From Hydrogenophilales bacterium (GTDB lineage: Bacteria > Pseudomonadota > Gammaproteobacteria > Burkholderiales > Thiobacillaceae), in contig JAGXGM010000025.1 in the NCBI GenBank assembly GCA_024636675.1, forward strand, positions 1 to 50,649: a DNA stretch of 50,649 bases. The letters are read 5' to 3'. The notes beneath the pieces were generated by a model, which ran no database searches, had not been told where the DNA came from, and saw only the letters and a program-made list of their open reading frames with translations. This document shows, in pieces, positions 1 through 50,649 of this stretch. How positions within the stretch are numbered: the stretch's first letter is position 1; each line of letters begins with the position of its first letter. The position numbers and the translations under genes are program-made.

Positions 1-69
1 CTTCTGGCCGTCGACGATGGCAACCCGGAGTTCTTCCGCCTGGGTTGCGTTGAAAAGCATGCGCTTCAT
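1..69 (-). CDS. rne: Ribonuclease E, N-terminal fragment (cut by window edge)
   Basis: Only the first 23 codons are present. The reverse strand reads MKRMLFNATQAEELRVAIVD, which is the usual start of RNase E: the first beta strand and helix before the S1 domain. RNase E is the essential endonuclease of the RNA degradosome and processes rRNA, tRNA and mRNA at the inner membrane. A GGGAG sequence lies about six bases upstream of the ATG. The gene is divergent from rluC, the usual arrangement in beta- and gammaproteobacteria. The identification rests on a short but very characteristic peptide and on this neighbourhood. Confidence 0.85.
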   Translation of the reverse strand, partial: MKRMLFNATQAEELRVAIVDGQK

Positions 70-494
70 TGTTTACTCCCGCGCGCGTGCATACGGGACA
101 GGCCAGACTGCCGCCTAGAGCGGGCGGCTCATGCGATCACGAGATGGGTTAGGTGAAATGGCATGGAGTAAAAGGTGTCCTGTTCCTGGAGAGTGTCGCC
201 GGCAAAGCCAGTGCGGTCTTTCCGATTCCCGCCGGGTTGAATCCGGGCGTGAATACTGATTTCGTATGCTTGTGGTCGCGTCATTGATAACATCGCTGCT
301 TTGCCGACCAGCACGGGGCGAGTGGTTTCGACTATCCGCGTCAGCTTGATGTTAGCTGGGCGGCAGGAATCCAGACGGGCCGTGCAGGCGGCAGCCGGTG
401 AGCGTGGTAACCGGCGTGATCTTTAAAATTTGTCCGGCAATCATGCCGTGCAAAAAGGTCAGGCAAAACTCGCCCTGAACCGAAGATAGTGTAT
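70..494. other. rne/rluC divergent intergenic region (long rne leader)
   Basis: These 425 bases have no convincing gene. They must hold the promoters of rne and rluC. Next to the rne ribosome-binding site is a GC stem: GCCGCC (110-115) and GGCGGC (123-128) with a 7-base loop. In Escherichia coli a long structured rne 5' leader mediates autoregulation of rne by RNase E, and a similar role here is an inference. I found no hexamer pair good enough to call as a promoter on either strand. Confidence 0.5.
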
Positions 495-1454
495 ATGAAA
501 AAGAATGACTTAGAGAAAGATTCGGTCCGACGGCTGAAGATCGACGACAGCGCGGATGGCCAGCGTCTGGACAACTTTTTGATGGCGCGGCTGAAGGGCG
601 TGCCGAAAAGCCGCATCTACAAGCTGGTGCGCGGCGGCGAGGTGCGCATCAATGGTGGCCGCGTCGAGGTCAGCTATCGCCTGCAGCTGGGCGACGAGGT
701 GCGCATTCCGCCGGTGCGCGTCGCGGTGCCGGTCATTACCCCCGCCACCCATCTGCCGCAGGGCGGCATCCGCCTGCTGCCGCATATCCTGTACCGCGAC
801 GACGCTCTGATTGCGCTGAACAAGCCGGCCGGTATGGCGGTGCACGGTGGCAGCGGCATTTCGCGCGGGGTGATCGAGCAGATGCGGCTGGAACTGCCGG
901 AATGCCGTTACATGGAGCTGGTGCACCGGCTCGACCGCGAAACCTCGGGCGTGCTGCTGATCGCGCTGAAGCGGCGTGCGCTGACCGGGCTGCACGCCGC
1001 GATGCGAGAGGGCAAGATCGAGAAGCGCTACCTGACGCTGGTGGCGGGGCGCTGGACGAACCCGGTGCAGCACGTGAAGCTGACTTTGCACAAGCGCGTC
1101 ACCGACGATGGCGAAAAGCGCGTCACTGTGCGCGACCAAGGGCAGAGCGCACACACCATCTTCCGCCGCCTGCAGGTATTCGCCGATTTCACCCTGCTGG
1201 AAGCGGAACTGAAGACCGGGCGCACCCATCAGATTCGCGTCCATACCTCGCATCTGGGTTTTCCGATCGCGGGGGACGACAAATACGGTGATTTCGAGCT
1301 CAACAAGCGGCTGATGAAGCAGGGGCTGAAGCGCATGTTCCTGCACGCGGCCCAGTTGAGCTTCGAGCATCCCATTTCGGGCGAGCGCATGCTGATCGAG
1401 GCGCCGCTGCCCGCGGAACTCGCCTCTTTTCTGGATACCTTGAAAGCACAATGA
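495..1454 (+). CDS. rluC: 23S rRNA pseudouridine synthase RluC
   Basis: A 319-aa protein with an N-terminal S4 RNA-binding domain (about residues 15-75, with LDNFLMARLKGVPKSRIYKL) followed by an RluA-family synthase domain. The catalytic motif HRLDRETSG carries the conserved Asp, and LKTGRTHQIRVH is the C-terminal family motif. RluC makes pseudouridines 955, 2504 and 2580 of 23S rRNA. The S4 stretch KGVPKSRIYKL and the following EVRIPPVRV match RluC rather than RluD. A GTG at 489 is in frame, but ATG 495 gives the usual RluC N-terminus. The stop overlaps the next start by four bases (ATGA), so the genes are probably translationally coupled. Confidence 0.92.
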   Translation: MKKNDLEKDSVRRLKIDDSADGQRLDNFLMARLKGVPKSRIYKLVRGGEVRINGGRVEVSYRLQLGDEVRIPPVRVAVPVITPATHLPQGGIRLLPHILYRDDALIALNKPAGMAVHGGSGISRGVIEQMRLELPECRYMELVHRLDRETSGVLLIALKRRALTGLHAAMREGKIEKRYLTLVAGRWTNPVQHVKLTLHKRVTDDGEKRVTVRDQGQSAHTIFRRLQVFADFTLLEAELKTGRTHQIRVHTSHLGFPIAGDDKYGDFELNKRLMKQGLKRMFLHAAQLSFEHPISGERMLIEAPLPAELASFLDTLKAQ

Positions 1455-2116
1455 ATTACAAACCCAAACAATTTGATCTGCTGATTTTCGACTGGGACGG
1501 CACCCTGATGGACTCTGCCGGGGTGATCGTCGATTCGATCCAGCGCGCCTGCGTGGACATCGGCCTGGCCACGCCGAGCGACCGTGATTCGCGCCAGATC
1601 ATCGGCCTCGGCCTGATCCAGGCGCTGCAAGCCCTGCTGCCGGATCTGCCGGTCGACGACTATCCGCGGCTGGTCGAGCGCTATCGTCATCATTATTTCG
1701 GCCGCGACGCGCAGATTCCGCTGTTCGACGGTGTGGCCAGCGGGATCAGCCAATTGCACGCCTGCGGCTTCACGCTTGCCGTAGCCACCGGGAAAAGCCA
1801 TTCCGGCCTGTCGCGTGCGCTCGAAGCCAGCGGCCTGGGTCCGTGGTTTGCGGCCACCCGCTGCGCCGACCAGACGCATTCCAAGCCGCATCCGGCGATG
1901 GTGCTGGAGCTGATCGACGAACTCGACGCCGATCCTGCCCGCACCCTGGTGATCGGCGACACCAGCCACGATCTCCTGATGGCGTCGAATGCCGGGGTCG
2001 CCAGCCTGGGCGTGACCTATGGCGCGCACGAAGCGGGCGATCTGCATCCGCATGCGCCACTGGCGTTGATGAACAGCTTTGCCGAGGTGCACGCGTGGCT
2101 GAACGCGAACGCCTGA
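1451..2116 (+). CDS. HAD-superfamily hydrolase, phosphoglycolate phosphatase-like
   Basis: A 221-aa HAD subfamily IA protein. Motif I is FDWDGTLMDS (nucleophile Asp and acid Asp near residue 15), motif II is the ATGKSHSGL region, the motif III lysine lies in SKPHP, and motif IV is IGDTSHDLLMA. The cap domain lies between motifs I and II, as in Gph and PpaX-type phosphatases. The substrate cannot be read from sequence; phosphoglycolate, another small phosphoester or pyrophosphate are possible. It overlaps rluC by four bases and the Rieske gene by 22 bases. The rluC-HAD-Rieske-sppA order is common in betaproteobacteria, but no functional link is established. Confidence 0.85.
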   Translation: MNYKPKQFDLLIFDWDGTLMDSAGVIVDSIQRACVDIGLATPSDRDSRQIIGLGLIQALQALLPDLPVDDYPRLVERYRHHYFGRDAQIPLFDGVASGISQLHACGFTLAVATGKSHSGLSRALEASGLGPWFAATRCADQTHSKPHPAMVLELIDELDADPARTLVIGDTSHDLLMASNAGVASLGVTYGAHEAGDLHPHAPLALMNSFAEVHAWLNANA

Positions 2117-2445
2117 TCTGCGCTTCATCCGATCTGGCCGAACTGGGCCGTGGCGTGCGTTTCGAAGTGAACTGCTTCGACAAGCCGCAACAGGCATTCG
2201 CGGTGCGTTACGACGGTCAGCCGCATGCCTTCCTCAACCAGTGCGGCCATATGCCGGTTGAACTTGACTGGCAGGAAGGCGAGTTCTTCGACGACTCGCG
2301 GCTATACTTGATTTGCGCTACCCATGGCGCGCTCTACCATCCCGCAAGCGGGCAGTGCGTCGGAGGACGCTGCGCCGGGCGCGGCCTGATCCCTGTCCCG
2401 GTCGTCGAGCACGATGGCCAAGTGTATTTATTGGAAACAGTCTGA
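2095..2445 (+). CDS. Rieske [2Fe-2S] domain protein
   Basis: A 116-aa stand-alone Rieske ferredoxin-like protein. The cluster motif is visible: CGH in NQCGHMPVEL, then CATH in YLICATHGALY, giving the two Cys and two His ligands. Spacing and length resemble the small Rieske proteins that act as electron carriers or as subunits of oxygenases and NirD-like reductases; no redox partner is nearby. I chose GTG 2095, inside the end of the HAD gene, because upstream codons in this frame only shadow that gene and the protein then begins MAERERLICA just before the fold. It probably belongs to the rluC-sppA operon. Its physiological role is unknown. Confidence 0.82.
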   Translation: MAERERLICASSDLAELGRGVRFEVNCFDKPQQAFAVRYDGQPHAFLNQCGHMPVELDWQEGEFFDDSRLYLICATHGALYHPASGQCVGGRCAGRGLIPVPVVEHDGQVYLLETV

Positions 2446-2458
2446 TGGAAGAAAAACA

Positions 2459-3409
2459 ATGAGTGAACCGGAAAAAACGCCCCCGGCAAACTGGGAACGT
2501 ACTGTCCTGGAAAAGCTGGCACTGTCGGCAGTGCAGGAACAGCGTCGAAGCCGTCACTGGAGCATTCTGTTCAAGACACTCGGCTTTCTGTACCTGTTTA
2601 TCGTGCTGTTTCTGGCCGCCGGCTGGTTCCGCTCGGACGGTGTATCCATCAAGGCGCATACCGCGCTGATCGATTTGCAGGGCGTCATCGCGGCCGATCA
2701 GACCAGTGCCGACTCGGTGATCGGAAGCCTGCAGAGCGCGTTCGAGGACGGAAAAACCAAGGGCGTGATCCTGCGCATCAACAGTCCTGGCGGCAGTCCG
2801 GTGCAGGCTGGACAGATTTACGATGAGATCAAGCGCCTGCGTGCCAAGTATCCGAAAACGCCGCTGTACGCCGTGGTCGACGACATCTGCGCCTCGGGCG
2901 GCTATTACGTCGCTGTCGGTGCCGACAAGATCTTCGTCGACAAGGCCAGCATCGTCGGCTCGATTGGCGTGCTGATGGACGGCTTCGGCTTCACCGAAAC
3001 CATGGAAAAGCTCGGTGTCGAACGCCGCCTGCTGACAGCCGGCGATAACAAGGGCTTCCTCGATCCGTTCTCGCCGGTCGACCCCACGCAGCAGGCCTTC
3101 GCCAGGCAGATGCTCGAGGAAATCCACGGCCAGTTCATCGCGGTGGTGCGGGAAGGCCGAGGCAAACGCCTGAAGGAAACGCCCGAAACTTTCAGCGGTT
3201 TAGTGTGGAGTGGCGAGAAAAGCATCCAGCTTGGACTCGCCGACGGCTTCGGAAGCGTCGAATCGGTCGCGCGCGACGTTATCAAGGTCGAAGACATCGT
3301 CGACTACACTCGCCAGGACAGTCTGGTCGAACGCCTCGCCGGCCGCCTCGGCGCGACCATGGCGAAGGCCTGGACGCCGTTCGAACAGGCAGGTGTGAAA
3401 TTGCGGTGA
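2459..3409 (+). CDS. sppA: Signal peptide peptidase SppA, short S49-family form
   Basis: A 316-aa S49 serine protease. A single transmembrane anchor lies at about residues 38-56 (FLYLFIVLFLAAGWF). The catalytic Ser is in CASGGYY (about residue 146) and the general-base Lys in TAGDNKGFLDPF (about residue 198). NSPGGSP forms the oxyanion-hole region. SppA digests signal peptides and other short membrane peptides in the cytoplasmic membrane. It has one catalytic domain, like the short bacterial and archaeal forms, not the 67-kDa tandem enterobacterial protein. ATG 2459 follows a GGAAG site; the in-frame start at 2414 lies inside the Rieske gene and is less likely. Its stop overlaps the next start. 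Confidence 0.9.
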   Translation: MSEPEKTPPANWERTVLEKLALSAVQEQRRSRHWSILFKTLGFLYLFIVLFLAAGWFRSDGVSIKAHTALIDLQGVIAADQTSADSVIGSLQSAFEDGKTKGVILRINSPGGSPVQAGQIYDEIKRLRAKYPKTPLYAVVDDICASGGYYVAVGADKIFVDKASIVGSIGVLMDGFGFTETMEKLGVERRLLTAGDNKGFLDPFSPVDPTQQAFARQMLEEIHGQFIAVVREGRGKRLKETPETFSGLVWSGEKSIQLGLADGFGSVESVARDVIKVEDIVDYTRQDSLVERLAGRLGATMAKAWTPFEQAGVKLR

Positions 3410-3627
3410 GCGATTACCGAACGATCGCCTGTTCGGATCACGACCGCCTGGAATTCGCTGCCCTCAAGCGGCAATGGCTGGATGTGAACGTCACCACAGG
3501 CGATCGGGCCGGGCGCCAGCGCTTGATGCCGCTGGATGTCTACGCTCGCGACGGTGCCGAATGGCTGCTTGCCGAAACCGAATCCGGCGAGCAACTGACC
3601 CTGCGGCTCGACTGGCTGCAATTCTGA
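3406..3627 (+). CDS. rof: Rof-like Rho-binding antiterminator (small SH3/Sm-like protein)
   Basis: A 73-aa protein starting at GTG 3406 and overlapping the sppA stop by four bases (GTGA). The pattern YRTIACSDHDRLEFAALKRQ, then PLDVYARDGAEWLLAE, then LTLRLDWLQ matches the Rof family (modulator of Rho): a Y-x-P/T-I-x-C-x-x-x-D-x-LE start followed by short beta strands ending in LRLD. Rof binds the transcription terminator Rho and inhibits it. The assignment is by family pattern only. No RNA-binding signature other than the small beta-barrel pattern is visible, so a generic small beta-barrel protein remains possible. Confidence 0.68.
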   Translation: MSDYRTIACSDHDRLEFAALKRQWLDVNVTTGDRAGRQRLMPLDVYARDGAEWLLAETESGEQLTLRLDWLQF

Positions 3628-3730
3628 GCGCTCGGGTGCCGGTGCCGAACGCAGTGGCTTCATCATTGTCCTAATGCGTTGGCCGCGGAAACTGGCCACC
3701 CACAGAATGCATCCCAAGTAAAAGAACACC

Positions 3731-4579
3731 ATGAAAATCCCGAAAAGACTCGAACCCCTGGTCGAAGACGGCCTGATCGACGACGTAACGCGCCAGCTGA
3801 TGAGCGGCAAGGAGGCGATGGTCTTCGTCGTCCGCTGCGGTGACGAGGTGCGCTGCGCCAAGGTTTACAAGGAAGCCAACAAGCGCGCCTTCCGCCAGAG
3901 CGTCGATTACACCGAAAACCGCAAGGTGAAGAACAGCCGCCAGGCGCGCGCCATGGCAAAAGGCACGCGCTACGGGCGTGAGGCCCAGGAAGCCGCCTGG
4001 CAAAGCGCCGAAGTGGATGCCCTGTATCGCCTCGCCGGCGCCGGCGTGCGGGTGCCGACGCCCTACAACTTCCATTCCGGCGTGTTGCTGATGGAACTGG
4101 TCTGCGACGAGGACGGCAACGCTGCGCCGCGTCTGAACGATGTGGAATTCACGCCGGAACTGGCGCGGGTGCATTTCCAGATGCTGCTCAAGCAGGTCGT
4201 ACTGATGCTGTGCGCCGGCGTGATTCACGGCGACCTGTCCGAATTCAATATCCTGATCAGCGCCGACGGCCCGGTGATCATCGACCTGCCGCAGGCGGTG
4301 GACGCCGCCGGCAACAACCACGCCCCCGACATGCTGGAACGCGATGTCGCCAATCTGACCGCCTATTTCGGGCGCTTCGCGCCGGAATTGCTGGGGACCG
4401 AATACGGCAAGGAAATCTGGGCGCTGTACGAACACGGCGCGCTGCATCCGGAGGTGCAGCTGACGGGCCGCTTCGCGCACAGCACCAAGCCGGTGGACCT
4501 GGACGGCGTCCTGCGGGAAATCGGCGATGCCCGCGACGAAGAGGAGGCGCGGCAGCTGCGAATGCTGGAAGCTGGCTGA
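3731..4579 (+). CDS. RIO-type (PA4780-like) serine protein kinase
   Basis: A 282-aa atypical protein kinase of the bacterial RIO group. The ATP-binding Lys lies in RCAKVYKEANKRAF, the catalytic loop is HGDLSEFNIL (Asp and Asn near residue 165), and the metal-binding loop reads IIDLPQAVD, with DLP in place of DFG as is usual for RIO kinases. The flexible loop rich in basic residues (TENRKVKNSRQARAM) is also typical. Such proteins are widespread in proteobacteria and phosphorylate serine in vitro, but their cellular targets are not known. It starts about 100 bases after the preceding gene and may have its own promoter. Confidence 0.85.
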   Translation: MKIPKRLEPLVEDGLIDDVTRQLMSGKEAMVFVVRCGDEVRCAKVYKEANKRAFRQSVDYTENRKVKNSRQARAMAKGTRYGREAQEAAWQSAEVDALYRLAGAGVRVPTPYNFHSGVLLMELVCDEDGNAAPRLNDVEFTPELARVHFQMLLKQVVLMLCAGVIHGDLSEFNILISADGPVIIDLPQAVDAAGNNHAPDMLERDVANLTAYFGRFAPELLGTEYGKEIWALYEHGALHPEVQLTGRFAHSTKPVDLDGVLREIGDARDEEEARQLRMLEAG

Positions 4580-4587
4580 AACGCCGC

Positions 4588-4616
4588 TTCAGACAGCCCC
4601 GTGCGCCCCGTATAAT
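4588..4616 (+). promoter_or_regulatory. Predicted sigma-70 promoter of dbpA
   Basis: A perfect TATAAT (4611-4616) is preceded at 17 bases by TTCAGA (4588-4593), which matches TTGACA at four of six positions. The expected transcription start, about seven bases after the -10 box, falls at roughly 4622-4624, on or next to the dbpA start codon at 4622. No Shine-Dalgarno sequence lies between. The promoter call comes from the hexamers; a leaderless transcript is an inference. Confidence 0.55.
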
Positions 4617-4621
4617 CCGGC

Positions 4622-6103
4622 ATGACCGCTCACCCGAACACCCCGCCCGACGCTTCGTCCGCCGACATCCCAACGGCCGGCGCGCCCTTCGACCAGCTGC
4701 CGCTGGCGCCCGCCATGCTGGCCAATCTGCGCCAGCTGGGTTACCTCAACATGACGCCGATCCAGGCGGCCAGCCTGCCGATCGCGCTGGCCGGTCATGA
4801 CCTGATCGCGCAGGCCAAGACCGGCAGCGGCAAGACGGCGGCTTTTGGACTCGCTCTGTTGACGCACCTGAATGTGCGTTACTTCGCGGTGCAGGCGCTG
4901 GTGCTTTGCCCGACGCGCGAGCTGGCCGACCAGGTGGCGCAGGAGTTGCGCCGGCTGGCGCGCGGCGAAGACAACATCAAGATTCTGTCCCTCGTCGGCG
5001 GCTCCACCCTGCGCCCGCAGATGGCCAGCCTGGAGCACGGCGCCCACGTCGTCGTCGGCACACCGGGCCGCATCATGGACCACCTGCAGCGCGGCAGTTT
5101 GAACCTGGATGCGCTCAACACGCTGGTGCTCGATGAAGCCGACCGTATGCTTGACATGGGCTTCTACGACGACATCGGCTTCATTGCCCGGGAGTGCCCC
5201 GGCACGCGCCAGACGCTGCTGTTTTCCGCCACCTACCCGGAGGGCATCGCGGAACTGAGCCGGCGCCTCTTGCGCCAGCCGCAAGAGGTGAAGCTGCTGG
5301 AGCAGCACGAGCACGACAAGATTCGCCAGCGCTTCTATGAGGTGAGTCACGACGACCGCCTGCAGGCGGTGGCGCGGCTGCTCAAACATTACCGCCCGGT
5401 CAGCACGCTGGCCTTCTGCAATACCCGCCAGCAATGCCGCGATCTGGTGCAGGTCCTGCGCGAACAGGGCTTCCACGCGCTGGCGCTGCACGGCGAACTG
5501 GAACAGCGCGAGCGCGACCAGGTGCTGATCCAGTTCGCCAACCGCAGCTGTTCAGTGCTGGTCGCGACCGACGTCGCCGCGCGCGGGCTCGACATCGCCC
5601 AGCTCGAAGCGGTGATCAACGTCGATGTCACCCCCGACCCCGAGGTCTACGTCCACCGCATCGGCCGCACTGGGCGCGCCGACCAGGAAGGCTGGGCACT
5701 GAGCCTGGCCAGCCCGAGCCAGATGCGGCGCGTCGCCAACATCGTCAAGGAACTCGGCACCGAGCCTGAATGGCATCCGCTTTCCGAGCTGGAAGCCACC
5801 AGCGACGAGCCGATGTTGCCGCCGATGGCGACCCTGCAGATACTCGGTGGCCGCAAGGAAAAGACCCGCCCCGGCGACGTGCTGGGCGCGCTCACCGGCG
5901 AGGCGGGTTTCGCCAGCGCCCAGATCGGCAAGATCACCGTTACCGAATCCACCACCTACGTCGCGGTGGAGCGGGGCATCGCGCACGACGTTCAGCGCAG
6001 GCTCGCTGCGGGCAAGCTGAAGGGGAAAAGCGTCAAGGTGCGGATACTGGATGTCAACGCCGAGTCAGAACCCCGCGAGCGCGCGGCCCGGCGCAATCGC
6101 TGA
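4622..6103 (+). CDS. dbpA: ATP-dependent RNA helicase DbpA (DEAD box)
   Basis: A 493-aa DEAD-box helicase. In order: Q motif (YLNMTPIQ), motif I AKTGSGKT (about residues 65-72), motif Ia PTRELA, GG, TPGR, motif II VLDEADRM, motif III SATY, and motif VI HRIGRTGR. The C-terminal 75 or so residues (RPGDVLGALTGEAGF and IGKITVTESTTYVAV) form the DbpA RNA-recognition domain, which targets the enzyme to hairpin 92 of 23S rRNA for late 50S subunit assembly. That domain separates DbpA from RhlE, SrmB and CsdA. The first 20 residues, rich in Pro, Ala and Thr, are an unconserved extension. Its neighbours are unrelated. Confidence 0.93.
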   Translation: MTAHPNTPPDASSADIPTAGAPFDQLPLAPAMLANLRQLGYLNMTPIQAASLPIALAGHDLIAQAKTGSGKTAAFGLALLTHLNVRYFAVQALVLCPTRELADQVAQELRRLARGEDNIKILSLVGGSTLRPQMASLEHGAHVVVGTPGRIMDHLQRGSLNLDALNTLVLDEADRMLDMGFYDDIGFIARECPGTRQTLLFSATYPEGIAELSRRLLRQPQEVKLLEQHEHDKIRQRFYEVSHDDRLQAVARLLKHYRPVSTLAFCNTRQQCRDLVQVLREQGFHALALHGELEQRERDQVLIQFANRSCSVLVATDVAARGLDIAQLEAVINVDVTPDPEVYVHRIGRTGRADQEGWALSLASPSQMRRVANIVKELGTEPEWHPLSELEATSDEPMLPPMATLQILGGRKEKTRPGDVLGALTGEAGFASAQIGKITVTESTTYVAVERGIAHDVQRRLAAGKLKGKSVKVRILDVNAESEPRERAARRNR

Positions 6104-6129
6104 TCGTGGACGCTTGGGCTTGGTTGCCC

Positions 6130-6175
6130 ATTTTGGTCCGTCATTCCGGCGATAGCCGGAATGACGGACCAAAAT
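6130..6175. repeat. Perfect 21-bp inverted repeat between convergent genes
   Basis: Arms 6130-6150 and 6155-6175 are exact reverse complements around a GATA loop; the core is GTCATTCCGGC / GCCGGAATGAC. Outside a 2-base bulge the pairing resumes with GCCCA / TGGGC. It lies between the end of dbpA and the end of the minus-strand methyltransferase gene. The outer A/T-rich ends give the hairpin T-rich flanks on both strands, so it can serve as a bidirectional terminator. The core resembles dispersed palindromic (REP-like) repeats with TTCCGGC/GCCGGAA arms, which I recognise only from general knowledge. Confidence 0.75.
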
Positions 6176-6185
6176 ATGGGCCGCC

Positions 6186-6893
6186 TCAAATACCAATTCC
6201 AAACACCACCAAGCGGTCCTTGACCGCACCGGCTTGCCCACGCCAGCTTTTTGCACGCCGGGTCTGGATCAGCTGGCTCGGCAGGCTGAGGTCGGCGCCG
6301 ACGCTGATGTAGGTGTCGGGTGACAGCGCGGTGGCCAGGGCGTCCAGCAGCGCTTCGCTGCGGTACGGCGTTTCGATGAAAAGCTGGGTGGCGCGATCGC
6401 GGCGCGCGGTTTTCTCCAGGTCGCGGATGGCCTGGCTGCGCTCGGGTTCCTTGGCGGGCAGATAGCCGTGGAAGGCAAAGCGCTGTCCGCCCAGGCCCGA
6501 GGCCATCAGCGCCAGCAGGATCGACGACGGGCCAATCAGCGGAACCACCGGAATATTCTCCCGATGCGCGGCCATGACCAGCGCAGCGCCGGGGTCGGCG
6601 ACGGCGGGGCAGCCCGCCTCGGACAGCAGGCCGACATCGTGCCCGGCCTTGAGCGGCGCCAGCAGCGCCGGGATGGCGGCGGCCGGGGTGTGTTCGTTGA
6701 GTTCCTCGATCTGCAGCGCCTGGATCGGTTGCGGATGGCCCATCGCTTTCAGGTGCGCGCGTGCGGTCTTGGCGCGTTCGACGACGAAGTGCTCGAGCCG
6801 GCGCGCGACCGCGAGGGTATCGGGCGGCAGGCAGATTTCGGGCCCGATCGGCCCCAGCGGCACCGGGATCAGGTAGAGCGTGCCGTGGGCCAT
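6186..6893 (-). CDS. SAM-dependent methyltransferase, RsmI-like (tetrapyrrole methylase fold)
   Basis: A 235-aa protein of the tetrapyrrole methylase superfamily, related to the 16S rRNA 2'-O-ribose methyltransferase RsmI. It begins GTLYLIPVPLGP, where RsmI has LYVVATPIGNLGD, and carries GLLSEAGCPAVADPG and LIGPSSILLALMASG, the two SAM-pocket motifs. It is shorter than RsmI proper (about 280 residues), and its N-terminal IPVPLGP motif marks the sister family often found beside Maf in betaproteobacteria. Its RNA target is therefore uncertain. The start lies one base from the stop of the upstream maf gene, so the two are co-transcribed. Confidence 0.75.
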   Translation of the reverse strand: MAHGTLYLIPVPLGPIGPEICLPPDTLAVARRLEHFVVERAKTARAHLKAMGHPQPIQALQIEELNEHTPAAAIPALLAPLKAGHDVGLLSEAGCPAVADPGAALVMAAHRENIPVVPLIGPSSILLALMASGLGGQRFAFHGYLPAKEPERSQAIRDLEKTARRDRATQLFIETPYRSEALLDALATALSPDTYISVGADLSLPSQLIQTRRAKSWRGQAGAVKDRLVVFGIGI

Positions 6894-6894
6894 C

Positions 6895-7488
6895 TCAGAG
6901 CATGCCCGGCCAGGTCAACACGTCCACGCCTTCGTTGTTGAGCATTTCGGTCAGCGCCATCAGCGGCAGGCCGATCAGCGCGGTGGGATCGTGGGTGTCC
7001 ATGCGTTCCATCAACGCGATGCCGAGCGACTCGCTCTTGGCCGCGCCAGCGCAGTCGTAGGGCCTTTCCTTTTCCAGATAAGCAACGATCTGCGCATCGC
7101 TGAGGCTGCGGATGTGCACCTCGGTCGGCACGTCGCGCGTCTGCAGGCGGCCGGTGCGGCTGTTCAAAAGCGTCAGCGCGGTATGAAACACCATGCATTT
7201 GCCCTGCATTTTCTTCAGTTGCACGAAGGCGTTGTCGAAATTTCCGGGCTTGCCTAACTGTTCGGTTTCGAGCATCAGCACCTGGTCGGAACCGATGATG
7301 AGCGCGTCGGGATGGGTCGCCGACGCAGCCTGCGCCTTGAGCACCGACAGGCGCAGGGCGGTGGCCCAGGGCGCCTCGCCCGGCAGGGGGGTTTCGTCGA
7401 CATCGGGCGACAGCACTTCGAACGGAAGACACAGACGCGACAGCAGTTCGCGCCGGTAGCGCGAAGTGGAGGCCAGGACAAGCTTCAT
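6895..7488 (-). CDS. Maf/YceF-type nucleoside triphosphate pyrophosphatase
   Basis: A 197-aa Maf protein. The N-terminal LASTSRYRRELLSRL binds nucleotide, and the SDQV motif (IIGSDQVLMLE) carries the catalytic Asp. The central KPYD-like region reads ERPYDCAGAAKSESLG. Maf enzymes hydrolyse canonical or modified NTPs to NMP and pyrophosphate. The RPYDCAGAAKSE form is characteristic of the YceF (m7GTP-preferring) branch rather than the YhdE (dTTP/UTP) branch. The gene overlaps the end of pycB by four bases and precedes the methyltransferase gene, so pycA-pycB-maf-methyltransferase form one minus-strand operon. Confidence 0.85.
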   Translation of the reverse strand: MKLVLASTSRYRRELLSRLCLPFEVLSPDVDETPLPGEAPWATALRLSVLKAQAASATHPDALIIGSDQVLMLETEQLGKPGNFDNAFVQLKKMQGKCMVFHTALTLLNSRTGRLQTRDVPTEVHIRSLSDAQIVAYLEKERPYDCAGAAKSESLGIALMERMDTHDPTALIGLPLMALTEMLNNEGVDVLTWPGML

Positions 7489-9332
7489 TCGGGTTGGATT
7501 TCGACCAGCGCCATGTCGGGTGTCACCGCGTCGCCTTTCTTGGCGAAGATGCTGATGACGACGCCAGTGATCGGCGCCTGCACTTCGTTCTCCATTTTCA
7601 TTGCCTCGATCACCAGCACGCCGTCGCCGGCCTTGACGGTCTGGCCGATGCTGACCAGCACGTCGACGACGGTGCCGGGCATTGCGGCGGTGACGTGGCC
7701 GGGGTGGCTGGCGCGCGGCTTCTGGTCGGACGCGCTGGGGGCCGCAGCGGCCTTGCGCGGGGCGCTGTCGCCGCCCGTTTCGATGGCGACCTCATTCAGC
7801 GATTCGACCAGCACTTCTTCCGTGACGCCGTCGACCGACACGAAATAGGGCCGCTGGGCAGAATCGCTACGGCCGCTGCCCGACAGCTTGATGTGGTAGG
7901 TCTCGCCGTGCAGCGTGATCTTGAATTCGTCGGCGGCGTAGCGCGGACCGCTGTCCTGCTGCGCCGCGGCCGGCGGCAGCAGCGGTTCGGGCTTGAGGCT
8001 GCCGGCTGCGCGTTCCTGCAGCCAGACCTTGCCGATTTCGGGGAACATGGCATAGGTCAGGACGTCCTCGTCTGACTTCGCCAGGCCCTCGATCTCGCCC
8101 CGCAGCTTGTCGAGTTCGTCGCTCAAGAGGTCGGCCGGGCGGCAGGTGGTGACGTCGAGATTGCCAATGGCAATTTTGCGCACTTCTTCGTTGATGTGGC
8201 CCGGCGCCTGGCCGTAGCGACCCTGCAGGTAGAGCTTCACTTCGTTGGTGACCGACTTGTAGCGTGCGCCGGTCATCACGTTCAGCGCGGCCTGGGTGCC
8301 CACGATCTGCGAAGTCGGCGTCACCAGCGGCGGGAAGCCGAGGTCTTCGCGCACCCGCGGGATTTCCTCGAGCACGGCATCCATGCTGTCGAGCGCACCT
8401 TGCTCCTTCAGCTGGTTGGCGAGGTTGGAAATCATTCCGCCCGGCACCTGGTTGATCAGTACGCGGGTGTCGGTACCGGTGAAAGCCGACTCGAACTGCC
8501 AGTATTTCTTGCGTACTTCCTTGAAGTAGGCCGAAATCTCCTCGATCAGCGGCAGCGACAGGCCGGTGTCGTATTCGGTGCCGGCGAGCGCGGCCACCAT
8601 GCTCTGTGTGGTGGGATGGCTGGCGCCCTCGGCGAATGCGCCGACGCAGGTGTCGATGATGGTCGCGCCCGCTTCCACCGCCTTCAGATGTGTCATGTGC
8701 GCCAGGCCGGAGGTGGCATGGCTGTGGGTGTGGATTGGCAGGTTGGTGGCCGCGCGAATTTCACGCACCAGTTCAAACGCAGTGTAGGGCGTGAGCAACC
8801 CCGCCATGTCCTTGATGGCGATGGTGTCGCAGCCCATTTCCGCCAGGCCGCGGGCGAGTTCGACGAAGTGCGGGATGTTATGCACCGGGCTGGTGGTATA
8901 GGAGACGGTGCCTTCAGCGTGCTTGCCGGCAGCTTTCACCGCCTCGATCGAGACGCGCAGATTGCGCAGGTCATTCATCGCGTCGAACACGCGGAACACG
9001 TCTACGCCATTGTCGGCGGACTTCTGCACGAAGGCGCGCACCACGTCGTCGGAATAGTTGCGGTAGCCGAGCAGGTTTTGTCCGCGCAGCAGCATCTGGA
9101 TGCGCGTGTTGGGCAGCGCCTTTCTGAGTTTGCGCAGGCGTTCCCACGGGTCTTCGCGCAAGAAGCGCACGCAGGCGTCGAAGGTGGCGCCGCCCCAGGC
9201 TTCCAGCGACCAGAAGCCGACTGCGTCGAGTTTGCTGCAGATCGGCAGCATGTCGACGGTCTGCATGCGGGTGGCGATGAGCGACTGGTGGCCGTCGCGC
9301 AGAACGAGGTCGGTGATATGTACTTTTGCCAT
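7485..9332 (-). CDS. pycB: Pyruvate carboxylase subunit B (OadA-like carboxyltransferase with biotin carrier)
   Basis: A 615-aa protein. Residues 1-300 form a DRE-TIM carboxyltransferase barrel (LVLRDGHQSLIATRM, then GGATFDACVRFL, and the metal-binding HTHSHATSG). A conserved PYC/OADA middle domain follows. An Ala/Pro linker leads to a biotinyl domain with the acceptor Lys in EAMKMEN (about residue 579). With the adjacent biotin carboxylase it makes the two-subunit pyruvate carboxylase that turns pyruvate and bicarbonate into oxaloacetate. No membrane subunits (OadB/OadG) lie nearby, which argues against the sodium-pumping decarboxylase. ATG 9332 was chosen over a longer reading frame because MAKVHITDLVLRDG is the family start; it lies two bases from the pycA stop. 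Confidence 0.85.
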   Translation of the reverse strand: MAKVHITDLVLRDGHQSLIATRMQTVDMLPICSKLDAVGFWSLEAWGGATFDACVRFLREDPWERLRKLRKALPNTRIQMLLRGQNLLGYRNYSDDVVRAFVQKSADNGVDVFRVFDAMNDLRNLRVSIEAVKAAGKHAEGTVSYTTSPVHNIPHFVELARGLAEMGCDTIAIKDMAGLLTPYTAFELVREIRAATNLPIHTHSHATSGLAHMTHLKAVEAGATIIDTCVGAFAEGASHPTTQSMVAALAGTEYDTGLSLPLIEEISAYFKEVRKKYWQFESAFTGTDTRVLINQVPGGMISNLANQLKEQGALDSMDAVLEEIPRVREDLGFPPLVTPTSQIVGTQAALNVMTGARYKSVTNEVKLYLQGRYGQAPGHINEEVRKIAIGNLDVTTCRPADLLSDELDKLRGEIEGLAKSDEDVLTYAMFPEIGKVWLQERAAGSLKPEPLLPPAAAQQDSGPRYAADEFKITLHGETYHIKLSGSGRSDSAQRPYFVSVDGVTEEVLVESLNEVAIETGGDSAPRKAAAAPSASDQKPRASHPGHVTAAMPGTVVDVLVSIGQTVKAGDGVLVIEAMKMENEVQAPITGVVISIFAKKGDAVTPDMALVEIQPE

Positions 9333-9334
9333 AA

Positions 9335-10753
<1,419 letters not shown>

Positions 10754-10787
10754 GGATTCGCCTGACGTTGGGAAGGCTGGGGTTTCT

Positions 10788-10816
10788 TTGACAAAAAGAA
10801 CGCGAAATCATATCAT
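10788..10816 (+). promoter_or_regulatory. Strong predicted sigma-70 promoter of the yceD-rpmF-plsX-fab operon
   Basis: A consensus TTGACA (10788-10793), a 17-base spacer and TATCAT (10811-10816, five of six) lie in the divergent gap between pycA and yceD. Transcription would start near 10823, about 20 bases before the yceD start codon. This is the best sigma-70 hexamer pair I found in the window. It fits the head of a long operon of ribosomal-protein and lipid genes. Confidence 0.75.
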
Positions 10817-10844
10817 CGCTGGCTAATGTTTAACCGGGTGCGTC

Positions 10845-11291
10845 ATGCTTGAATCCGGCATACTTCAGCCAATTGAAGTCGATCCTTGGCGTTTTTGCCG
10901 GGACGGGCAGTCGTGGGAAATCCGGTCAGAGGTGGCTGCGTTTCCGCGTCTGGCCCATGAATTTACGCAAGGCGCGCTGATCTGTCGAGTCGTTGGGCGC
11001 GTGGATCAGCGGGGCAGCTTGTCCCTGCAACTGACGGTCAGCGGCAAGGTTGAGCTGCCCTGCCAGCGTTGTCTAGGCAGCATGCCGTACGTGGTTGAAG
11101 TCGGGCGCACGCTCTATCTGGCGCGCAACGAAGCCGAGATGGAACGACTGGATGCGTTGCCTGACAGCGACGCAATCCAGGCCGGCGAGACCCTGAACCT
11201 TGTCGATCTGGTTGAAGATGAAGTGTTGTTGAGCCTGCCGCTGGCAGTGATGCATGCAGAAGGTGAATGCCCCATTCCCGGGGCGCAGTGA
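10845..11291 (+). CDS. yceD: YceD family protein (DUF177), linked to 23S rRNA accumulation
   Basis: A 148-aa DUF177 protein with the conserved LPCQRCLGSM motif, whose two cysteines are typical of the family, and an acidic C-terminal half (NLVDLVEDEVLLSLPLAV) ending near ECPIPG. YceD is almost always encoded just upstream of rpmF, as here. It has been linked genetically to 23S rRNA accumulation in bacteria and plants, but its biochemical action is not settled. It is the first gene after the 10788-10816 promoter and is followed by a 48-base leader before rpmF. Confidence 0.88.
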   Translation: MLESGILQPIEVDPWRFCRDGQSWEIRSEVAAFPRLAHEFTQGALICRVVGRVDQRGSLSLQLTVSGKVELPCQRCLGSMPYVVEVGRTLYLARNEAEMERLDALPDSDAIQAGETLNLVDLVEDEVLLSLPLAVMHAEGECPIPGAQ

Positions 11292-11339
11292 TTTTTAATA
11301 CATCCGGTTTGGGTGTAACGGATTTATAAGGAGCAAGAA

Positions 11340-11519
11340 ATGGCAGTCCAGCAGAATAAGAAATCCCCGTCCAAGCGCGGCATGCACCGCTCGCACGACT
11401 TCCTGACCAGCCCGCAACTGGCCATCGAGCCGACCACGGGTGAAGTGCATATGCGTCACCATATCAGCCCAAGCGGCTTTTATCGTGGCCGTAAAGTCGT
11501 CAAGGCAAAAGGCGAATAA
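11340..11519 (+). CDS. rpmF: 50S ribosomal protein L32
   Basis: A 59-aa protein, [20 protein letters not shown]..., the usual length and start of bacterial L32. The body ([27 protein letters not shown]) fits the family. The zinc-binding cysteines present in many L32 proteins are absent, so this is the cysteine-free type common in proteobacteria. An AAGGAG ribosome-binding site lies at 11328-11333, seven bases upstream. The gene sits between yceD and plsX, the conserved order that links ribosome and phospholipid synthesis. Confidence 0.95.
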
Positions 11520-11569
11520 TTTCCTGACGCGCTGCGGTTCGGCGCGTTCTGGCTAACGATTCCGGCTGC

Positions 11570-12589
11570 ATGAGAAACATCACAGTCGCCATTGACGTCA
11601 TGGGGGGCGACCACGGTCCCCATGTCACGGTTCCGGCGGCGATCCGTTGTCTTGCGCGTCATCCCGACCTGAATGTGATTCTGGTCGGGCCGCAGGACAT
11701 CATTGCGGCCGAGCTCAAGGCGCGCCGCGCCAATTCCGGGCCCCGCCTCATCGTGCGCCACGCCAGCCAGGTGGTGGCGATGGACGAGGCGCCCGCGCTG
11801 GCGCTGCGCGGCAAGAAGGATTCCTCGATGCGGGTGGCCATCGACCTCGTCAAGTCAGGCGAGGCCGATGCCTGCGTGTCGGCCGGCAACACCGGCGCGC
11901 TGATGGCGACCGCGCGCTTCGTCCTGAAAACCCTGCCCGGAATCGATCGCCCCGCCATTGCCGCGGTGATGCCGACGATCAAGGGGCACGCACTGGTGCT
12001 GGACATGGGTGCCAACGTCGACTGCACAGCCGAACACTTGCTGCAGTTCGGCATCATGGGCGCGATGCTGGTGTCGGCGGTGGAGCACATTCCGAATCCG
12101 AGCGTGGGCCTGCTGAACATCGGCGAGGAGGCGATCAAAGGCAATGAAATGGTGAAGCAGGCCGCCGAATTGCTGCGCGACAGCCATCTGAATTTTTACG
12201 GTAACGTCGAAGGCAACGACATCTTCCTCGGCACCACTGACGTAGTGGTATGCGATGGTTTTGTAGGCAATGTCACGCTGAAAGCTTCCGAAGGGCTGGC
12301 CAAAATGATTGCCACTACCTTGCGGGCCGAATTCAAGCGCAACTGGCTGACCCGCATCGCAGGTCTGATCGCCCTGCCAGTGTTGAAGGCCTTCAAGCAT
12401 CGCCTTGATCCGCGCCGCTACAACGGCGCCACCCTGCTGGGACTCAAGGGCGTGGTGGTGAAAAGCCATGGCTCGGCCGACTGCTTCGCGTTCGAACACG
12501 CAATCGAAACTGCCAGCGATGAAGTCCGCAACAACGTGCTGAAACGCATCACCGACCAGATCCAACTCCTGCAACGGGTGGCCGCTTGA
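11570..12589 (+). CDS. plsX: Phosphate acyltransferase PlsX
   Basis: A 339-aa PlsX. The N-terminus [13 protein letters not shown] is diagnostic, and [20 protein letters not shown] and GNVEGNDIF are further family motifs. PlsX converts acyl-ACP and phosphate to acyl-phosphate, the donor for PlsY in the first step of phospholipid synthesis, acting peripherally at the membrane. The gene starts 50 bases after rpmF with a poor Shine-Dalgarno sequence. A small GC stem (ACGCGC 11527-11532 / GCGCGT 11542-11547) in that gap could tune expression between the ribosomal and lipid genes. The stop TGA overlaps the TTG start of fabH by three bases. Confidence 0.95.
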
Positions 12590-13545
12590 CCTATTCCCGC
12601 ATTCTCGGAACCGGCAGCTATCTGCCTGCCCGCATCCTCACCAATACCGACCTCGAAAAGCTGATCGATACGAACGACCAATGGATCGTTGATCGCACCG
12701 GCATCCGTGAACGGCATATTGCCGCCGAGGGCGAATTCACCAGCGATCTGGCGGTGCAGGCGGCGCGTGCTGCACTCGAGGTGGCCGGGCTCGCGGTGGA
12801 TGACATCGATCTGCTGCTGGTCGCCACCACCACGCCTGACCTGGTTTTTCCCAGTACCGCCTGCATTGTGCAGTCCAAGCTCGGCATGACCAACGGTCGT
12901 CCGGCATTCGACCTGCAGGCAGTATGTAGCGGATTTATCTATGCCCTGAGCGTGGCTGACCAGTTCATCAAGACCGGTGCCGCCAGACACGTGCTGGTGA
13001 TCGGCGCGGAAACCCTGTCGCGCATCACCGACTGGAACGACCGCGGCAACTGCATCCTGTGGGGCGACGGCGCCGGTGCGGTGGTGCTGGGCGCATCGAC
13101 CGAGCCCGGCATCATCGCCACCCACATCCATGCTGACGGTCGCCACAAGGAATTGTTGCGCACCACCACCGGTCCTTCGACCGGCATGAAAGAGCCTGCG
13201 CTGATGCGGATGGAAGGCAATCCCGTATTCAAGATGGCCGTCAACACGCTTGATCGCATCGTCGACGAAACGCTGGAAGCCAATGGCCTGCAGAAGTCCG
13301 ACATCGACTGGCTGGTGCCGCATCAGGCCAACATCCGCATCATTTCCGCCACCGCGAAAAAGCTCGGCATGAGCATGGACCACGTTGTTACCACCGTAGC
13401 CGGCCATGGCAACACCTCGGCCGCTTCGGTGCCGCTGGCGTTCGACGTGGCGGTGCGCGACGGCCGCATCCAGCGCGGCCAGACGGTGCTGATGGAAGCC
13501 TTCGGCGGCGGGTTTACCTGGGGCTCCGCGCTCCTCAAATACTAG
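12586..13545 (+). CDS. fabH: 3-oxoacyl-ACP synthase III (FabH)
   Basis: A 319-aa beta-ketoacyl-ACP synthase III. The catalytic triad is visible: Cys114 in [10 protein letters not shown], His in VPHQANIRI and Asn in GHGNTSAAS. FabH condenses acetyl-CoA with malonyl-ACP to start fatty acid synthesis. The start is TTG, embedded in the plsX stop (TTGA), giving [14 protein letters not shown], the normal FabH beginning; no ATG is available nearby. The overlap plus rare start suggest that translation depends on plsX. Confidence 0.95.
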
Positions 13546-13556
13546 AAAGGCCTTTG

Positions 13557-14480
13557 ATGAAGCTGGCTTTCGTTTTCCCCGGGCAGGGCTCGCAATCGAT
13601 CGGCATGATGCAGGGCTGGGGCGGCTGCGCCGACGTGCGCGCCACCTTTGTCGAAGCCTCCGACGCCCTGGGTCAGGACCTGTGGGCGCTGGTCACTGAC
13701 GGCCCGGCCGACTTGCTCAACCAGACGGTCAACACCCAGCCCGCCATGCTGGCGGCCGATGTCGCCGTCTGGCGCGTCTGGCAGGCTGCAGGCGGCGCAA
13801 CGCCTGCGCTGCTGGCAGGGCACAGCCTGGGCGAATATGCCGCGCTGGTGGCTGCCGGGGCACTGGGCTTTGCCGATGCGATCAGGCTGGTGCGCTTCCG
13901 TGCCGAGGCGATGCAGGCGGCGGTTCCCGAAGGGATAGGTGCCATGGCCGCGATCCTGGGCCTGGACGATGATGCGGTGCGCGCAGTCTGCAGCGAGGCG
14001 GCAGCAGGCGAAGTGGTCGAGGCGGTCAATCTCAACTCGCCCGGCCAGGTAGTGATTGCCGGCAACAAGGCAGCGGTGGAACGTGCCATGGTGCTGGCGA
14101 AGGAAAAGGGCGCCAAGCGCGCGCTGCCGCTGCCGGTGTCCGTGCCGTCGCACTCGTCGCTGATGCTGCCGGCCGCCGAAAAGCTGCTGGCGCATCTGCA
14201 GGACGTGACGATCGCGACCCCGGCGATTCCCGTACTGCACAACACCGATGTGCAAAGCCATACTGACGCGGACGCGATCCGTGCTGCGTTGGCGAAGCAG
14301 TTGCATACTCCGGTGCGCTGGGTCGAAACCGTGCAGGCCCTGAAGGCCGCCGGCATCGAGCGCGTGATCGAATGCGGCCCCGGCAAGGTGCTGGCTGGCC
14401 TCACCAAGCGCATCGACGACAGCTTGCCGGCGGTGGCGCTGGTGGACGAAGCCAGCCTCGCGGCCGCACTCAGTCAATAA
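13557..14480 (+). CDS. fabD: Malonyl-CoA:ACP transacylase (FabD)
   Basis: A 307-aa acyltransferase. It begins LAFVFPGQGSQ, carries the nucleophile Ser90 in GHSLGEYAALVAAG, and has a conserved His in VSVPSHSSLM. FabD moves malonyl from CoA to ACP and so supplies both FabH and FabF encoded in the same operon. An in-frame TTG lies one codon upstream, but ATG 13557 with AAAGG before it is the better start. It lies 11 bases after fabH. Confidence 0.95.
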   Translation: MKLAFVFPGQGSQSIGMMQGWGGCADVRATFVEASDALGQDLWALVTDGPADLLNQTVNTQPAMLAADVAVWRVWQAAGGATPALLAGHSLGEYAALVAAGALGFADAIRLVRFRAEAMQAAVPEGIGAMAAILGLDDDAVRAVCSEAAAGEVVEAVNLNSPGQVVIAGNKAAVERAMVLAKEKGAKRALPLPVSVPSHSSLMLPAAEKLLAHLQDVTIATPAIPVLHNTDVQSHTDADAIRAALAKQLHTPVRWVETVQALKAAGIERVIECGPGKVLAGLTKRIDDSLPAVALVDEASLAAALSQ

Positions 14481-14492
14481 GAAGGAGACACC

Positions 14493-15260
14493 ATGCAAGG
14501 ACGTCTCGCGCCAAGCGCGAATCTTGAAGGACAGGTGGCATTAGTGACCGGTGCCAGTCGTGGAATCGGCCAGGCGATCGCGCTGGCACTCGGTCAGGCA
14601 GGCGCTACCGTGGTCGGCACCGCCACCAGCGGCACCGGCGCGCAGGCCATCAGCGATTACCTTGCCGAAGCCGGCATCAAGGGCAGCGGGATGAAGCTCA
14701 ATGTCACCGACGCAGCGGAGGTCGATGCCGTCATTGCGGCGATCGGCGCGCAGTTCGGCGACATCGGCATTCTGGTCAACAACGCCGGCATCACCCGTGA
14801 CAATCTGCTGATGCGGATGAAGGACGAGGAGTGGGACGACATCCTGGCGACCAACCTGACATCCGTGTTCCGGCTGTCGCGCGCGGTGCTGCGCGCGATG
14901 ATGAAGGCGCGTACGGGACGCATCATTTCCATCGCCTCGGTCGTGGGCGCAATGGGCAATGCCGGGCAGACCAATTACAGCGCGGCCAAGGCCGGCATCA
15001 TGGGTTTCACCAAGTCGCTGGCGCGTGAAGTCGGCAGTCGCAACATCACGGTGAACTGCGTGGCCCCGGGCTTCATTGACACCGACATGACGCGCGCGCT
15101 GCCGGATGCGCAACGCCAGGCGTTGCTTGCGCATATCCCGCTGGGACGGCTGGGCGCGGCAGAGGACATTGCGCAGGCAGTCGCGTTTTTGGCATCACCC
15201 GCCGCCGGCTATATTTCTGGTACCACCCTGCATGTCAATGGCGGAATGTACATGGCATAA
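14493..15260 (+). CDS. fabG: 3-oxoacyl-ACP reductase FabG
   Basis: A 255-aa short-chain dehydrogenase. The NADPH-binding TGASRGIG lies at about residues 19-26, NNAG follows, then the catalytic Ser in SIASVVGAMGNAGQ and the YSAAK pair (Tyr and Lys). VAPGFIDTDMT is typical of FabG. It reduces beta-ketoacyl-ACP in the elongation cycle. The N-terminus is about nine residues longer than in E. coli FabG (MQGRLAPSA before NLEGQVALVTG). The ATG is supported by a good AAGGAG site, and no other start codon lies close to the Rossmann fold. Confidence 0.94.
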   Translation: MQGRLAPSANLEGQVALVTGASRGIGQAIALALGQAGATVVGTATSGTGAQAISDYLAEAGIKGSGMKLNVTDAAEVDAVIAAIGAQFGDIGILVNNAGITRDNLLMRMKDEEWDDILATNLTSVFRLSRAVLRAMMKARTGRIISIASVVGAMGNAGQTNYSAAKAGIMGFTKSLAREVGSRNITVNCVAPGFIDTDMTRALPDAQRQALLAHIPLGRLGAAEDIAQAVAFLASPAAGYISGTTLHVNGGMYMA

Positions 15261-15346
15261 CCGCCCTGCAAAGTTTGGTAGAATCGCACAGTTTTATTTT
15301 CCGGGCTTCAATTTTGTTGATGCCTAATTTCAAGAGAGGATGAGTA

Positions 15347-15580
15347 ATGGAAAACGTACAGCGTGTAATTAAAGTCGTCGCCGAGCAGTTGGGCGTCAAC
15401 GAGGCAGACATCAAGAATGAGTCTTCCTTCGTCGGTGATCTGGGTGCCGATTCGCTCGATACGGTCGAGCTGGTGATGGCGCTGGAAGAAGAGTTCGGCT
15501 GTGAAATCCCCGACGAAGACGCGGAAAAAATCACCACCGTCCAGCAGGCGATTGACTACGTCAACAGCCATTCGAGCTGA
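15347..15580 (+). CDS. acpP: Acyl carrier protein
   Basis: A 77-aa acidic ACP. Ser36 in GADSLDTVE is the 4'-phosphopantetheine attachment site, and [22 protein letters not shown] is the conserved recognition helix and following loop. It carries growing acyl chains for the enzymes encoded around it. A strong AGAGAGGA site precedes the ATG. The 86-base gap after fabG is long for this operon and contains TAGAAT (15279-15284), a possible -10 box without a clear -35, so an internal promoter giving extra ACP is plausible but unproven. Confidence 0.97.
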
Positions 15581-15609
15581 TCGTTCACCCCAGTCAAGAG
15601 GACTGAGTT

Positions 15610-16842
15610 TTGTCCAAACGTCGCGTCGTCGTGACCGGCTTGGGGATCGTCTCCCCGGTCGGCAACACCATCCCTGAAGCCTGGGAAAACCTGATTGCCG
15701 GTCGTAGCGGGATCGCCCGGATTACCCGTTTTGATCCTTCGCCTTTCTCATCGCAGATTGGGGGCGAGGTCAAGGATTTTGATGTTGGGCAATACCTCAA
15801 TCCCAAGGAGGCGCGCCGCATGGATGTTTTCATCCAGTTCGGTATGGCCGCCGGCATTCAGGCGATACGCGACTCAGGTCTTGAAGTCACCGAAGCCAAT
15901 GCCGAGCGCATTGGCGTCAATATCGGCTCCGGGATCGGCGGGCTGCCGCTGATCGAGGAAACCCACACTCTGTTGATGGAATCCGGCCCGAGAAAGATTT
16001 CCCCTTTCTTTATTCCGGGTTCCATCATCAACATGATTTCCGGCAATCTTTCCATCCAGTTCGGATTGAAAGGACCCAACCTGGCGGTTGTCACCGCCTG
16101 CACCACCGGCCTGCACGCAGTCGGGCTGTCCGCCCGCATGATCGAACACGGCGATGCCGACGTGATGGTCGCCGGCGGCGCCGAGTGCGCGACCTCGCCG
16201 CTGGGTCTTGGCGGCTTCGCCGCCGCCCGTGCGCTATCCACCCGCAACGACGACCCGGCCACCGCCAGCCGTCCGTGGGACAAGGATCGCGACGGCTTTG
16301 TGCTGGGCGAGGGCGCTGGCGTGCTGGTGCTTGAGGAGTACGAGCACGCCAAGGCACGCGGTGCAAAAATATACGCCGAGGTGGTGGGCTTTGGCATGAG
16401 TGGAGACGCCTACCACGTGACGTCGCCGAGCACCGACGGGCCCAGGCGTTCGATGCTGAACGCGATGCGCGATGCCGGCATCAATGCTGATCAGGTTAAT
16501 TACATCAACGCGCACGGCACCTCGACGCCGATGGGCGACAAGAACGAAACCGATGCGATCAAGCTCGCCCTGGGCGATGCGGCCTACAAGACGGTGGTCA
16601 ACTCGACCAAGTCGATGACCGGCCATCTGCTGGGCGGCGCCGGCGGCGTGGAGTCGGTGTTCTCCGTGCTGGCGGTGCATCATCAGGTGTCGCCGCCGAC
16701 CATTAACATTTTCTCGCAAGACCCGGAGTGCGATCTCGATTACTGTGCCAACACCGCGCGCGACATGAAGATCGAGTTTGCACTCAAGAACAACTTCGGG
16801 TTTGGCGGCACCAACGGCTCGCTGATTTTCAAGCGCGCTTGA
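15610..16842 (+). CDS. fabF: 3-oxoacyl-ACP synthase II (FabF)
   Basis: A 410-aa KAS II. Cys164 lies in [11 protein letters not shown], the first catalytic His in [11 protein letters not shown], the second in [15 protein letters not shown], and the NFGFGGTN motif is at the C-terminus. FabF elongates acyl-ACP with malonyl-ACP and controls temperature adaptation of unsaturated chains. The start is TTG 15610, supported by AAGAGGA seven bases upstream and by the usual [12 protein letters not shown] beginning. It follows acpP by 29 bases. Confidence 0.95.
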
Positions 16843-16865
16843 CCCTCGCTACGGATCGACCGGCC

Positions 16866-18185
16866 ATGCCTGAAATCCGGGAGTGGCCGCTGTCGTCCAA
16901 TACCCTGCGGCCTGATCTGATCCGGCTTCAGGCCGCGGATCCGGCGCGGTACCCCGGCCTCTTTCTGAGCAGCGGCGATGCCGGCTGGGACGTTTTGTTT
17001 GCGTTTCCGCAGGATGCCGTGCGAATTTCTTCCATCGATGGTCTGGACGGATTGCGGTCGCACCCTGCGATGCAGTTGCAGCCCGCCTCGCCGCAATCGG
17101 GTCATGAACTCCCCTTCTGCGGCGGCTGGTTGTGCGCGTTCGCGTACGAACTGGGTGGCCTGTTCGAGCCCAGCGTCGGTCTGGCGGCCGACCCTTATTT
17201 TCCCCTTGCCTGGCTGGCGCGCATTCCCGCTGCGATCCTGTTCGATCGCGCGAACGGGCGCTGCGTGCTGGTGGCAGAAGCCGGTCAGGCCGAACTGCTC
17301 GACCACATGCAACGCGATCTGGATGCCGCGCTGCCGCCGCTGCCGGCCGTTCCGGCGCCGTGCGACCTGCGCGAAGACGACCCTGCGGCGTTTCTCGCTG
17401 GCGTTGCGCGCATTCAGGACTACATTCGCGCGGGCGACGTGTTCCAGGTCAATCTGTCGCGCGGCTGGCAGGCGGAATTCGCCGCGCCGGTTCCCGCGGC
17501 GTCATTGCTGGCGCAGCTGATGCAGCGTAATCCGGCACCGTTTTCCGCACTGCTGCAACTGGATGAATGGTCGATCGTAAGTTCGTCGCCCGAGCGGCTG
17601 GTTCGTCTTGGTCAGGACGGGATGCTGGAAACCCGGCCGATTGCCGGCACCCATCCGCGCAGCGACGATGCGGCCGAGGATGCCGCGCTGCGTGGCGGTC
17701 TGCAGATGCATCCCAAGGAGCGCGCCGAGCACGTCATGCTGGTCGACCTGGAACGCAACGACCTCGGGCGGGTGTGCGAGCCGGGCAGCGTCAAAGTGGA
17801 CGCGCTGATGGAAATCGCCAGCTATCGTCACGTGCATCACATCGAATCCACCGTACGCGGCAAGCTGCGCGCCGGCATGCGCGTGTTCGACGCCTTGCGC
17901 GCGGTATTTCCCGGCGGCACCATCACAGGGTGTCCCAAGGTGCGCACCATGCAGATCATCCATGAGCTGGAGCAGGCGCCGCGCCGCAGCTATACCGGCA
18001 GCGTCGGCTATATCAATCACGACGGCAGTTTCGATTTCAATATCCTGATCCGCAGTTTTCTCTTGCGCGGACGCACGCTGAGTTTTCGCGCCGGCGCCGG
18101 CATCGTCGCCGATTCCATCGCCACGCGCGAACTCGACGAAACCCGCGCCAAGGCGCGTGGCCTGTTGCGCGCGCTTGAAGCATGA
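16866..18185 (+). CDS. pabB: Aminodeoxychorismate synthase component I (PabB)
   Basis: A 439-aa chorismate-utilising enzyme. The C-terminal two-thirds hold the family motifs: IRAGDVFQVNLSR, SSSPERLV, ETRPIAGTHPR, the metal- and chorismate-binding LVDLERNDLGRV, and FPGGTITGCPKVRTM. PabB aminates chorismate to 4-amino-4-deoxychorismate for folate synthesis. PIAGT and direct linkage to pabC favour PabB over anthranilate synthase TrpE. ATG 16866 is the first ATG; a TTG at 16839 overlapping the fabF stop is an alternative in the style of the fabH start. The glutaminase partner PabA is not in the window. Confidence 0.9.
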   Translation: MPEIREWPLSSNTLRPDLIRLQAADPARYPGLFLSSGDAGWDVLFAFPQDAVRISSIDGLDGLRSHPAMQLQPASPQSGHELPFCGGWLCAFAYELGGLFEPSVGLAADPYFPLAWLARIPAAILFDRANGRCVLVAEAGQAELLDHMQRDLDAALPPLPAVPAPCDLREDDPAAFLAGVARIQDYIRAGDVFQVNLSRGWQAEFAAPVPAASLLAQLMQRNPAPFSALLQLDEWSIVSSSPERLVRLGQDGMLETRPIAGTHPRSDDAAEDAALRGGLQMHPKERAEHVMLVDLERNDLGRVCEPGSVKVDALMEIASYRHVHHIESTVRGKLRAGMRVFDALRAVFPGGTITGCPKVRTMQIIHELEQAPRRSYTGSVGYINHDGSFDFNILIRSFLLRGRTLSFRAGAGIVADSIATRELDETRAKARGLLRALEA

Positions 18186-18991
18186 TCCTCGTCAACGGCC
18201 AGCGGTCCGACACCGTGAGCGCGCTGGACCGCGGGCTGGCCTACGGCGACGGCGTGTTCCGCACCCTGCGCACGCACGCCGGCCAGCCGCTGTGGTGGCG
18301 CGATCAATACGCCAAACTCGCCACAGACTGCGCAGCGCTGGCGCTGGCGTGTCCAGACGAAGCGGAACTGCTTGCCGAAATCAGCAGGGTGGCCGAAACA
18401 GGAGAGGGCGTCGTCAAGATCATTCTCACGCGGGGCAGCGGTGCACGCGGCTATGCGTCCCAGCAAGGCCAGACTTGTACCCGTATCGTGCTGGCTGCGC
18501 CGCTGCCGCCACATGCCCTGCCCGACGCAGCCGTCGATGTTACGGCGCGCTGGTGCAGGCTGCGCTTGGCGCGGCAGCCCCGGCTGGCCGGGATCAAGCA
18601 TTTGAACCGGTTGGAGAACGTGCTGGCACGGTCGGAGTGGGACGACCCGGCGATTTTCGAGGGGCTGCTGTGCGACGACAGCGGCGTGGTGATCGGGGGC
18701 GTAATGAGCAATCTTTTCTGGGCCAAGGAAGGTGAACTGTTTACCCCCGAGCTGAGTCTATGTGGGGTGGCCGGCGTGGCGAGAACGCGCCTGCTGCGCG
18801 CGGCGATGCGTCGTGGCATTCGCGCCCGTATCGAACGTTCGCTTCCAGACGCTATACTCGCGGCCGACGAAGTGATGATTTGCAACAGCGTCATCGGGGT
18901 GCGCCGCGTGGCCCGGCTGGATGACGTGAGTTGGTCGCCTGCGGGCTGGACCGATACTTTGAAAACAGCTTTGAATGATGACCTTGATTAA
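18182..18991 (+). CDS. pabC: Aminodeoxychorismate lyase (PabC)
   Basis: A 269-aa fold-type IV PLP enzyme. It begins with the substrate loop ILVNGQ and DRGLAYGDGVFRTLR. The PLP Lys is K139 in AGIKHLNRLENVLA, and SNLFWAKEGELFTPEL and GVARTRLL bind the cofactor phosphate. It splits aminodeoxychorismate into 4-aminobenzoate and pyruvate, the step after PabB. Starts and stops overlap on both sides: four bases with pabB and 17 with mltG. The order fabF-pabC-mltG-tmk-holB is known from many gammaproteobacteria as well. Confidence 0.93.
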   Translation: MILVNGQRSDTVSALDRGLAYGDGVFRTLRTHAGQPLWWRDQYAKLATDCAALALACPDEAELLAEISRVAETGEGVVKIILTRGSGARGYASQQGQTCTRIVLAAPLPPHALPDAAVDVTARWCRLRLARQPRLAGIKHLNRLENVLARSEWDDPAIFEGLLCDDSGVVIGGVMSNLFWAKEGELFTPELSLCGVAGVARTRLLRAAMRRGIRARIERSLPDAILAADEVMICNSVIGVRRVARLDDVSWSPAGWTDTLKTALNDDLD

Positions 18992-19964
18992 GCGATTGTT
19001 CGTGCTCGCCGCGCTGGCTGTGCTGATGCTGGTCGGCGGGCTGGCGTGGTATGGCAACCAGCCCTTGCACATCGAGCCCTTGCCGAAAACCTTCAATGTG
19101 ATGCCCGGCACCCATTTGCGGAGCTTGAGCGTGATGCTGGAACGCGAAGGCGTGATCGGCAACGCGCCCGTGTTCTGGCTGCTCGGGCGTGTGCTGGGCA
19201 AGGGTGCGGCAATCAAGGCCGGTATTTACACGCTGGACAAGCCGCTCTCGCCGCTGGCGCTCTATGGCAAGCTCGAGCGGGGGGAGGTTTCGCAGGCGGT
19301 CGTCCAGTTCATCGAAGGCTGGAACTGGCGCGAGGTGCGCGCAGCCCTTGCCGCGCAGCCGCTGCTGAAGCACGACAGCGCCGGCATGAGTGATGCCGAA
19401 CTGCTGCAGGCGATCGGCGCCAAAGAAAGCCACCCCGAAGGCCTGCTGTTTCCCGACACCTACTCATTCGCGCCGCATTCGTCCGACCTCAACGTCCTGC
19501 GCCACGCCTATCGCCTGCAGCAGGAAAAGCTCATGGCTGCCTGGGAAGCCCGCGCGCCGGGACTGCCCTACCGCACTCCGTACGAAGCGCTCATCATGGC
19601 GTCAATCGTCGAAAAGGAAACCGGCGCGGCGTTCGAGCGCCCGCAGATCGCCGGCGTGTTCATGAACCGGATCAGGCTGGGAATGCGCCTGCAAACTGAT
19701 CCCACTGTGATCTATGGGCTGGGCGAGCGCTTTGACGGCCGCCTGCGCCGCGTCGATCTGCAGACCGACACGCCTTACAACACCTATACCCGTGCAGGGC
19801 TGCCGCCGACGCCGATTGCGATGCCCAGCGAGGCCGCGATCCAGGCCGCGCTCAACCCGGCCAAAACCGACGCGCTGTACTTTGTGTCGCGCAATGACGG
19901 CACCCATGTGTTCTCCAGCAACCTGGATGCGCACAATCGCGCCGTGAACCGCTACCAACGATGA
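18975..19964 (+). CDS. mltG: Endolytic peptidoglycan transglycosylase MltG
   Basis: A 329-aa inner-membrane protein. One transmembrane helix (about residues 8-26) is followed by a periplasmic LysM-like part ([21 protein letters not shown]) and the YceG domain with the catalytic Glu in [22 protein letters not shown] and [16 protein letters not shown] are further family motifs. MltG cuts nascent glycan strands and so sets their length. ATG at 18975 and 18978 are equivalent starts. The stop overlaps tmk by four bases. Confidence 0.93.
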
Positions 19965-20572
19965 CCGCCGGCAAGTTCATCACCCTCGAAGGCGTCGACG
20001 GCGCTGGCAAAAGCACGCATCTGGAATTCGTCGCCGACTGGCTGCGGCGGCAGGGCAGGGAAGTCGTCGTCACCCGTGAACCCGGCGGCACGCCGCTTGG
20101 CGAAACCCTGCGCGAACTGCTGTTGCATCAGCACATGGATCCCGACACCGAGCTGTTGTTGATGTTCGCCGCGCGCCAGGAACACCTGGCTCGCCTGATT
20201 CTGCCGACGCTGGCGCGCGGCGGGTGGGTGCTATCCGACCGCTTTACCGATGCCAGCTATGCCTACCAGTGCGGGGGACGCGGCATCGCGACGGAACGCA
20301 TCGTCGCGCTGGAAACATGGGTGCAGCGCGGTTTTCGGCCCGACCTCACCCTGCTGTTCGACGTGCCGCCTGAGGTCGCGCAGGCGCGCCGCTCGGCCGC
20401 GCGCGAGGCCGACCGTTTCGAGCGCGAGGCCGACGACTTCTTCAGTCGCGTGCGCAATGCCTATCTCGATCGTGCGCAGGCCGAACCCGCACGCATTCGC
20501 GTGCTGGATGCGCGCCATAGCATTGCCGAACTCCAGGCCGAAATCGGCCAGCTGTTGCAGACACTGACATGA
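19961..20572 (+). CDS. tmk: Thymidylate kinase
   Basis: A 203-aa dTMP kinase. The P-loop is [10 protein letters not shown], the DR(Y/H) region reads [25 protein letters not shown] binds the nucleotide, and a lid region follows [11 protein letters not shown]. It makes dTDP from dTMP. It overlaps mltG and holB by four bases each, in keeping with strict co-translation along this stretch. Confidence 0.95.
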
Positions 20573-21555
20573 GCAGCGCGCCCTATCCCTGGCTGGAATC
20601 GGCGTGGCAGCACTTGCTGGCGACGCGCGCCCGTCCGGCGCAGGCCTTGCTGCTGGCGGGGCCGCGCGGGGTGGGCAAGGGCGAGTTGGCGCGGGCGTGG
20701 GCGCAGGCCCTGCTGTGCGAAGCGCCGCTCACCGGCGGCGCGGCCTGCGGCCACTGTCCGGCTTGCCACTGGTTCGATACCGGCGGGCATCCGGATTTTC
20801 GGCTCGTCACCCTGCAGGAGAAAACCAGCAAGCAGGGCGAGACCCGGATGGCCACCACCATCGAAGTTGACCAGGCGCGCGAAACGGTCGACTTTGTCCA
20901 GCTCTCAACCTATCGGGCAGGCTTTCGTGTGGTGCTGGTCAATCCGGCGGACAGCCTCAATCCGGCGGCCGCCAACGCCCTGCTAAAGGTGCTTGAGGAA
21001 CCGCCGTTAAATACGGTATTCGTGCTGGTCTCGGATCAGCCGCGTCGGCTGCTGCCGACCATCCGCAGCCGCTGCACCCGTCTCGACATCGGTCTGCCGG
21101 CTGTCGAGACGGCGGCGGCGTGGCTGGCCGGGCAGGGGGTGAACGATACAAGCAACCTGCTGGCACTCTCCGGTGGCACGCCGCTCGACGCACTGCGCTG
21201 GGCCGACAGTGGCGAGCTGGATGAACGTCGTAGCGTGCTGGAAGGCCTGGCGCGCCCCGACCAGCTTGATCCGGTGACGCTGGGTGAACGCTGGAAAACG
21301 GTCGGAGCACGGACCTGGCACAACGTGGCTTACAAGTGGTTGAGTGATTTGCTGGCAGTCAGGTTGCAAGGCAATGTGCGATTTAACCGCGATTTTTCAG
21401 AAGTGCTGGCGCAGCTGGGGAAAGAGGCTGATCTGGCGAAGTTGCTGGCGCTCGCCAGAATCCAGGCAAGCGAAGGCAGGACGCTGTCGCATCCGCTCAA
21501 CCGCAGCCTGCAGCTGGAAGCCTGGCTGATTCGGTACCGGCACCTGTTTGATTGA
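20569..21555 (+). CDS. holB: DNA polymerase III delta' subunit (HolB)
   Basis: A 328-aa clamp-loader subunit. The AAA+ P-loop region reads [16 protein letters not shown] zinc-binding cluster follows ([10 protein letters not shown] with an earlier Cys). [34 protein letters not shown] and the sensor-1 region [10 protein letters not shown] are all typical of delta'. Delta' is the rigid stator of the sliding-clamp loader. The P-loop has GKG where active ATPases have GKT or GKS, as expected for the non-hydrolysing delta' subunit. It is followed by pilZ after 11 bases. Confidence 0.92.
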
Positions 21556-21566
21556 GAGAGTTGAAT

Positions 21567-21938
21567 ATGAATACAGCAGTCAATGATGTCACCTCGCAAG
21601 TTCGCCCTGGCGTGCTCTCCCTGTCGATCAAGGAAAAATCTGCGCTGTTTGCAGCCTACATGCCTTTCATCAAGGGCGGAGGCCTGTTCATTCCCACCAA
21701 CAAGAGCTACAAGATGGGCGAGGAAGTGTTCATGCTGCTGACCCTGATGGATGACCCCGCCAAATTGCCGGTATCCGGCAAGGTGGTGTGGGTGACGCCC
21801 GCCGGCGCGCACGGCAGTCGCACCCAGGGCGTCGGCGTGCAGTTCGCCTTCAATGAGAGCGGCAAGGCGGCACAGCACAAGATCGAAGGCTTGCTGGGTG
21901 GCTCGTTAAAATCGGTGCGTCTTACACACACCATGTAG
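21567..21938 (+). CDS. pilZ: Type IV pilus protein PilZ
   Basis: A 123-aa PilZ-domain protein. VLSLSIKEKSALFAAYMPFIKGGGLFIPT and SGKVVWVTPAGA...GVGVQF match the founding PilZ of Pseudomonas type IV pili, which has the same position after holB. The RxxxR and D/NxSxxG signature that binds cyclic di-GMP is not present, as in that protein, so it probably acts through FimX and the PilB ATPase rather than as a direct cyclic di-GMP receptor. ATG 21567 is preceded by GAGAG. The C-terminal LTHTM is also typical. Confidence 0.88.
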   Translation: MNTAVNDVTSQVRPGVLSLSIKEKSALFAAYMPFIKGGGLFIPTNKSYKMGEEVFMLLTLMDDPAKLPVSGKVVWVTPAGAHGSRTQGVGVQFAFNESGKAAQHKIEGLLGGSLKSVRLTHTM

Positions 21939-22039
21939 GACAGGTGCTAAATTCAAGTGGCAAGAGCGGCGCCGAGCTCTTTAAAAAATGGCGCCTTCAA
22001 GGGTCTTGCATCCTGTAATTTGAACCTTGTCTCTGATCC

Positions 22040-22810
22040 ATGTACATCGATTCCCACTGCCATATCAATTTCCCCGATCTTGCCGACAAGCTGCCCGAGG
22101 TGTTCGATCTCATGGCAGCCAACCAGGTAAGTCACGCGCTGTGCATCAGCGTGGAGCTGGAGAAATTTCCAGAAATACTCAGTCTGGCCCAGGCGCACCC
22201 GAACGTCTACGCTTCCGTAGGCGTGCATCCGGACCACGAGGACTGCACCGAGCCGACGGTGGAAGAACTGGTCGCGCTGGCCGATCACCCCAAGGTGGTG
22301 GCGATCGGCGAGACCGGGCTGGATTACTTCCGGCTGACCGGCGACCTCGAATGGCAGCGTGAGCGCTTTCGCACCCACATCCGCGCTGCACGCTCCAGCC
22401 GCAAACCCCTGGTGATCCACACCCGTGCTGCGGCCGACGATACCTTGCGCCTCATGCGCGAAGAGCAGGCGGGCGAGGTGGGTGGCGTGATGCACTGCTT
22501 CACCGAAAGCCTGGCGGTGGCAGAAGCCGCAGTCGAGCTAGGCTTTTACATCTCGTTTTCCGGCATTGTCACCTTCAAAAATGCCGTCGCCCTGCGCGAG
22601 GTGGCGGCGGCCATCCCGCTGGAACGCATGCTGATCGAGACTGATTCACCGTATCTGGCGCCGGTGCCGCATCGCGGACAGACCAACCAGCCGGGGTTCG
22701 TGAAGCATGTGGCGGAAGAAATTGCGCGGGTGCGCGGGATGACGGCCGAAGCGGTGGGTGAAATCACGACGCAAAACTTCTTCCGCCTGTTTGCCGCAGC
22801 GCGACCCTGA
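22040..22810 (+). CDS. tatD: TatD-family metal-dependent DNase
   Basis: A 256-aa TIM-barrel hydrolase. The N-terminal DSHCHINF gives the first metal-binding His pair, GETGLDYF supplies the bridging Glu, and HTRAA, MHCFTES and TDSPYLAP give further His and Asp ligands. TatD and YcfH proteins are 3'-5' exonucleases linked to DNA repair and quality control. The family member next to holB is usually named YcfH. The 101-base gap after pilZ has no clear terminator; GGCGCC copies at 21968 and 21990 could pair. Confidence 0.92.
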   Translation: MYIDSHCHINFPDLADKLPEVFDLMAANQVSHALCISVELEKFPEILSLAQAHPNVYASVGVHPDHEDCTEPTVEELVALADHPKVVAIGETGLDYFRLTGDLEWQRERFRTHIRAARSSRKPLVIHTRAAADDTLRLMREEQAGEVGGVMHCFTESLAVAEAAVELGFYISFSGIVTFKNAVALREVAAAIPLERMLIETDSPYLAPVPHRGQTNQPGFVKHVAEEIARVRGMTAEAVGEITTQNFFRLFAAARP

Positions 22811-22857
22811 ACCGGGCGTTCGTCGCGGGCCCTGTTCTACCCGGGCAGGCGTACTGA

Positions 22858-23676
22858 TCAACCTGGCGTCTTCTTTTCTCGCGCTGCCAGCCTGTTGAGG
22901 ACGTGTGCCGCTGCCCGCAGGCCGAAGGTTGCGGTGACGCACACCGACGAACCGAAGCCGGCGCAGTTGAGTCCGTGCAGATGGGCGTCCTCCGGACGCT
23001 CGTAGCATACGCCGCCCTCGGGGCTAGGATAGGTGAGTGGCTCGGTGGAATATATGCAGTCGACGCCGAACTTCTTCCCGGCATCGCGCGGAAAGCCATG
23101 GTCACGGCGCAGGCGCGCGCGCACCTTGGCGAGCAGGGGATCTTCGGTGGTTCGGGCGAGATCGGCCAGTTGCACCCGACCGGGGTCAGCCTGGCCGCCG
23201 GCGGCGCCGACGCAGACCAGTTTTATCTTATTGCGGCGGCAGTGGGCGATCAGCGCGGCCTTGACGCGGGCGCTGTCGATAGCGTCGACCACATAGTCGA
23301 AGCGGTTCGCCAGCAGTATGGCGAGATTCTCGAGGGTGAGGAATTCCTCCACACTGGTCACACGGCATAGCGGGTTGATGGCATGGATGCGCGCCGTCAT
23401 GGCCTGGGTCTTGGATTTTCCGAGTTCGTGGGTCAGCGCATGGACCTGGCGGTTGATGTTGGATTCGGCCAGATGGTCGGGATCGATCAGGGTAAGCTGG
23501 CCGATGGCCGTGCGTGCCAGCGCTTCTGCGGTCCAGGCGCCGACGCCACCGATGCCGATGACGCAGACATGGGCCTGCTGATAACGCTCGAAAGCCGCCG
23601 TGCCGTAGAGCCGGCGCACGCCGCCAAAACGCCGCTCAAAATCGACCGCGTGTTCGCTGTGGAAGAGGTCAGTCAT
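22858..23676 (-). CDS. tcdA: tRNA threonylcarbamoyladenosine dehydratase TcdA
   Basis: A 272-aa E1-like (ThiF/MoeB fold) protein. FERRFGGVRRLYG at the N-terminus is specific to TcdA/CsdL. The nucleotide-binding GIGGVGAWTAEALART, DPDHLAESNINRQ and VVDAIDSARVKAAL follow. It cyclises t6A to ct6A at position 37 of ANN-decoding tRNAs using ATP. The C-terminal NCAGFGSSVCVTATFG is conserved. It is convergent with tatD, separated by 47 bases, and shows no operon partner. Confidence 0.92.
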   Translation of the reverse strand: MTDLFHSEHAVDFERRFGGVRRLYGTAAFERYQQAHVCVIGIGGVGAWTAEALARTAIGQLTLIDPDHLAESNINRQVHALTHELGKSKTQAMTARIHAINPLCRVTSVEEFLTLENLAILLANRFDYVVDAIDSARVKAALIAHCRRNKIKLVCVGAAGGQADPGRVQLADLARTTEDPLLAKVRARLRRDHGFPRDAGKKFGVDCIYSTEPLTYPSPEGGVCYERPEDAHLHGLNCAGFGSSVCVTATFGLRAAAHVLNRLAAREKKTPG

Positions 23677-23790
23677 GGGCGGCCTGGAAGAAGGTTTGTC
23701 GTCAACAGAACAGGTGACATCGGGGCTTCGGGCAGGCAGGAGGCGGGCATGGCGGGGATCATACCGCGTCCCGGGCGTGAAAAAATGAAA

Positions 23791-23818
23791 AGGGCGAACC
23801 CGGTTCTGGGTTCGCCCT
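23791..23818 (-). terminator. Rho-independent terminator after the HbpS-like gene
   Basis: An 11-bp perfect stem, AGGGCGAACCC (23791-23801) and GGGTTCGCCCT (23808-23818), with a 6-base loop. Read on the minus strand, the stem is followed by TTTTCATTTTTTC, so it ends transcription from the gene at 23850-24353. This is the clearest intrinsic terminator in the core region. Confidence 0.85.
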
Positions 23819-23849
23819 CTGGGACACGAAATGCTCCCCGGCCTGAGTG

Positions 23850-24353
23850 TTACAGGTTCGCCGTTTCGAGTTCGAACTGGATCGCCTGGATGCCGGCGCG
23901 GGCACAGGCCTCGTCCTGTTCGCCGGTTGCCGCGCCGGAGATGCCGACCGCGCCGACGATGTTGCCGGCGGCCTCGATTGGGATGCCGCCTGCGGAAAAC
24001 ACCAGGCCATCTACCTTGCCGACCGAGAAAGGCTGACTGAAGCGGTTTTCCATACTCGACGTGGCGGCATTGAAGTTGACTGCCGTAAAGGCCTTTTGCC
24101 GGCTGATTTCCAGTGTGATTCTTGGCGCCAGCGTGTCGCGTATCACCACCATGGCGTCACCGCTGCGATCAACGACGGTCACGCCGATCTGGATGCCCTG
24201 CTTGCGGCAGGCATCCATTGCGGCATGGGCAATTTTCCCAGACGCTTCGACGGTGAGTCTGGGGATTTTGACGATGACGGGCTCGTCTGCGGCAATTGCA
24301 GGGAAGGCAAGCAGGATGGCGCAGCTTGCCGCGATCAGTGAAGGTTTGCGCAT
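23850..24353 (-). CDS. Secreted HbpS/GlcG-family (heme-degrading-like) protein
   Basis: A 167-aa protein with a clear signal peptide (MRKPSLIAASCAILLAFPAIAADEP, cleavage near AIAA-DE). The mature part has the GlcG/HbpS fold: ACRKQGIQIGVTVVDRSGDAMVVIRD and PIEAAGNIVGAVGISGAATGEQDEACARAG. HbpS of Streptomyces binds heme outside the cell, and GlcG homologues are of unknown function. A periplasmic ligand-binding or redox-stress role is therefore an inference. ATG 24353 is preceded by AGGAGG; the longer frame adds a hydrophilic stretch that would spoil the signal peptide. It forms a single-gene unit with its own terminator. Confidence 0.82.
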   Translation of the reverse strand: MRKPSLIAASCAILLAFPAIAADEPVIVKIPRLTVEASGKIAHAAMDACRKQGIQIGVTVVDRSGDAMVVIRDTLAPRITLEISRQKAFTAVNFNAATSSMENRFSQPFSVGKVDGLVFSAGGIPIEAAGNIVGAVGISGAATGEQDEACARAGIQAIQFELETANL

Positions 24354-24502
24354 GGTTCTATCCTCCTGTTGGTTTGTTCTTGGTGATACCAATCAAGCTT
24401 AGTGCAGGTTGAAAAAATCGCGGTCCAGTCGCGAACAGAGGGTGCCGTGCTCGACAAGACTACCCCGCTGGCGCCGATCGTCAAAGGCGCCAACGCTGGG
24501 GC

Positions 24503-25624
24503 TTACTGCACGAAAAATGCTTTAACCTTGTCCATGAACGACTGTGCCCGCGGATTGTTGTTCCGTCCCGGGCTCAGCGCTTCGAGTTCACGCAGCAGTT
24601 CGCGCTGACGCTCGGAGAGGTTGACCGGCGTTTCAACCAGCATGTGGCACAGCAGATCGCCGGGCGCATGACTGCGCACGCCCTTGATGCCCTTGCCGCG
24701 CAGACGGAACACCTTGCCCGACTGCGTTTCGGCCGGAATCTTGATCTTGGCATGGCCGTCAAGGGTGGGGATTTCGAGCTCGCCACCAAGCGCAGCGGTG
24801 GCAAAGCTGATCGGCATTTCGCAATGCAGGTCGTCGCCTTCGCGCTTGAATACCGGGTGCTCCTTGAGGTGGATCACCACAAAAAGGTCGCCCGCCGGGC
24901 CGCCGTTGACCCCGGCCTCACCTTCACCGGCGAGGCGGATGCGGTCGCCGATGTCGACGCCGGCGGGAATCTTGACCGACAGGGTCTTGTGCTTCTTGAC
25001 GCGGCCTTCGCCGTGGCAGGCGGTGCAGGGATCGGCCACCATCTTGCCGGTTCCGCTGCAGCGCGGGCAGGTCTGCTGCACCGAGAAGAAGCCTTGCTGG
25101 ATGCGCACCTGCCCATGTCCACCGCAAGTGGTGCAGGTGGTCGGCGTGGTGCCGGGCTTGGCGCCGCTGCCGTGGCACACTCCACATTCTTCCAGCGAGG
25201 GGATGCGGATCTTGGTCTCGGTGCCGCGCGCAGCCTCCTCCAGTCCGATTTCCAGGTTGTAGCGCAAGTCGGCACCGCGATACACGCGGTCGCGGCGGCC
25301 GCCGCCGCCCCCGCCGAAAATATCGCCGAAGATGTCCGAAAAGGCATCTGAAAATCCACTCGCCCCCCCCCCATAGCCGCCGCCCATGCCGGTCTGCTGG
25401 TCGATACCGGCGTGGCCGAACTGGTCGTAGGTGGCGCGCTTGTCCGAGTCGGACAGGATTTCGTAGGCCTGCTTGGCTTCCTTGAATTTCTCTTCCGCGC
25501 CCTTGTCGTCCGGATTGCGGTCAGGATGGTGCTTCATGGCCAGCCTGCGGTAGGCCTTCTTGATTTCTTCGTCCGAGGCGTTCTTGGCGACGCCGAGGAC
25601 TTCGTAATAGTCGCGTTTGGACAT
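24503..25624 (-). CDS. dnaJ: Chaperone protein DnaJ
   Basis: A 373-aa type I J-protein. The J domain carries HPD ([11 protein letters not shown]) and is followed by a Gly/Phe region. Four CxxCxGxG zinc repeats ([32 protein letters not shown]) come next, then the C-terminal substrate-binding domains. It delivers unfolded proteins to DnaK and stimulates its ATPase. It lies 124 bases downstream of dnaK, and no separate sigma-32 promoter is visible there, so it is probably read from the dnaK promoter. Confidence 0.97.
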
Positions 25625-25633
25625 ATGGATTAA

Positions 25634-25731
25634 CAGTGAGTCGAGAGCAGTGAGTCGATAGCGGGGTGAGGAAGCGCGAGCGTTAGAGCGAAGAAGCCGA
25701 GAGGGCTTTCACCACACTCGGCTCTTCGCTC
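25634..25731. repeat. Direct and inverted repeats in the dnaK-dnaJ gap
   Basis: A 14-base unit CAGTGAGTCGAGAG is repeated in tandem at 25634-25661 with one change. Further on, 25686-25701 and 25717-25731 form an inverted repeat, GAGCGAAGAAGCCGAG against CTCGGCTCTTCGCTC, with one bulged base. GCCGAGTGTGG also occurs twice on the minus strand around 25711-25745. In the dnaK-dnaJ mRNA the hairpin would lie just after the dnaK stop. It may stabilise the dnaK part or partly terminate transcription. Confidence 0.6.
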
Positions 25732-25748
25732 TCCACACTCGGCTGCCT

Positions 25749-27665
<1,917 letters not shown>

Positions 27666-27702
27666 GATGCGTTCCTTCTAAAAAGATTGATTTGATTGAA
27701 AT

Positions 27703-27728
27703 ATGGGGGAGGTCGGTCTTAATTCAAG
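27703..27728 (-). promoter_or_regulatory. Sigma-32 heat-shock promoter of dnaK
   Basis: Read on the minus strand: CTTGAA (27728-27723), a 14-base spacer, CCCCAT (27708-27703) followed by ATTT. This matches the RpoH consensus CTTGAA-N(13-17)-CCCCAT exactly. A second CTTGAA (27744-27739) lies 16 bases upstream but is not correctly spaced. The predicted start is about 30 bases before the dnaK start codon. Confidence 0.85.
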
Positions 27729-27753
27729 GCCGACTTGATTCAAGACGGCGCGC

Positions 27754-28278
27754 TCAGGCGTCCTTGCCCTTGGCAACCATCACCAGCGCCGGCCGCAGCG
27801 TACGCTCGTTGAGGCGGTAACCTTTTTGCAGCACCGTCACCACCGTGTTGGCCGGCTGGTCGGATTCGACCACCTGGATGGCCTGATGCTGGTGCGGATC
27901 GAACTTCTCGCCCAGCGGGTCGATGTCGACGAGATTGAATTTGCCGAAGGCCGCCGCCAATTGCTTGAGCGTCAGCTCGACGCCGTCCTTCATGTTTTCC
28001 ACGCTCGGCGACTCGGCTGCCAGCGCTGCTTCAAGACTGTCCTTCACCGCCAGCAGTTCGCTGGCAAAGTTTTCCACTGCGAACTTGCGCGCCTTGTCGA
28101 CGTCTTCCGCCGCGCGGCGGCGCATGTTCTCGGTTTCCGCCTTGGCGCGCAGCCAGGCATCGTGATGCTCGGCCGCCTGCAGCTCGGCCGCTTTCAGCAG
28201 CTCTTCGAGATTAGGCATGATTTCCTTCTCGGGGTGCGTTTCGGCGGTGTTGGTGCCGGTTTTGATTTCGTCCTGCAT
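27754..28278 (-). CDS. grpE: Nucleotide exchange factor GrpE
   Basis: A 174-aa GrpE. A long N-terminal coiled coil ([33 protein letters not shown]) includes the conserved [12 protein letters not shown]. The beta-sheet head contains FDPHQHQAI and a [18 protein letters not shown] ending. It releases ADP from DnaK and acts as the thermosensor of the system. ATG 28278 has GGGAGAA upstream. The in-frame extension to 28332 would run through the sigma-32 promoter, so it is rejected. It is the first gene of the grpE-dnaK-dnaJ cluster. Confidence 0.95.
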
Positions 28279-28308
28279 GTGTTCTCCCAATTGGTTCTCG
28301 CGAAAAGC

Positions 28309-28333
28309 TTGGGGCGAATGACAGGGTTTCAAG
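28309..28333 (-). promoter_or_regulatory. Sigma-32 heat-shock promoter of grpE
   Basis: On the minus strand: CTTGAA (28333-28328), 13 bases, then CCCCAA (28314-28309), five of six to the RpoH -10 element. It lies about 30 bases upstream of the grpE ATG. Together with the dnaK promoter it gives the chaperone cluster two heat-shock entry points. Confidence 0.8.
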
Positions 28334-28393
28334 AGGCGGATGTCAATTTCCCTGCGCCGAGAAGGGGAAGGCAGCTTGGGGATCGACTTCAGT

Positions 28394-28422
28394 TTGCTGC
28401 GCGCAGGCGCTTCCGGTATGAT
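28394..28422 (+). promoter_or_regulatory. Predicted promoter of tRNA-Ser
   Basis: TTGCTG (28394-28399), 17 bases, TATGAT (28417-28422), then a GC-rich discriminator (GCGGCGCTCCC). The discriminator is typical of stable-RNA promoters under stringent control. Transcription would start about five bases before the tRNA. Confidence 0.6.
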
Positions 28423-28433
28423 GCGGCGCTCCC

Positions 28434-28524
28434 GGAGAGGTGGATGAGCGGTTTAAGTCGCACGCCTGGAAAGCGTGTTTAGGATAATATCCTAACGCGG
28501 GTTCGAATCCCGCCCTCTCCGCCA
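28434..28524 (+). tRNA. tRNA-Ser (anticodon GGA)
   Basis: A complete type II tRNA of 91 bases. The acceptor stem is GGAGAGG (28434-28440) with CCTCTCC (28514-28520). The anticodon stem-loop CACGC-CTGGAAA-GCGTG has anticodon GGA at 28468-28470. A long variable arm (TTAGGATAATATCCTAA) and T arm GGGTTCGAATCCC follow, with an encoded discriminator G and CCA. It reads UCC and UCU. Its 3' end is the integration site of the element that follows, and the tRNA is left intact. Confidence 0.97.
28511..28524 (+). repeat. attL: 14-bp core at the tRNA-Ser 3' end
   Basis: CGCCCTCTCCGCCA, the end of the tRNA acceptor stem with CCA. It is identical to 37048-37061, and sequence identity stops on both sides of the 14 bases. 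Confidence 0.88.
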
Positions 28525-28575
28525 ATATATCAAATAAGTGCTTGATAAATAAGAATAATATTCAAGGCTTCTATC

Positions 28576-28599
28576 TCTAAGTATCTTTCTAAGCATCTT
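28576..28599 (+). repeat. Left-end tandem 12-bp repeat (putative integrase arm sites)
   Basis: TCTAAGTATCTT (28576-28587) is followed directly by TCTAAGCATCTT (28588-28599). The octamer CTAAGYAT recurs as a pair with the same 12-base spacing and orientation at the right end of the element (36918-36937). Arm-type binding sites of the integrase are the simplest reading. Confidence 0.5.
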
Positions 28600-28611
28600 G
28601 ACTTTCCCGCC

Positions 28612-28639
28612 AACAAAAAGCCCAGCGCGAAGGCTGGGC
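28612..28639 (-). terminator. Rho-independent terminator at the end of the element's operon
   Basis: The stem GCCCAGC (28620-28626) / GCTGGGC (28633-28639) with a short loop is followed on the minus strand by TTTTTGTT. It closes the long minus-strand transcription unit of the element before it reaches attL and the tRNA. Confidence 0.8.
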
Positions 28640-28662
28640 CGGTGTGGGTGTTGCCGCCAGGA

Positions 28663-28863
28663 TCAGTCAGCAGGGCGGGCGATGCTAAAGACGTTGCCAG
28701 CGGTGGACTCAATACAACCTTCAGCATGCGTTTTAACTAGATACCTAGTTGCCTGTTGCGACTGGGCGGGCATGAGCCGGTAATTTAGAATCATATCCGC
28801 CTCCTCATCAGTCAGGCGGTGAAGGCGGGTTAGCTCCGCAGGGGGTAGAATCTTTTTAGCCAT
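28663..28863 (-). CDS. Small element protein, 66 aa, unknown function
   Basis: MAKKILPPAELTRLHRLTDEEADMI... with a GGAG site upstream of ATG 28863; the longer in-frame start lies inside the next gene. The segment LTDEEADMILNYRLMPAQSQQATRYLVKTHAE resembles the C-terminal tails of some XRE-type regulators, which carry EEAELLxxYRxLP-like helices, but no helix-turn-helix is present. It is the last gene before the operon terminator. Its final codons (SIARPAD) and the DNA there resemble the end of the neighbouring 97-aa gene. No function can be assigned. Confidence 0.6.
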   Translation of the reverse strand: MAKKILPPAELTRLHRLTDEEADMILNYRLMPAQSQQATRYLVKTHAEGCIESTAGNVFSIARPAD

Positions 28864-28879
28864 GATCCCATCTCCGTAG

Positions 28880-29173
28880 TCAGTCAGCAGGTAGGTCGAT
28901 GCTGTAGTCGCACAACCCCTTGCACTCCTCGGCCAGCATGGAACAGGCCCACAGGTAGTTGTGCTGTATCTCATCCGACCAGTTGCTGAAGGTTTTGAAT
29001 CCCGCTCCCTTGGTCATTTGCAGCATTGCGGAGAGTTGCGAAAGCCGCGCGGATAATTGGTCTTGAACATCGCCGTGGGTTGCGTCGGCGTGCAGCGTGT
29101 AGAACGGGCCTGCTGCCGCGAAGTTAATTGTGCGGTCGTTGGATTGATCTTGCGTAGAATTGCTATCAGCCAT
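28880..29173 (-). CDS. Small element protein, 97 aa, unknown function
   Basis: A 97-aa protein starting at ATG 29173 with AGGAG upstream. The body (FYTLHADATHGDVQDQLSARLSQLSAMLQMT, then NYLWACSMLAEECKGL) is predicted to be two helices after a short beta segment. The layout is reminiscent of small DUF3077-like proteins with a helical core, but the match is too loose to name. It ends SIDLPAD, like the SIARPAD end of the next gene. It is probably co-transcribed with the glycosyltransferase gene across a 99-base gap that shows no terminator. Confidence 0.6.
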   Translation of the reverse strand: MADSNSTQDQSNDRTINFAAAGPFYTLHADATHGDVQDQLSARLSQLSAMLQMTKGAGFKTFSNWSDEIQHNYLWACSMLAEECKGLCDYSIDLPAD

Positions 29174-29272
29174 GATTGACTCCTAGTTAGTCGACTGTGG
29201 TCAGGGGTGGCCTCGTGCTTCAACACTTGGTCGCCCCGCTATCCAACAGGGTTGGACGGCTGCATCCTACGC

Positions 29273-29872
29273 CTACACAAACAGCCCGGCAATAACCCTA
29301 CGCTCTAGCCCTACTTCCCTCCTCATAGAGCGGGTGGCCTGCTGATAGTGCCAGCGCCACAAGCGCCCCACCATCGGAACGCGCTCAAGCCTTGCAGTCT
29401 TGGCAATGGATAGCGTTAGCCACCATTCAGGAATGGCACGCAGCAGCGGCAAGTCGTCTAGCAAGGGTTCCACCAGCGCCCGCCGCATAACAATCAGGCC
29501 GTGAACGTGGGACGGAAAATGTCGGTGCATCTCGGGGCTATACGGGGAAACGTCAGCGCCCCGGATAGGCTTAAGCTCATCGTTAACAACCTGCTCGCCA
29601 GTGAAGACAGCGCCCAGGGTTGAATCAGCATCAAGCGCCGCAATACAGGCACTGACAGCGCCGGGCAGTATGCGGTCGTCATGGTCGGCAAAACTCACAA
29701 ACTCAGCATTTCCCATCGCAAAACCAGCAGCCCGTCCCGCGCCGACATTGCCCTTGATGCAATCGGGTAAGTGCAGATTGACAGGCTGCTCTCGCAAGTC
29801 CGCCATAAGCTCATCAACCCACAAAGGATTACTGAACGGGCAGACAATGACGTGAAGGTCGCAGCGGTGCAT
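29273..29872 (-). CDS. GT-A fold glycosyltransferase-like protein (family 2 type)
   Basis: A 199-aa protein with a glycosyltransferase core. It starts with a beta strand (DLHVIVCPFSNPLWVDELMADL), then GNVGAGRAAGFAMGNAEFVSFADHDDRILPGAVSACIAAL, where DHDD is the DxD-like metal and sugar-nucleotide site after a conserved strand. Later, PEWWLTLSIAKTARLERVPMVGRLWRWH gives the acceptor-side motif and a WxWH end. It is short for family 2 and has no membrane helix, so it is probably soluble. GGAGGG lies upstream of ATG 29872, four bases after the preceding stop. Possible roles are modification of capsid, surface glycan or DNA; the target cannot be read from sequence. Confidence 0.7.
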   Translation of the reverse strand: MHRCDLHVIVCPFSNPLWVDELMADLREQPVNLHLPDCIKGNVGAGRAAGFAMGNAEFVSFADHDDRILPGAVSACIAALDADSTLGAVFTGEQVVNDELKPIRGADVSPYSPEMHRHFPSHVHGLIVMRRALVEPLLDDLPLLRAIPEWWLTLSIAKTARLERVPMVGRLWRWHYQQATRSMRREVGLERRVIAGLFV

Positions 29873-29876
29873 TTAT

Positions 29877-30074
29877 TCAGCCCTCCAGAATCGCAGACGG
29901 CACGCTTTCGGCTGCGATCCCTTCAATGCGCTGAATCAGTTCGGCCTGTGTCACGCCATCGGCTCGCATGGCTTCCAGTGCGGCCATAACGCGCTGCTTT
30001 GTGATTTCGGCGTACTTTGCACCTTGGGCGTGTGCGAAGCGATTGACGGCGGTTTTAACGGGTTTGCTGAGCAT
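29877..30074 (-). CDS. Small element protein, 65 aa, unknown function
   Basis: MLSKPVKTAVNRFAHAQGAK... from ATG 30074 with GAGAGGA upstream; the longer in-frame start at 30116 lacks such a site. The sequence ITKQRVMAALEAMRADGVTQAELIQRIEGIAAE is helical and could form a small helix-turn-helix-like fold, but no family is recognised. It lies directly upstream of the glycosyltransferase gene with a 4-base gap, so the two are likely co-translated. Confidence 0.6.
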   Translation of the reverse strand: MLSKPVKTAVNRFAHAQGAKYAEITKQRVMAALEAMRADGVTQAELIQRIEGIAAESVPSAILEG

Positions 30075-30308
30075 TTTAGAATCCTCTCTCGCGCAAGCGT
30101 GCAGGTACGCGCACACAATGTGTTCTGGCGGCGTCTTTCGGGTTAGGAATGAAAGAAAGGGGCAAGCACGATCTAGAAAATCTTTTCGTTTTAAGTTTTT
30201 CCCCGCCTATCCGGTGCAGTTGAGAAAACGCGTTTTTCTGAATTGACGGTGCGAATAAATGGCTTCCAGCATGGTCTAGAGTTCCATTGCTCTGGACTCT
30301 GTTGCCGC

Positions 30309-30491
30309 CTATGGGGTGCCTGCCGCCGTATGCTGGCCGTGGTGCGCTTCGTTCGTGGTGGTTGATGCGCTGTTCTGTCTGGCAGCTAGCGCACGCTGTA
30401 AGGCTTCGGTCATTGCGGTTGCGTTGTTGAAGGCTTGACGCTCTGATTGCTTTTCGGCTTTCTGTCTTGCTTGCTTGGTAAGTCGATCCAT
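30309..30491 (-). CDS. Small basic/helical element protein, 60 aa
   Basis: A 60-aa frame with a strong AGGAGG site before its ATG. The N-terminal half is highly charged (MDRLTKQARQKAEKQSERQA) and predicted to be a coiled helix; the C-terminal part is rich in Ala, Thr, Ser and His and probably disordered. It lies just after the structured region 30519-30646 and downstream of the capsid gene. A scaffold or nucleic-acid-binding role is only a guess. The 234 bases to the next gene contain an AGAAAACG/CGTTTTTCT palindrome near 30223 and nothing else I can name. Confidence 0.55.
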   Translation of the reverse strand: MDRLTKQARQKAEKQSERQAFNNATAMTEALQRALAARQNSASTTTNEAHHGQHTAAGTP

Positions 30492-30518
30492 GTTGATCGC
30501 CCTCCTATATGTGGGGTT

Positions 30519-30646
30519 GCCATCGCAGCGCGCATTACGTTGCGCTCTCGATGGCTGCCGGGGTTCGTCTATGTCCGTGGCACTGTCCGGCTAATCCACG
30601 TCCCGGCTTAGCTCTCGCTACCCGCCGGGCCGGGTTAATGCAACCC
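30519..30646 (-). ncRNA. Candidate structured RNA region: four consecutive stems after the capsid gene
   Basis: The gap between the capsid gene and the 60-aa gene contains four stems in a row: GCCATCG/CGATGGC (30519-30525, 30549-30555) enclosing AGCGC/GCGCT; CGTGG/CCACG (30576-30580, 30596-30600); CCCGGC/GCCGGG (30602-30607, 30624-30629); and GGGTT/AACCC (30632-30636, 30642-30646). There is no T-run, so they are poor intrinsic terminators. A regulatory mRNA structure, a stable RNA or a DNA recognition site is possible. The pairings are seen; the function is not known. Confidence 0.4.
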
Positions 30647-30657
30647 TCGATGGGTAT

Positions 30658-31755
30658 TTATGCAGGCGTGGTGCTGACGTAGCGTGCCGCGCCGATCATG
30701 CGGTAAGTCGGGATCACCGACATTTCCACTCTGATAGTCCTGAGGTTGCGGGCGAAGTTGTCGTTGTTATGGCCAATGTCGACTCGCATCCCGCCATCGA
30801 CAGCCAGCTCGCATTGCTGGCTGTCGATTACCAGGGCTTTCTTGCCTACCAGTGCTGCCGCTCCCGAGAAGACCACCTTGCATCCGTGCAGTCGAATGTC
30901 GGACGGTGCGCTGGTGAGTGCGCCGGGGATCAGGTAGTCCCCGCCGGTATTCTTCAGCAGGATGATTCCCAGGTAGGTCATTGCGTTGACCGCTACAACG
31001 TCGGGATTCAGCCCGTCAGCCCTCATATTCTGGACACAGTCAGCGATGGCGTCGGAGATGGTGGCCAAGGTGCTGGGGTAAGCCGTTGCCAGCGGTTGAT
31101 ACCCCGCGAAAGGCCAGGACGCTTCAGCCGTCCCGCCGATCAGCATGGTGTCTGCGGCTCGCAGCACTTGCCCAGCCAGGTATCCGTTTACGACCGCTTC
31201 CAATTCGCCCGTTGACCGCAAGGCCTGTTCCGAGATGGGACAGAGCGCCGCGATGGTGACGGCGTTTTGGCTGATGTCCAGAAACAGGGGGATGGCTTCG
31301 GTCTTCGACCCGCCTTCGCCCGCCTGGATCGATGCACCCATGCCAGACATTGCGCTGTACCGGCTGTAGTGAGCCGTGGCGACTCCGGGCGTTTGGCGAA
31401 TGGGCAGGTTGCCGATCAGCATTGTGCCGGGGTTACCTCCCGTCGGTGCGGAGAGTCCCGGCAGGGTTGCGTGGCTTCCGACAATCGACGATCCGGCGAA
31501 GGCGTTGATGCTCTTCAGGTCGAGAGGGACGGAGAATGCCACGCTCTTAGTCGTGCTGAAGGTGTCTCGCAGGGTTTCGAATTTGGCCGCGACGGAAGCG
31601 CCCAGGCTGGTGGTGGTGCCGGTGTGGCCTTCGTGGCGCAGCACGCCCTTCTGCTCGATTTGCATCACGCGGTCGCGCAGCTCTGCCACGTCGGCGTTAG
31701 TGGGCAGCTGGTCGACTGCTTTGCTGATTCGTTCGAGTGTGGTGTCAATGTTCAT
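30658..31755 (-). CDS. Major capsid protein, HK97-fold type
   Basis: A 365-aa protein resembling HK97 gp5-type capsid proteins. The first 40 residues are a short coiled coil (LERISKAVDQL, VAELRDRVMQIEQKG), a reduced delta domain. Then come an extended N-arm region, a loop with LPIRQTPGVATAHYSRYSAMSG, the core AGEGGSKTEAIPLFLDISQNAVTIAALCPISEQALRST with the spine helix, an A-domain stretch (VAVNAMTYLGIILLKNTGGDYLIPG), and the terminal strand IRVEMSVIPTYRMIGAARYV. The E-loop-to-spine sequence with AEGGxK is a family hallmark. The start overlaps the preceding gene by four bases. No protease, portal or terminase gene is next to it. Confidence 0.8.
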   Translation of the reverse strand: MNIDTTLERISKAVDQLPTNADVAELRDRVMQIEQKGVLRHEGHTGTTTSLGASVAAKFETLRDTFSTTKSVAFSVPLDLKSINAFAGSSIVGSHATLPGLSAPTGGNPGTMLIGNLPIRQTPGVATAHYSRYSAMSGMGASIQAGEGGSKTEAIPLFLDISQNAVTIAALCPISEQALRSTGELEAVVNGYLAGQVLRAADTMLIGGTAEASWPFAGYQPLATAYPSTLATISDAIADCVQNMRADGLNPDVVAVNAMTYLGIILLKNTGGDYLIPGALTSAPSDIRLHGCKVVFSGAAALVGKKALVIDSQQCELAVDGGMRVDIGHNNDNFARNLRTIRVEMSVIPTYRMIGAARYVSTTPA

Positions 31756-32018
31756 GGTGTTTCCTTAAATAGGGTTTGAGCGGTCGGGTAAGTCCCGGAT
31801 ACCGCAATCTTCGCTAGCCGTCTGTCATAGCCGTTGGCTCGCAGCTTCTTTTCCAGTTCTCGCTTTTGCAGGGCAGTTTTCAACTCAGGGAGCATCCCGC
31901 CCCGAATCATCAAAAACCGCAAAGCTCTGGTGCATCCCGCAGCCAGGCCAAGCAAACCGAAGGCAGGCTTCCCGCCGTCCTTGGTACGTTGCTGAAAAAA
32001 TTCTGTGTTCATACGCAC
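31752..32018 (-). CDS. Small basic element protein, 88 aa, upstream of the capsid gene
   Basis: Begins at GTG 32018 (VRMNTEFFQQRTKDGGKP...), which has AGGAG seven bases upstream. ATG 32012 and a TTG at 32069 are alternatives with worse spacing. The protein is basic and helical (GLLGLAAGCTRALRFLMIRGGMLPELKTALQKRELEKKLRANGYDRRLAKIAV), with one hydrophobic stretch. The C-terminal half, with many Lys and Arg, could bind nucleic acid or act as a capsid accessory factor. I recognise no family. It overlaps the capsid start by four bases, so the two proteins are probably made in a fixed ratio. Confidence 0.55.
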   Translation of the reverse strand: MRMNTEFFQQRTKDGGKPAFGLLGLAAGCTRALRFLMIRGGMLPELKTALQKRELEKKLRANGYDRRLAKIAVSGTYPTAQTLFKETP

Positions 32019-32065
32019 AATTATACTCCTACTGTCAATAGCTTTTAAGGTTTCGATTGACGTTA

Positions 32066-32242
32066 TCAATGATAAGTTGCGTGCGCCATCTGCTCTATCT
32101 CGACAAACAGATCGAGCGGGGCCAGCAGCATCACCTGCATGAGTGCCTCTACTGTCCGGGGGTCATCCTCGCCAAACATTGCGTGAGCTAACTGGTGCTG
32201 CTCGATGGCTTGGGTAAAGGTGATTTTTTCCATAGTGTTCAT
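32066..32242 (-). CDS. Small acidic element protein, 58 aa
   Basis: MNTMEKITFTQAIEQHQLAH... from ATG 32242, which overlaps the stop of the upstream gene by four bases. It is acidic and helical (FGEDDPRTVEALMQVMLLAPLDLFVEIEQMAHATYH). The reading frame extends further upstream, but that part shadows the preceding gene. No family is recognised. The overlap argues that the ORF is real. Confidence 0.5.
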   Translation of the reverse strand: MNTMEKITFTQAIEQHQLAHAMFGEDDPRTVEALMQVMLLAPLDLFVEIEQMAHATYH

Positions 32243-32577
32243 TCCATTCCTTTGTTTGGGTCGATAGGCCACATTGATTCGGGCAGGCGTTCTACAGATA
32301 CCGCGTCGGGATAGGACAGCAGCACTTGATGGCGTGTCCTCTCGGGGTGGTGGTATGTCTCGGTTGAATGCGTGCCGTGGTTGACGCTCCAGGCCCATGC
32401 TGGCGCGTCGTTCTGTAGTTCCGCGATGATTGCGGCCTTGTGGGTACGCAGCAGCCAAGCCACATCTTCATCAATTAATTCAGGGGGGGAGACAAACAGC
32501 TTTCCTCCCTCCGTCCGAACTGATAACCCGAGAATCCGTAGCATCTCGATTGCGTCCAGTGCTGTGATCGGGGTCAT
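32239..32577 (-). CDS. Protein with a TubC-like N-terminal docking domain, 112 aa
   Basis: A 112-aa protein whose first 55 residues (DAIEMLRILGLSVRTEGGKLFVSPPE, then VAWLLRTHKAAIIAEL) resemble the TubC N-terminal docking domain: a helix, a beta hairpin with a GGKL-like turn, then a helix with the LRxHKxxIIAxL end. That fold is best known from subunit docking in nonribosomal peptide and polyketide synthases and also occurs in phage and plasmid proteins next to replication genes. The rest (WSVNHGTHSTETYHHPERTRHQV) has no known match. ATG 32577 shares one base with the stop of the ATPase gene, which suggests a partner role. Confidence 0.6.
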   Translation of the reverse strand: MTPITALDAIEMLRILGLSVRTEGGKLFVSPPELIDEDVAWLLRTHKAAIIAELQNDAPAWAWSVNHGTHSTETYHHPERTRHQVLLSYPDAVSVERLPESMWPIDPNKGME

Positions 32578-34130
32578 CAGAATTCCACCTCTGCGCTGCC
32601 ATCCCTCAAAACAGGCGTTTTATGCGTCCCACCGTCCCCGGCCTTATTCCATGAGGGTTTCAGCGGTACGGGAGCGGATTCTGTATGTGTACCGGATTTG
32701 TCATCCCGTCCCACGTAAAGCCCCTTGCTTATTGGGTTTGCGGCCAACGGGACGCCGGGACGCGCATTTTCGGGGGTGGCGGTGAGGTAGCGTGCGAAAA
32801 CATCGTCGAATTGCAGGCGGTCATATCCTTTTGCCTGCTCGTAACCAATTCGGACGTTCTTTGACGCGATGCCGTATCCCTTCAGCATGTTGGCAAGTTG
32901 TCTGGGTGAAAGCGGCCTGCCCCGGTTGTATGTCGCCCACGCTGCTTCGTCATCCTCGATAAGTGCAGCAATTAGGTCTGTGGTGCCGATACGTGCCGCC
33001 TGTTTGCTTTCAAAAACGTGGAGAATGTCGCCCAACAACTCGTTGCCGGCACTCTGCGCAGTCTCAGTCTTGCCAGACAGCTTTAACGCGGCCCTGGTGG
33101 CTCGATCTACCCAAGCAGGCCCAGCGCATCCGGCAATCGACAGAAGCGGCTCCCAGTTGTCCTGGGCGCGGTCTGATAGCGCATCGGGCAGGGTTGGACG
33201 TGCTCGGCGCACCTCGTCGTGATAATCCACTCCGAACCTAGTCAGCATGGATGCGTATTTTTCGAACAGGTCGTGTTCGGCGTAACGCAGTCGTTCTACC
33301 TTTTCGCCTGGTAGCTTGCGCCTCATGTTTATGACGATGGCGCGGCTCATGGTTGCGTCTGGAAGGTGTTTCTCCAGGGCAATCCCGGCCATCGCCTTTG
33401 CGCTCCAAACCGGGAACAGCGTAGGTTCGTGGTTGTCACCTACGACGCGCCCGACGTAGGCGTTCTGCCGTGTGTGTCCCGCGTTGATCAGACCCTTCAG
33501 TTCTTCGTTGTCCCGAATGAAGGTGTCTGCCTCATCTATCAGGACGGTGGGCGTCCATTTCCCAACGGCACGAAAGAGGAAAGCCGATGATGAGTTGGCT
33601 GCTGGTAGTGGTCGCTTCACCAGCCACCCGATCAGCGTTAGCAGTTGAGACTTGCCGCAAGCCTTCTCAGGCGCATTTGCCAGCAAGAGCGGCGCAACCT
33701 CTACAGCGTCGATTAAGTGGGTGAAGGCTGTCCACAGTGCCGCAGCGTCTGCCTGCTCCCTGTCCAGCACAATGAATCTCAGGATTAAGTCGGATACCTC
33801 GGACAGCACCGCGGCAGGGTCTACGGGTTCGTGCCACGATTCCACTTCAGCGAATGGGGTTTGCGGCGCATCCTCGGTTGCTCGCTCGCCTTTCACCATC
33901 GCATCCAGCGTTGCTGGTCTAACGCCTATTGCTTTTGCTTCTGCCACACGGCATCGGTCGTATTCCAGCGCGGTCATTGCCGACAATCTGGCGACCGCTT
34001 CGGCGTCTGTTTCCTTTGGCCGTTCCTTCAAAATCGCTTCCATGCGCGCGGCGGCGAGTCTGTCCAGGGTCGATGCGCCTTTCTCTGCGCTGGTGTTGTT
34101 CGGGGTTGGCCTGCATTGGGTCTCATCCAT
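32577..34130 (-). CDS. DUF3631-type replication ATPase/helicase-like protein
   Basis: A 517-aa protein. The Walker A motif APEKACGKS (about residues 153-161) and Walker B VLIDEADTF (about 196-204) lie in the DUF3631 segment, preceded by LWTAFTHLIDAVEVAPLLLANAPE. Typical features follow: DNEELKGLINAGHTRQNAYVGR, the sensor-like MSRAIVINMRRKLPGE, and a C-terminal DUF3631 part (LIAALIEDDEAAWATYNRGRPLSPRQLANMLKGYGI) like a winged helix. Such proteins replace the primase-helicase in many integrated elements and phages. The last 60 residues are low-complexity. It overlaps the primase-like gene by eight bases, so the two may work as a split primase-helicase. Confidence 0.75.
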   Translation of the reverse strand: MDETQCRPTPNNTSAEKGASTLDRLAAARMEAILKERPKETDAEAVARLSAMTALEYDRCRVAEAKAIGVRPATLDAMVKGERATEDAPQTPFAEVESWHEPVDPAAVLSEVSDLILRFIVLDREQADAAALWTAFTHLIDAVEVAPLLLANAPEKACGKSQLLTLIGWLVKRPLPAANSSSAFLFRAVGKWTPTVLIDEADTFIRDNEELKGLINAGHTRQNAYVGRVVGDNHEPTLFPVWSAKAMAGIALEKHLPDATMSRAIVINMRRKLPGEKVERLRYAEHDLFEKYASMLTRFGVDYHDEVRRARPTLPDALSDRAQDNWEPLLSIAGCAGPAWVDRATRAALKLSGKTETAQSAGNELLGDILHVFESKQAARIGTTDLIAALIEDDEAAWATYNRGRPLSPRQLANMLKGYGIASKNVRIGYEQAKGYDRLQFDDVFARYLTATPENARPGVPLAANPISKGLYVGRDDKSGTHTESAPVPLKPSWNKAGDGGTHKTPVLRDGSAEVEF

Positions 34131-34626
34131 GATTCAGTCCCCCAGCATCAAGAGCCGCCTGGATTCTGCCGACAGCCACTAGCAGCCGGTCGCGGTCGGT
34201 TTGCGTGAAAGGTTCGCCCGCCAGCATTGACGAAGCCGCGCAGCCGACTACCAAGGCTTCGAATCCGATGGCGCGCAGAATGTCAGCAGCCGGGAATACC
34301 CTGCGCTCCTGTTTAACGTGGTGGCTGGTGATGCGCTCCGGGTACAGGTCGCTGAACGTCAGGCCCAGCGCCCCGAGAATCTCCTCGACACTGTCCCCGC
34401 CGAAGTCGTGCAGCAGCACGCGGCCATCATCCATCTCGCGGATCGTCATGGACGGGTGCTTGTCGTCGCGTGTCGGGCAGCTTGCGAGCCAAGTATTCGG
34501 GCCGGTGCGCTTGACTCTGTCGAGACGTGACAAGAGGGAGCCGACTGGGCTAAACTGTGCGTTGATTGTGTTGTGCTGAGCCGCTTCGCCCCTGCCAGGG
34601 CTGGCGGCTTTTGTTTGGGCGTTCAT
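34123..34626 (-). CDS. Primase-like protein with a degenerate CHC2-type zinc motif, 167 aa
   Basis: A 167-aa protein. WLASCPTRDDKHPSMTIRE followed by VLLHDFGGDSVEEILGALGL has the frame of the CHC2 zinc-binding domain of phage and DnaG-type primases (CPFHDDKxPSF, then CFGCGxGGD). Here the His of CPFH is Arg and the second Cys pair is replaced by HDFGGD, so the zinc site is mostly lost. No TOPRIM domain follows; the C-terminal half is helical (RDRLLVAVGRIQAALDAGG). It starts ten bases after the AlpA-like gene and overlaps the ATPase gene. It probably loads or recognises template DNA for the ATPase. Confidence 0.65.
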   Translation of the reverse strand: MNAQTKAASPGRGEAAQHNTINAQFSPVGSLLSRLDRVKRTGPNTWLASCPTRDDKHPSMTIREMDDGRVLLHDFGGDSVEEILGALGLTFSDLYPERITSHHVKQERRVFPAADILRAIGFEALVVGCAASSMLAGEPFTQTDRDRLLVAVGRIQAALDAGGLNHG

Positions 34627-34636
34627 GGCGCGGCCC

Positions 34637-34891
34637 TTACGCGGTTGCGCCGTTGGTGCGGGTGCGGCCTGGGTGGCCGGGGTTCTTCGCAGGCAGGGGC
34701 TTGAAGTTCTCAGCCGCGCCGGACTCCATGCGCGCCTGCCATTCCTGGGCGGCGCTCAGGCTGACGTATGGCTTCGACGCGATGCGGTATGTTTTGGGTG
34801 CGAGTCCGGCCTGCTCAAGCTCGTGCAACCTGCCACGGCTGATTTTGTAGGCTGCGCAAAACTCCGGGATAGTGAATGCTTGTCTTTCCAT
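34637..34891 (-). CDS. AlpA/MerR-like helix-turn-helix DNA-binding protein
   Basis: An 84-aa protein. MERQAFTIPEFCAAYKISRGRLHELEQAGLAPKTYRIASKPYVSLSAAQEWQARM is a winged helix-turn-helix of the AlpA/Xis type: a recognition helix around ISRGRLHEL, then a wing with the bound-tyrosine-like KPYVS. Such proteins activate integrase genes (AlpA) or bind attachment sites (excisionase). A strong GGAGG site precedes ATG 34891; the longer frame adds only ten residues. It is placed between the 231-aa gene and the primase-like gene. Confidence 0.78.
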   Translation of the reverse strand: MERQAFTIPEFCAAYKISRGRLHELEQAGLAPKTYRIASKPYVSLSAAQEWQARMESGAAENFKPLPAKNPGHPGRTRTNGATA

Positions 34892-34966
34892 GTGAACCTC
34901 CTTCGCTTGAGAAGGTTCCACGGTATCGACGCGCCTATCGTTTGCATTGCAAAAAACAGACGCTAC

Positions 34967-35662
34967 TCAGCGTTCATTATTTGCAGCCTTCATGCGCTCC
35001 ATGAAGTTCAACCACGATTCTGGATTTTGGGCGGCTTTCCCCAGCCAGTAGGACGCCCGCTCTATTGGCACTTCGGCCAGTTCCATCACTGCCAGGAATG
35101 ACTCGCCAGCCAGGCCGGTGTCGCTTGTAGTGAACCTGATTTCACGCCTGCCCAGGTAGTCTTCAATAAATCCGGCGGTCTGTTCTTCGAATGAATATGG
35201 CTTTTTGTCTAGCGGTGGAAGCTCCTTGATCGCCAGCCGCGCGCCCATCGCGAAAGTCTTAAAAAGATTGGCGTGCTGTGTTTGTAGTTCATAGGCGTTA
35301 AGGATCGACTGATAGCCTGCAATGGCCTCAACCTCTGCCGTGTCGCGTGCGCTGTCTGGATTTGATGCATCCTTCGCCGTTTGCAAAAGACCACGCCAGA
35401 TAGCAAAGCCTAGGGCAGGATCATCCATCGCTAACGCAGCGTCTACCAGTCGATCAAGGGCATTTGCGAATGCTTCGACGCGCTCCTTTCGTCGTTTTTC
35501 TTTGTCTGGTTGTCGGGCGGTATCCCCGGCCATCTTTTCCAGGCAGCTAACAAAAACCTCCCCGTCGTCGTCCGCATCTCGTAAGCCGTCTGGACGCGCT
35601 TCCAGATAGGCAGCACGGTATTTCTTCATTAATCGCCGCCGCGTCGTGTCTGTAAATTTCAC
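34967..35662 (-). CDS. Element protein of unknown function, 231 aa
   Basis: A 231-aa, mostly helical, acidic protein. The GTG start at 35662 has AGGGAG upstream and lies one base from the integrase stop, so it is translated with int. Features include a basic start (MKFTDTTRRRLMKKYRAAYLEA), a charged linker (RQPDKEKRRKERVEAF), a helical centre and LDKKPYSFEEQTAGFIEDYLGR near the middle. No catalytic motif, membrane segment or signal is visible, and I recognise no family. Possible roles are an accessory recombination factor or a helper-interaction protein. Confidence 0.6.
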   Translation of the reverse strand: MKFTDTTRRRLMKKYRAAYLEARPDGLRDADDDGEVFVSCLEKMAGDTARQPDKEKRRKERVEAFANALDRLVDAALAMDDPALGFAIWRGLLQTAKDASNPDSARDTAEVEAIAGYQSILNAYELQTQHANLFKTFAMGARLAIKELPPLDKKPYSFEEQTAGFIEDYLGRREIRFTTSDTGLAGESFLAVMELAEVPIERASYWLGKAAQNPESWLNFMERMKAANNER

Positions 35663-35663
35663 G

Positions 35664-36896
35664 TTACGCTCCCTTGCGATTGATCGGCGTCACGTCTGCC
35701 TTGCTGGCGATGGTGTCGCAGTGCTTCTGCCAGTCGTTCATCATCCGGATGCGCTTTTTAAACAGGTCGCCGCGCCGGTAAGCTGCTTCGGTCTTGTTGC
35801 TGACGGCGTGTGCGAGTGCCATCTCGGCCATCTCATGCGGGTAGGCGGTCTGCTCGGCTGCCCAGTCTCTAAACGTTGACCTGAACCCATGAACGGTCAG
35901 GTCGCCGCGCTCCATGCGCTTTAGCAGGGCCAGCATCGCCATATTAGAAAGGGGCTTGTCAGCTTTCAAGCCGGGGAAAACATACTCGCCGCCCAGCGGT
36001 TGCAGCTCCTTCAGAATTTCAATGGCGTGATTACATAGAGGAACGCGGTGTTCCTTCTCAGCCTTCATGCGTTCGGGCGGGATCGTCCAAGTCTTTCCTG
36101 CCAGGTCGATTTCATCCCATCGTGCGCCGATCACCTCGCCGGTGCGGGTGGCGGTCAGGATGGTGTACTCCAGCGCCAGCGCAGCCATGCCCTTCTGCTT
36201 TCTCAGGTCGGCCATGAATCCGCCCATTTCGGCGTAGGGCAGGGCGGGGTGGTGTTCGACCTTTTTGACCTTGCTTCGCTTCGCCAGCAGGTTGTCCAGG
36301 TGGTCGCGCCAGCGGGCCGGGTTCTCTCCGGTGCGGTATCCGCTCACGGTCGCCCATCCGAGAATGGACTCGATGCGGCTGCGAAGCCGGGTTGCTGTTT
36401 CGGTTTTGGTTGCCCATATCGGCTGCAATACCTTCATCACCAGCGCGGTGTCCACGTCAGCCACGGGCAGCTTGCCGATGGTGGGCGATGCGTAGGTGCT
36501 GATTGTGTTCGTCCACTGTTCGGCGTGCTTGGCGTTTTTCCAGCCGGGTTTTTTGGCTTCAATGTAGGCAGTCGCGCACTGGTCGAACGTCATCACCCGC
36601 GCTTGCTCTGCCATTTCCTTCTGGCGCTTTTCGTGTTTGCTGTCGATAGGGTCAACACCGTCCAGTAGCATCTGGCGGGCTTGCTTGGCACGCTTACGGG
36701 CTTCCAGCAGGGTGATGGTGTGGCACGCACCCAGGCCCAGGGAGCGCAGCTTGTTGAACCGCTGATAGCGGAACAGCCAGGACTTCGTGTTCCAGACACT
36801 AACTTGAAGGTACAATCCAAGTCCGTCTGGATACATACCGGGCTTGTCTACTGTTGCGACAAACTCCGGGGTCAGCTTGTTTATTTGTTTTGCCAT
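35664..36896 (-). CDS. int: Tyrosine integrase, P4-type
   Basis: A 410-aa tyrosine recombinase. The N-terminal part (PGMYPDGLGLYLQVS...KSWLFRYQ, LGACHTITLLEARKRAKQAR) is the DUF4102 arm-binding domain of P4-type integrases, and a SAM-like core-binding domain follows. Catalytic residues: the first Arg in LTATRTGEVIGARW, HGFRSTFRDW (HxxR), the second His in LAHAV, and Tyr in TEAAYRR. Such integrases insert elements at tRNA 3' ends, consistent with the duplicated tRNA-Ser end. It has GGAGAG before ATG 36896. Only the longer, DUF4102-containing integrase type has this layout. It reads away from attR. Confidence 0.93.
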   Translation of the reverse strand: MAKQINKLTPEFVATVDKPGMYPDGLGLYLQVSVWNTKSWLFRYQRFNKLRSLGLGACHTITLLEARKRAKQARQMLLDGVDPIDSKHEKRQKEMAEQARVMTFDQCATAYIEAKKPGWKNAKHAEQWTNTISTYASPTIGKLPVADVDTALVMKVLQPIWATKTETATRLRSRIESILGWATVSGYRTGENPARWRDHLDNLLAKRSKVKKVEHHPALPYAEMGGFMADLRKQKGMAALALEYTILTATRTGEVIGARWDEIDLAGKTWTIPPERMKAEKEHRVPLCNHAIEILKELQPLGGEYVFPGLKADKPLSNMAMLALLKRMERGDLTVHGFRSTFRDWAAEQTAYPHEMAEMALAHAVSNKTEAAYRRGDLFKKRIRMMNDWQKHCDTIASKADVTPINRKGA

Positions 36897-36916
36897 ATCG
36901 ACTCTCCGCCATACTC

Positions 36917-36940
36917 ACTAAGTATTGGGCTAAGTATAGT
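36917..36940. repeat. Right-end octamer pair (putative integrase arm sites)
   Basis: CTAAGTAT occurs at 36918-36925 and 36930-36937, 12 bases apart, in the same orientation as the pair at the left end. The DNA lies just upstream of int, where arm sites and an autoregulatory operator often overlap. Confidence 0.45.
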
Positions 36941-36963
36941 TCGATATGAAAGGCGATAGACTG

Positions 36964-37032
36964 TTATGAAAAGCCGTGAACTACAACGTATTGAATTTAT
37001 TGATTAAATAGGCGTTTATGAAAAGCCATGAA
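36964..37032. repeat. 17-bp direct repeat next to attR
   Basis: TTATGAAAAGCCGTGAA (36964-36980) and TTATGAAAAGCCATGAA (37016-37032) differ at one base and are 52 bases apart, close to five helical turns. A third, weaker copy (GATATGAAAGGCGATAG) starts at 36943. These are candidate binding sites for the integrase or for the AlpA-like protein. Confidence 0.5.
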
Positions 37033-37047
37033 TAATGGCAAAACGGA

Positions 37048-37061
37048 CGCCCTCTCCGCCA
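37048..37061 (+). repeat. attR: 14-bp copy of the tRNA-Ser 3' end
   Basis: CGCCCTCTCCGCCA, identical to attL. It is the remnant of the original tRNA end, now separated from the tRNA body by the element. Confidence 0.88.
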
Positions 37062-37087
37062 CACATTATTCGACCACGCAGAACTTC

Positions 37088-37837
37088 ATGCCGAAACATG
37101 CCTATCACGGCAGGTTGTCCGTGGTTGTTCCCGTCAAGAACGAACAGGACAATGTCGAGCCGCTGGTGCGCGAAATCGCCGTGGCACTGTCCGCCAGCAC
37201 CACGTTCGAAATCATTTACGTCGACGACGGCAGCACCGATGCCACCCCCGTACGCTTGCAGGCACTGAAGGCCGAATTCCCGATGTTGCGGGCGATCCGC
37301 CACCGCGTTTCGTGCGGGCAGAGCCGGGCGGTGACGACCGGCGTGAATGCGGCACGTTACGAGTGGATCGCCACCCTCGATGGCGACGGTCAGAATGATC
37401 CGGCCGATATCCCGGCACTGCTGGCTGAACTGGCCAACCCGGCACAGCCCGCCAACCTCGAATTGCTGGCGGGCTGGCGTGCACAGCGCAACGATACCTT
37501 CCTACGCCGTCTATCGTCGAAAATCGCCAATAGCGTGCGCTCGCGCATGCTGCGCGACAACACGCCGGACACCGGCTGCGGCCTCAAGGTGTTTGCTCGC
37601 GAAACCTTCCTGGCTTTACCCAACTTCGATCACATGCACCGCTTCCTGCCGGCACTGGTGATGCGTAACGGTGGCGCGGTGGTGTCGGTTCCGGTCCACC
37701 ACCGCGCACGCGAACGCGGCAGTTCGAAATACGGTGTCCACAATCGCCTTTGGGTGGGGATCGTCGACCTGTTCGGCGTCGCCTGGCTGCAGCGGCGGGG
37801 TCGTCTGCCGGCGATCGAGTCCGACTCCGATCTCTGA
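37088..37837 (+). CDS. Family 2 glycosyltransferase (dolichol-phosphate mannose synthase-like)
   Basis: A 249-aa GT2 enzyme. LSVVVPVKNEQDNVEPLV opens the fold, YVDDGSTDAT is the nucleotide-binding Asp motif, and ATLDGDGQNDPADIP gives the DxD metal site. HRARERGSSKYGVHNRLWVGIVDL is typical of the DPM1/GtrB-like branch that makes polyprenyl-phosphate sugars. It has no C-terminal membrane helices, so it may be peripheral. It precedes genes for a DedA/TVP38-like protein and an ArnT-like transferase, suggesting a lipid-glycan modification set. ATG 37088 is chosen because the longer frame, to 37028, runs through attR into the element. Confidence 0.85.
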   Translation: MPKHAYHGRLSVVVPVKNEQDNVEPLVREIAVALSASTTFEIIYVDDGSTDATPVRLQALKAEFPMLRAIRHRVSCGQSRAVTTGVNAARYEWIATLDGDGQNDPADIPALLAELANPAQPANLELLAGWRAQRNDTFLRRLSSKIANSVRSRMLRDNTPDTGCGLKVFARETFLALPNFDHMHRFLPALVMRNGGAVVSVPVHHRARERGSSKYGVHNRLWVGIVDLFGVAWLQRRGRLPAIESDSDL

Positions 37838-37852
37838 ACGAATGCGGGCTGG

Positions 37853-38572
37853 ATGAAAGCGCGCGTCATCCTCAAGGGTTTGGCGCTGATTTTGAGCCTG
37901 GCGCTGCTAGGGTACCTGTTCAAAACCAGCGATCTCGGCAGCAGCGTCAACGAGGCCTGGATCGATGCGCGGGTGCGCGGCCATGGCGTCGACGGTGCGC
38001 TGTTATTTCTGCTGATGGGCGGGCTGTTCACCGCAATCGGCCTGCCGCGCCAGATCATCGCTTTTCTCGGCGGCTACGCCTTCAGCGTCGGGCTGGGCAC
38101 GGTGCTCGGTGCGCTGGCGGCGCTGCTCGGTTGCATGCTGAGTTTTGTTTATGCGCGATTCTTCGGCAAGGGTCTGCTCCGCGCCCGGCTGGGACAACGC
38201 GCCGCGCGGTTCGATCGCTTCATTCACGATCACCCGTTTTCCATGACGGTGCTGATCCGGCTGCTGCCGGTGGGCAGCAATCTGCTGACCAATCTGGCGG
38301 CAGGCATTTCCAGTATTCGCCCCGCGCATTTTTTCTCCGGCACCTTGCTCGGCTATCTGCCGCAGACATTGGTGTTCGCGCTGGTTGGTAGCGGGACTCA
38401 TATTGCACCGGCGCTTAAAATCGCGCTGGCCATCGCCCTTTTTCTGATCTCCGGTGCGCTCGGCGCTTATCTTTATCACCGTTTTCGACACGGCCAGAGT
38501 CTCGATCCGGAGATCGATGCTGCGCTGGACGAAACCGAGCCCTCAACCTCTGAACCTGATGCGAAACCCTGA
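37853..38572 (+). CDS. TVP38/TMEM64 (DedA-like) membrane protein
   Basis: A 239-aa polytopic membrane protein. About six hydrophobic segments are visible. The VTT/SNARE-associated signature reads GLFTAIGLPRQIIAFLGGYAFSVGLGTVLGALAALLGCMLSFVYARFFGK, and the second half has IRLLPVGSNLLTNLAAGISSIRPAHFFSGTLLGYLPQTLVFALVGSG. Members of this superfamily scramble or transport lipids, including undecaprenyl phosphate for some DedA proteins. The hydrophilic C-terminal tail is acidic. It overlaps the next gene by 14 bases and follows the GT2 gene by 15, consistent with one operon. Confidence 0.85.
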   Translation: MKARVILKGLALILSLALLGYLFKTSDLGSSVNEAWIDARVRGHGVDGALLFLLMGGLFTAIGLPRQIIAFLGGYAFSVGLGTVLGALAALLGCMLSFVYARFFGKGLLRARLGQRAARFDRFIHDHPFSMTVLIRLLPVGSNLLTNLAAGISSIRPAHFFSGTLLGYLPQTLVFALVGSGTHIAPALKIALAIALFLISGALGAYLYHRFRHGQSLDPEIDAALDETEPSTSEPDAKP

Positions 38573-40148
38573 TTCCTCCAAGTGCGGCCTGCTGCTGAGC
38601 CTGCTGCTGCTGGCGACGCTGACAGCTGTGACGCTATTGACGAGGCCGCTGGCGCCGATCGACGAAACGCGCTATGTCAGCGCTGCCTGGGAGATGTGGC
38701 TGCGCGGCGATTTCCTGGTGCCGTTCAAGAACGGCGAGCCCTACAGCCACAAGCCGCCTTTCATGTTCTGGATGTTCCATGCGGGCTGGGCGCTGTTCGG
38801 TGTCAACGACTGGTGGCCGCGCCTGGTGCTGCCGCTGTTTTCTGCCGGCGCGCTGCTGCTGACCTATATGCTCGCCCGTCGTCTGTGGCCGCAACAGGCC
38901 GGTCTTGGCGGACAGGCTGCGCTGGTGCTGGTGAGCGCGCAGCTGTGGGCGTTTTTCTCAACCTCGGTCATGTTCGACGTGATGCTCGCATTCTGGGTGC
39001 TGGTCGGCATGCACGGCGTGCTCGCCGCCGCTGCGGGCAAGCGGCACGGCTTTGTCCTGCTGGGAATCGCGATTGGGCTCGGCGTGCTGACCAAGGGGCC
39101 GGTCATTCTGCTGAATTTGCTGCCGATCACCGTGCTGGCGCCCTGGTGGAATCCGGGTCTGCGTTGGGGGCGCTGGTTCGGCGGCGTGTTGCTGGCGGTG
39201 CTGCTGGGTGCGGCCATCGCCCTGGCGTGGGCGATCCCGGCCGGCATGGCGGGCGGCGAAGCGTATCGCAATGCGATTTTCTGGGGCCAGACCGCTGATC
39301 GCATGGTCGAGTCTTTCGCCCATCGACGGCCGTTCTGGTGGTATCTGCCGCTGTTGCCGCTGCTGCTGTTTCCCTGGTTTGTCTGGCCTGGGTTATGGAA
39401 AGCGCTGGCGCATCACCGCCGGCTCGGCCTGGATCGCGGCACGCGCTTTTGCCTGGCCTGGATGCTGCCGGTGTTTATCGCGTTTTCCTTCATCAGCGGC
39501 AAGCAGCCGCATTATCCGGTCCCTTTGTTTCCGGCGTTTGCTCTGCTGACGGCACGCGTGTTGGCAGACCGCTCAAGTTCCCGCGTGGGCTTGCCGGCGC
39601 TGCTGGTCATGGCGTTGGGGGGGGCTTTGATTCTGGCGGCCAGCGGGCAGATTGCCGCACTGCGCGATCAGGTCGCGGCGTTGCCGCCCGCCTGGCCGGG
39701 CGTGCTGCTGGTTCTGCTGGCCCTGGCAGCGTGGGTGGCCGGACGGCGGGACGTTTCACCGGCGCTGAATCTGGCACTGCTGGGGGTGGCCATGGTTGCA
39801 TTGGTGCAGTTGACCGTCACACGCTCGATCGGCCCCTTCTACGACATCAAGCCGATGGCACAGGCGATCAAACAGGTGCAGGACGAAGGCTTGCCGGTGG
39901 CGAATGCTGCGAGATACCACGCGCAATACCAGTTCCTGGGCCGTCTCGAAGTTCCGCTGGTCGAACTTCAGGGTGTCGGGCTGACACGTTGGCTGGCCGC
40001 GCATCCTGAAGCCTATGTGGTGATTTATCTGAAAGACGGGCAGAACCTGGATGCGATTCCCGCCCGGCACAAGCAGGCGTATCGCGGCGGGGCGGTCGTA
40101 TTGGTGAACGCGCAGGTAGCGGCCAGACTGCTACCCGACGTTGAATAG
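38559..40148 (+). CDS. ArnT-like lipid-linked glycosyltransferase (GT-C family)
   Basis: A 529-aa membrane protein of the ArnT/PMT superfamily. LAPIDETRYVSAAWEMWLRGDFLVPFKNGEPYSHKPPFMFWMFHAGWALFG contains the periplasmic DE-R-Y catalytic region and the HKPP motif. About a dozen membrane helices follow, then a short periplasmic C-terminal domain (from about residue 435). Members move aminoarabinose or other sugars from undecaprenyl phosphate to lipid A or glycans. The preceding GT2 gene could supply the lipid-linked donor. ATG 38559 overlaps the TVP38 gene; the in-frame start at 38454 would shadow it. The acceptor is unknown. Confidence 0.82.
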   Translation: MRNPDSSKCGLLLSLLLLATLTAVTLLTRPLAPIDETRYVSAAWEMWLRGDFLVPFKNGEPYSHKPPFMFWMFHAGWALFGVNDWWPRLVLPLFSAGALLLTYMLARRLWPQQAGLGGQAALVLVSAQLWAFFSTSVMFDVMLAFWVLVGMHGVLAAAAGKRHGFVLLGIAIGLGVLTKGPVILLNLLPITVLAPWWNPGLRWGRWFGGVLLAVLLGAAIALAWAIPAGMAGGEAYRNAIFWGQTADRMVESFAHRRPFWWYLPLLPLLLFPWFVWPGLWKALAHHRRLGLDRGTRFCLAWMLPVFIAFSFISGKQPHYPVPLFPAFALLTARVLADRSSSRVGLPALLVMALGGALILAASGQIAALRDQVAALPPAWPGVLLVLLALAAWVAGRRDVSPALNLALLGVAMVALVQLTVTRSIGPFYDIKPMAQAIKQVQDEGLPVANAARYHAQYQFLGRLEVPLVELQGVGLTRWLAAHPEAYVVIYLKDGQNLDAIPARHKQAYRGGAVVLVNAQVAARLLPDVE

Positions 40149-40154
40149 AAGCGC

Positions 40155-40406
40155 TTAAGCTTCGGCGGTGGCGGCGTCGCGCGGCGGCAGCACCACCTCG
40201 CGCGAGGGCGAAATCGTCGAGATGGCGTGCTTGAAGATCATCTGCGCAGCCTGATCCTGGCCTTTGAGCAGCACCACGAACTGGTCGAACGATTCGATCC
40301 GCCCCATCAGCTTGATGCCGTTGACAAGAAACACCGACACCGGAATGCGCTCCTTGCGCAGGGTGTTGAGGAAGACGTCTTGCAGTTGATTATGTTCTTT
40401 GGCCAT
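40155..40406 (-). CDS. hfq: Hfq-like RNA chaperone with a two-residue insertion
   Basis: An 83-aa Sm-like protein. The Sm1 motif [37 protein letters not shown] matches Hfq, and the Sm2 motif ends [12 protein letters not shown]. Compared with ordinary Hfq (LLKNTVSQMVYKHAIS) the stretch [18 protein letters not shown] carries two extra residues in the loop before strand 4, and Pro of QDPF is Val (QDVF). Hfq pairs small RNAs with mRNAs. The usual hfq neighbours hflX and der are absent, so this may be a second, specialised paralogue. ATG 40406 has AGGGAG upstream. It is convergent with the ArnT-like gene and follows ppiC. Confidence 0.85.
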
Positions 40407-40465
40407 GTTTGGCTCCCTGTCAGGTGAAGTCGGGGGCAATGCCCCGCTTAATCATTATTAGCTGA

Positions 40466-41326
40466 TTATTCGATTTTTGCACCGGCGCGCGCTGCCGTGA
40501 TGGCATCGCGGATGCGCAACTGCTGCAATTGCTTGACGATTTCGCCGCGCACCGCATCCAGCGGCGGCATCTGCGGCTGGCGCGTATCGTCGAGGCGAAT
40601 GACGTGGTAGCCGAACTGCGTCTTCACCGGCGTTTTCGTGGTTTCACCTTTTTTCAGGCTGGCCAGGGCGTCGGAGAACTCCGGCACGAACGCGCGGCGG
40701 TCGGACCAGTCGAGCGCGCCGCCGTTCTTGGCGGAGCCGGGGTCTTTCGATTGTTTCCTGGCGAGATCTTCGAACTTGGCCTTCTTGCCGAGGTCGGCAA
40801 TGATCTTTTTCGCTTCGGCTTCAGTTTGCACCAGGATGTGGCGTGCGCGGTACTCCGGTTCAATCGGTCCCGCTTTGGCCTTGTTATAGGTGGCCTGGAT
40901 TTCTGCGTCGGTGATTGGATGGGCTTTGACGTAGTCTTCCAGGTAGGCCTTGGCCAGCTGATCCTTGCGGCGGATATCCAAAGCGGCAGCCAGTTGCGGG
41001 TCCTTGTCGAGTCCCTTGTCCTGGGCGGCGCGCGACAGCAGTTCCAGATTGATCAGCGAGTCGCGCACACGCGCGTCGAGTTGCGGGGAATCGGGCTGCC
41101 CCTGGGCCATTTCACGTTTGACCAGTTCGCCGTACAAGGCGGGAATTTCCTTGCCGTTGACCACGGCCAGCGGCTTGCTGGCGTCAACTACAGCCGCAGC
41201 AGCAGGGGTCTGCGCTTGCGCCAGCGGGGCGAGAGCAAGCAGGATCAGAGTGGGGATAAGCAGCGACTTGCCCGCTTGCGGGCTTAGTCGAATGCTTAAT
41301 TGTTCGTTCAGAAGGGCGAGTCGCAT
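40466..41326 (-). CDS. Periplasmic parvulin-type peptidyl-prolyl isomerase (PpiC/PrsA-like)
   Basis: A 286-aa protein. A hydrophobic signal segment (SLLIPTLILLALAPLAQAQ, about residues 21-39) has a likely cut after AQA. An N-terminal SurA/PrsA-like helical region precedes the parvulin domain with YRARHILVQTEAEAKKIIADL, DLARKQSKDPGSAKNGGALDW and TQFGYHVIRLDD. Parvulins turn X-Pro bonds and help outer-membrane proteins fold. The N-terminal extension before the signal core is unusually long (20 residues); a nearer start was not found. It lies 11 bases after bolA, in a yciB-yciI-bolA-ppiC operon. Confidence 0.88.
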   Translation of the reverse strand: MRLALLNEQLSIRLSPQAGKSLLIPTLILLALAPLAQAQTPAAAAVVDASKPLAVVNGKEIPALYGELVKREMAQGQPDSPQLDARVRDSLINLELLSRAAQDKGLDKDPQLAAALDIRRKDQLAKAYLEDYVKAHPITDAEIQATYNKAKAGPIEPEYRARHILVQTEAEAKKIIADLGKKAKFEDLARKQSKDPGSAKNGGALDWSDRRAFVPEFSDALASLKKGETTKTPVKTQFGYHVIRLDDTRQPQMPPLDAVRGEIVKQLQQLRIRDAITAARAGAKIE

Positions 41327-41337
41327 GGAGATTCCTT

Positions 41338-41601
41338 TTAAAGTTCTTCCGGGGTGAGGGCGGTGATCGACAGCGCATGGATTTCGCGCTGCATCAACTC
41401 GCCCATGGCTTCATATACCAGCCGGTGACGGGCGAGGGTGGAGAGGTTACGGAACCTGGGTGAGACGATTGTGAGGCGGAAATGTCCGCCGCCCGATGCA
41501 GCACCGGCATGGCCCTTGTGCTGGGCACTTTCATCTTCCAGGGTATAGGTTTCGGGTTCCAGCGCGGTGAGGCGCTGGTGGATCAGATCGGTCGTGCTCA
41601 T
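41338..41601 (-). CDS. BolA-family protein
   Basis: An 87-aa BolA/IbaG-like protein. The helix-turn-helix-like core contains [48 protein letters not shown], with the family FxGxxxLxRHRxVYxxL pattern and the conserved His. BolA proteins bind DNA and also [2Fe-2S] clusters with monothiol glutaredoxins. The variable loop is Gly/Ala-rich ([11 protein letters not shown]). ATG 41601 overlaps the stop of yciI by four bases. It is close in size to BolA, so the BolA/IbaG distinction is not certain. Confidence 0.88.
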
Positions 41602-41900
41602 TGAGGAAACACTTTCTTGAATGGTTTGACGCTCACGCCGGCATAAATGCCCGCTGCCATATAGGGATCTGCGTCGGCCCACGCTTGCGCGTCGGCCAGG
41701 GTGGCGAATTCGGCGACGATCAGGCTGCCGGAAAAGCCTGCGCTGCCCGGGTCGTTTCTGTCAATGTTGGGGAATGGGCCCGCCAGGAGCAGCCGTCCCG
41801 CCTGTTGCAGTGCGTGCAGGCGATCGAGGTGCGCGGGGCGGGCGGCAAGCCGCAGATTCAGGCTGTCGGGTATATCCTGTCCGACAATGGCATAAAGCAT
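41598..41900 (-). CDS. yciI: YciI-family protein (YCII domain)
   Basis: A 100-aa protein. [43 protein letters not shown] is the family start, with conserved Arg, His and an AGPF turn, and [21 protein letters not shown] is the conserved end. The fold is a ferredoxin-like dimer; the Asp and His suggest a hydrolase or lyase, but no activity is firmly known. It overlaps yciB by one base and bolA by four. Confidence 0.88.
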
Positions 41901-42562
41901 TATTGTTTTTCTTCCTTGTCCAGTTTGGCTTGGTCCAGTTTGGCTTGGTCCAGATCGGCTTTATCCAGGTATTTGGTCAGCATCATGCTCTGACCGATCA
42001 CGAACACCAGCATCAGCCCCAGGCTGCCGAACAGCTTGAAATTGACCCAGGCATCAGTCGAGAAGTTGAAGGCGACAATCAGATTTGCAAGCCCCATGAC
42101 GGCAAAAAATCCGCCCCAACTCGCATTCAGTCGACTCCAGGCGGGGGCAGGAAGTTCCATTTGCGTGCGCATCAGGCTTTTGATGACGTTGTGGCCCAAG
42201 GCTGCGGCACCAAAAATGATGGCCGCGAAAATCCAGTAGAGCACGGTCGGCTTCCACTTGATGAAGCTCTCGTCGTGCAGCCACAGGGTGGCGCCGCCGA
42301 ACACCACGATGATGCCCAGCGTGACCCAAAGCATGGTCTCGATCTTGTGGCCGCGCAGCTTGACCCAGCCGATCTGCCCGAAGCTGGCGACAATGGCGAC
42401 CAGGGTGGCGAGGTAGATGCCGGGTTTTTCGCCCGCGCCCGCGGGCTGCGGCAGGCCCACGCCGGCCATGAAGGCACGCGTGGCTTCGGCGTTGGCATCG
42501 CCGATTTTGTAGGCGACAAAAAAGACAATGACGGGAAACAGGTCGAACAGCAGTTTTTTCAT
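41900..42562 (-). CDS. yciB: Inner-membrane septation protein YciB (IspZ)
   Basis: A 220-aa membrane protein. [23 protein letters not shown] is the family start, and about five to six membrane helices follow. [40 protein letters not shown] and [35 protein letters not shown] are diagnostic YciB motifs. It is linked to cell division and envelope integrity. The C-terminus carries an unusual repeat ([17 protein letters not shown]) from three 15-bp DNA repeats. ATG 42562 is chosen; the frame further upstream is not conserved. Confidence 0.92.
41915..41959. repeat. Three tandem 15-bp repeats in the 3' end of yciB
   Basis: Three consecutive copies at 41915-41929, 41930-41944 and 41945-41959, with unit TTGGTCCAGTTTGGC and a few changes. 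They encode the LDQAK repeat of the YciB C-terminus. Such repeats change copy number easily by slippage, in steps of five residues. Confidence 0.8.
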
Positions 42563-42681
42563 GGTGCTATTTTCATTCGGATGGCACTTCGGCCCCCTGA
42601 AATTCAGGGGGCTGCTTATTTTGCTATGATTCCCCCTCCTGACCAAGCGCTTTTGCCCTGGTTGCCCGCTCCCGATCATCG

Positions 42682-43545
42682 ATGCTCAATATCGATCTGC
42701 ATTGCCATTCCAACGTGTCAGACGGTGTGTTGTCGCCCGCCGACGTGGTTGCGCGCGCCGCGGCCAACGGCGTGCATGCGCTCGCCCTGACTGACCACGA
42801 CGACGTGGCGGGGATCGCCGCCGCGCGGACGGCTGCGGACGCGTCGGGGCTGACGCTGATCCCCGGCGTCGAAATCTCGGTGAGTTGGGGCGGACAGACG
42901 GTCCATATCGTCGGCCTGCGCATCGACCCGCTGAACCCTGAACTGGCTGCCGGCCTCGCCGACATTCGACTCGGCCGCATCGCGCGCGCGCGTCGCATGG
43001 GCGACGATTTGGCGCGCGCCGGTATTACCGGCGCGTATGAAGGCGCATTCGACTATGCCGTCAACAAGGAGATGGTGGGGCGCACCCATTTCGCGCGCTG
43101 GCTGGTGGCGCAGGGCCACACAGCCGACATGCGCAGCACGTTCAGGCGCTACCTCACACGCGGCAACCCGGGCTACGTCGAGCACGAATGGACCACGCTG
43201 GAAAACGCCGTCGGCTGGATCCGCGCCAGCGGCGGCACGGCGGTGATCGCGCATCCCGGACGCTATGCCTTCAACGCACGCCAGTTGCACCTGCTGCTGG
43301 ACGCCTTCCGTGCGCTGGGCGGCGAGGGCATCGAAGTCATCACTGGCAGCCACCATCCGTCGGAATACGGCAAGTTCGCCGACCTGGCGCGTGCCTTCGA
43401 TCTCAAGGCTTCGCGCGGCGCCGATTTTCACGCGCCGGGGGAGGGTGTCGATATTGGCTGCCTGCCCGCACTGCCGCACTATTGCCGGCCGGTGTGGCAG
43501 GGCTGGCCGGAACTGGCAGCCCATCTTTCTCCTTCCTTATCCTGA
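42682..43545 (+). CDS. rnm: PHP-domain 5'-3' exoribonuclease, RNase AM (YciV)
   Basis: A 287-aa PHP phosphoesterase. The N-terminal metal motifs are [11 protein letters not shown] and LTDHDDVAG, then [10 protein letters not shown]; later, [13 protein letters not shown] and GSHHPSE, and a final DFHAPGEG. This is the YciV/RNase AM group, which trims the 5' ends of 23S, 16S and 5S rRNA precursors; older annotations call it TrpH. It is divergent from yciB and leads the plus-strand group with yciO, an M50 protease and trpS, a conserved neighbourhood. Confidence 0.88.
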
Positions 43546-43568
43546 GCCTTTACAGGCATTCATTATTT

Positions 43569-44192
43569 ATGGCGCAATTTTTCAATATTCATGCCGACAA
43601 TCCGCAACCGCGACTGATCCAGCAGGCGGTCGAGGTTCTCAAGCGCGGCGGCGTGATCGTCTATCCCACTGACTCATGCTATGCACTGGGTTGCCAGATC
43701 GGCAACAAGGAGGCGGCCATGCGGCTGTTGTCGGTGCGCGGGCTCGACGGCGGGCACGATCTCACGCTGATCTGCAGCGACTTGTCGGAACTCGGCCGCT
43801 ACGCCCAGGTGGACAATACCCAGTTTCGATTTCTGAAAGCGCACACCCCGGGCGCCTACACCTTCATCCTGCGCGGCACCCGCGAGGTGCCGAAGCGGCT
43901 GCTGCACAAGAAGCACGACACCATCGGCTTGCGGGTGCCCGACCATTCCATCGTGCAGGCGCTGCTGGCCGAACTGGGCGAGCCCATCCTGTCGTCCACG
44001 CTGCTGCTGTACGGCGAGGACGTGCCGCTGACCGAGCCGTGGGAAATTCGCGAACGCCTCGAGCATCTGGTCGATCTGGTCATTGACGGCGGCGCCTGCG
44101 GCCTCACCCCGACCACTGTGGTCGACCTGACCACCGATACGCCGTCTGTGGTGCGCTTCGGCAAGGGCGACACGTCCGATTTCGAAGACTGA
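43569..44192 (+). CDS. yciO: YciO/Sua5-family protein (L-threonylcarbamoyladenylate synthase-like)
   Basis: A 207-aa protein with the YrdC/Sua5 fold. GGVIVYPTDSCYALGCQIGNKEA is the family start, KAHTPGAYTFILRGTREVPKRL gives the nucleotide region, and KHDTIGLRVPDH carries the conserved motif. TsaC-type enzymes make threonylcarbamoyl-AMP for t6A of tRNA. The YciO branch has weak or different activity, so it may be an accessory enzyme. ATG 43569 fits the usual MAQFFNIHADNPQPR start. It lies 23 bases after rnm. Confidence 0.9.
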   Translation: MAQFFNIHADNPQPRLIQQAVEVLKRGGVIVYPTDSCYALGCQIGNKEAAMRLLSVRGLDGGHDLTLICSDLSELGRYAQVDNTQFRFLKAHTPGAYTFILRGTREVPKRLLHKKHDTIGLRVPDHSIVQALLAELGEPILSSTLLLYGEDVPLTEPWEIRERLEHLVDLVIDGGACGLTPTTVVDLTTDTPSVVRFGKGDTSDFED

Positions 44193-44197
44193 AGCGA

Positions 44198-44905
44198 ATG
44201 GAAGAACTCACGCTAATCGGGAAAATCGCCATCTTCGCCTTGCCGGTGATCTTTGCCATCACCCTGCATGAAGCCGCGCACGGTTACGTCGCGCGCTACT
44301 TCGGTGACATGACCGCGGCAGCAGCAGGCCGCGTCACACTCAACCCGCTCAAGCACATCGACCCGGTGGGCACCATCCTGGTGCCGCTGGCGATCCTGCT
44401 GGCCAGCAAGCTGCTGGGCGGCGGCATGATCCTGTTCGGCTGGGCCAAACCGGTTCCGGTCAATTTCGGCAACTTGCGCCGCCCCAAGCAGGACATGCTG
44501 TGGGTCGCTGCCGCCGGTCCCGGTGTGAACTTCGCCATGGCCGTGTTCTGGGCGTTGATGATCCAGCTCGGTCATGCGCTCGGCAACGACTTCGTCAGCG
44601 CGCCGCTGATGCTGATGGGTGCTGCGGGCGTCTTCATCAACGTCATCCTGATGGCCCTGAATCTCCTGCCGCTGCCGCCGCTCGACGGTGGCCGCATTGC
44701 AGTGAGCCTGTTGCCGGTCAAGCAGGCGATCCAGTACTCGCGGCTGGAGCCGTATGGCTTGTTCATCCTGCTCGGCTTGCTGTTCACCGGCATCCTCGGA
44801 TTCATCCTGTGGCCACTCATCAGCCTGTTCATCGGCCTCATCGCGCTCGTCAGCGGCCTTGAACCCGCGCAACTGGTCGGCCTGATCCGGATCGTGCTGT
44901 CCTGA
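44198..44905 (+). CDS. Site-2 protease-family membrane metalloprotease (M50)
   Basis: A 235-aa membrane protein. HEAAH (residues 24-28) is the zinc HExxH motif, and NLLPLPPLDGGR (about residue 155) supplies the third ligand, Asp, in the (N)xxPxxxLDGG pattern. About five or six helices are present. It lacks PDZ and CBS domains, so it belongs to the minimal Rip/SREBP-like group. Such enzymes cut single-pass membrane proteins in the bilayer, often in stress or sporulation signalling. The substrate is unknown. It lies five bases after yciO. Confidence 0.9.
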   Translation: MEELTLIGKIAIFALPVIFAITLHEAAHGYVARYFGDMTAAAAGRVTLNPLKHIDPVGTILVPLAILLASKLLGGGMILFGWAKPVPVNFGNLRRPKQDMLWVAAAGPGVNFAMAVFWALMIQLGHALGNDFVSAPLMLMGAAGVFINVILMALNLLPLPPLDGGRIAVSLLPVKQAIQYSRLEPYGLFILLGLLFTGILGFILWPLISLFIGLIALVSGLEPAQLVGLIRIVLS

Positions 44906-44936
44906 CCTCATCCCTTATCGTTCCCCCTAACCAAAA

Positions 44937-46139
44937 ATGTATTCCGACCGCGTTCTCTCCGGCATGCGCCCCACCGGGCGCCTGCACCTTGGCCATTACC
45001 ATGGCGTCCTCAAAAACTGGCTGCAGTTACAGAACGAATACCAGTGCCTGTTCTTTGTCGCCGACTGGCACGCGCTGACCACGCATTACGACACGCCGCA
45101 GATGATTGAGGAAAACGTGCGCGACATGACGATCGACTGGCTCGCCGCCGGCGTCGATCCGGCGCAGGCCACGCTGTTCGTGCAGTCGCGCGTGATCGAG
45201 CATGCCGAACTCCATCTCTTGCTGTCGATGATGACGCCGCTCGGCTGGCTGGAGCGCGTGCCCACCTACAAGGACCAGCAGGAAAAGTTGAGTGAGAAGG
45301 ACCTTTCGACTTACGGCTTCCTGGGCTACCCGCTGCTGCAGTCTGCCGACATCCTGATCTACCGCGCCAATCGGGTGCCGGTGGGGGAGGATCAGGTGCC
45401 GCACATCGAATTCACCCGCGAAATATGCCGCCGTTTCAATCACCTGTATGGCCGCGAGCCGGGATTCGAGGACAAGGCCCGCGCCGCCGTCAAGAAGCTC
45501 GGCTCGAAAAAGGCCCGCCTCTATGAGGAATGCCGCACCGCCTACCAGGAAAAGGGCGACGACGAGGCGCTGGAGTCGGCCAAGGCACTATTGAACGACG
45601 CGCAGAACCTGTCGATGAACGACCGCGAAAGACTGTTCGGCTACCTCGAGGGGTCCGGCAAGATGATCCTTGTCGAGCCCGAAGCGCTGTTGACCGTGGC
45701 ATCGAAGATGCCTGGGCTGGATGGTCAGAAGATGTCCAAGTCCTACAGCAACACCATTGCCCTGCGCGAAGACCCGGAAGTTATCACCAAGAAAATCCGC
45801 ACCATGCCGACCGATCCCGCGCGCGTGCGCCGCACCGACCCCGGCAATCCCGCCAACTGCCCGGTATGGCAGTTCCACCTGGTGTATTCGGATGACACGA
45901 CCCGCCAGTGGGCTACCGCTGGCTGCACCAGCGCCGGCATCGGCTGCCTCGACTGCAAGCAGCCAGTGATCGATGCCGTGCTGGCCGAACTCGCGCCGAT
46001 TCGTGAACGCGCAGTGTATTATGAGGATAATCCGGATCAGGTGCGCAACATCCTGGCTGATGGCTGCGAGAAGGCGCAGGAACTGGCGCGCGACACCATG
46101 CGTGATGTGCGGGAGGCGATGGGGCTGACGTTCGGATAA
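44937..46139 (+). CDS. trpS: Tryptophanyl-tRNA synthetase
   Basis: A 400-aa class I synthetase. HLGH (in GRLHLGHYHG) and GQKMSKSYSNT are the signature ATP motifs, and GYPLLQSADILIYRA is the tryptophan pocket. It is longer than the 330-residue TrpS of E. coli because of a lysine-rich insertion between the Rossmann halves (about residues 180-240, including KKLGSKKARLYEECRTAYQE). That longer form is common in betaproteobacteria. Four Cys near the C-terminus (CPVWQ...CTSAGIGCLDCKQP) may bind metal. It is the last gene of the rnm operon; scpA, often next, is absent. Confidence 0.93.
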   Translation: MYSDRVLSGMRPTGRLHLGHYHGVLKNWLQLQNEYQCLFFVADWHALTTHYDTPQMIEENVRDMTIDWLAAGVDPAQATLFVQSRVIEHAELHLLLSMMTPLGWLERVPTYKDQQEKLSEKDLSTYGFLGYPLLQSADILIYRANRVPVGEDQVPHIEFTREICRRFNHLYGREPGFEDKARAAVKKLGSKKARLYEECRTAYQEKGDDEALESAKALLNDAQNLSMNDRERLFGYLEGSGKMILVEPEALLTVASKMPGLDGQKMSKSYSNTIALREDPEVITKKIRTMPTDPARVRRTDPGNPANCPVWQFHLVYSDDTTRQWATAGCTSAGIGCLDCKQPVIDAVLAELAPIRERAVYYEDNPDQVRNILADGCEKAQELARDTMRDVREAMGLTFG

Positions 46140-46149
46140 GCGGGGTGTT

Positions 46150-46257
46150 AAGGTCAAGCCCCGTTAAGATTCTCAGGACCGGAGTTGGGAGATATGTTCG
46201 GTGATTAGCGAAAACCGTGGTCTGTCCCTTGTTGTTTGTGTGTTGCGGCTTGACCTT
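46150..46257. repeat. Inverted repeat pair flanking a gene-poor stretch after trpS
   Basis: AAGGTCAAGCC (46150-46160) and GGCTTGACCTT (46247-46257) are exact reverse complements with 86 bases between. They could mark a short mobile-element relic, or a large stem. Nothing codes in the interior. Confidence 0.45.
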
Positions 46258-46340
46258 TTATCCATCGTACCCAGCCTGCGCGAAAGGGCTGAGTTGCGTT
46301 GGACGAAGGCTTCCGGCCACTAAAGCCTTATTATTCCTAA

Positions 46341-46604
46341 ATGCCAAGTATCCCAGACATGCAGAAAATCCATCAATACCTGAAAGACCGGGGTGAGCAG
46401 CTCGATTCCGAAATCGCAGCAGCGACACGAATCCCGCTGGAAGACGTGCGCCGGCATCTGTCCGAACTATCGAAAAGGGGTGACATCATCGCGTGTCACA
46501 CAACACGATTCATCAATGGCAAGAAAATTGAAGGGATGTTGTGCCGGGTCGCAGGCTATACGCCCTCCGTCAGCCCGGGTAGGAAACCCAAGACCCGGTC
46601 ATAG
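46341..46604 (+). CDS. Small winged helix-turn-helix protein
   Basis: An 87-aa protein. The central part (IHQYLKDRGEQLDSEIAAATRIPLEDVRRHLSELSKRGDIIACHTTRFINGKKIEGMLCRVAGY) has the helix-turn-helix and wing of small ArsR- or FaeA-like regulators. A basic C-terminal tail follows (PGRKPKTRS). The ligand and targets are unknown. ATG 46341 and ATG 46359 are both possible; neither has a strong ribosome-binding site. Codon use is less GC-biased than in its neighbours, which, with the gene-poor flanks, hints at acquired DNA. Confidence 0.6.
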   Translation: MPSIPDMQKIHQYLKDRGEQLDSEIAAATRIPLEDVRRHLSELSKRGDIIACHTTRFINGKKIEGMLCRVAGYTPSVSPGRKPKTRS

Positions 46605-46897
46605 GCTGGTCCGGTCGATTTCGACTGTCCTTAGTAATACAAATTCTGGAATTCCCGGTTGCGAGGGTGTTGGGTGGCAGTCCACGCCCGGGTACCAGGA
46701 TGAGCCGATAAGTGTGCGGACTGCCGTCCGTTCCAGTTGCTGTGCCGACTTTAAAGTACGAAGCGAAGTAATCCAGTGTGAGTCAGGCACCAGGCTGTTT
46801 CGCTAGCTACAAACCACACTACCCGGTTGTGTTTCGGCTCTGCATTTAAACTGAATTGCTTCGTTTTGTTCGCAACGACAGGTCGGACGTTGCGCGC
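46605..46897. other. Gene-poor stretch between the winged-helix gene and bcp
   Basis: About 290 bases with no credible gene, no tRNA and no clear repeat. Base composition is more AT-rich than the surroundings. The reading frames seen here are shadows without ribosome-binding sites. It may be the decayed remains of an inserted segment. Confidence 0.4.
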
Positions 46898-47353
46898 TCA
46901 AAGCGTCTTCACAAACTCCAGCACCTCTGCCGCATGCCCCGGTGCCTTCAGCCCGCGCCAGCTCTTCACCAGCTTGCCATTCACGTCGAACACAAAGCTG
47001 CTGCGCTCAACGCCGCGGACCTGCTTGCCGTACATGTTTTTCAGCTTCATCACGCCGAACAGTTCGCAGACGGCTTCGTCCGTGTCGGCCAGCAGGTCGA
47101 ACGGAAATCCAAATTCAGCCTTGAAGCTTTCGTGCGACTTGAGGCTGTCGCGCGAGACGCCGACGACAATCGTATTCGCCTTGGCGAAGTCGCCATACAG
47201 ATCACGGAATTCCTGACCTTCGAGCGTGCAGCCGGATGTATTATCCTTGGGATAGAAATAGACGACGACGTTCTGGCCGCTATGGTCGGACAGTTTGAAG
47301 GTTGCATTGCCGGTAGATGGCAGTTCGAAATCAGTGATGACGGGTTCGCTCAT
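46898..47353 (-). CDS. bcp: Peroxiredoxin Bcp/PrxQ (thiol peroxidase)
   Basis: A 151-aa peroxiredoxin. The peroxidatic Cys is C42 in YPKDNTSGCTLEGQEFRD, and GVSRDSLKSHESFKAEFGFPFDLLAD is the family motif. The resolving Cys that typical E. coli Bcp has five residues after the peroxidatic one is missing (CTLEGQ); the only other Cys is C96. The enzyme is therefore a 1-Cys type or uses C96. It reduces hydroperoxides with thioredoxin or glutaredoxin. trxB lies two genes upstream on the same strand. Confidence 0.92.
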   Translation of the reverse strand: MSEPVITDFELPSTGNATFKLSDHSGQNVVVYFYPKDNTSGCTLEGQEFRDLYGDFAKANTIVVGVSRDSLKSHESFKAEFGFPFDLLADTDEAVCELFGVMKLKNMYGKQVRGVERSSFVFDVNGKLVKSWRGLKAPGHAAEVLEFVKTL

Positions 47354-47366
47354 GGGGGTCTCTCTA

Positions 47367-48029
47367 TTAACGTGACGAAGATTTCAATAACACGATAACG
47401 GCGCCGGCGCCGCCGTCGACGGTGCGTTCCTGGCAGAACGCGAGTACGTCTTCTCGCTGGGTGAGCCAGTGGCGCACCTTGTTCTTCAGTACCGGCAGGC
47501 GGTTCTTCGAGCCGTGGCCTTTGCCATGGATGATCCGGACGCAGCGCCGGTCGTCCTTCAAGCAGCGGTTGAGGAAGGCGGCGAGCGCAATCCGCGCTTC
47601 GTCGCCGGTGTGGCCGTGCAGGTCCAGTTCACCCTGGATCACCCAGCCGCCGCGCCGCAGTTTCCGCAGCGCAGCAGTCGGCACGCCGGGGCGCGAGAAA
47701 ACCAGCTCTTCGCCGGTGGAAATCGCCGCTTCCCAATCCCATGGATCAGCCAGCGCATCGACCAGGACTTGCTGCTCGTCGCGCAGGCGCTGGCGGGCGA
47801 TGGGCTTGGGGCGCGGCCGCGCAATCTCTGCGCGGTTGGCGGGGGGCAGGGGAACGGCGTCGGCGACGGCACGGCGAAACAGCATGGCGCCGTCTTCCTG
47901 TGCCTTGGGCTTATGCGGTGCCTGGCGAAGCGAGACCGGCGCTGCGGACTGCTCGCGCAACGCGCGGCGCATGCGGGCCAGCGCCTCGAACGAGGCGGGG
48001 GCGAGCGCACTGCCGCGGGCGCGCTTCAT
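47367..48029 (-). CDS. Smr-domain protein (endonuclease-like)
   Basis: A 220-aa protein. A basic N-terminal extension of about 125 residues precedes the Smr domain with LDLHGHTGDEARIALAAFL, then VRIIHGKGHGS, and GGAGAVIVLLK near the end. These LDxH and HGxG motifs form the nicking-endonuclease or RNA-binding site. Such SmrA/SmrB-like proteins in gammaproteobacteria cut mRNA at collided ribosomes. The N-terminal part resembles SmrA-type proteins. It lies 13 bases upstream of bcp on the minus strand. Confidence 0.85.
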   Translation of the reverse strand: MKRARGSALAPASFEALARMRRALREQSAAPVSLRQAPHKPKAQEDGAMLFRRAVADAVPLPPANRAEIARPRPKPIARQRLRDEQQVLVDALADPWDWEAAISTGEELVFSRPGVPTAALRKLRRGGWVIQGELDLHGHTGDEARIALAAFLNRCLKDDRRCVRIIHGKGHGSKNRLPVLKNKVRHWLTQREDVLAFCQERTVDGGAGAVIVLLKSSSR

Positions 48030-48058
48030 GCCGGATCACCGTCTGGCCCGGGCTGCGC

Positions 48059-50649
<2,591 letters not shown>

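Follow-up and report, generated by a model that had tools for sequence, protein, structure and literature searches.

A tRNA-Ser element with a lone capsid gene in a Thiobacillaceae genome is a candidate Ccm-like, helper-dependent satellite

How proteins of the HK97 fold choose the size of the shell that they build is an old question. It is raised again by a compact element in the genome of a Hydrogenophilales bacterium (Thiobacillaceae; Thiobacillus-like), which carries a capsid gene of its own and no recognised portal, large terminase or tail gene: what would such an element do with a capsid protein alone? The element lies in a 50,649-nucleotide stretch of DNA (assembly GCA_024636675.1, contig JAGXGM010000025.1, positions 1-50,649), hereafter the window. 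By analogy with the staphylococcal satellite SaPIbov5, we favour, with a probability of roughly 0.6, a Ccm-like satellite that depends on a helper phage and whose capsid homologue would redirect the helper's shell to a small head.

Boundaries and gene content of the element

The element is integrated at an intact tRNA-Ser(GGA) gene (28434..28524, plus strand) and spans 8.55 kb between a 14-bp core at the tRNA 3′ end (28511..28524) and the copy of this core on the far side (37048..37061). The repeat alone might be due to chance, and a repeat scan of the window also returned a 15-bp repeat away from any tRNA. However, the boundaries are confirmed by five genomes of the same genus that have an empty site, in which the glycosyltransferase gene found next to the window's right-hand core comes immediately after the tRNA-Ser gene. 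In L104, the nearest of these genomes, the sequence beyond the tRNA agrees with the right flank of the window with few mismatches. A circular form of the element would measure 8,537 bp. The core, the intact tRNA and the precise boundaries proposed in an earlier note on this DNA are therefore borne out, and the empty tRNA-Ser site that it had suggested looking for in related genomes is found.

All of the predicted genes lie on the minus strand, from 36896 down to approximately 28663, in agreement with the compact one-strand element of about 8.5 kb described in that note. At the attachment site is a gene for a tyrosine integrase with an arm domain (35664..36896, 410 aa; PF00589, PF13356 and PF22022), again as described. 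It is followed by a 231-aa protein that matches no family at a useful E value (34967..35662) and by a 94-aa protein, presumably a helix-turn-helix regulator (34637..34921). The latter had been called AlpA-like; however, its profile match is to MerR_2 only (E = 0.061), and the likeness to AlpA is one of position only. Next come a primase-like protein with a zinc-ribbon motif (34123..34626, 167 aa; PHROG 6088, E = 8.6e-9; PF01807, E = 0.026) and a DUF3631 protein, presumably a replication ATPase (32577..34130, 517 aa; PF12307, E = 2.3e-44), both of which had been correctly named. An integrase at the attachment site together with replication genes of its own is a trait that the element shares with the phage-inducible chromosomal islands (PICIs). 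PICIs also have a master regulator of the AlpA or Stl type, for which the 94-aa protein would be the candidate here.

The adjoining genes encode a 112-aa protein (32239..32577; weak match to TubC_N, E = 0.0069), an overlapping ORF of uncertain start with weak matches only (32066..32458), and a small gene (31752..32069) that shares four bases with the capsid gene, its stop overlapping the start of the latter. The capsid gene itself encodes a 365-aa HK97-type protein (30658..31755; PF05065, E = 6.3e-13; PHROG 10, E = 1.8e-13; TIGR01554, E = 4.7e-12). Beyond it lie a 60-aa ORF with no Pfam family (30309..30491), a 79-aa ORF that matches PHROG 753 at only E = 0.018 (29877..30116), a 199-aa glycosyltransferase-like protein (29273..29872; PHROG 19440, E = 1.3e-34; PF00535, E = 0.002), and two overlapping ORFs of 97 aa (28880..29173) and 103 aa (28663..28974), neither with a family.

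The earlier note had also held that the capsid gene is the only structural gene and had proposed a profile search of all element proteins. In such searches the intact capsid gene is the sole recognised virion gene, with no terminase, portal or tail family among 14 element ORFs in Pfam, among 10 ORFs in PHROGs, or with local profiles. The Pfam matches of the same 14 ORFs include neither Sid nor Psu, the capsid factors of P4-like satellites, by name, and PADLOC, used to look for a defence function of the other genes, gave no match among 10 window ORFs. As for a helper phage, the genome itself (81% complete) contains no second PF05065 protein and no PF04860 portal. A sub-threshold Pfam match of the capsid protein to an encapsulin family (E = 0.066) could be read as pointing to an encapsulin-like compartment of the capsid fold, a reading that we rejected as extremely improbable: the match is sub-threshold only, the best matches are phage capsid proteins, and the genes are located in mobile elements.

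A recurring class of elements near 8.8 kb

Fifteen complete elements, that of the window included, combine an integrase with a capsid gene and have no recognised portal or large terminase. The spacing between the repeats averages 8,826 bp in 14 of them (sd 507, range 7,722-9,944) and is 8,953 bp in the fifteenth (L264). The repeat search was able to detect spacings well above 10 kb, namely 12,266 bp in L231 and 14,417 bp in L244; the latter encodes a large terminase together with the capsid gene, with no recognised portal. Replication genes are present in 9 of the 15 complete elements, none being seen in L023 or L253, and a tape-measure-like gene is also found in four (L023, L113, L253 and L264). 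In addition, some related elements carry a protease-capsid fusion or a small terminase. A sister element is present in, for example, Dechloromonas sp. Dech2017.

The family sample consisted of 117 genomes holding 31 PF05065 genes: nine with a portal, 11 in complete integrase-capsid elements, five in elements cut by contig ends, one in an element with a large terminase, and five undecided. Lone-capsid elements thus account for 16/31 of these genes versus 9/31 for recognised phages, so software that infers a phage from the presence of a capsid gene would count such elements wrongly. In the class sample (158 genomes), PF05065 occurs at 11 places in seven genomes, and one of these places (L264) adds another complete element.

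The genes for capsid, protease and tape measure come from phages, as would be expected if the element were a prophage after the loss of its packaging and tail genes, and the earlier note had itself set a truncated prophage, or a portal, terminase or tail cluster in relatives, against its satellite reading. Recognised portal or large terminase genes occur in 0/15 complete elements, and the existence of 15 such elements within the narrow range of 7.7-9.9 kb, all with intact capsid genes, argues that the window element is not a broken prophage. The capsid genes of related satellites are also under purifying selection, with dN/dS values of 0.06, 0.18 and 0.20 in the three pairs computed, one of which uses L247 (an undecided element), the window capsid being without a close pair. 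Furthermore, satellites form clades of their own on the capsid tree: the satellite label requires two changes versus a mean of 9.3 after shuffling (0/500 shuffles as low), and the window capsid groups with those of L023 and L005 with a support of 100/100. The marks of decay, namely irregular size, broken genes and relaxed selection, are thus not seen, and a decayed prophage was accordingly rejected as very unlikely. The site, boundaries, gene set and near-constant size of such elements can be read from the DNA itself, and the satellite-like gene set of the window element is supported; its lifestyle would be that of a satellite.

It could also be that the capsid homologue serves only as a weapon against phages, poisoning helper assembly while the element moves by other means. 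Ccm does cut the helper titre strongly (PMC8569155), but the near-constant element size points to a packaging limit and some members carry small terminase genes, which makes this role improbable.

Shortened scaffold regions and exchange of capsid types

The satellite capsids differ from those of phages in their N-terminal scaffold (delta) region, as judged from predicted gene starts in an alignment of 15 satellite proteins (L250 and L113 being left aside) with phage rows, which include near-copies and whose phage status is defined by a terminase or portal on the contig only. In the lineage of the window capsid, 34-42 residues precede the anchor in 4/4 satellites (34 in the window capsid) versus 60-117 in 8/8 phages. 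Lineage A5 has -2, 0 and 20 residues in three satellites and at least 61 in 55/55 phage rows, and lineage A6 has -1 to 27 in five satellites and more than 100 in 51/52 phage rows, the exception being one phage row with 20 residues, within the satellite range. Altogether, the region is short or missing in 12/15 aligned satellite proteins from three capsid lineages, and only 1/115 phage rows falls inside the satellite range. The other three aligned satellites (L223, L245 and L246) keep the protease-scaffold part. The 603-aa protein of L264 resembles the satellites that keep this part.

Capsid types are exchanged as a unit among similar integrase backbones. The integrases of the window element and L113 are 81% alike and their capsids are unlike, namely of the HK97 and Mu-gpT types; likewise, L245, L251, L253, L254 and L258 have integrases that are 83-91% alike and three capsid types. 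This exchange, the completeness of the core capsid domain, and the protease-capsid fusion or small terminase of some elements would suit a satellite capsid protein that builds a whole small shell by itself around the portal of the helper, in place of the helper's own capsid protein. We consider this doubtful: the short or missing scaffold region in 12/15 satellites speaks against it, the helper's portal and, in most cases, its protease would need to fit a foreign capsid protein, and Ccm by itself forms no shell (PMC8569155).

A candidate role in helper shell size

The reading that we prefer, a capsid homologue acting within the helper's shell, has its model in SaPIbov5 and the cos-type SaPIs with Ccm; SaPIbov5 redirects the helper shell through this single capsid homologue, which has a shortened delta domain (PMC8569155, PMC5052747). 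Ccm is 355 aa long, its delta domain comprises residues 1-87 versus 1-128 in the helper protein, and in T=4 shells it makes up the pentamers (PMC8569155); this one staphylococcal case led to the suggestion that a small shell can be imposed by a homologue whose delta domain is shorter (PMC5052747). The Pasteurella PICI PmCI172 also encodes a capsid homologue and gives small heads, the role of the homologue being that of a candidate only (PMC6092414). The earlier note's claim that an element bringing its own capsid gene alone would follow a different strategy is therefore not supported: a lone capsid gene is no new strategy, given the demonstrated precedent of Ccm.

The window element shows the traits of the Ccm type, namely an HK97-fold homologue recognised by sequence profiles (365 aa versus 355 aa), a scaffold region reduced in length relative to phage capsid proteins, and no portal, large terminase or tail; the likeness to Ccm in scaffold length and to PmCI172 is one of published descriptions, and a PDB profile search with the capsid gave no chain named Ccm among the matches listed. 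In contrast to SaPIbov5, the elements considered here are found in Pseudomonadota, are near 8.8 kb long, lie in tRNA genes and have several capsid types, Mu-gpT included; the scaffold is almost absent in two lineages, and some members carry a protease, small terminase or tape measure. The Gram-negative PICI EcCICFT073 is reported in heads of phage size (PMC6092414). Capsid-forming PICIs likewise have their own capsid gene but by definition also encode a protease, portal, connectors, both terminase subunits and HNH (definition quoted in PMC10690885), none of which is recognised in the window element; this class was rejected on the lack of a PF04860 portal in the genome and of a large terminase by profiles. 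P4 and PLE also obtain small shells from helper proteins, using external scaffolds (Sid and TcaP, respectively) rather than a capsid homologue (PMC10945586).

On the Ccm-like model, the satellite would integrate at tRNA-Ser and have its DNA copied by its own primase-like and DUF3631 proteins, while a helper phage would supply portal, large terminase and tail. By analogy with Ccm, the homologue with its shortened scaffold region would be built into the helper shell during its growth, most probably as pentamers next to helper hexamers, and the shell would close early, giving a small head that fits the satellite and not the helper genome. We infer helper dependence, co-assembly, shell size and a packaging signal on this model. 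More tentatively, scaffold trimming may be a general small-shell switch that has been invented repeatedly, with satellites trimming a capsid of the helper lineage (scaffold and protease) and plugging it into an integrase-replication backbone; a single small shell size would then fix the length of this broad class of lone-capsid satellites at about 8.8 kb. Redirection by a lone capsid protein is already known from SaPIbov5, and the class to which the window element would belong, as a Ccm-like satellite, did not turn up in full-text searches of the open literature. These elements amount to natural replicates outside the staphylococci, in which satellites of three capsid lineages have a short or missing scaffold, phages keep theirs and element length stays near one value, and they offer a ready set of comparisons with which to ask whether shell size depends on the length of the scaffold.

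In wider searches, the window capsid protein matched nothing in viral_contigs (single-sequence search), the phage collection or plasmids; neither did the L027 capsid in viral_contigs, and the phage collection gave no match to the glycosyltransferase-like protein. For the L113 capsid, of the Mu-gpT type, a search of 300 genomes from the order gave a single match, in L199, which carries a terminase-like gene and resembles a complete prophage. In viral_contigs this capsid has 218 relatives, of which 80 were kept; among the six closest, those inspected, four have phage genes clearly beside the capsid. Finally, DUF3631 occurs in two records of the phage collection, both island-like rather than phage-like by their gene lists.

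Boundaries and genes of the window element

The window element is integrated at tRNA-Ser(GGA) (28434-28524), in a source genome of 90 contigs that is 81% complete. Its limits, 28511-37061, are set by two copies of a 14-bp attachment core (28511-28524 and 37048-37061; spacing 8,537 bp) and by a glycosyltransferase gene, which directly follows the tRNA in five genomes of the same genus (G079, G056, G102, G081 and G080) and, in the window, lies past the right-hand core. Its predicted genes are on the minus strand. In order, the integrase gene is followed by genes for proteins of 231 aa and 94 aa (the latter a presumed regulator), and then by those for a primase-like and a DUF3631 protein. After some small genes comes the capsid gene, and more small genes together with a glycosyltransferase-like one complete the series. 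The content of this tRNA-Ser site varies across the genus: in six other loci (L108-L112 and L114), about 4-5 kb lie between the tRNA and the glycosyltransferase gene, and the genes there look ordinary bacterial by eye.

The capsid protein matches PF05065 (6.3e-13), PHROG 10 (1.8e-13) and TIGR01554 (4.7e-12). When a profile of this protein and five relatives was searched against the PDB, HK97-type capsid chains were matched (best 4.3e-60), including the HK97 chain with its delta domain (3.6e-56). Searched as a single sequence, the protein gave no match at the limits used, either in the phage collection or among plasmids. Its own, incomplete genome has no second PF05065 match, and no PF04860 portal was found there. 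The small gene that precedes the capsid gene runs 4 bases into its start (31752-31755). A small upstream frame in L023, an element of Dechloromonas sp. Dech2017, likewise ends 4 bases into the capsid start (10580-10583), and the two small proteins look alike at their ends; the product of the upstream frame may be a partner coupled to the capsid protein.

Complete elements and the family tally

Complete elements were traced via capsid relatives and then via all PF05065 proteins of the window's family (117 genomes). Fifteen were obtained, all at tRNA genes, namely: tRNA-Ser (the window element; L113, repeat spacing 9,944; L223, 9,168), tRNA-Asn (L027, 8,685; L245, 8,888; L251, 8,492; L253, 8,569; L254, 8,786), tRNA-Arg (L246, 9,261; L252, 8,555; L255, 8,711; L264, 8,953), tRNA-Leu (L250, 9,010), tRNA-Thr (L256, 9,233) and tRNA-Cys (L023, 7,722, with an additional, longer repeat at 7,939). 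The mean spacing is 8,826 (sd 507; 14 elements, all but L264). Twelve hosts belong to the window's own family, those of L023 and L027 to other families of the order, and that of L264 to another family of the class.

Local profiles derived from known phage proteins detected neither a portal nor a large terminase inside the 15 elements. The sole virion gene common to all of them is the capsid gene; this is partly true by construction, because the elements were selected via capsid searches. Portal and terminase were free to turn up despite that selection and did not. Other virion or packaging genes are scattered: a tape-measure-like gene in L023, L113, L253 and L264, a small terminase in L223, L245 and L250, and a protease-capsid fusion in L223, L245 and L246. 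Replication proteins were recognised in nine of the 15 (window, L027, L223, L245, L246, L250, L251, L252 and L264); L254, L255 and L256 have large ORFs outside this count. The large unlabelled ORFs compared with PHROGs, from L245, L246, L250, L251 and L252, are primases or helicases. L113 has a short primase-like match, and no replication gene was seen in L023 or L253.

PF05065 occurs at 32 places in 26 of the 117 family genomes, which amount to 31 genes because two places in G024 share one frame. A PF04860 portal lies near six of these (G056, G110, G028 twice, G039 and G046) and a portal recognised by local profile near three (L240, L242 and L243); both kinds of profile miss some portal families, and single assignments may be wrong. 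Complete integrase-capsid elements hold 11 (window, L223, L245, L246 and L250-L256). Five are contig-cut (L005, L249, L257, L258 and L274), their sequenced parts showing integrase and capsid but neither portal nor large terminase, and five are fragments left unclassified (G042, G070 twice, G002 and G028:C33). The remaining gene, in L244, is accompanied by small and large terminase and tape-measure-like genes, with no recognised portal. This element (L244:88-14558, from G033:C1; 14,417 bp) also carries an integrase, and is intermediate between lone-capsid elements and more complete satellites.

Several other elements were also seen. L231:1786-14065 (G090:C23), at tRNA-Ser, is bounded by 14-bp repeats with a spacing of 12,266 bp. 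Its integrase is about 48-51% like that of the window element, and it has a tape-measure-like gene (PHROG 2854, 6.1e-33); no capsid gene was recognised in it. Two integrase-replication elements with provisional boundaries carry an internal virion protein (PHROG 418, 4.2e-23) and large terminase (L227, G065:C37), or large virion-like or endolysin-like family proteins (L232, G054:C43). In another order, the contig-cut L039 (G588:C142) adjoins tRNA-Ser(CGA). Its DUF3631 protein has 46% identity to that of the window, and it also holds a gene for a prohead protease (PF04586, 3.7e-36) and part of a capsid gene. The window DUF3631 protein is also matched by PV029746.1 and PP003913.1, deposited as complete Pseudomonas phages. 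Both may be islands, because one has ABC-transporter and dehydrogenase genes and neither has capsid or terminase names in the gene lists seen.

Scaffold region length and possible capsid redirection

In HK97-like capsid proteins, the N-terminal delta region serves as the scaffold (PMC8569155). Within the window's capsid lineage, 34, 35, 40 and 42 residues precede a conserved anchor in satellites (integrase-capsid elements with no recognised portal or large terminase), vs. 60-117 in eight phage relatives. In lineage A5, -2, 0 and 20 residues precede the model start in three satellites, whereas 55 phage rows have at least 61 (median 139). In lineage A6, the range is -1 to 27 in five satellites; the 52 phage rows have a median of 303.5, with 50 of them over 250 and one at 20. 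Rows count as phage if local profiles show a terminase or portal on the contig, not at its edge; near-copies are among them, and the rows cannot be treated as independent. Capsid starts are predicted, that of L258 being set by hand (its sister L274 starts alike). L223, L245 and L246 retain 279-377 residues, resembling the 302-312 of three phages aligned with them. A metagenome-derived viral contig, L276 (IMG/VR 3300033553_000630; 7,908 bp), encodes a 316-aa capsid 71% identical to that of L251 and also without the scaffold region, a replication protein and, by eye, a small-terminase-like HTH protein.

The nearest demonstrated system is SaPIbov5 Ccm, a staphylococcal capsid homologue of 355 residues whose delta region spans 1-87 vs. 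1-128 in the helper protein. Ccm forms the pentamers and the helper protein the hexamers of T=4 shells, redirection needs no island protein but Ccm, and Ccm alone makes no shells (PMC8569155). An earlier paper put the shortening relative to the helper's delta domain at 44 residues and suggested it as the driver of small shells (PMC5052747). In its genes, the window element fits Ccm-type redirection: it has one capsid homologue with a short scaffold region, and it lacks recognised genes for portal, large terminase and tail, functions that a helper phage would presumably supply. The near-constant length of the elements is as expected under selection by a fixed small shell. Lone capsid homologues in satellites are already known, PmCI172 of Pasteurella being another case (PMC6092414), whereas capsid-forming PICIs differ in carrying a whole head and packaging set (PMC10690885). 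No description of the present class was found in full-text searches of an open-licence library.

Selection and exchange of capsid genes

The dN/dS values of satellite capsids are 0.063 (L246/L247), 0.182 (L245/L246) and 0.196 (L251/L252); the controls gave 0.12 and 0.12 for integrases and 0.33 for one phage capsid pair. On a capsid tree of 31 rows (16 satellite and 12 phage, hand-chosen, with the undecided L241 entered as phage, and three unlabelled), the satellite label requires two changes vs. a shuffled mean of 9.3, and none of 500 shuffles was as low. These dN/dS values and the clustering of the label make decay unlikely. One clade, supported at 100/100, unites the window capsid with those of L023 and L005 and spans two families.

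The integrases of the window element and L113 are 81% identical, and the two elements occupy the same tRNA-Ser site in different genomes. L113 nevertheless carries an unrelated capsid of the Mu-gpT family (PF10124, 6.2e-20), and its tape measure matches PF20155 (3.7e-59). Similarly, five tRNA-Asn elements (L245, L251, L253, L254 and L258) have integrases 83-91% identical, yet three capsid types. These comparisons suggest that capsid genes have been swapped between like integrases.
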